Below, piece after piece: positions 1 to 27,167 of a stretch of 27,167 nt of DNA (its first letter is position 1; every line of letters starts with the position of its first letter). The position numbers and the translations under genes are program-made. Source of the stretch: a virus; the IMG/VR virus record IMGVR_UViG_3300003323_000766, positions 1 through 27,167 of that record, one strand, 5' to 3'. The notes under the pieces are model-generated. The model was not told the DNA's origin, did no database searches, and was given only the letters and a program-made list of their open reading frames with translations.

Positions 1-32
1 GGCGTATTAATCGTATAAAGCGGCGTTGTCAT
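1..32 (-). CDS. Start of a late gene, cut by the window edge
   Basis: An ATG at 32-30 overlaps the stop of the upstream ejection-protein gene as ATGA and is preceded by GGAGAGA. Only about ten codons are present, beginning M-T-T-P-L-Y-T-I-N-T. In P22-like phages tail or tailspike genes often follow the ejection genes, so a tail protein is possible, but nothing in these few residues shows it. Confidence 0.55.
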   Translation of the reverse strand, partial: MTTPLYTINT

Positions 33-1753
33 TCATTCTCTCCGTAAATCGCGTTAAGCAAAGGATTAGCATATTCCCCTGGTTTTTTATTGCCTTGCCT
101 GTTAATTGCCCTTAAAACAGACTCCGGATGTCTCTGCGCATATCTTCCAAGCATTGTTCCGATTCCTTTTGAACCGGCTGCAAGGCCTAATCCAAAAAGC
201 GCCGCTTCTCCCGGATTTGAACCATGTCCATAAGCGAGGCCTCCGCCCAAAAGTCCAGGCACTCCATGATATAAAGCAGCATGCCTTATGGCCTTTCCTA
301 AAGACTTATCATTGGCATAGCCGGTTGGATAATATTTTTCTGCAGCGGATTGAGCGGCCGACAATAATTTTTCTTCTGGTTTTCCGCCAAACATAACCGC
401 TCTCTGGGCAGGCGACATGCTTTGGTAAAAATCAAATGCGTCCTTGGCGTCTTTGCCACGTCCAACATTTCTAAATTCGTAATTTCGAAGCCCTTCAGAA
501 GCTGCGCGAGAATCCCCTAATAGATTAGAAAGATATTGAGAGCCATGCGTTCCGGTCTGTCCTGCTCCAGGCAAATACTCATTCATTAATGAGCCTTCTG
601 GAGTATCACCTTTTAATCCTCCTTCTAATGGGCGGCTTGGTTGAGGCTTCCCATACTTATCGGGAGATTGGTAAAATTCTTTTAACCGCGTGGTAGCTTT
701 ATTTGCATCTGTCCAGGTTTTGTAGAAATCTTTTAATTCAGGAGTGGCATTCTTGCCTTCAGCGCCAACCACATCATTTAGACTAAATTTTAAATCTTTA
801 GCGAATTCTTTCATCTCACGACTAGGCGCATCCATATTTCTTTTTCTTGCAAAATTTCCTAGTATTTCATTTAAATTTTGACGAAGCGCAATAACGCCTG
901 AAAGACTTTGAGGAGATAAATTTTTAGCTTCTTCCTTGGCAAATTCCAATGCATCAACATATTTGGATTGCTTGGATGGTTCCAAAGCACTTTTTTCTTT
1001 GATAAAATTTTCAACCGTTTTATCGTAAGGAGATGCATTAATTCTAAAAGCAGATTCATCCAAAGCATTTGCTTTTTCTTCCGCAGACTTCCAAAGAGCA
1101 TTTGTTTTTCCAAGTTGAGCATCATATGCGCCTTTTAAAGATTGCGCGCCAGATTCAGATGGCCCCAGGCGTTCTTTTACATATTGCGTTGCTTTTTCGA
1201 CAAGCGCGGGAATAGAACTTTTTGCATAGGCATTTGATATTCCCTCTATTGCTTTTCCGCCAAGTATGCCAACACCATGAGCTACTGCGCCAATGCCACC
1301 GCCCTCGATGGCGCCCATTAATCTATCTTCGGGATTATTAACCGCGCCATATCCAGCACCCCCTAATACATTGGCTTTTAATATTTCAGAACCTGGAAGC
1401 GCTCTCATTGCGCCAAATTTAGCAGCCATATTTCCCGCTTTTGCAAATGGCAAGTATCCCAATAATCCAACTCCAATCTTATCGGCCAAGTTTTCTTCAG
1501 CGCCAAATGTTTTGTATGGATCAAAGCTGCTTGGAGAAAACTCAGGAATGCGGCCACCAGAAATATTGTGAGGAAGATTCGCTAAATTCTGACCAAACTT
1601 AGTCACACCAGCGGCAATATGTTTAATAGGCTCATAAGCATCAGGATTTCCACCAAGTCTCTGCATCAAAATTTGTTTAGCCATGTCCGGCGTTAATTCT
1701 TCTTTCGCCTGAGGTCTGCTATCTAAAATTTCTTGAGCTTCTTGTGGAGTCAT
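29..1753 (-). CDS. Putative DNA ejection (pilot) protein, P22 gp16-like by position
   Basis: The protein has 574 residues. Two glycine/alanine-rich hydrophobic stretches (about residues 90-175 and 490-540) flank a long charged helical middle. This layout is typical of internal virion proteins that are ejected with the DNA and insert into the cell envelope. It is the last of three consecutive ejection-type genes, matching the place of gp7-gp20-gp16 in P22. The start codon overlaps the previous gene's TAA (TAATG) behind a weak GGTGG site. No lysozyme or transglycosylase motif was recognised. The family assignment rests on position and composition, so another virion pilot protein is possible. 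Confidence 0.6.
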   Translation of the reverse strand: MTPQEAQEILDSRPQAKEELTPDMAKQILMQRLGGNPDAYEPIKHIAAGVTKFGQNLANLPHNISGGRIPEFSPSSFDPYKTFGAEENLADKIGVGLLGYLPFAKAGNMAAKFGAMRALPGSEILKANVLGGAGYGAVNNPEDRLMGAIEGGGIGAVAHGVGILGGKAIEGISNAYAKSSIPALVEKATQYVKERLGPSESGAQSLKGAYDAQLGKTNALWKSAEEKANALDESAFRINASPYDKTVENFIKEKSALEPSKQSKYVDALEFAKEEAKNLSPQSLSGVIALRQNLNEILGNFARKRNMDAPSREMKEFAKDLKFSLNDVVGAEGKNATPELKDFYKTWTDANKATTRLKEFYQSPDKYGKPQPSRPLEGGLKGDTPEGSLMNEYLPGAGQTGTHGSQYLSNLLGDSRAASEGLRNYEFRNVGRGKDAKDAFDFYQSMSPAQRAVMFGGKPEEKLLSAAQSAAEKYYPTGYANDKSLGKAIRHAALYHGVPGLLGGGLAYGHGSNPGEAALFGLGLAAGSKGIGTMLGRYAQRHPESVLRAINRQGNKKPGEYANPLLNAIYGENE

Positions 1754-2949
1754 TATTTTCCACCTCTGGCTATTTTTTGAAGTTCTTCAAGCGTGTAGGA
1801 TTTTCCATTAGAATGAGTATAAGATTTTGAATCATTTCCCCAGCCTGATTTTGATTCAGTCTTTTTTTGAGAAGATTTCATGCCTGATAATTTTTCTTCA
1901 GGTATTTTCAATGAAACTTTTGGTTGTGAAACTTGATCGGCAGTAGTTAATTTATTATTTTCAATAGTTTGCTCTAAAACCCCCATGGAGTTTTGCCACC
2001 TGCTAATCGCTAATTTAGGGTTAGAAAAGAAATTATCAAATTTCATAATTTCAGAAACTTCTTTTTGGGCATTATCTGTAGAACGTTTCCCTAGGGCTAC
2101 GCCTAAGTCCCCTTCGGATATTTTTGATGGGTTTTGCATATCAATATATGCCTTATATTCTGGCGTTATATTTGATGCATTTAATAATGCAGCAGCCCTA
2201 TCCTTTTGCAAATTTAATTTTCCAAATACGCCAGTATATCTATCTATTACAAGAGGAATCATTTCATTAAGATTTTTTACTGCAATTGTAAAACGAGCGC
2301 CAGCATCAATTCTTTTTTTCTGATCTGCAGTACGAATCTTATTTTCATATCCTTGCTTTCCTGATTCCCTGACGGTATTTGTGATAGAAGAATTTTTATT
2401 TTGTGAATCAGGAGCAACAAATTGCTGAGATGATGACGCAGGATTCGAAGAATTATTATTTTGAGGAACAGAATAATTACCCATCGAATAATTTTGACTC
2501 TCTGGAGGCGCAGGCTGTAAATTAACATTGCTACCTATCTGCTTATTAATAAAAGGCTGCAAAATATTCATTCCAATACCTGAATTATTAGAAGAACCTC
2601 CATTTATATAATCCTGATTAGCCATCTGAACCGCGCTAGAGTAAAGTTCTGGATTTTTTGCTGCCAGCCCCAACTTAACCTCAGAAGGCAATGTATTTAA
2701 CATTCTTCCAAGCACATATCCAGGACCAAAACGTTGCTGTTGATGCGCTAAATTTTCTTGCCCTAAAACAGCGCCAGCCAATTTAATGGCTTCATTTTGC
2801 GGAATATATTTATTTTGCAACCCGAGCGCTTCATTTTGTAATGCGTGCGTCTGATTAGCTCCCAAACCCGCAGAGGTCTGCAACGCTTTCGCCATCACAT
2901 CAGGACCGTAAGGGTCAAGCCCCCATATTCCATATCGTGCTGAGTACAT
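1753..2949 (-). CDS. Putative DNA ejection protein, P22 gp20-like by position
   Basis: This 398-residue protein has an alanine/glutamine-rich N-terminal half (residues 20-115), a long Asn/Ser/Gln low-complexity stretch (about 118-200) and a charged helical C-terminal part. The C-terminal tail around 360-398 is Ser/Lys/Gly rich. Such composition is usual for the internal proteins of P22-like virions that leave the head with the genome. It lies between two other ejection-type genes and starts three bases after the stop of the previous one. No enzyme motif is visible. Confidence 0.5.
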   Translation of the reverse strand: MYSARYGIWGLDPYGPDVMAKALQTSAGLGANQTHALQNEALGLQNKYIPQNEAIKLAGAVLGQENLAHQQQRFGPGYVLGRMLNTLPSEVKLGLAAKNPELYSSAVQMANQDYINGGSSNNSGIGMNILQPFINKQIGSNVNLQPAPPESQNYSMGNYSVPQNNNSSNPASSSQQFVAPDSQNKNSSITNTVRESGKQGYENKIRTADQKKRIDAGARFTIAVKNLNEMIPLVIDRYTGVFGKLNLQKDRAAALLNASNITPEYKAYIDMQNPSKISEGDLGVALGKRSTDNAQKEVSEIMKFDNFFSNPKLAISRWQNSMGVLEQTIENNKLTTADQVSQPKVSLKIPEEKLSGMKSSQKKTESKSGWGNDSKSYTHSNGKSYTLEELQKIARGGK

Positions 2950-2951
2950 GC

Positions 2952-3668
2952 TTAATACCCCAAGTTATAACTTGAATAACCACCCGAACCCGGCGCAATT
3001 CCGGCATTCATCGTCCACGGCGTTCCAGCCGCATTCATAGGGCCACTATAAGAGCCAGAAGACGGCATATTCCCAAAATAATTCATGCCAACACCAATGG
3101 CGTTACCAAACGCATTTGCAAGGGCCCCTTGAGAAGATTGCTGACCTTTCAAATTGGCGCCTATCATCGACTCCAACAATGCATCCTGCGCATTTAAACC
3201 GCTCAATCCCATTTTTGCCGTTGAATCTAGACCAGAAAGACCCATGCCATAACTTTGCATCCCGCGATTAATATAGTTATCCATGAACTGGCCGGTCATA
3301 TTATTGATAGAATCATTTAGGGCGCGCTGAGCCGCGGGCGACTGGATCATGCCGGTATTTGCAGCATTCATGTTCATGGCTTGCGTCGTTCTTTTTTCAA
3401 GCTCTTTTTGATAAGGCGACACAAAGAATCCTTTCGTTACCATGTCCTGAACGAAATTAGGGTTTTGCAAGAGCTTGTTATACTCTTCCATACCCCTCGT
3501 TCCGGCTTCATTGCCGCGGTCTATATAAGGGTTATAGCGAGCCGCTTGCTCCTGAAATAATCGAGCAGCCTCTTCAAATGCGCCGCTTTGGTCGCCAAAC
3601 ATGCCACCCAGCGCACTTCCAGCCAGACCAAGCCCTAAATTTGCAAGACCGCCAAAATCACCAAACAT
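2952..3668 (-). CDS. Putative DNA ejection protein, P22 gp7/gp14-region type
   Basis: The 238-residue protein opens with a Gly/Leu/Ala-rich hydrophobic segment (residues 4-27). It continues with a helical region containing YNPYIDRG and SPYQKELE, then a Gly/Asn/Met/Ser-rich tail. Many podovirus virion proteins at this position share this plan: a hydrophobic glycine-rich start, a 'PYI..G..G...Y..LL..P' stretch and a low-complexity tail. They are annotated as DNA transfer or internal virion proteins. The function is inferred from this pattern and from the neighbouring ejection genes. Confidence 0.5.
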   Translation of the reverse strand: MFGDFGGLANLGLGLAGSALGGMFGDQSGAFEEAARLFQEQAARYNPYIDRGNEAGTRGMEEYNKLLQNPNFVQDMVTKGFFVSPYQKELEKRTTQAMNMNAANTGMIQSPAAQRALNDSINNMTGQFMDNYINRGMQSYGMGLSGLDSTAKMGLSGLNAQDALLESMIGANLKGQQSSQGALANAFGNAIGVGMNYFGNMPSSGSYSGPMNAAGTPWTMNAGIAPGSGGYSSYNLGY

Positions 3669-3669
3669 A

Positions 3670-3942
3670 TTAAAAGTCCGTAATGGTTAAATTTCCAGAA
3701 ACGATCGTCGCTTTCTGTGTTTTATCTGTATCAATGTTGTAAAAAATCTTTCCAGACTGCGAAAGGTCATTTGCAGACACCATCGCATCTAACTGAGACT
3801 GTCCTAATTGCGTCGCCTGTACGCCCACCAAACAAAATTTCTGCAAAAAATTATGCAGGCTCAATAAATACTTATGCATTAATTGAAGGTCTGGACTCAT
3901 CGGAGGCTTCGGCAATTGATTTTGATTCGTCAAATCAGCCAT
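3670..3942 (-). CDS. Small virion-region protein, unknown
   Basis: Two adjacent ATGs are possible. The second, at 3942, gives 90 residues and sits six bases behind GGAGG, so it was chosen. It overlaps the stop of the adaptor gene. The sequence is a proline-rich N-terminus, a helical middle with two cysteine/leucine-rich stretches, and a C-terminal beta-like end (IVSGNLTITDF). It sits in the place where P22 has the tail needle gp26, but it is far too short and lacks heptad repeats, so no function is assigned. Confidence 0.6.
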   Translation of the reverse strand: MADLTNQNQLPKPPMSPDLQLMHKYLLSLHNFLQKFCLVGVQATQLGQSQLDAMVSANDLSQSGKIFYNIDTDKTQKATIVSGNLTITDF

Positions 3943-4634
3943 CATGGCCCTCCGGATAATTTATAAAACCACGGATACGGCGGAATACCACCCATGTCCG
4001 GACGACCAAATACACTCATCGCAGGCGTGCTCAATGGCGTCTCTCTCTTGCTCTTAAGTTGCGCAAATAATTGGGCGCGCTTGGCTTCTTTCTTTTCATC
4101 AAAAGGAACGCCCTTTTCTAAAGCCAATTGCGCCGCCAATTCATAAATCAAATACTGAATCATGTATTTCGGCACATTAAAGGGAATAGATGCATACAAT
4201 GTTAAAGGCCCAATTGCTGTCCTGCCCCACACAATAAAAGAGTAAGAAGGCTGATTAGGAATAGGATAAACGTCTATGTTTTGCTTCAATGGGTCGAAAT
4301 AATAAATCGCCGGAATAGAGCGTAAATCTATAATTTGACGAGCCTCTACGAACCGAGTCAAATTAACAGGTATTAATTGATAATTGGCTCTCTTCGGAGA
4401 CCCAGGCAGCACAAAGCTTACGTTATCTACCTGCACAAAATCGGTGCCCAGCAAATCATCAACATTGTTAAAGCTATATTCCACCGAGTAGGGGATTAAA
4501 TCTCTGACGGTGTCGAATATGATATTGAGCGTATTGAGCGCAGCGGCTGTTACCCCGCCATTAATGGCTGGCTGCAGCTCTCTATCATAAAGAGATAGAT
4601 AAAGCGCCTCTGAAACAAGCTCGGCAGCCAGCAT
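3942..4634 (-). CDS. Putative head-to-tail adaptor, P22 gp4-like
   Basis: The protein has 230 residues. The N-terminal part has an 'ALNTLNIIFDTVRDLI' helix like the one near the start of podovirus gp4/head-completion proteins. A C-terminal helix (about 155-200) is rich in Ala, Lys, Arg and Leu (YLIYELAAQLALEKG). It is followed by a Pro/Gly-rich tail, as in adaptor proteins that dock below the portal. A good AGGAG site precedes the ATG. P22 gp4 is shorter (about 166 residues). The assignment rests on the helix pattern and on the gene's place after the coat region. Confidence 0.5.
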   Translation of the reverse strand: MLAAELVSEALYLSLYDRELQPAINGGVTAAALNTLNIIFDTVRDLIPYSVEYSFNNVDDLLGTDFVQVDNVSFVLPGSPKRANYQLIPVNLTRFVEARQIIDLRSIPAIYYFDPLKQNIDVYPIPNQPSYSFIVWGRTAIGPLTLYASIPFNVPKYMIQYLIYELAAQLALEKGVPFDEKKEAKRAQLFAQLKSKRETPLSTPAMSVFGRPDMGGIPPYPWFYKLSGGP

Positions 4635-4646
4635 ATCGCCTTTCTC

Positions 4647-5738
4647 CTAGTTATAATCTTTCAATAGAAAATTACACGAATCTAAGTAAATTTCATCGTC
4701 AGCAGTAGGCGAATTCAAAAGAACGACCTTGCTATTTTCTACCGGACCTAAAGTCAAAGAACCAGACGCCGCGCCAGCGCTAAATACCAAACGAGAAGCG
4801 GGCGAATATCCTTGGCCCCCTGCAGAAACCGCAACAGAGAGGACACCCCAAACAACGTTTGCGGTGTATCCCGTTCCAGAGCCTGAAGTCGAACCTTGGG
4901 CGACGGGATTACTAGGCAATACGGTATAGTTTCCAGTGTTGCTATCAGTCTTTGTATTTACGCCGAAAAGTGCTGTATTAAAAGTCGCGCCTGTGCCGCT
5001 GCCGCTGGTAGAGGCTTGCGTAAAGGTGGCGCTATTGGTTGTGTAAGAACCCGCATTAGAAATACTAACGCTTGTAATTGCGCCCGTGCTTACACCTGTT
5101 ACTGTCAATACGGCCGGTGTTGCACCTGCGCCGCCAGACAATGTAATTGTGTCATTGACTGCATAGCCAGTACCCGCAGCGTTCACCGCGATGGATACAA
5201 GTTTTGTAGTAGTTATTGTCACAATAATGGCTTGCGAGAATGTGCCGCCCGTCAAAGTAATGGTATTTCCAGGGGCATAACCGCTACCCGCAGCAACCCC
5301 AGTCACCGAATTTGCTTTCATGTGAGTCACAAGCGTGGCGCCCACGCCAGGACCAAGAATAGAAGCGGTGGGAATAGCCGAATAAGAACCCGCGTTCGTA
5401 ACGGTTACGGCCTCAATGGCAGAACCGCCGGAGGTGATTTTTACACCATTAGAAACGTGAGCACCTGAACGTACCACTGCAACAGGAAATACGCCCTCCA
5501 CTTGTGGATTAATGAGCGGAGGCAATTCGCATAATTCCATATTGGAAACTGGATTTGAGTCTATCGTCACCACTCCGCTGAGCTGGGCCATGCCCGAGCC
5601 ATTGAGCAATACTTTTGCATCGGCTGTGACATCTTCATTGACAGATACCACATTTTTATAATTTTGAGACAATTGCTCAAAGACAAGACGAGAACTCAAA
5701 TAATTCACGTCTTGCGGCGTTAAATTTAAAGCGGACAT
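4647..5738 (-). CDS. Repeat-rich beta protein, probable capsid decoration or head-fibre protein
   Basis: The ATG at 5738 was chosen because GGAG lies seven bases before it; an upstream in-frame ATG at 5750 has no site of its own. The 363-residue protein has a short helical N-terminus. The region from about 115 to 335 is Gly/Ser/Thr-rich with imperfect repeats built on AGS-Y or AG-GY followed by a 'NTITLTGG'-like strand (AGSGYAPGNTITLTGG, AGTGYAVNDTITLSGG, AGGQGYSPASRLVFSAG). These predict stacked beta modules. It is the first gene after the coat, a usual place for decoration proteins. No match to a named family can be claimed. Confidence 0.55.
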   Translation of the reverse strand: MSALNLTPQDVNYLSSRLVFEQLSQNYKNVVSVNEDVTADAKVLLNGSGMAQLSGVVTIDSNPVSNMELCELPPLINPQVEGVFPVAVVRSGAHVSNGVKITSGGSAIEAVTVTNAGSYSAIPTASILGPGVGATLVTHMKANSVTGVAAGSGYAPGNTITLTGGTFSQAIIVTITTTKLVSIAVNAAGTGYAVNDTITLSGGAGATPAVLTVTGVSTGAITSVSISNAGSYTTNSATFTQASTSGSGTGATFNTALFGVNTKTDSNTGNYTVLPSNPVAQGSTSGSGTGYTANVVWGVLSVAVSAGGQGYSPASRLVFSAGAASGSLTLGPVENSKVVLLNSPTADDEIYLDSCNFLLKDYN

Positions 5739-5755
5739 AATTTTCTCCATTATTA

Positions 5756-5776
5756 AAGGGGGCGTAACGCCCCCTT
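5756..5776 (-). terminator. Perfect G+C-rich hairpin after the coat gene, possible partial terminator
   Basis: AAGGGGGCG and CGCCCCCTT form a perfect 9-bp stem around a 3-base loop, seven bases after the coat stop codon. In the leftward transcript the stem is followed by only three U residues, so it is more likely an attenuator or an mRNA 3'-end stabiliser than a strong terminator. On the plus strand the following bases are TTGTTTT, but no rightward gene reads into it. Confidence 0.55.
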
Positions 5777-5782
5777 GTTTTA

Positions 5783-7051
5783 TTAAGACGCGGCTGTTGG
5801 AACAGGAACCACATACGGCGTAAACGCTCTCAATCCTAAGATTTGAGCAATACGGAATATGTTGACCCCCGACTCAACAGAACCTTGCGCGTAGGCTTTA
5901 ACAGGACAAGAATTCATTCCTTTGTTGCTGGAATTTCTTGCGCCATCGATATCGCCGAGCGTTAATGGAACCGCGCTTAAACCCGCTTTGGTGTAAGCAT
6001 AGTTTGGATTGTAATCAGGATAAGCGATGACAGACGCGCCAGGAGCAGGAAGCGCCGAGACGTTTGCATGCATGCCAGATACTAGCAATGGATAAGGCAA
6101 TGTAATGTCCACATTACCTGCGCCGTCACCATGAGCATCTTCCATTGCCACAACAACTAATTTTTCAGGCAACACCGCATAACCAATTCTTTGTAGCAAA
6201 TTAACGGAAGGAATAGAGAATAAATCCCCCGCATTCACTAATTGGTCGGTCGTTGCAGGAACGCCCGTTAATGTGATAATCGTGCCGGTTGCATCGATAT
6301 CCGAAACGGTAATGCCCTCAACAGTTGATAATGTGCCCGCCGTATGTTTGAGCAATTGGTTAGATTGGATGCAATCCATTCCCGCCAGCTCGCCTTTATC
6401 ACGACCGCCGCCCACAAATGAAGTTCTAACAATCTTTTCGTTGATAGACTCGTTGAACATGTTTGCCAAGGAGTTCGCAACGTTCTGACCATCTTGAAGA
6501 TTCATCATGAAGGTTCTAGTCATCGTATTCAGCTGGATTCTATCCATGAATACGCGCACCGCAGTGACAGAAGAAATGTTATTTAATGCGCTTAATTTGC
6601 TGATTTCATCAATCGGCGTAAACATTGAGTTTACTTTCAAGCGATAAGCCGCTTCGGTTTCTTGGTCAACCATCATGGTTTGATACGCAGGGAAGGCGTA
6701 GTTGTCCACAACAGCCTTCTGTTCGGGAACAGTCAATGCTTTACGCATATCCACGAAGCTAAATAATTCTTGGTATAAATTTCCAGAGAAAACAACGTTG
6801 TAAATATCGTTCTCTGTAATAGTGTAATCCATCACCAAGTCATCAATGCCGCTCGGCGTAACAGCCAAGCCACGTTGAGTAGGAGGATTAATAGGGAGCT
6901 TGATACGAATAGCGCCGCCGGTTGCGTAGCCTCGTGTTTGAAATTGTTCTAAATAATCTCTGTTAGCAGTTGCCAATAAAGGATGGCCGTTCTCAAAGAA
7001 CTCCAGCATCTTTCGGGCGGTAAAATCAGTGGTGGCGGTAACGTTTGCCAT
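5783..7051 (-). CDS. Major capsid (coat) protein, P22 gp5-like
   Basis: The protein has 422 residues; P22 coat has 430. It follows a scaffold-type gene and precedes a decoration-type gene, the usual place for the coat. The N-terminal helical arm (residues 1-35) leads into the HK97-fold core. A segment near 255-285 (GVPATTDQLVNAGDLFSIPSVNLL) resembles the P22 insertion-domain stretch reading '..MKRGDKISFAGVKFL'. A second, larger insertion follows before the C-terminal core around 375-415. GGAGAGACACT precedes the ATG. Upstream is a long leader with its own promoter-like motif, which would let coat be made in excess over the other late proteins. Function is the icosahedral shell. Confidence 0.8.
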   Translation of the reverse strand: MANVTATTDFTARKMLEFFENGHPLLATANRDYLEQFQTRGYATGGAIRIKLPINPPTQRGLAVTPSGIDDLVMDYTITENDIYNVVFSGNLYQELFSFVDMRKALTVPEQKAVVDNYAFPAYQTMMVDQETEAAYRLKVNSMFTPIDEISKLSALNNISSVTAVRVFMDRIQLNTMTRTFMMNLQDGQNVANSLANMFNESINEKIVRTSFVGGGRDKGELAGMDCIQSNQLLKHTAGTLSTVEGITVSDIDATGTIITLTGVPATTDQLVNAGDLFSIPSVNLLQRIGYAVLPEKLVVVAMEDAHGDGAGNVDITLPYPLLVSGMHANVSALPAPGASVIAYPDYNPNYAYTKAGLSAVPLTLGDIDGARNSSNKGMNSCPVKAYAQGSVESGVNIFRIAQILGLRAFTPYVVPVPTAAS

Positions 7052-7225
7052 AGTGTCTCTCCAGACTTAAATAAGCGTAGTAATACAAAGGCATAAAAAT
7101 GCCCAGCCATTGTTGCTTTTACGCATATTTAACGTCTGAGGGGACGGAAAAGTTTTACGTGTCTTCAACACGCGAAGCCGCAACTGCTTCACACTATTTA
7201 AAGTCTAGGACGACTATGGCAAAAA
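7052..7225 (-). other. Structured leader of the coat mRNA
   Basis: This 174-base stretch between the coat promoter motif and the coat ATG has no convincing gene. On the minus strand it can fold into TGTGAAGC pairing with GCTTCGCG around a 7-base loop (two G-U pairs), or alternatively CGTGT/ACACG. Nearer the gene, GGCAT-TTTT-ATGCC forms a hairpin at 7103-7090. The end carries the GGAGAG ribosome site. A plus-strand frame crossing the region has no support. Confidence 0.4.
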
Positions 7226-7254
7226 CATATACACGCACCTTTTTAGAGTGTCAA
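7226..7254 (-). promoter_or_regulatory. Promoter-like motif before the coat gene
   Basis: On the minus strand TTGACA (7254-7249) is followed after exactly 17 bases by TATATG (7231-7226), inside GTGCGTGTATATGT. The same 14-base string at the same distance from TTGACA occurs at the head of the late operon. The -35 is perfect and the -10 is imperfect. It lies between the scaffold and coat genes and would add a separate coat transcript. Confidence 0.6.
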
Positions 7255-7258
7255 CACC

Positions 7259-7933
7259 CTATTTCTTTTTGCCATAAATATATTCAACCGCAGAAATATC
7301 GCCTGTTTCGCCTTCTGGCTCGCTCAATTGTTGCGAAGGTTTGTATCCACTTGCTTTTGGTTCAAGGCCCGCCAATTGCTTGCTGATTGTATTAATTTGC
7401 TGAACCATTTGACCCGGAGTTGAATACTTTAAAACAGCATAATCTGCCTTATCTTTCAGCAGATGTTTTGCAACAGCGGCAATATTAGGAATATGATCTA
7501 ACTCTGACATTAAAGGAATGATTGGATTTAAATCGTTTCCTGTTCTACGAAGCTCTTCTAGCTCTGGGTCTTGCTCAGTAGCCGCATTAATTTTCTGCAT
7601 CATGGAATGTATTTTCGCCTGCTGCTGAGCCTGCATGCTGCCTTGCTCCATAATTTTTTTAACTTCATCAATTGAAACCATGCCGGGCGCCTGAGGAGAT
7701 TCGCTTTTCTTAAGATTTTGCATCATTTCATGCTCTTGGCGAAGCGCTTGCAAATCAGCTTCTGCTTTAGCAGCCCTGGCCTCGGCTTCTGTTCTTGCTT
7801 TTGTGGCAGACTTTAAACGAGCGCGAATCGCGTCCGACATCTTTTTGTCTTCAGGCGTCGCATTTTCCTGCGTTTGCGTTTCCTCTGCGGGGATTTCTTC
7901 GGCTTGTTCATTTTGCATAGTTTCGTCGTTCAT
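7259..7933 (-). CDS. Scaffolding protein, P22 gp8-like by position
   Basis: The 224-residue protein lies directly upstream of the coat gene. It is almost wholly helical and charged. It has an acidic N-terminus (residues 1-30, rich in Glu and Gln), an Ala/Glu/Lys coiled coil (about 35-85), glutamine-rich helices (100-125) and a Lys-rich C-terminus (YIYGKKK). A basic C-terminal helix is the coat-binding element of the P22 scaffold. P22 gp8 is longer (303 residues). AGGAG lies well placed before the ATG. Its role would be to direct procapsid assembly and then leave the shell. Confidence 0.7.
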   Translation of the reverse strand: MNDETMQNEQAEEIPAEETQTQENATPEDKKMSDAIRARLKSATKARTEAEARAAKAEADLQALRQEHEMMQNLKKSESPQAPGMVSIDEVKKIMEQGSMQAQQQAKIHSMMQKINAATEQDPELEELRRTGNDLNPIIPLMSELDHIPNIAAVAKHLLKDKADYAVLKYSTPGQMVQQINTISKQLAGLEPKASGYKPSQQLSEPEGETGDISAVEYIYGKKK

Positions 7934-7941
7934 GGGTTCTC

Positions 7942-9321
7942 CTAGTTAATATCTAAAGTAAATTTTTCGATGTTAAAGTTATACGTGCCAAAATATTCAA
8001 TCTTGGTCGTAATTTCATATTGAAAAGCAACGTTCGTCCGCCAAATAGATAAATTATTTCTTTGGCCAGTCAGACCAATCGGTATTCTCACCACGTTAAG
8101 CCAACTATCAGAATCAAGAGATAATGACAGCTCTAAATTTTGAGGTTCAATCGATTGCGGATAACCTTGCGCCATTCGAACCTCCACGCCATTCAATAAA
8201 TTTCTTGTTGTTTGCTGGCCTTTATAGAATGTAATTCGAGGTGACGTGAAGGAGCGGCGCTTATAATCTTGCGATAAATCCAATTTATAAAGACCATCCG
8301 CCTTTAATACATATTCTGTATTTTTAGCCGACGCAATAATCAAATCATCTACTTCATGAAGGGTATTGCTATTTTGGTTATAAACAAGACCGATACCTTC
8401 TTGAAGAAAAGTCATTTGAAAGAAGAAATTTCCCCTGAAGCTATAAAAAGAACCAGCAACATTTTCTTTGTCTGGAAATTCACTAATGATTCTTGCCCAC
8501 CCAGTGACGCTTTTGGGGTCTTTCTCAGATGATTGAGGAAGCTGAACAATCCCCTGCGGCGTTAATGCCATCGGAATATAAAACGAGGATAAAAAATAAA
8601 TTCTATTAATCGCATTAACGATGCAATTTGTCGACAATGCGCCGAAATTTTGCTCAAAGTTATTATCCCTCTGAAATGGAAACTGATAAATGTTAGTTTG
8701 AAGCGTGGCCTCCCATCGCTCAATTCCGGTGGAACCAAAAATAAATAAGTTGTTGTATAAAGAAGACACGCCTTTTGCGGTGGTTAATGCGCTATTTATT
8801 TGAACGACGCCCGCGCCATCATATAAAAGCGCATTATTGGGATTGCTGGGCTGCCATTCTCCTTTTGCGCCCAACCAAATCATCATGGAATTTACCACGG
8901 TTATAGAGATTGGATTATTAACCGCGAATGAATTCGCGCCATCGCTTAAAATGGTAAAAGTTCCATCATTTTGATCGAATACATACGCAAATCGCCCATC
9001 ACAAATTCCGACTTGATTCTGAAGGTTCTCAGACATTTGCACAGATTGACCGCTATAGGTGATTGCCGCAATAAAATTCACCGTTCCATCAAATGAAACT
9101 CTTAAGACGCTTGTTTTTGTAACGACGATAAAGGAGCCCTGCTCAAAGGGCGTAAACCAAACATCTGAACAATTTTGTATTTGCGCTATTCTTTGAAGGC
9201 CAGGCGTGCAATATAAAAGACCGCTTTCGCCCACAAACATATTAAACAATTCTGGGTTGCCAAATCGCACATTCCAATCAGGCATCGAGCCTTTGTTAAT
9301 GGGGATTTCACGTATTGCCAT
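7942..9321 (-). CDS. Packaged-DNA stabilisation protein, P22 gp10-like
   Basis: P22 gp10 is part of the tail hub that closes the portal after packaging and holds the tailspikes. This product has 459 residues against 472 for gp10. It begins M-A-I-R-E-I-P, matching the gp10 start M-P-I-Q-Q-L-P, so the ATG at 9321 was chosen over one at 9339. The body has many short beta strands with the features of the family: an early 'LLYCTPGLQRI' (gp10 has 'YLRSFPGITKR'), 'NLFIFGSTGIERW' (gp10 'FIVCFGSSTIEYF') and a C-terminal beta sandwich. It overlaps the portal gene by 14 bases. In P22 the gene lies after gp4, so its place next to the portal is a rearranged order. Confidence 0.85.
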   Translation of the reverse strand: MAIREIPINKGSMPDWNVRFGNPELFNMFVGESGLLYCTPGLQRIAQIQNCSDVWFTPFEQGSFIVVTKTSVLRVSFDGTVNFIAAITYSGQSVQMSENLQNQVGICDGRFAYVFDQNDGTFTILSDGANSFAVNNPISITVVNSMMIWLGAKGEWQPSNPNNALLYDGAGVVQINSALTTAKGVSSLYNNLFIFGSTGIERWEATLQTNIYQFPFQRDNNFEQNFGALSTNCIVNAINRIYFLSSFYIPMALTPQGIVQLPQSSEKDPKSVTGWARIISEFPDKENVAGSFYSFRGNFFFQMTFLQEGIGLVYNQNSNTLHEVDDLIIASAKNTEYVLKADGLYKLDLSQDYKRRSFTSPRITFYKGQQTTRNLLNGVEVRMAQGYPQSIEPQNLELSLSLDSDSWLNVVRIPIGLTGQRNNLSIWRTNVAFQYEITTKIEYFGTYNFNIEKFTLDIN

Positions 9322-11341
9322 TTTTGCCCAACTGGCCATACTCTTGATGCGCCATTTTAATTATTTCAATTTCTTGATTCCCCTTTTCCAATGCTTGGGA
9401 TGCACGTTTAGAAGCTTGTTCATCTTCTAATTTGGCAATATCGATAAACCGTTTAGATTTATTGTCTTCAATATCTGCCAATGTTTTAATACGTTTTGTC
9501 TCTTCGTTATATTGCATTGCAAGTGCTTTTTTATTCTCAGCGTCTGATAAATCTTGCGCGGCTTTTTGTTGCATTTGCAGTTGTTGCATCTGCATTTGCA
9601 GTTGTTGTTGATTGGCTTGGGTCTTGTATTGCATGAACTCGTCTTTGCTGATTTCTCCGCTTGAGTATTGAATCAACTTTGGATCGATAGAAGACGCAAT
9701 GCGTTTTTCAAATTCAGCCGCATCATCAATAGGTAAATTTCTTGCGAAAATATCTTTAGTATTTTGAAAATCCATAGTTTGAGGCGCTTGATAAAACATT
9801 GTCAGAGCCTTCACTGTATTTTCTTGTTGCATCTCACGACTAGGAGCACAATCGATTCTATATAAGAATGAATTCTTAATATCTTTGATATTGTTTTTAA
9901 TCTTTCCGCTGTCTAACAGTTGATTGACGTAAATATCTTCAGAAGTTCCGTCATCTTTGCGCACAGAAATGCACCGTTGTTCTGTGATAATTCTTGGTAT
10001 CATTTGTTGATATAACTTGCAAATTGCGCCTAGAAAGCCAACATGGGCAGCAATTAATCCTGCATGAATAGAGCTGATGCTCATATTTTGAGTGATGAGA
10101 CCTAACGCCTTTCCTGATAAAACAGTCTGGTTGCTTAATTCAGAATCAATAAATGCGCCAGAGATTTCGTCTATCTCTTGTTTTGTCTGGCTTGCCAAAT
10201 TTAGCATGGTGGCTGGTATTTCAGTCGGAGGAACAATAATCGGTTTTGTGCCATCTGGGTCTTTTCCTAATACGATCGCGCCTTCAATCTGATTAATTTT
10301 CTCAGCCGTTTCTTTTTGCAAATTGGTTTGAATATGGTCTGGCGTCAAATAAACTTTTGTCGCCGATGAATTCTTAGCTGCTGTTGCTAATTGGCTCATC
10401 GTATAATTGTGTAATTTCTGAGCGCCTACTAATGGATAAACGAAAGGCAGCGTAACCCACCCATCAGATGACCAAACCGTCAATGCGGGATGATAAGGAA
10501 GTGGAATATCTTCAGTGGGAAATATTTCTGGCTTTTTTAGAACTTCCCAGTTGCAAAGAACCATAAAATAAATACAGTCTTTGTCACCTTTTCTGATGTC
10601 TGTCTCTCCGTCAGCGCCATACCAAATCTCATCGACGCCTTCTTCAATCAAATCTACACGCCGATATTCTCCGCCCTTGAGCTTAATGAAATTAGCCTTT
10701 TCTTTTACTCGATACCAATATCTGACAATATCATTTTTTCTTTTAACGCAACTGTTATTTTTTGCCTCTGGATATGCAGCAATAACGTCTCTATCCGATA
10801 CTTTTGTATAGCAAATTCCGCCATACATTCCGTCGATTTTGTAAGGGCTTTTGGCATTGAAATCCCAAAATGCCATGGCCGGATTTTGATGCAATATAGT
10901 GACAGGAATCAATGACAGCGTTTCGTTATTTTCTCGCTCGCAATTAACTTCCACGAACGAATAGCCAAAATCAAGCATCTTTTCAAGCGCTTTATCAGCC
11001 GTTTCTTCGACTCTATCTTCCATAAAAAAGTGCTTTGAAAGCATTTTAAAAGCAGCCAATTCGGAACTATCGTAGGAACGTCGATTATTTGAAAAGACTC
11101 CTAGACTAAAAGTTAATTGGTCATATTGGCTTAATATTTTATTGCGATGCTTATGACAAAGATTAAACGTTAATGATTCTTTGTTAACTGCCGTTCGATT
11201 GGTTGAAACTGATTTGTCCCATTGCATGCCAACGGCGCCGAAATCAATCATTTCTTTTCCACGCTCATCGTTTTCGTAATACGCGTCGCGCCATGCTTGA
11301 GCTTGTTTCTTTACAATATTTCCAATTTCATCCAAGTCCAT
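9308..11341 (-). CDS. Portal protein, P22 gp1-like
   Basis: The portal is the twelve-fold ring at one capsid vertex through which DNA enters. The product has 677 residues, against 725 in P22. The N-terminal third has the P22-type helical start, and residues near 130-190 hold a segment of the form 'NPAMAFWDFNAKSPYKIDG...V.....AAYPEA', matching the P22 portal's 'DPFSVYWDP.A...D....F......EF...YPDA' stretch. The last 105 residues are a Gln-rich then Glu/Lys-rich coiled coil, the equivalent of the P22 C-terminal barrel. A GGAG site precedes the ATG. It lies between the terminase block and the gp10-like gene. Confidence 0.85.
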   Translation of the reverse strand: MDLDEIGNIVKKQAQAWRDAYYENDERGKEMIDFGAVGMQWDKSVSTNRTAVNKESLTFNLCHKHRNKILSQYDQLTFSLGVFSNNRRSYDSSELAAFKMLSKHFFMEDRVEETADKALEKMLDFGYSFVEVNCERENNETLSLIPVTILHQNPAMAFWDFNAKSPYKIDGMYGGICYTKVSDRDVIAAYPEAKNNSCVKRKNDIVRYWYRVKEKANFIKLKGGEYRRVDLIEEGVDEIWYGADGETDIRKGDKDCIYFMVLCNWEVLKKPEIFPTEDIPLPYHPALTVWSSDGWVTLPFVYPLVGAQKLHNYTMSQLATAAKNSSATKVYLTPDHIQTNLQKETAEKINQIEGAIVLGKDPDGTKPIIVPPTEIPATMLNLASQTKQEIDEISGAFIDSELSNQTVLSGKALGLITQNMSISSIHAGLIAAHVGFLGAICKLYQQMIPRIITEQRCISVRKDDGTSEDIYVNQLLDSGKIKNNIKDIKNSFLYRIDCAPSREMQQENTVKALTMFYQAPQTMDFQNTKDIFARNLPIDDAAEFEKRIASSIDPKLIQYSSGEISKDEFMQYKTQANQQQLQMQMQQLQMQQKAAQDLSDAENKKALAMQYNEETKRIKTLADIEDNKSKRFIDIAKLEDEQASKRASQALEKGNQEIEIIKMAHQEYGQLGKNGNT
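9571..9607. repeat. 21-bp tandem repeat inside the portal gene
   Basis: GCATTTGCAGTTGTTG occurs twice, 21 bases apart, and encodes alternating Gln/Leu/Met residues of the portal's C-terminal coiled coil. It probably arose by slippage and allows length changes in whole heptad units. Confidence 0.7.
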
Positions 11342-11356
11342 TATTGACTCCGTTTA

Positions 11357-11899
11357 TCAAACAAGTGGGGTTAATGTACGCTTAGAGCCTGGCTGAGCAG
11401 AATATTTAGCCATTGTCTCTTTCATAGTTTTTTGTGTTACACCAGAAAAACGAATGCGTTCCCAAATGCGATCGTCACTTAATTTATGATCCATATCATT
11501 AAACAAAAATATTGGAGCGCCAGGCTTCTTATTAGAATAATGCGGCTTCAAATAAAAACCAGGAACGCCCATCAAAAACAATCTACGCAAGAAGTCTTTG
11601 TCCGTTAAATTTGTACCAGGCGCATAAGAGGCAAATTTTTTGGTGGCTAAATCAGCAGCCGACGAGACCGTCGTCTCATTAATACGACGAGATTCTTTGG
11701 CGAGCTTTAATGCAAGTTGCGAAATGGAATCAGATTCTTCGTAGGAAATGCCAATTTGGTCTAATGTTTTGCGAAGCTCAAGCACTTCTGAAGACGGCTT
11801 CTCAGACGCAACCAAAACATCTTTAATGCCATCCTCTTCTTTCAAAACCGTCGCTGTATTTTCTGTGCTTGCTATAACTTTCTTAGGTCTTCCGGCCAT
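11357..11899 (-). CDS. Unknown late-operon protein, 180 residues
   Basis: It begins MAGRPKK, a short basic motif that recalls an AT-hook, though this alone proves nothing. A charged helical region (about 40-95) follows, then a Pro/Gly/aromatic segment 'GVPGFYLKPHYSNKKPGAPIF' split by charged residues, and a basic C-terminus. It overlaps the preceding small gene by 17 bases and is followed directly by the portal gene. Its place between large terminase and portal suggests a packaging or head role, but no family was recognised. Confidence 0.65.
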   Translation of the reverse strand: MAGRPKKVIASTENTATVLKEEDGIKDVLVASEKPSSEVLELRKTLDQIGISYEESDSISQLALKLAKESRRINETTVSSAADLATKKFASYAPGTNLTDKDFLRRLFLMGVPGFYLKPHYSNKKPGAPIFLFNDMDHKLSDDRIWERIRFSGVTQKTMKETMAKYSAQPGSKRTLTPLV

Positions 11900-12068
11900 A
11901 ACTATTTCCTCTCTTTTTTATAGATTTTAAAAATTTTTTAATTCTTTTCATCGCCTTAAAGCTTTGATTCGCCTCAAAAACGAATTCATCCCATACCTCA
12001 TTAGTCATCAACTCTTTTTTAAAAAGAGAGCGAATAATTTTGTCTTCTTTTTCGCCAATGAGAATCAT
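11883..12068 (-). CDS. Small basic unknown protein, 61 residues
   Basis: A helical, Lys-rich product starting by ATGA overlap with the upstream gene (12065-12067) and running into the start of the 180-residue gene. The C-terminal half is strongly basic (KRIKKFLKSIKKRG). No family was recognised. The overlaps at both ends support that it is translated. Confidence 0.6.
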   Translation of the reverse strand: MILIGEKEDKIIRSLFKKELMTNEVWDEFVFEANQSFKAMKRIKKFLKSIKKRGNSYGRKT

Positions 12069-12232
12069 TTTTTAGGCATCCTCACTTTCTTCAATGCGGG
12101 ATTAGCCTTCTTTGCGGCAGGCGATGCTTTGCGCGCTCCAGATGCCAAGATGGCTTCCGCATTTTTCAAAGGAATGCCTTGCTTTTTTGAAATTTGTTCA
12201 CTATTTGCTTTGAAACCTTTAACTTTTTTCAT
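12065..12232 (-). CDS. Small Lys/Ala-rich protein, 55 residues
   Basis: The ATG at 12232 lies behind AGGAG, spaced only two bases. The product begins MKKVKGFKANSEQISKKQG, contains 'KNAEAILASGARKASPAAKKA' split by small residues, and ends in RMPKK. It lies directly downstream of the large terminase and overlaps the next gene by ATGA. Its composition is like histone-tail or DNA-binding peptides, but the function is unknown. Confidence 0.6.
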   Translation of the reverse strand: MKKVKGFKANSEQISKKQGIPLKNAEAILASGARKASPAAKKANPALKKVRMPKK

Positions 12233-12248
12233 AACTCCTCTCTTTTTG

Positions 12249-13655
12249 TTAATAAATTCTCGCTATTGACGGATACAAATTATCCGTTTTATCAATCACA
12301 TCATCGTTGCTCGATGCCAATAAAATATCAATCGCATCAAACGTACAATCCGCCTGGTCATCATGCGCATGAGACATGTCGGCGCTAAACCCAACCATTT
12401 CATTTGTATAATCAATAAAATAATCCATCATTGGATTCAAAAATACGTACCCGCTTTTCACATACCCTTGCGAATCAAAGGCTCTCGTATATTTATCCTT
12501 CTTTCTAACTATAGGCGTAAACGGCTTTTTAATCGTTCTGCGCAATATCTGAATCAATGCCGTGCCTGATACGGCGTCTTCAATATAAACCCCATTCAAA
12601 TCAACGACATTCTTCGCAATAAAAGCAGATGCCATCACTTCAAGCTCAGGAAACTCCCATTTGCCTCTAACTTGGTCAATCAAATAAATTCCTTTTTGTG
12701 ATTTAATCCAGCACTGCATGACACTATAATCATTCGCCTCTTTTGTCTTCTGCGCAGTGTCCATCACTATAATTTTTTTCGTATAAAGTGGAGCTTTTGT
12801 AAAAACCCCAAAATCTTCCCGCTTAAAAATCTTTCCGCTTCGCCTAATATTCCAATTTCCGCTTAACAATGCAGCGCTTTCTGCCTCTCCGGCCAATTTC
12901 AAATTGGCAATATAATTCGGGTCTTTCTTCAACAGCGCCGGATTATCATCGAGCGTTGCATAAATAAACGTGTAACTTTTAACATCTTTTGCCGGTATTC
13001 CATATTTCGATTCGATATATTCAGGACTATCCCCAAATACAAAATTGTCTTTGTATTGCGACCAATATCGAATATATCCGCGTTTAGAATGGTCTGGCGT
13101 GCCCGAAGGCAGCAAATACCATTCCACAAACTCTCTGACCCAACTATCCGGGTCTGGGTTGCACGTTCCTGCCACCGTCCTAGGAGCCCCGCATGTGCTC
13201 CTATTTCTTGTGAATAGATATGTGAATTGCGTCTTCGTAAAATGCGTTAATTCATCAAAATCTATTTCACAATACTCACCGCCCTGGTGATTGGTCTTGT
13301 CATGCTCCGTTGACAAGCCCTCAAACTTAATCGTTGCCCCAGATTCAAACGTCCAAAGCAACTCCGACAAATTCGGAACGCCACCGAAATGCGGGTAAAT
13401 ATCAAAACTCTTGTCCCATAATCCGCCAGAAATTTTTACCTGCTTCAGCTCTCTTCTAAAGATTACTTTCTGAAAGCCCGGCGTTTTGTAATACCGCAAT
13501 CCACGCAATAATGTCCCGTATGTTTTGCCGCCCCCAGCTTGCCCTCCGTACAAAATAAAATCCGCGGGCGATTGCAGAAATAATGTTTGCCCTCCCGGCT
13601 GTGGCGCAAATAAAACCTTCGCATTCTTAATCAGCTCAGATTGCTCGCGCGTCAT
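12249..13655 (-). CDS. Terminase large subunit (packaging ATPase and nuclease)
   Basis: This motor pumps DNA into the procapsid and cuts the concatemer. The 468-residue product shows a Walker A motif GQAGGGKT (residues 38-45), a Walker B strand EIDFDE (130-135) and a C-terminal RNase H-like nuclease. The nuclease has the first acidic strand VMDTAQ (near 297), a second acidic patch 'YIEDAVSG' and a last one in HDDQADCTFDA (431-441). The ATG at 13655 overlaps the co-chaperonin stop as TGATG, suggesting translational coupling; a TTG one codon earlier is unlikely. All catalytic acids expected for the family appear present. Confidence 0.93.
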   Translation of the reverse strand: MTREQSELIKNAKVLFAPQPGGQTLFLQSPADFILYGGQAGGGKTYGTLLRGLRYYKTPGFQKVIFRRELKQVKISGGLWDKSFDIYPHFGGVPNLSELLWTFESGATIKFEGLSTEHDKTNHQGGEYCEIDFDELTHFTKTQFTYLFTRNRSTCGAPRTVAGTCNPDPDSWVREFVEWYLLPSGTPDHSKRGYIRYWSQYKDNFVFGDSPEYIESKYGIPAKDVKSYTFIYATLDDNPALLKKDPNYIANLKLAGEAESAALLSGNWNIRRSGKIFKREDFGVFTKAPLYTKKIIVMDTAQKTKEANDYSVMQCWIKSQKGIYLIDQVRGKWEFPELEVMASAFIAKNVVDLNGVYIEDAVSGTALIQILRRTIKKPFTPIVRKKDKYTRAFDSQGYVKSGYVFLNPMMDYFIDYTNEMVGFSADMSHAHDDQADCTFDAIDILLASSNDDVIDKTDNLYPSIARIY

Positions 13656-13996
13656 CAATTAAACGTTTGTATAACGCCTCGTTTATGCGGCTCTGGCTTC
13701 TTTCTATCTGTATGAAAATTAATCTCGGGCGTTGGCATATCTTTATCCAGCACCAACATCACATCGTCTAACTTCAGCGTTCTATATTCTTGCCCGTCGA
13801 TAAACGTCGAGAAGCCTGCAAATTTCGCAAATGAAACCCTGTCGCCAGGCTGAAGCTCGTCAATCAATTTTCCAGCGCTAACCACCGTGCCGGCGGTCGA
13901 TTTTTCTTTCGACGCATCTAGAATCTGAATCACAGCGGACGGCATTGGTGGCGGGTCTAGCAATATCAATAATTTATCTTTAACTGCTTTGTGCAT
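13655..13996 (-). CDS. GroES-like (Cpn10) co-chaperonin
   Basis: GroES caps the GroEL folding chamber. Residues 5-10 (VKDKLLI) match the GroES first strand (LHDRVIV). 'KSTAGTVVSAGK' near 33-43 matches 'KSTRGEVLAVGN'. 'LQPGDRVSFAKFAGFSTFIDGQ' (split here after GDRV) matches 'VKVGDIVIF..GYG....DNE', and 'YRTLKLDDVMLVL' matches the C-terminal 'LIMSESDILAIV'. The mobile loop that binds GroEL would be at about 14-32, with the hydrophobic VIQIL in place of GroES IVL. The GroES roof hairpin seems to be missing. The gene lies between and overlaps both terminase genes. P22 coat folding is known to involve GroEL/GroES, so a role in coat folding is a reasonable inference. Confidence 0.75.
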   Translation of the reverse strand: MHKAVKDKLLILLDPPPMPSAVIQILDASKEKSTAGTVVSAGKLIDELQPGDRVSFAKFAGFSTFIDGQEYRTLKLDDVMLVLDKDMPTPEINFHTDRKKPEPHKRGVIQTFN

Positions 13997-14399
13997 TTTT
14001 TATCTCTCCAATTTCGGGCAATACCAATACCACGCCGCCCAGTTTTTCATTGTCACTTGTTACATCAATCTTTTGCTTAGCGTAATAACCATACTTTTTT
14101 GCAATCATGTCGCTAGCAACCAATCGGTCGCTCGTCTTCTCTTCAGCGTTTGATGCTATACCCCACACCAATGCCGTCCATTTTTCGTCCGATATATCGC
14201 ATGCTTGTTCAATCTTCTCCCTGCGGCGCGCAATCTCTTTTTGAACGCGCTCATCACTGAGATAACGATGCGCTGCTGTTCGAGCAGAGCCTCCTTTTAA
14301 CCCAAGAGCTTCCGCTGCTTTATTTCCAACCCCGCCATTCTTAAAGTATTCGTCGACAAATTTCTTAACCCTTAAATTACTCTGTTCTTTAGCTCGCAT
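13980..14399 (-). CDS. Terminase small subunit
   Basis: The small terminase recognises the packaging site and guides the large subunit. The product has 139 residues. The N-terminal helix-turn-helix part reads 'FVDEYFKNGGVGNKAAEALG', followed by 'KGGSARTAAHRYLSDERVQ' and 'EIARRREKIEQ'. This is the usual Terminase_2-type order: an initial helix, N/K-AA, a TA-x-x pair and a Leu-x-x-x-x-V-x-x-x-I helix. It overlaps both the preceding winged-helix gene and the co-chaperonin gene. The C-terminal part (EIGEIKNA) could contact the large subunit. Confidence 0.85.
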   Translation of the reverse strand: MRAKEQSNLRVKKFVDEYFKNGGVGNKAAEALGLKGGSARTAAHRYLSDERVQKEIARRREKIEQACDISDEKWTALVWGIASNAEEKTSDRLVASDMIAKKYGYYAKQKIDVTSDNEKLGGVVLVLPEIGEIKNAQSS

Positions 14400-14619
14400 T
14401 CGATAGCTCCACCTTCAAATCCGTGAACGAATAAAGATGAACAAAGCGTTCTTTGAAGTAACTGCCCGGCAAGGGTGTGCGAGGAACGCTAATGGCCTTG
14501 GCTAAGATGCCTTTTGATTGTATTTTCTTTTCTTGAATTTTGCGTCTGACGGTTTGCTCGGCGACGTTAAAAAGATTCGATGCGTCGAGAACAGTGATTA
14601 GATGCGGTGCATTTTGCAT
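14389..14619 (-). CDS. Small winged-helix/HTH-like protein heading the late operon
   Basis: The first gene of the late operon gives 76 residues from the ATG at 14619. A GTG at 14640 is in frame but lies within the promoter motif, so it was rejected. 'LITVLDASNLFNVAEQTVRRKIQ' (split after F) looks like an excisionase/MerR-type helix-turn-helix. The predicted transcription start nearly coincides with the ATG and there is no ribosome site, so the mRNA may be leaderless. A clear relative (LITINDASKIFKV..) is encoded at 17593-17790. It may regulate the operon itself or bind packaging DNA with the small terminase. Confidence 0.65.
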   Translation of the reverse strand: MQNAPHLITVLDASNLFNVAEQTVRRKIQEKKIQSKGILAKAISVPRTPLPGSYFKERFVHLYSFTDLKVELSNAS

Positions 14620-14628
14620 GTAATGCAC
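14607..14628 (-). promoter_or_regulatory. Inverted repeat over the late-operon start
   Basis: GTGCATT and AATGCAC form a perfect 7-bp inverted repeat with 8 bases between them, beginning at the last base of the -10 and spanning the first ATG. It could be an operator for a regulator or an mRNA hairpin hiding the start codon. Confidence 0.45.
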
Positions 14629-14656
14629 ATATACACGCACAAGAAAAGGATGTCAA
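14628..14656 (-). promoter_or_regulatory. Late-operon promoter
   Basis: On the minus strand TTGACA (14656-14651) is followed by 17 bases and TATATG (14633-14628), the latter inside GTGCGTGTATATGT. The same motif precedes the coat gene. It reads into the terminase genes. The DnaA-box array lies just upstream, its nearest box ending seven bases from the -35. Confidence 0.65.
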
Positions 14657-14662
14657 CAATAG

Positions 14663-14706
14663 TTATCCACAGGATATCCACAGGTTATTAACAGGTTATC
14701 CACAGA
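14663..14706 (+). repeat. Four DnaA boxes in an 11-bp tandem array
   Basis: Boxes begin at 14663 (TTATCCACA), 14674 (ATATCCACA), 14685 (TTATTAACA) and 14696 (TTATCCACA), each followed by GG except the last (GA). The first and last match the strong DnaA box perfectly; the others differ by one and two bases. All point the same way and are spaced exactly 11 bp, about one helical turn, so DnaA could bind side by side as a filament. Beside it is an A+T-rich tract. Candidate roles are a replication origin or DnaA control of the flanking promoters. Confidence 0.8.
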
Positions 14707-14755
14707 AAATATCAAAAAATTTTTGAAAATAAACGAAAATATCTTCAAAATACTG
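14705..14755 (+). other. A+T-rich tract, possible DNA unwinding element
   Basis: This 51-base tract has nine G or C bases (about 18%) and three copies of GAAAATA at 14705, 14725 and 14735, two extended to GAAAATATC. It lies directly next to the DnaA-box array and ends at the -35 of the rightward promoter. The arrangement of boxes plus A+T-rich repeats is what DnaA-dependent origins show. Confidence 0.5.
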
Positions 14756-14784
14756 TTGACAGACGAATTAACTTCGTCTATACT
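14756..14784 (+). promoter_or_regulatory. Strong rightward sigma70 promoter with built-in operator
   Basis: TTGACA (14756-14761) and TATACT (14779-14784) are separated by 17 bases. The spacer holds the perfect inverted repeat AGACGAA-TTAAC-TTCGTCT (14761-14779), which touches both promoter boxes, so a bound repressor would block polymerase. It serves the two rightward genes 14840-15301, the second of which encodes an XRE-type protein that could be the repressor. Confidence 0.75.
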
Positions 14785-14839
14785 GTCTACATCAGATAAA
14801 CACTGATAGCGCAACAACACAAACACCGGAGATTACAAA

Positions 14840-15127
14840 ATGAACGATTTAAACAAAGAAGTTGTCGGGTTGTTTAAACAAAAATGTCAAGCACGTTTAG
14901 ATTCTGACATGAAGCATAATCAAGTAAATTCAAATACTGCGGGCGCGTTTGGCGAATACATGAACGACGCTCTTTTGTCTTTATACAGAGATGAAATCGT
15001 TGAAGAAAACGCTCTCAGCGACATCGAGGCGCAATCTGAAGAGTTTCGCGAAACATACTATGCTATGAACGAAATTAGAGCGGATTTTGAGAGCGAAGCA
15101 AAAGAAATTTATTGCGAGAATTTATAA
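14840..15127 (+). CDS. Small acidic helical protein, unknown
   Basis: The 95-residue product follows a CGGAG site and a strong promoter. It is helical and acidic, especially in its C-terminal half (Glu/Asp-rich, with EEFRETYYAMNEIRADFE). It contains no recognised domain. Small acidic early proteins can be DNA mimics or host-takeover proteins, but nothing here shows that. It is followed without a gap by the small HTH gene. Confidence 0.65.
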   Translation: MNDLNKEVVGLFKQKCQARLDSDMKHNQVNSNTAGAFGEYMNDALLSLYRDEIVEENALSDIEAQSEEFRETYYAMNEIRADFESEAKEIYCENL

Positions 15128-15301
15128 ATGAGCAGTCAAGGTTTCAAAAAACGCCGTCTCGCGCTGAAACTAACTCAGCGCGAATTGGCTGATAAATTAT
15201 GCGTGAGCAAAAGGGCGATTCAATATTACGAAGCGGGTAAGTTAAATCCGTCGAAAAGTGTTTTGAAATTACTCTCAATAGAAGAATCAAAAAGGATGTA
15301 A
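15128..15301 (+). CDS. Tiny XRE-type helix-turn-helix regulator
   Basis: The ATG directly follows the previous stop (TAAATG). The 57-residue product is almost only a Cro/XRE helix-turn-helix: 'FKKRRLALKLTQRELADKL' followed by 'VSKRAIQYYEAGKLNPS'. The pattern of Leu-T-Q-x-x-L-A and the Y-E-x-G-x-x-x-P close are typical of the family. It is shorter than most family members (usually 65 or more), so it may act as a small dimeric repressor. A likely target is the inverted repeat in its own promoter at 14761-14779. Confidence 0.8.
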   Translation: MSSQGFKKRRLALKLTQRELADKLCVSKRAIQYYEAGKLNPSKSVLKLLSIEESKRM

Positions 15302-15326
15302 AATACAGAAAATAATGGAAAATTTG

Positions 15327-15581
15327 TTAATGAGAATGATTTGTGCTTTTTTGATAAATTTCAATTGCTCTCAAAACTTTCTTTTTGACGCTTCTTTTGG
15401 ATTCGTTTCGACGAATTTTTATGGTTGGGGCTATAGCTCCGGATGCAATAAATTTTTCGTATTCGGACGGTTCTTCTCCTTCTTGGCTTGAATAATCCCA
15501 AAAATAATATTTATCGCCGCCTTTATGAGAGAATTTTGCGGCGTCGTGAGGAGGGTCTATCTTTTCGTGTTTCCATTTCAT
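15327..15581 (-). CDS. Small unknown protein, last gene of the early leftward operon
   Basis: This 84-residue product begins MKWKHEKIDPPHDAAKFSHK, has an aromatic/acidic middle (YYFWDYSSQEGEEP) and a basic helical C-terminus (RRNESKRSVKKKVLRAI). Its start overlaps the upstream stop as ATGA. The gene ends 25 bases from the convergent XRE gene, and no clear terminator hairpin lies between them. The function is unknown. Confidence 0.6.
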   Translation of the reverse strand: MKWKHEKIDPPHDAAKFSHKGGDKYYFWDYSSQEGEEPSEYEKFIASGAIAPTIKIRRNESKRSVKKKVLRAIEIYQKSTNHSH

Positions 15582-15841
15582 TCGCGCTCCTTCAGCTTCT
15601 TCCTAAGAAACTCATTCTCCATTTCAAGCTCCCATTTTTCTGAGCACAGTCGTTCCATGACTTCTTTGAATTTAATATTCCATTCGATGGTTTCTAAATT
15701 TGAGCGGCTTTGATGAACATTTTCTTGCATCAATTTTATATACTGAGCGCGAAAAGTTTCTACTTTTCCTTCAAGGTCTCGTATTTTCTCCCGAAGAGAC
15801 TCCTCAATACTCTTCGTATTTTTAAATAAACATCTAAGCAT
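15578..15841 (-). CDS. Coiled-coil protein, unknown
   Basis: An 87-residue product predicted to be almost fully alpha-helical with heptad-like Leu/Ile spacing (SLREKIRDLEGKVETF; ENEFLRKKLKERE). It starts behind GGAGAAAACC and overlaps the release-factor-like gene by eight bases. No function is assigned. Confidence 0.6.
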   Translation of the reverse strand: MLRCLFKNTKSIEESLREKIRDLEGKVETFRAQYIKLMQENVHQSRSNLETIEWNIKFKEVMERLCSEKWELEMENEFLRKKLKERE

Positions 15842-16040
15842 GGTTTTCTCCGAGCTTTTCTGTTAATAACTCTAGCGCCCTGTCTCTGTTTTGTTTGTGC
15901 GAAACCCCTCCGGACGCCTCTACAACAATATTCGTCGGTAAATGCGTAATTCGAACGGGAGATGCGCCACCATAAACATGCTGCCCCTTTCTATTTGAAT
16001 CGTGATAGCTTTCTATTCGTAAATCGCTCAATATAAGCAT
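15834..16040 (-). CDS. Mini release-factor-like protein (RF-1 GGQ domain)
   Basis: Residues 6-59 align with the peptidyl-hydrolase domain of class I release factors: DLRIESYHDS / GQHV / VRITHLPTNIVVE / SHKQNRDRALELL. Release factors have DxRIDTYRxSGAGGQHVN, AVRITHxPTGIVV and RSQHKNRxKAL. At 68 residues it lacks the stop-codon-reading domains, so it would be a stand-alone catalytic domain, as in ArfB-type rescue factors. The catalytic GGQ is K18-G19-Q20, with the first Gly replaced. It may therefore be a weak hydrolase, a ribosome-binding decoy or a repurposed RNA-binding protein. A good AGGAG precedes the ATG. Confidence 0.72.
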   Translation of the reverse strand: MLILSDLRIESYHDSNRKGQHVYGGASPVRITHLPTNIVVEASGGVSHKQNRDRALELLTEKLGENHA

Positions 16041-16048
16041 GATTTCTC

Positions 16049-16324
16049 CTAATCTTGTTTTAATTCGGCGATGTAGTAGTCCGTAGAGCTAAAAAAAGGC
16101 TCTGAAAATGGATGTTTTACTGGCTTATTCCTCTTTATGCTTCTTACGTAAAAATTATAACGCCTCAAAGCCTCTTCTTTGCACTTAAATACGCTTAAAA
16201 CGTGGCGCACATCCTCGTGCGAGCGATATTTATCGTCCATAAAAAATAATTGCACATAAAATTCATTGCCCGTATTGTGAATCAATACCGCAAACGACCT
16301 TCTTAAAATACCTCTAAAGCTCAT
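16049..16324 (-). CDS. Unknown early protein, 91 residues
   Basis: The product is basic with beta-like and aromatic segments (NEFYVQLFFMDDKY, YNFYVRSIKRNK) and a C-terminal 'STDYYIAELKQD'. GGAG lies eleven bases before the ATG. It precedes the release-factor-like gene by eight bases. No domain was recognised. Confidence 0.6.
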   Translation of the reverse strand: MSFRGILRRSFAVLIHNTGNEFYVQLFFMDDKYRSHEDVRHVLSVFKCKEEALRRYNFYVRSIKRNKPVKHPFSEPFFSSTDYYIAELKQD

Positions 16325-16351
16325 AATTGTATAAATCTCCAGTAATAATAC

Positions 16352-16576
16352 TTATCGGAACTTTCTTTTTAAAGTTTTCTCGATAATTTTTTTTACTTCA
16401 TAGAATTTTTTCTGATCGTCTTCATTAACCGCGCGAACAAGATCGCATACTAAATCCATAGAACGCATATTTAGACTCACAGCCAATTCGCTCAAATCCC
16501 ACGACGAAAGACGAATCTTGTAATATTCTTGCTCGAGAAGAGAAACATAGTTGGATTTGAAAAGATTTTGTCTCAT
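16352..16576 (-). CDS. Unknown helical early protein, 74 residues
   Basis: The ATG at 16576 follows GGAGAGGAAA and was preferred. An in-frame ATG at 16618 adds 14 residues but has only a weak site. The product is helical with a basic C-terminus (EKTLKRKFR). The central 'WDLSELAVSLNMRSMDLV' might be a helix-turn-helix, but the evidence is thin. Confidence 0.55.
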   Translation of the reverse strand: MRQNLFKSNYVSLLEQEYYKIRLSSWDLSELAVSLNMRSMDLVCDLVRAVNEDDQKKFYEVKKIIEKTLKRKFR

Positions 16577-16637
16577 TTTTGAATTTCCTCTCCAATATTT
16601 ATTTACAATTTCTTCCATCTTAATACTCGGAAATTAT

Positions 16638-16796
16638 TTATTTAAATAAACCCAAGTCCCCTCTATATTCCACGCGCTCTCTCGCATAAATTTTTCCAAG
16701 CTCATAGTTAATATTGCTCAAAAATTGATTCTTCTGCTCCTGCGTTATACCGGGAACATTTTCCGTAGATTTAACAAAGTCACTCATGCCTGACAT
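16638..16796 (-). CDS. Small unknown protein, 52 residues
   Basis: The ATG at 16796 lies behind GAGGTGATT. The product starts MSGMSDFVKSTENVPGITQ and continues as one or two helices ending in GDLGLFK. It fills what would otherwise be a gap in a tightly packed operon. No family was recognised. Confidence 0.55.
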   Translation of the reverse strand: MSGMSDFVKSTENVPGITQEQKNQFLSNINYELGKIYARERVEYRGDLGLFK

Positions 16797-16807
16797 AATC
16801 ACCTCAT

Positions 16808-17152
16808 TTAATACTTACCTACATCTCCATCAACCTTCTCATCACCCATTGCCCGAATCTCTTCACGGATATGCATTTTGATTTGGTTTTTGAAGAATTC
16901 CGTAAACTGATTGAATTTCTCTTCTTCTGAAATGTCTTTGGAATTTATAATATTAAACACCAAATCAAAAAAAACAAAATTATGGCCGCCAGGAAGGCTT
17001 GAAATATAACTATCTACAAAATCGAATGATTGGTCAAGATGGAGCAATCCGCCTCCATCTTGGTGGTGGGAATAAGAAAAAGCAGCGCGCGAAAGTGCGC
17101 CACTAAGTTCGTCAATAAGTATATTAATAATTAAATCTTTATGATCTCTCAT
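16808..17152 (-). CDS. Unknown early protein, 114 residues
   Basis: A mostly helical, acidic product with hydrophobic segments (DLIINILIDELSGALSRAAF; NFVFFDLVFNII) and a His-rich stretch YSHHQDGGGLLHL. It overlaps the upstream stop by ATGA. No catalytic motif can be defended. Confidence 0.6.
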   Translation of the reverse strand: MRDHKDLIINILIDELSGALSRAAFSYSHHQDGGGLLHLDQSFDFVDSYISSLPGGHNFVFFDLVFNIINSKDISEEEKFNQFTEFFKNQIKMHIREEIRAMGDEKVDGDVGKY

Positions 17153-17406
17153 TTAAACCCCATGACTTTGTCTTTTCTTGATTCAATGGCTTCATTCAAT
17201 GCATCGTGAAAAATTTGGCTTTCCTGGCACGATCTAAGAACCAAATCATTATACAATCGATGCCATCCTTCGGCGCACCGCATGATTGCATCCCTGTCTG
17301 TTACATGATAATGAACCTGTCTTTTCAAGTCCTCAATTTCGCGATCCTTCATTTTTATCTCATGAATAAGCACCACCTTTTCTTTAAGTAACAAAAATAA
17401 TTTCAT
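17149..17406 (-). CDS. Small coiled-coil protein, unknown
   Basis: The 85-residue product has a hydrophobic start (MKLFLLLKEKVVLIHEIKM) leading into a charged coiled coil (KDREIEDLKRQV). It then has a helix with Cys and Trp (RCAEGWHRLYNDLVLRSC). The upstream membrane-protein gene ends one base before it. The N-terminus is short for a membrane anchor, and the role is unknown. Confidence 0.6.
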   Translation of the reverse strand: MKLFLLLKEKVVLIHEIKMKDREIEDLKRQVHYHVTDRDAIMRCAEGWHRLYNDLVLRSCQESQIFHDALNEAIESRKDKVMGFK

Positions 17407-17407
17407 C

Positions 17408-17596
17408 TCAATACCCCGTAATTGAATTTAACCCATAAATTGACAATCCAGCAATCAATAATAAAATAATTGCCTTCGATATTTTGACATACCCATCAAA
17501 GAACATATCAACCAAATTCAAAATAGAGCCCACCATCAACATAATCAATGTGACCTGAAGAATAAGTGCTCCAATATCTAAAAGTTGTTCAATCAT
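17408..17596 (-). CDS. Small membrane protein with two transmembrane helices
   Basis: Of 62 residues, about 5-28 (LLDIGALILQVTLIMLMVG) and 39-57 (KAIILLLIAGLSIYG) are hydrophobic enough to span the membrane, with a short polar loop between them. The start overlaps the upstream stop as ATGA. Such small two-helix proteins are common in phage early operons. A holin role is unlikely this far from any lysis gene. Confidence 0.6.
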   Translation of the reverse strand: MIEQLLDIGALILQVTLIMLMVGSILNLVDMFFDGYVKISKAIILLLIAGLSIYGLNSITGY

Positions 17597-17790
17597 TTGG
17601 TTAATAATCTCTCAATTTCATCAAAATCAAAAAGCTTAACCTTGCACTCTGCATAATCATCGCTATCTTTTATCTGCCTAGCCCTGACCATCGTATTAAC
17701 CGGAAGAATCTCCGATGCCCTGATTTTGCTTTGCACATCAGTTTCATAAACTTTAAATATTTTTGAAGCATCATTTATTGTTATTAGCAT
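17593..17790 (-). CDS. Small winged-helix-like protein, relative of the late-operon leader
   Basis: The ATG at 17790 lies behind CGGAGA. The product (65 residues) begins MLITINDASKIFKVYETDVQ and ends 'VKLFDFDEIERLLTK'. The first gene of the late operon has LITVLDASNLFNVAEQTV at the same place and 'VHLYSFTDLKVEL' near its end. Both fit an excisionase-like helix-turn-helix with a small wing. One may regulate early and the other late genes, or they may compete for one site. Confidence 0.6.
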   Translation of the reverse strand: MLITINDASKIFKVYETDVQSKIRASEILPVNTMVRARQIKDSDDYAECKVKLFDFDEIERLLTK

Positions 17791-18451
17791 TGTCGTCTTC
17801 TCCGATTTTCTGAAAATCCCCAGGGACAGCAAGGCCGTTATATATTAATATTTCATTCGGGGTCATTTTTTTTCTCACATTTTTCCAAGGTGGGGGCGTT
17901 TCATCTTCACGTCTTCTTCTTTCTTCTATCCTTTCAACAGAAAGGGCAATGTCACTTTTTATTTGAGCCATATGTTTTTCATCATATTCTTCGTCATATT
18001 TCGGATATTTAGAGAGATCTACATAATCCCGAGTATCGTCGTCCATGGATACATCCTGGTCTATCCGAAATGTCTGATCTAAACATAAATTCACCTGATG
18101 AAACATAAAAAATTTAGCCAATCCATTTGCGTTTAATCTTTCTACTTTAGAATAATTTCTAAAAATATAAGTCTTTACTTTGCATTCATCACAAACCAAA
18201 TAATACTCTGTCCCCATTACCATCCCCCCTTTAAAAGACCTGGAATTCCCATAATATGGTCTCTCCTTCCCATTGCATACGTTACTATCCTTGCCTTTAT
18301 ATTTAAATTTAACGGCTTTCATCCCTAATGGCTCAACGATAAATTCCTCTCCTGGAGACATTTGAACAGGAAGAGAAGACATTTCCCATCCATGCTCTGT
18401 TAATTTAAACCATGTGTTTTCGTTTTTATTTTCTTTCAAGTGCAAAATCAT
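17771..18451 (-). CDS. Unknown early protein, 226 residues
   Basis: It starts just behind GGAGGTGA. The N-terminal half is beta-like with one clear Cys pair in 'LVCDECKVKT' (near 107-114), and other cysteines nearby may complete a metal site. Then comes an acidic stretch (near 135-160), an Arg/Glu-rich helix (VERIEERRRRED) and a C-terminal 'PPPWKNVRKKMTPNEILIYN'. No family was recognised. The Trp-x-x-V-R-K close is unlike the rest and could be a partner-binding tail. Confidence 0.6.
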   Translation of the reverse strand: MILHLKENKNENTWFKLTEHGWEMSSLPVQMSPGEEFIVEPLGMKAVKFKYKGKDSNVCNGKERPYYGNSRSFKGGMVMGTEYYLVCDECKVKTYIFRNYSKVERLNANGLAKFFMFHQVNLCLDQTFRIDQDVSMDDDTRDYVDLSKYPKYDEEYDEKHMAQIKSDIALSVERIEERRRREDETPPPWKNVRKKMTPNEILIYNGLAVPGDFQKIGEDDNANNNK

Positions 18452-18822
18452 TCACCTCCAGAAAATTTATCAAACATTTCTTTCATCATTTTCAACATGT
18501 TTAAACGAGAATTCATCATATCTAAATCACATTGCAGGGATTGTATTTTAAATTCAGCTATTTTTATTTGTTCTTCCAAAACCTGTTTTTTAAAAGGCCG
18601 CTCCACCTCTTTTTCAAAGTCCTTTTTGTCTCCAGGATAGCCATTACAAAGCCTGTCGATAACCGCCTTCATTTTCATTCCATCGTCAATAAGTGGGTCT
18701 CGATGTGCGGCCTGAAGTTCCTTTTTGGCATTTTCCAAATAAGATCTTTTTTCATCTTCAGTTGCTGTCTTTACATCGCCCATTAGTTTTGAAAAAAACT
18801 TATCAAATTTTAAATCACTCAT
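18448..18822 (-). CDS. Coiled-coil early protein, 124 residues
   Basis: The C-terminal half is a strong predicted coiled coil (QVLEEQIKIAEFKIQSLQ then MMNSRLNMLKMMKEMFDKF). The N-terminal half is charged and helical. It abuts the nuclease gene above and overlaps the 226-residue gene below. No function is assigned. Confidence 0.6.
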   Translation of the reverse strand: MSDLKFDKFFSKLMGDVKTATEDEKRSYLENAKKELQAAHRDPLIDDGMKMKAVIDRLCNGYPGDKKDFEKEVERPFKKQVLEEQIKIAEFKIQSLQCDLDMMNSRLNMLKMMKEMFDKFSGGE

Positions 18823-19313
18823 TATTTCGCCTCTTCTGATTTATCTACATTCCATGCCAATGTTTGGCCGCCATTCATTGCAACCTTTCCCTTCATGTCA
18901 TCTAAAATTTTTTCATATGGCGTTTTAATTCCCAAAACTTTATAGGCATTCGCATATCTTTCTTTCTCGAACTTTTTAATGGCATCAAATCTCGAAATCT
19001 CTATCAATATATTTAATAACTTATTAGCATCCAATATAGCCACCCAATCCCCATGATTTCGTCTATGCATTACCACGGGAATCTTGCCATCTTTAGCGTC
19101 CGATTTTGCTTTCGCTAGCGCTTGATTAAAATTCAATGCCTGCGTACGTTTAACCTCAAAATGAATATAGTTTAATTCCTCGCACACAACGTCAGCGTCA
19201 CCATTGGCGCCACAGAACTGTTGACCACGACGAGCATTGAGCCCTTTCTTTTTAAGAAGCTCAACGAACTCTAATTCTCCGACTTTACCTTTGTTTTTGC
19301 TGTTTATTGGCAT
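18822..19313 (-). CDS. PD-(D/E)XK nuclease, possible Holliday-junction resolvase
   Basis: The ATG at 19313 follows AGGAAG and gives 163 residues; the longer frame upstream overlaps another gene and lacks the fold. The active-site pattern is visible: KGKVGELEF with E13, GDADVV with D41, then FEVKR with E53 and K55. This is the order of archaeal Hjc and VRR-type resolvases, which cut branched DNA using two metal ions. 'GDWVAIL' (about residue 89) matches a conserved beta strand after the core. Junction resolution before packaging is a likely role, and another structure-specific or repair nuclease is the alternative. Confidence 0.7.
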   Translation of the reverse strand: MPINSKNKGKVGELEFVELLKKKGLNARRGQQFCGANGDADVVCEELNYIHFEVKRTQALNFNQALAKAKSDAKDGKIPVVMHRRNHGDWVAILDANKLLNILIEISRFDAIKKFEKERYANAYKVLGIKTPYEKILDDMKGKVAMNGGQTLAWNVDKSEEAK

Positions 19314-19503
19314 TGGTTGCTTCCTTATTACAATTACAGCCTTTACAATGATCAACATGTTTATATGACGGAGCGAATTTAATCTCTGTTCCAATCGGAA
19401 TTGATTTAAGATAGCAAGAAAAACAATCGCAATCTTTTTCATGTGGATGGATATAGCATTTCCCTGTTATTTTCCACCATATACGCTTTATAAAATTAAT
19501 CAC
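19285..19503 (-). CDS. Small Cys/His-rich protein, probable zinc binder
   Basis: A GTG at 19503 behind GAGG begins this 72-residue product; the ATG farther upstream lies deep inside the previous gene. The Cys/His pattern C-x3-H-x-H, then C-x-C-x2-C, later H-x2-H-C-x2-C-x-C, could hold one or two zinc ions. The N-terminus (INFIKRIWWKI) is amphipathic and basic. It overlaps the nuclease gene start by 29 bases. Confidence 0.5.
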   Translation of the reverse strand: MINFIKRIWWKITGKCYIHPHEKDCDCFSCYLKSIPIGTEIKFAPSYKHVDHCKGCNCNKEATNANKQQKQR

Positions 19504-19828
19504 GCCCAGCCTCTTCTTTAATAAAATTAAATAAATCTTTAGACACGATTTTAATGAATTCTGAATATCTATTTTGCATGGCTTTTTTATTCCATTCATC
19601 TTGCTCTAGTAATCCCATTTTCAAATCCGAAGGAGGAAATGGATATTTTTCATCCAAAGATAAACATAGTTTATGAATGTATTCAGGAGGGCAGCAATCA
19701 AAAGTATCTTTTGATTTAAGAAATCTATCAATAATTTTTAAGCATAAAATGTCGCCACCTTCCCATGCGCTTTCCCAAAGTGCCTCCGCAGCATTATCAC
19801 AAAATTCTTTTAACTGTTTATCGTTCAT
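19496..19828 (-). CDS. Unknown early protein, 110 residues
   Basis: The ATG at 19828 overlaps the upstream stop as ATGA, with AGAGGAA eight bases before it. The product is helical and acidic, with the Trp-rich 'ALWESAWEGGDILCL' and a CCPP motif. No known domain was recognised. Confidence 0.6.
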   Translation of the reverse strand: MNDKQLKEFCDNAAEALWESAWEGGDILCLKIIDRFLKSKDTFDCCPPEYIHKLCLSLDEKYPFPPSDLKMGLLEQDEWNKKAMQNRYSEFIKIVSKDLFNFIKEEAGRD

Positions 19829-20070
19829 TCTTTGTTTTCCTCTAGCCATTTTAAAAACTGCGGCAACAAAACCTCTTGTGCAAACTTAAACATTTTTTCA
19901 GAATGCTCGTGAGACACAGAAGAAGTTGCGCACACATTTCCGTAAAAATAGACCGGCTTTTCTAGCGAAACCATGTTCATTGGCGAAGTATAACAACATT
20001 CTAATTTATGGACGCTAATGGGCGAACCATAGGTCTCAAAATGTTCATATTCAGTTTTTTCTTTGTTCAT
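19825..20070 (-). CDS. Unknown early protein, 81 residues
   Basis: GGAGGG stands seven bases before the ATG at 20070. The product has a Cys pair (LECCY), a Tyr/Val-rich beta-like segment (PVYFYGNVCATSS) and a helical C-terminus (LLPQFLKWLEENKE). No function could be inferred. Confidence 0.6.
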   Translation of the reverse strand: MNKEKTEYEHFETYGSPISVHKLECCYTSPMNMVSLEKPVYFYGNVCATSSVSHEHSEKMFKFAQEVLLPQFLKWLEENKE

Positions 20071-20072
20071 TA

Positions 20073-20510
20073 TCAACCCTCCGGATATTCATCAAAATAC
20101 CCCGGCGGAAAAGGGCATCCCAGTCTTTGTAATTCTCGGCTATCGGAGCCTGCGCGCCTGCGCGGAGGATTTAAATCAGAAAAAGAATCACTACGCCAAC
20201 GAGGAACCGTAAGGAATTCCGCAGGAACGCCATCAATAAGCACAGGGTTTGTCGACGGACGTCTTGCAATATTTGAATGGGCATTTCTTCCGTCTTCTTC
20301 CCAATAAGCGGGCGGCATGGGTCGTCTTGGTTTTTTTGTTGCCGCCGGCGGAGTAAATCTAACATCGACATTTTCTACGGGAATTCTAATAACCGAATTG
20401 GTTGGATTTTCACATTCTACAATATAACACCACCCATGAACGGGGTCGTGAATAGTATCAGCTATACGGCCTTTCATTGAGAAAATAATATAATCGCCTC
20501 TTTTATACAT
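20073..20510 (-). CDS. SH3-barrel-like N-terminus with Pro/Arg-rich tail, unknown
   Basis: Residues 1-52 (YKRGDYIIFSMKGRIADTI then IRIPVENVDVRF) look like the small SH3/KOW-type barrel also suggested in the neighbours. Residues 58-145 are Pro/Arg-rich and more G+C-rich than the surroundings, including a CCTGCGCG direct repeat at about 20148-20163. The tail seems to have a different history from the front and may be disordered or partner-binding. The function is unknown. Confidence 0.55.
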   Translation of the reverse strand: MYKRGDYIIFSMKGRIADTIHDPVHGWCYIVECENPTNSVIRIPVENVDVRFTPPAATKKPRRPMPPAYWEEDGRNAHSNIARRPSTNPVLIDGVPAEFLTVPRWRSDSFSDLNPPRRRAGSDSRELQRLGCPFPPGYFDEYPEG

Positions 20511-20802
20511 TTTTCACCTCCTCTTTATGTTCTCGCATAATCCCATCACCATTCACCCAAACTCTCTGACAGAGATGAGGGGGCGTATTAATTTCTTTTT
20601 TTAATATACTTCTTTTATTAAACTCAGGCGCAGGCTCTCTTTCGTATTCGTACGTATAATGTATTTTTTGTGTTATTTTGGAAATTTTTCCAACATAACC
20701 ACTATTATCCATAACGTATGCGCCCATTTCATAGGGAATATAATCAACCCTAACCACGTTAACTGTCTTGCAAAAAAACCAATTGAATATTTTTTTAATC
20801 AT
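20503..20802 (-). CDS. Membrane-anchored SH3-barrel-like protein, unknown
   Basis: The 99-residue product begins with a short hydrophobic helix (IKKIFNWFFCKTVNVV). It is followed by 'YEMGAYVMDNSGYVGKISKI', a glycine-and-valine pattern like the small barrels next door, and a charged C-terminus. GGAGAAA precedes the ATG. It overlaps the next gene by eight bases. Confidence 0.5.
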   Translation of the reverse strand: MIKKIFNWFFCKTVNVVRVDYIPYEMGAYVMDNSGYVGKISKITQKIHYTYEYEREPAPEFNKRSILKKEINTPPHLCQRVWVNGDGIMREHKEEVKNV

Positions 20803-20820
20803 TTCTTTTCTCCAAAATAA

Positions 20821-21021
20821 TTATAACCATTGGTGCGGCTCTGCTTTTTCTTCTTTTGTCTCATCAGCAATCGATATACAGGAAGCTGGGAAAGCATAAC
20901 CTTGAATTTCCTCAACCTGAACATAGATAGTTCCGTGTCTGATGGATACATCCTTTATCACCACGTCGAGAGTCATTTTTACTTTGTCTCCAATTGTAAT
21001 GTCTTTAAATTTTTCCGACAT
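20821..21021 (-). CDS. Small SH3-barrel-like protein, unknown
   Basis: The 66-residue product has 'ITIGDKVKMTLDVVIKDVSI', 'TIYVQVEEIQGYAFPASC' and 'ISIA', a series of short strands with an early G-D-x-V turn as in SH3/KOW folds. Neighbours share the plan, so it may be a diverged copy. The role is unknown. Confidence 0.55.
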   Translation of the reverse strand: MSEKFKDITIGDKVKMTLDVVIKDVSIRHGTIYVQVEEIQGYAFPASCISIADETKEEKAEPHQWL

Positions 21022-21023
21022 AT

Positions 21024-21476
21024 CTACCCCTCAATTTTCTTGATGTATTTTTTTTCAAAATAAATAGCGTATTTATCTTCAGGAAATTTAGGATGCGAAA
21101 TGCCAATTTCGTTATCATTATCATTATATTTTACAGTGCCCTCAAACTCCACCTTAACCTTGTCGCCGATTTTTAGTTCTTGGTTTGGAACGGCCGCATA
21201 AGGGTGCGCTTTCTTTTCGTCATAGCAGCCACAAAAAATCGGAATAGGCCTAGCAAGCCGTTCAATTTCACGCTTCAGCTCTTCGTTTTCTTTTTGAAGA
21301 GACTCGGTTTTATTATTTAAAATAATGCCAACGCCTTCATTAGCGCCGATATATTTCCTTTTCCAAAACTCTATTTCCCGATTCAATATATCGCGAAGTT
21401 TTTCTTTATTATCCATATTAGAGCAAGGATTTAAATGACGACTTAATGGTAGGCCGCAAACTTTACAATCACTCAT
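21024..21476 (-). CDS. Zinc-knuckle, coiled-coil and barrel protein, unknown
   Basis: The ATG at 21476 follows GGAGAAACAAG and overlaps the upstream stop. The 150-residue product begins CKVCGLPLSRHLNPC, a small CxxC zinc-like knuckle. It has a coiled coil at about 47-75 (SLQKENEELKREIERLA) and ends in an SH3-like barrel: 'LKIGDKVKVEFEGTVKY' then 'YAIYFEKKYIKKIEG'. The combination suggests an adaptor that links a nucleic-acid or protein partner to another. No known family was recognised. Confidence 0.6.
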   Translation of the reverse strand: MSDCKVCGLPLSRHLNPCSNMDNKEKLRDILNREIEFWKRKYIGANEGVGIILNNKTESLQKENEELKREIERLARPIPIFCGCYDEKKAHPYAAVPNQELKIGDKVKVEFEGTVKYNDNDNEIGISHPKFPEDKYAIYFEKKYIKKIEG

Positions 21477-21636
21477 CTTGTTTCTCCAGTTTCTTAATGC
21501 CATCTAAAAATATCGGTTCAACACAAATCTTTTGATATTTAATCCAAGCCATACTTTTGTCTATCTCTACAATTTCACCAATACACTTTTCGCCATATTC
21601 AAAAAATTCGACTATATCACCTTCTTTAAATCTCAT
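21469..21636 (-). CDS. Small SH3-barrel-like protein, 55 residues
   Basis: The ATG at 21636 begins MRFKEGDIVEFFEYGEKCIG and runs as short strands to 'GIKKLEKQDE'. It has the same G-D-x-V turn and C-terminal I-K-K-L/I-E as the next gene's C-terminal domain. The site before it is GGGGTGAGAA. It was recognised by reading the minus strand between longer genes. Confidence 0.55.
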   Translation of the reverse strand: MRFKEGDIVEFFEYGEKCIGEIVEIDKSMAWIKYQKICVEPIFLDGIKKLEKQDE

Positions 21637-21660
21637 TTCTCACCCCTTTATTTAATTCTT

Positions 21661-21837
21661 CTAGTTTTGGCCTAATTTTGACAACCATGCCAATAAAATT
21701 AAAAAAATAAAAAATATCATTGGAAATATTAACGGGGACAAAACCCAAAACCACGACCATTCAATAAAATGTGTTAATTTTAAAACAATAAAAATTAATG
21801 TAAGTGCTACGCCAAAAAATCCTAAATCAAACTTCAT
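21661..21837 (-). CDS. Small membrane protein with two transmembrane helices, 58 residues
   Basis: The product has a first hydrophobic segment (FFGVALTLIFIVLKL), a short Trp-rich turn (FIEWSWFWVLSPL) and a second hydrophobic segment (FPMIFFIFLILLAWL). Small phage membrane proteins with a '..LKLT..IxWSWxWVLxPL..' core are common in Pseudomonadota phages, with unknown function. It starts behind AGAGGTGAAG inside the end of the upstream gene. Confidence 0.65.
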   Translation of the reverse strand: MKFDLGFFGVALTLIFIVLKLTHFIEWSWFWVLSPLIFPMIFFIFLILLAWLSKLGQN

Positions 21838-21991
21838 TCTTCACCTCTGCTTTCTTTATATCTTCCTCATCAACCACTATCCCAGCTCCGCTTTCAAGCC
21901 TTACCGCATAAAGACTATCATCGTGATAAATACGATGACTAATAATTCCGGAAATAATAACTCTGTCGCTGGCCTTAAATTTATTTTTCAT
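21827..21991 (-). CDS. Small SH3-barrel-like protein, 54 residues
   Basis: An ATG behind GAGGAGAAGAA begins a product with 'FKASDRVIISGIISHRIY', 'SLYAVRLESGAGIVVDE' and 'DIKKAE'. The strand pattern and final D-I-K-K resemble the downstream barrel-like proteins. It overlaps the membrane-protein gene by 11 bases and the upstream gene by four. Confidence 0.55.
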   Translation of the reverse strand: MKNKFKASDRVIISGIISHRIYHDDSLYAVRLESGAGIVVDEEDIKKAEVKNEV

Positions 21992-22140
21992 TTCTTCTCC
22001 TCAATACTCAATTCTTTAACAGCCTCTTTGGCGCACTCCAAGCAAATCCCCGTCGCCCTAAAATAAAGAAGCAAATTATCTCTATAACAAAAATTACAAC
22101 TAAAATATTCGGATGGCTGCTGAATACATATAATGCTCAT
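21988..22140 (-). CDS. Small zinc-ribbon protein, 50 residues
   Basis: The product carries FSCNFCYRD and GICLECAKE, two CxxC pairs 15 residues apart, a classic small zinc ribbon or knuckle, with a short charged helix after it. Its ATG overlaps the replication-protein stop as ATGA. Such mini-proteins may bind host transcription or translation proteins, but this is not shown. Confidence 0.65.
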   Translation of the reverse strand: MSIICIQQPSEYFSCNFCYRDNLLLYFRATGICLECAKEAVKELSIEEKK

Positions 22141-23384
22141 TTCTTGTCCTCACTTAAAAACAACTCAACAAATTTTTCCTTAGCCTTCTCATTACCTAAA
22201 AAGTCTTCTAACTTTTCCGGAAGCTGATTTCGCAATTCCGGATTATCAAAAATATACTTCGTCTTACAGGGTTTCATTTCTGCAATTCTCCAATTCTTAG
22301 AAATCCAATACACCACATCTTCCCATGCCTTCTCTGCGGACTCTTTTTTGCTATTTATTTCTTTTTGGCGAATACCCGCAAAATCTCTCAAAATTTTAAC
22401 TTTCGGGAATTTCCCGTCCTTTGCCTCGGCTTTTTGATGAAAATCGAAAATAGCCCCTTCAATGGCCGCCAAATCATATGTTTTTAGTGATTCATGGTAT
22501 AAATTCAACTGTTCTAAACATAATTCAACGCCACATTGCAATTCTGCTTTCTTCATTATTTCCAAAAATGCGATTGATTTTGGCTCTGAATTAATCTCAA
22601 GAAACTCGGTGTATTTATCTTTTTTGGTAAAATATTTTTTAGCAATGGCTATAAATTTCTCAACGGTATCAGCATTTTTGAAAATTAAAGAAACGGCGGT
22701 ATGAAAATGCTCAGTATAAAATGGGCTGAGAGAACACCCATCAATCGCAAGTTTTAAGTCATCCACGGAATAACCAAGGCGAAGCATTTTTGCAATCGAT
22801 GCGCCTCTTGTTTCATCTAAAACAGAGTAAGCCGAGGAATCGTTTCCTGCAAAAACCTCAGTCCAGTGCATAAACACATCGGATATTTGCGTATTTATGT
22901 TTTCGTCTATCTCCTTTCTTTCTGATATTGTAGAAAGTTCTTTATTTAAATTATTTTCTTTAGATAAAGAACTAGATATAGATAGGTCTTGTTTTTGTAC
23001 AGACAAAGTACGTACTTTTTCGCCCTCTTCTCTAGCTTTCCTAAAAGCATATTGGTCTCTATGTTTCAATATGTTAGGGCAATCTATAGTCAGCATTTCA
23101 ACGCCTCTATTTTCATAGAATTTCAGAAAAAATTTTTCTTTTTCTTGCAAAAATTTTAAAATTTCTCGGAATTTTTTCCGCGAAACCAAACAAAACTTAG
23201 CCCATTCGCTTATAGAAAATGTTGCCGAACTGTGGCTCCAGGAGTTTTTACCCTCGCCTATTCCTGCTGATATTTTCTCAAGAATAATGAAATAAGTGGC
23301 GTAACCTTCTGCGCCATAAATCGACTTTAATTCGGATATGGTTTCTTTTTCGCTAGCATTTGATTTGTGCATAAAATACTTCAC
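22137..23384 (-). CDS. Putative replication initiator, Lin1244/DUF4373-type N-terminus
   Basis: GTG at 23384 was chosen because 'VKYFMHKSNASE' matches the usual DUF4373 start (MKxFxHDSNA), although an ATG at 23393 is also open. The 415-residue product has 'IYGAEGYATYFIILEKI' (about 25-42), the family's helix pair, followed by a winged-helix part with 'LVSRKKFREILKFL'. The C-terminal half has helical segments, with 'AEKAWEDVVYWISKNW' and 'YIFDNPELRNQL' resembling regions in phage replication proteins that precede loader genes. It is the first gene of the leftward early operon. It would bind the origin and recruit the host helicase. There is no helicase motif in it. Confidence 0.65.
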   Translation of the reverse strand: MKYFMHKSNASEKETISELKSIYGAEGYATYFIILEKISAGIGEGKNSWSHSSATFSISEWAKFCLVSRKKFREILKFLQEKEKFFLKFYENRGVEMLTIDCPNILKHRDQYAFRKAREEGEKVRTLSVQKQDLSISSSLSKENNLNKELSTISERKEIDENINTQISDVFMHWTEVFAGNDSSAYSVLDETRGASIAKMLRLGYSVDDLKLAIDGCSLSPFYTEHFHTAVSLIFKNADTVEKFIAIAKKYFTKKDKYTEFLEINSEPKSIAFLEIMKKAELQCGVELCLEQLNLYHESLKTYDLAAIEGAIFDFHQKAEAKDGKFPKVKILRDFAGIRQKEINSKKESAEKAWEDVVYWISKNWRIAEMKPCKTKYIFDNPELRNQLPEKLEDFLGNEKAKEKFVELFLSEDKK

Positions 23385-23418
23385 TGCGAGCATCCCAGCG
23401 GTTTATTTGATTTTTTAA

Positions 23419-23447
23419 AGTATAGTCGGGTTTACATTAAATAGCAA
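23419..23447 (-). promoter_or_regulatory. Leftward early promoter
   Basis: On the minus strand TTGCTA (23447-23442), 17 bases, then TATACT (23424-23419) reads into the replication-protein gene. The -10 region AAGTATAGTC differs by one base from the AGTATACT motif in the facing promoters, so the same regulator may act on all three. Confidence 0.65.
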
Positions 23448-23462
23448 TAGATATTTCTTTGA

Positions 23463-23491
23463 TTGAAAAAAAAGGTAAAATCCAGTATACT
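23463..23491 (+). promoter_or_regulatory. Rightward promoter for the first XRE gene
   Basis: TTGAAA (23463-23468), 17 bases, TATACT (23486-23491). The -10 lies in the palindrome AGTATACT (23484-23491). The ATG follows 18 bases later without a clear ribosome site. It faces away from the leftward early promoter, giving a divergent control region of about 100 bases. Confidence 0.7.
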
Positions 23492-23509
23492 AAATAATAA
23501 TATAAGCAA

Positions 23510-23734
23510 ATGAATCAAAAAATGAGAAAAAAAGCAGTAGGTTTTGGTGAAAGACTTAGAAAGCTCAGGATAGCTAAAGGCCAGACACAACAAGAAGCCG
23601 CAAATAGCATCAAAACAACCCGCGTTATGTGGAATAGATACGAAAAAAAGAACGCTATACCTTCTGGCGAGAACTTGGCCGCTATTTCAGCCTCTTATAA
23701 TGTCTCTATAAATTATCTTCTTTACGGGATATAA
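23510..23734 (+). CDS. XRE/Cro-family regulator
   Basis: The 74-residue product holds one HTH domain: 'FGERLRKLRIAKGQTQQEAA' (about 12-31), recognition helix around 'TTRVMWNRYEKKNAIPS' and a closing 'LAAISASYNVSINYLLYGI'. The spacing and the N-Y-L-L-Y-G end are typical of phage Cro/repressor-type proteins. A second ATG (codon 5) could also serve. It lies in the divergent control region. A likely role is to bind the AGTATACT sites, acting like Cro or CI on early genes. Confidence 0.8.
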   Translation: MNQKMRKKAVGFGERLRKLRIAKGQTQQEAANSIKTTRVMWNRYEKKNAIPSGENLAAISASYNVSINYLLYGI

Positions 23735-23751
23735 CCCCTGGGTTACATTTT
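23732..23751 (+). terminator. Weak terminator-like hairpin after the first XRE gene
   Basis: TAACCC and GGGTTA form a perfect inverted repeat overlapping the stop codon, then CATTTT. The central CT leaves a tight loop, so the effective stem is TAACC/GGTTA with a 4-base loop. The short U-run suggests partial termination before the second XRE promoter. Confidence 0.4.
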
Positions 23752-23776
23752 AAAATAAAAATATTTAAATATTTCC

Positions 23777-23805
23777 TTGACAAATGATGTATACTCAAGT
23801 ATACT
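23777..23805 (+). promoter_or_regulatory. Promoter with twin GTATAC operator for the second XRE gene
   Basis: TTGACA (23777-23782), 17 bases, TATACT (23800-23805). The inverted repeat GTATACT-CA-AGTATAC (23789-23804) lies in the spacer and over the -10. Two GTATAC cores are nine bases apart, so a repressor could bind twice. The downstream ATG at 23813 leaves only seven bases after the -10. Confidence 0.75.
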
Positions 23806-23812
23806 TACAAAT

Positions 23813-24037
23813 ATGGAAGCTACAAAAAACCAGGTTGGATTAAGAATTAAGGTGCTGAGAGAGGGGAGACGCATGTCCCGGTCAGATTTGGCGAAAAAAA
23901 TGGATGTGAGTGATTGCGCCGTTTGTTACTGGGAAGCGGGGAAAAGAAAGCCTAGCTTAAGAAGCGCTAGGCTTCTTTCCAGGATTTTTCACGTATCAGT
24001 TGCATTTATATATGCAGAAGAAGGGGGGTTTATATGA
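23813..24037 (+). CDS. XRE-family regulator, probably from a leaderless mRNA
   Basis: The ATG at 23813 was chosen because the longer open frame starts within the promoter's -35. The 74-residue product is a single HTH domain: 'VGLRIKVLREGRRMSRSDLA' (about 8-27), 'VSDCAVCYWEAGKRKPS' for the recognition helix and the closing 'LLSRIFHVSVAFIYAEE'. The predicted transcription start falls at or next to the ATG, as for lambda cI from pRM, so translation may begin without a ribosome site. The overlapping operator suggests self-control. Confidence 0.78.
   Translation: MEATKNQVGLRIKVLREGRRMSRSDLAKKMDVSDCAVCYWEAGKRKPSLRSARLLSRIFHVSVAFIYAEEGGFI
23948..23974 (+). repeat. Inverted repeat inside the second XRE gene
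   Basis: AAGCCTAGC and GCTAGGCTT are perfect 9-bp arms around a 9-base loop, in the codons after the recognition helix. It would form a stable RNA hairpin. No U-tract follows, so it is not a normal terminator. Confidence 0.5.
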
Positions 24038-24288
24038 TGAGCGCATATAACTTTTACGAAAGAAATAAAAAGACAATTGATGTGTTGCATACATGGTCTT
24101 TAGAGACGCTAATAGGTTGCAGACTAGAAGTTATTAGGGCGATGCAAGAATTCGATCCACCTGGCGATCCAGAGGAATATAAAGAATTTTTGACTTGCGC
24201 AAAAAAAGAGTTTGAGAAGCACATTAAGTTAAAAACACAACAACAACGTAGCACGGAGGAGGCAAAGTATGAAGAGTCTGTCATTTAG
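24034..24288 (+). CDS. Small helical protein, unknown
   Basis: The start overlaps the XRE stop (ATGATG), behind a G-rich site. The 84-residue product is helical and charged, with 'SLETLIGCRLEVIRAMQEF' and a Lys/Gln-rich C-terminus. The neighbouring XRE and unknown genes suggest an early or control function. No family was recognised. Confidence 0.6.
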   Translation: MMSAYNFYERNKKTIDVLHTWSLETLIGCRLEVIRAMQEFDPPGDPEEYKEFLTCAKKEFEKHIKLKTQQQRSTEEAKYEESVI

Positions 24289-24691
24289 AGAAATATTGAC
24301 GCATAGTTTTTCTCATCAATATCCTGAGACCGCGGAAAAGATGCGCGACCTGTCTTGGGAATATCATTATCTGGCATGGGAAGAAGTTCCTATGAATCGC
24401 AAAAAAGATGTTTATCGCGCCTTTTCTTATGAGGCAATAGACGGTGAAGATTATTTTTTTGATAAAACAACGCGTGATGATTTTGGGACGGTTTTCTCAA
24501 GTGTTAATTTGGAATCTCCCAAAAGAATAGATGACGAAGTCATTATTAATTTTGGGAAAGCCATTATTAAAAGATTTATGCGTAACTCTAATAATACGCT
24601 CGATATGATTTTTGAGGAGCAAAAGCCATCACTTCAAGAGCTTGCGGAAATCAAAGCTGATGAAACTGACCAAAGGAGAATATATGGATAG
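24269..24691 (+). CDS. Unknown early protein, 140 residues
   Basis: GGAGG lies nine bases before the ATG. The product contains several Trp/Tyr residues in 'LSWEYHYLAWEEV', an Asp/Glu-rich middle and a C-terminal 'SLQELAEIKADETDQRR'. No catalytic residues or metal sites stand out. It overlaps the next gene by eight bases. Confidence 0.6.
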   Translation: MKSLSFREILTHSFSHQYPETAEKMRDLSWEYHYLAWEEVPMNRKKDVYRAFSYEAIDGEDYFFDKTTRDDFGTVFSSVNLESPKRIDDEVIINFGKAIIKRFMRNSNNTLDMIFEEQKPSLQELAEIKADETDQRRIYG

Positions 24692-24968
24692 AACTTATAT
24701 CAGAGATCGTCATTTAAAAAGAAGCTATTTTATTACAGGTAAATATAAAGAATATTTAAAGAATAACACGAAGCATATTGATGATGATGTGTATGTCAAG
24801 TGGGTTAACTTGATTCAAATAGCTCTAATGTTTTACGGGTTGTGTGCTCTCGGAAAGCTGGGATATAGGTTGAAAAAATATCGCGCCAGAAGAGAGGTTG
24901 AGCGATTTGAAGAAAGGCATCGTGTTTATACGGGGATTTTTGAGCAAGCAGAGAGGATGTTTTTATGA
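24684..24968 (+). CDS. Unknown protein with one hydrophobic helix, copy A of a duplicated pair
   Basis: AAGGAG lies seven bases before the ATG at 24684; an open frame upstream overlaps the previous gene and was rejected. The product (94 residues) has a basic N-terminus, a hydrophobic helix (WVNLIQIALMFYGLCALGKL, near 44-63) and a C-terminus 'RFEERHRVYTGIFEQAERMF'. The C-terminal half is clearly related to the product of 25185-25352. The gene after it is likewise related to the one after that copy. Confidence 0.65.
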   Translation: MDRTYIRDRHLKRSYFITGKYKEYLKNNTKHIDDDVYVKWVNLIQIALMFYGLCALGKLGYRLKKYRARREVERFEERHRVYTGIFEQAERMFL

Positions 24969-25195
24969 CAGATTTTGAAAAGTTAAAAGTAGAAAGATTT
25001 TTGAAAGATTATAACGAGCTGGCCAGGAAGCATGGAATGTATATAAGCCCGAAATTAAAAGACTATAGGCCAAACCACCAGATTGCGGCTTTGGAGTGTG
25101 CTGTAAAAAACTCAGCGTTGTCTACAGATAGAATTGACATTGGTCTCATTCTTGAGAATGGGGAGTGGATTATGGAGGTGAAAAATGAAAAATAA
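24965..25195 (+). CDS. Unknown protein, second member of the duplicated pair, copy A
   Basis: Its ATG overlaps the upstream stop as ATGA. The 76-residue product has 'VERFLKDYNELARKHGMYIS', matched in copy B by 'IAFLEEYNRLVKKYGFCIYIS' (split after YGF), then an unrelated tail ending WIMEVKNEK. No function was recognised. Confidence 0.6.
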   Translation: MTDFEKLKVERFLKDYNELARKHGMYISPKLKDYRPNHQIAALECAVKNSALSTDRIDIGLILENGEWIMEVKNEK

Positions 25196-25352
25196 ACTAC
25201 GGTTAGCGTTGATATTTTATAGTTTATGCGCGGCTGGAAAGCTTGGATATTTTCATAAGAAATATAAAGCAAGAGACCATGTTATAAAATTTGAAGACCG
25301 GCATCGAATAAGCACCGGTATTTTTAAAACAGCAGAGAGGATGTTTTTATGA
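25185..25352 (+). CDS. Unknown protein, copy B of the hydrophobic-helix gene
   Basis: GGAGG stands before the ATG at 25185, which overlaps the previous gene by 11 bases. The 55-residue product reads 'LALIFYSLCAAGKLGY', then 'KYKARDHVIKFEDRHR' and 'STGIFKTAERMFL'. Copy A has IALMFYGLCALGKLGY, KYRARREVERFEERHR and YTGIFEQAERMFL at the same places. It lacks the 40-residue N-terminal part of copy A. Confidence 0.68.
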   Translation: MKNKLRLALIFYSLCAAGKLGYFHKKYKARDHVIKFEDRHRISTGIFKTAERMFL

Positions 25353-25549
25353 GCGCTATTGCATTTCTCGAAGAATACAATCGACTTGTAAAAAAATATG
25401 GTTTTTGCATTTATATTAGCCGAAATTATTGTACAGAGGTAGAAATAAAGAGGATGTCGGATAATGCTTGGGTGTGTGATTTATATGAAAACATTAATAA
25501 CTTTGAGCCAATGAAAACAGGAGAATTATATGATCAAGAGCAAGATTAA
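25349..25549 (+). CDS. Unknown protein, copy B of the second pair member
   Basis: ATGA overlap with the previous stop. The first 24 residues match the copy A gene at 24965-25195; the rest (SRNYCTEVEIKRMSDNAWV onward) is different. It is 66 residues long and has an acidic C-terminus (ELYDQEQD). The function is unknown. Confidence 0.6.
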   Translation: MSAIAFLEEYNRLVKKYGFCIYISRNYCTEVEIKRMSDNAWVCDLYENINNFEPMKTGELYDQEQD

Positions 25550-25631
25550 ATCATTTTTATTTTTCATTCTATTCGGCATTAAAAAAGATGACCGAATGAT
25601 GAAAGATTATTTGGGATTAACACAACAATAA
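25530..25631 (+). CDS. Very small hydrophobic peptide, 33 residues
   Basis: GGAG lies seven bases before the ATG. The product begins MIKSKIKSFLFFILFGIKK and ends DYLGLTQQ: one hydrophobic helix flanked by Lys. It overlaps the previous gene. The start signals make it plausible, but length alone cannot exclude chance. Confidence 0.4.
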   Translation: MIKSKIKSFLFFILFGIKKDDRMMKDYLGLTQQ

Positions 25632-25700
25632 AAGTTTATGGGGGAAGTGCAGGAAATGCGCTCTTGACGGCCGTCAAACCCCCGCCAATTAACACAACAA
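25616..25700 (+). promoter_or_regulatory. Palindrome and possible three-way junction before the recombinase gene
   Basis: ATTAACACAACAA occurs at 25616-25628 and again at 25688-25700. Between them lies the perfect 14-base palindrome TTGACGGCCGTCAA (25664-25677). GGGGG (25640-25644) can pair with CCCCC (25679-25683) around it, and GTGC with GCGC in the remaining arm. This would make a three-arm RNA structure, or alternatively a protein-binding palindrome. It lies in the leader of the recombinase gene at 25714. Confidence 0.5.
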
Positions 25701-25713
25701 CAATGAGGTAAGT

Positions 25714-26571
25714 ATGACAACAACATCATTACAAGTAAATAATGATAAAAAGGATATGGTCACGCATGAGCCAGATGCTATCAATCGCGAGATTATAGAA
25801 AAACTAGTGCTAGAGGGTGACTTATCTAAAATGTCTCAAAAGCAAAAAGTCGACTATTATGTTGGATTTTGTCAACGCCTTGGAATGGATCCCGCAACGA
25901 AACCATTTATGCTTCTGAAATTAAACGGAAAGGAATCACTTTACTGTGACCGCTCTGGTGCCGCTCAATTAAATAAGATTTACAACATATCTCATACGTG
26001 CGTTGGCAGAGAAAAGATAGGAGATTCATATGTCGTGACCATGCGGGCAAGCGACAAGAATCATTACACTGAATCTACGGGTGTCGTTTATATCGGAAGC
26101 CTAAAGGGAGATGCATTATCTAATGCCATGATGAAGGCAGAAACAAAAGCCAAAAGACGCTCTACGCTGGATTTGGTTGGTTTAGGCATTTTAGATGAAT
26201 CAGAGATTGGCTCTATTAAAGGGGCTACCATAAAATCAATTGATGAAGACATTTCAGATAATAATATTATTTCAATAAAAGAATCAAAAGAAAGCGTTTC
26301 TCACAAAATTCCTGTTGGAAATAGCGTGACGAACGATCCAATATTATTTGAAGCAATGAGCAAAGATATCGACGGCGTTATTGAAAAAATATCAAGATGT
26401 TCAACATTAGAATGCCTTAAAGAAACATTTGGGGTTGCTTATAAATCCAATCTTAAGAATCATCCGCGCTTCTCTGAAATTGAGAAAAAGAAGGATGAAA
26501 TCAAAGAATTTATTTTAGATGCCCAAAAAAAACTTAACGACAAAATGAACTCGGAGGACGTACAACAATGA
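25714..26571 (+). CDS. Putative single-strand DNA annealing (recombination) protein
   Basis: The 285-residue product has 'VDYYVGFCQRLGMDPATKPF', then 'YCDRSGAAQLNKIYNIS', and 'LSNAMMKAETKAKRRSTLDL' followed by 'VGLGILDESEIG'. The last run (Lys/Ala/Arg with N-A-M-x-K-A-E-T-K-A-x-R-R) is the usual core of phage RecT/Erf-like annealing proteins. These join complementary single strands in phage recombination. GAGG lies before the ATG. It is followed by a tiny gene, a zinc-binding protein and a Gp157-family gene, neighbours often seen with annealing proteins. A DNA-binding role is likely, but the exact family is not certain. Confidence 0.65.
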   Translation: MTTTSLQVNNDKKDMVTHEPDAINREIIEKLVLEGDLSKMSQKQKVDYYVGFCQRLGMDPATKPFMLLKLNGKESLYCDRSGAAQLNKIYNISHTCVGREKIGDSYVVTMRASDKNHYTESTGVVYIGSLKGDALSNAMMKAETKAKRRSTLDLVGLGILDESEIGSIKGATIKSIDEDISDNNIISIKESKESVSHKIPVGNSVTNDPILFEAMSKDIDGVIEKISRCSTLECLKETFGVAYKSNLKNHPRFSEIEKKKDEIKEFILDAQKKLNDKMNSEDVQQ

Positions 26572-26705
26572 TAAAAGTTAACTGGAGCGGTAAAGACGAA
26601 TATATTACCGAAAAAGATTACGCAACTTGGATGGATGAAGAAAACTTGAGGCAACAACATATGTGGGCACAGGCATCTTGTGATGAGGAAGGCTGTAATG
26701 AGTGA
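26568..26705 (+). CDS. Small acidic protein, 45 residues
   Basis: It starts as an ATGA overlap with the recombinase stop and overlaps the next ATG. The product begins MIKVNWSGKDEYITEKDYA and ends SCDEEGCNE. GGAGG lies farther upstream (about 11 bases). Its function is unknown. Confidence 0.5.
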   Translation: MIKVNWSGKDEYITEKDYATWMDEENLRQQHMWAQASCDEEGCNE

Positions 26706-27012
26706 AGAAAAATATAAATGTGAGTGCGGCTGCGAATATGAAGGAACCTACAAAGAAACTTTTGATGTTGTTTTCAAAGCCCTAGAAGAACAAAAAAATC
26801 AAATTAATTTAATAGGGCTAACATGCTCCAAGATAATTAAAGATATTATGGAGCTAAGAAAACAAGGCGACCCAACAAATAATAGCCCTGCAATTATTAT
26901 TGATTCTTTGTGCGATGACATTAAGGTCATTAATGATCGACTCGATAGGCTTGAAGGAAAGAACAATCCTCAGGTTATGGTTTGTTATGATAAAGATGTT
27001 AAACCGGTTTAG
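26698..27012 (+). CDS. Zinc-binding and coiled-coil protein, unknown
   Basis: The ATG at 26698 follows GAGGAA; an in-frame ATG at 26680 is less well placed. The 104-residue product begins with a Cys cluster (KCECGCEYEG). It has a helix with paired Gln/Asn/Leu (VVFKALEEQKNQINLIG) and ends in an acidic coiled segment 'DDIKVINDRLDRLEGK'. No family was recognised. It may be an accessory factor of the recombinase. Confidence 0.6.
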   Translation: MSEEKYKCECGCEYEGTYKETFDVVFKALEEQKNQINLIGLTCSKIIKDIMELRKQGDPTNNSPAIIIDSLCDDIKVINDRLDRLEGKNNPQVMVCYDKDVKPV

Positions 27013-27031
27013 ATAGCGCTAGGATTAAAAA

Positions 27032-27167
27032 ATGAACATATATCAAGTAACTGAACAATTGCAACTCGCTATCGATAATTTAGACATGAATAGCGAATTT
27101 ATAGATGAAAAGGTATTTAACGATACAATGGAAGGATTGCGGGGCGAGCTTGAGCTTCGACATAAAG
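27032..27167 (+). CDS. Gp157-family protein, start only
   Basis: An ATG behind AGGA begins 'MNIYQVTEQLQLAIDNL', with 'VFNDTMEGLRGELELRHK' to the window edge. This matches the pattern of siphovirus Gp157 proteins (xLYELTEEYxxLLE.. then ..FxDTLEGIEGELExK). They are helical proteins found beside phage recombination genes, and some family members are linked to phage resistance. The gene continues beyond the window. Confidence 0.75.
   Translation, partial: MNIYQVTEQLQLAIDNLDMNSEFIDEKVFNDTMEGLRGELELRHK

Follow-up and report, generated by a model that had tools for sequence, protein, structure and literature searches.

Tandem DnaA boxes beside the predicted late promoter of a phage: a candidate platform for host DnaA

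DnaA is known to activate or repress transcription, including at nrdAB and in lambda, and the outcome depends on its amount and on its nucleotide (PMC8203912). At E. coli nrdAB and at other DnaA-controlled promoters, DnaA boxes lie near a sigma-70 promoter (PMC8203912), as they do at the locus described here, which differs in having a candidate late/packaging promoter of a phage and four in-phase tandem boxes. In lambda (transcriptional activation of ori-lambda), host DnaA also acts on phage transcription (PMC8203912); the transcript that it stimulates there is an early, replication transcript, whereas the promoter considered here is that of a head-packaging operon. The third comparable system is the basal unwinding system (BUS) of bacterial oriC, which also has tandem boxes about 11 bp apart next to A+T-rich DNA. 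According to the published rule, a box is followed by a spacer of at most 16 nt and then, on the opposite strand, by at least three DnaA-trios whose middle base is A (PMC8287927).

The DNA analysed, hereafter the window, is a virus record of 27,167 bp, and all window-wide ranks and shuffles refer to these 27 kb. It carries leftward-reading P22-like portal, terminase and coat genes, and near 22–24 kb it has Cro/CI-type HTH genes and an O-like replication initiator gene (22137–23393, minus strand). The leftward operon begins with a gene for an 83-aa HTH protein (14389–14640, minus strand), followed by those of the terminase small subunit (13980–14399, minus strand) and large subunit (12249–13658, minus strand). 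A rightward two-gene unit (14840–15301, plus strand) encodes a 95-aa protein of no known function and a 57-aa HTH protein; the early genes upstream of the leftward operon have convergent ends at 15327/15301.

The array (14663–14704, plus strand) consists of four 9-mers which follow each other in steps of exactly 11 bp, all on the plus strand. The boxes at 14663 and 14696 are identical to the consensus TTATCCACA, the box at 14674 (ATATCCACA) has one mismatch, and that at 14685 (TTATTAACA) has two and is probably a weak DnaA site. The positions, orientation, spacing and two perfect matches given in the original prediction are thus all confirmed. No four-box register in the window does better than this one, with 3 mismatches in total; in 60 dinucleotide shuffles, the best registers had 10–16. 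Single boxes with at most one mismatch are not enriched (11 in the window versus 6.9 expected), so that the significance of the array rests on its register. The locus therefore has the sequence mark of a DnaA-box cluster, with more matches to TTATCCACA in a shared orientation and register than chance would give.

On its left side, the array ends 6 bp upstream of a perfect TTGACA, the −35 element (14651–14656) of a predicted leftward promoter (14628–14656, minus strand) with a 17-bp spacer and a weak −10 element, TATATG (14628–14633). Read leftward from the array, the sequence is CTATTG-TTGACA-17-TATATG. This promoter immediately precedes the whole HTH-TerS-TerL-portal-coat operon. The likely start codon of the 83-aa HTH gene is the ATG at 14619, 8 nt past the −10.

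The closest relative is IMG/VR 3300048911_000214 (L002), whose terminase large subunit, portal and coat proteins are 68%, 72% and 81% identical to those of the window. It was the only close relative retrieved when the small terminase, the 95-aa protein, the terminase and the coat protein were used as queries against viral and genome collections; among 79 more distant terminase loci, just one other had tandem boxes inside the fetched flanks. In the corresponding intergenic region, L002 has TTATCCACAGGTTATCCACAGG in the same orientation as the window array. It comprises two tandem boxes, both exact matches to the DnaA consensus, and one inverted box 34 bp away; the 11-bp spacing, which the original prediction proposed to compare in relatives, is thus kept. 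The gap between the array and the leftward −35, again a perfect TTGACA, is 3 bp in L002 (GTG-TTGACA-17-TATTGT). In both phages the −10 is weak (4/6) and the likely ATG follows it by 7–8 nt; since the two are so close, the leftward mRNA may be leaderless. The boxes therefore occupy a near-fixed position relative to a sigma-70 promoter, as expected of a DnaA-regulated promoter, in the two sequences on which the conservation of the array rests. The HTH protein next to the array is merely 37% identical between the two phages, which makes the kept layout meaningful, within a single comparison.

The right side of the array behaves differently. From the array to the rightward promoter (TTGACA-17-TATACT, 11/12 matches, 14756–14784, plus strand) there are 51 bp in the window, as against 222 bp in L002. 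The original prediction had proposed, as one option, that DnaA tunes both divergent promoters; the anatomy supports this proposal for the leftward promoter, whose abutment is kept (6 and 3 bp), and not for the rightward one. The spacer of the rightward promoter is filled by an operator-like dyad, GACGAATTAACTTCGTC, which differs in L002, as if operator specificity had diverged. Just downstream of this promoter, an ATCAG-N7-CTGAT inverted repeat (14791–14807) is near-identical in L002. Between its array and its rightward promoter (1400–1720), L002 has two copies of a AATCAAAGAGAA element; the window carries a similar sequence, TTTCTTTGATTG, next to its repressor/initiator genes at about 23455.

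Since the −35 abutment is kept in L002 and neither the rightward distance nor the A+T-rich tract on that side is, the reading that we favour, with a probability of about 0.5, is that the array is a cooperative platform for host DnaA which regulates the leftward late promoter of the HTH-TerS-TerL-portal-coat operon. We infer from the sequence that the boxes bind DnaA and that the promoter is active. A row of DnaA whose edge lies some 6 bp upstream of the −35 would be positioned to touch RNA polymerase, as at promoters such as E. coli nrdAB, and late transcription would then depend on free DnaA or DnaA-ATP. Activation is slightly favoured over repression because the array lies upstream of the −35 and not over it. 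As each replicated phage genome would bring another array, DnaA occupancy per copy would fall during replication, and this fall could time the late switch. Such timing by copy number is speculative, and the numbers allow it. A partial literature search found no paper that describes DnaA boxes at late promoters of phages, nor any on tandem DnaA-box arrays in phages.

The next reading in order of probability is that the array is a replication origin of the phage (or of a prophage or plasmid state), where DnaA would assemble on the array and unwind the adjoining A+T-rich tract. The original prediction had put forward a phage or prophage origin; we consider this reading unlikely. The elements on which it was built are present: the boxes are tandem and intergenic, and a recount bears out the tract of 51 nt (14705–14755) with nine G/C and three GAAAATA repeats. 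The conservation of the boxes would fit an origin equally well, and in the rightward operon beside the L002 array the HTH gene is followed by a gene for a protein judged by eye to be SSB-like. The tract is real but ordinary for the window: 0.6% of 51-nt windows reach its A+T richness. No outstanding region of low duplex stability is conserved beside the boxes, as the tract ranks about 17th for low stability in the window and the 51 nt after the array go from 18% GC in the window to 37% in L002. Moreover, the right end of the tract (AATAT.TTCAAAATACTG) coincides with the conserved flank that lies upstream of the rightward promoter; it is therefore more plausibly part of that promoter than an unwinding element, and it could possibly act as an UP element.

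DnaA-trios were sought on the strand that carries them in E. coli and B. subtilis. No trio run follows any of the four window boxes, which, with the lack of conservation of the tract, sets the array apart from the BUS of bacterial origins; L002 does have such a run, as do 35% of random window positions. The cumulative GC-skew minimum of the window lies at 23396, 8.7 kb from the array, and the least stable 100 bp start at 23404, both beside the O-like initiator gene, which makes that neighbourhood a rival candidate for an origin. A distant skew minimum is what the original prediction had named as evidence against an origin; as skew follows the direction of the genes here, in a record that may be only part of a genome, its position is suggestive at most. 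A search for iterons in the O-like gene and its vicinity gave no convincing repeat family. The origin reading is thus weakened by the lack of conservation of the rightward distance and of the tract in L002 and, more tentatively, by the location of the skew minimum and of the weakest duplex. In addition, similar arrays in other phages (L220 and L045, described below) have a portal gene on one side and a coat gene on the other, where an origin would be unusual.

The array could also titrate host DnaA, and so hold back host initiation or shift the expression of DnaA-controlled host genes, its proximity to a promoter being incidental. This appears improbable, and it ranks after the origin. What speaks for it is the wide occurrence of such arrays in unrelated phages and varied gene contexts, with no linkage to promoters. 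A survey of viral contigs with the 26-mer TTATCCACAGGNTATCCACAGGTTAT matched at least 119 contigs, which correspond to 65 distinct arrays; the TTATCCACAGG unit is found in many unrelated phages, and the named ones with such arrays include T7-like, Arthrobacter, Lactococcus and Klebsiella/Salmonella (112–114 kb) phages. The genes near these arrays include terminase, primosomal/initiator and gokushovirus replication genes. The 65 arrays were fetched regardless of promoters, and only one has a TTGACA within about 12 bp. The number of boxes could matter, too, since E. coli has about 200 DnaA per origin (PMC5835720), to be compared with 100 phage copies of three to four boxes. Titration leaves unexplained the conserved 3–6 bp abutment to the −35 in the window and L002.

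Three general rules for the surveyed arrays were considered and rejected. As to linkage to sigma-70 promoters, three promoters were found at the 56 arrays with sufficient flanks (two sides each), for a control rate of 1.7% per side. The downstream flanks have a GC content of 0.43 versus 0.44 overall, which does not support a linkage to A+T-rich DNA. Several arrays lie near record ends or terminase genes, and the excess of terminase adjacency over expectation was judged too small. Four gokushovirus-like contigs (L006, at 2458; L025, at 1597; L060, minus strand; L062, at 647) carry a tandem TTATCCACAGG array 94–223 bp upstream of a replication initiator gene (phrog_942) and pointing toward it, although DnaA should not be required by such ssDNA phages. 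Overall, tandem arrays of DnaA boxes in 11-bp steps are common among phages and probably serve more than one purpose.

That the repeats are operators of another protein, such as a phage HTH regulator, and resemble DnaA boxes by accident is very improbable: several HTH genes do adjoin the array or belong to the immunity region, but the exact DnaA consensus is found in two of the four repeats of the window and in both tandem repeats of L002, and the TTATCCACAGG unit is shared among many unrelated phages.

To return to the control of the late promoter by DnaA, viral contigs were scanned for tandem boxes within 10–12 bp of a TTGACA. The scans matched 11 contigs in which the boxes point away from the TTGACA and five in which they point toward it, and these were grouped by eye into about eight families, including that of L002. 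Three of these families lead into head/packaging genes (that of the window and L002, the L220 family and L045), and about five of the eight have no head genes downstream. In the L220 family and in L045, 3–6 bp separate the tandem boxes from a TTGACA, and head genes follow closely. The gene order in the former (L220, L222, L223 and L224) is portal-like gene, gap, array-TTGACA, 305-aa protein, major head protein, head closure; in L045, it is portal-like gene, array-TTGACA, 305-aa protein and a capsid-like start, recognized by eye with no family match. In both, the portal assignment and a putative scaffold role of the 305-aa proteins come from inspection by eye of sequence and position. The recurrence of the arrangement before head genes is suggestive and not significant alone.

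These cases raise the tentative, and rather doubtful, idea that more than one phage lineage has placed tandem boxes for host DnaA against the −35 of its head/packaging promoter, giving an early-to-late switch that is host-encoded, coupled to replication and free of a dedicated phage late activator, in which late expression would reflect how much free host DnaA there is per copy of the phage genome. If this is true, the host replication initiator would be a timer of phage packaging genes, and late expression would be tied to genome copy number with no need of a viral activator. It would also provide one reason why tandem DnaA-box arrays are so common in phages.
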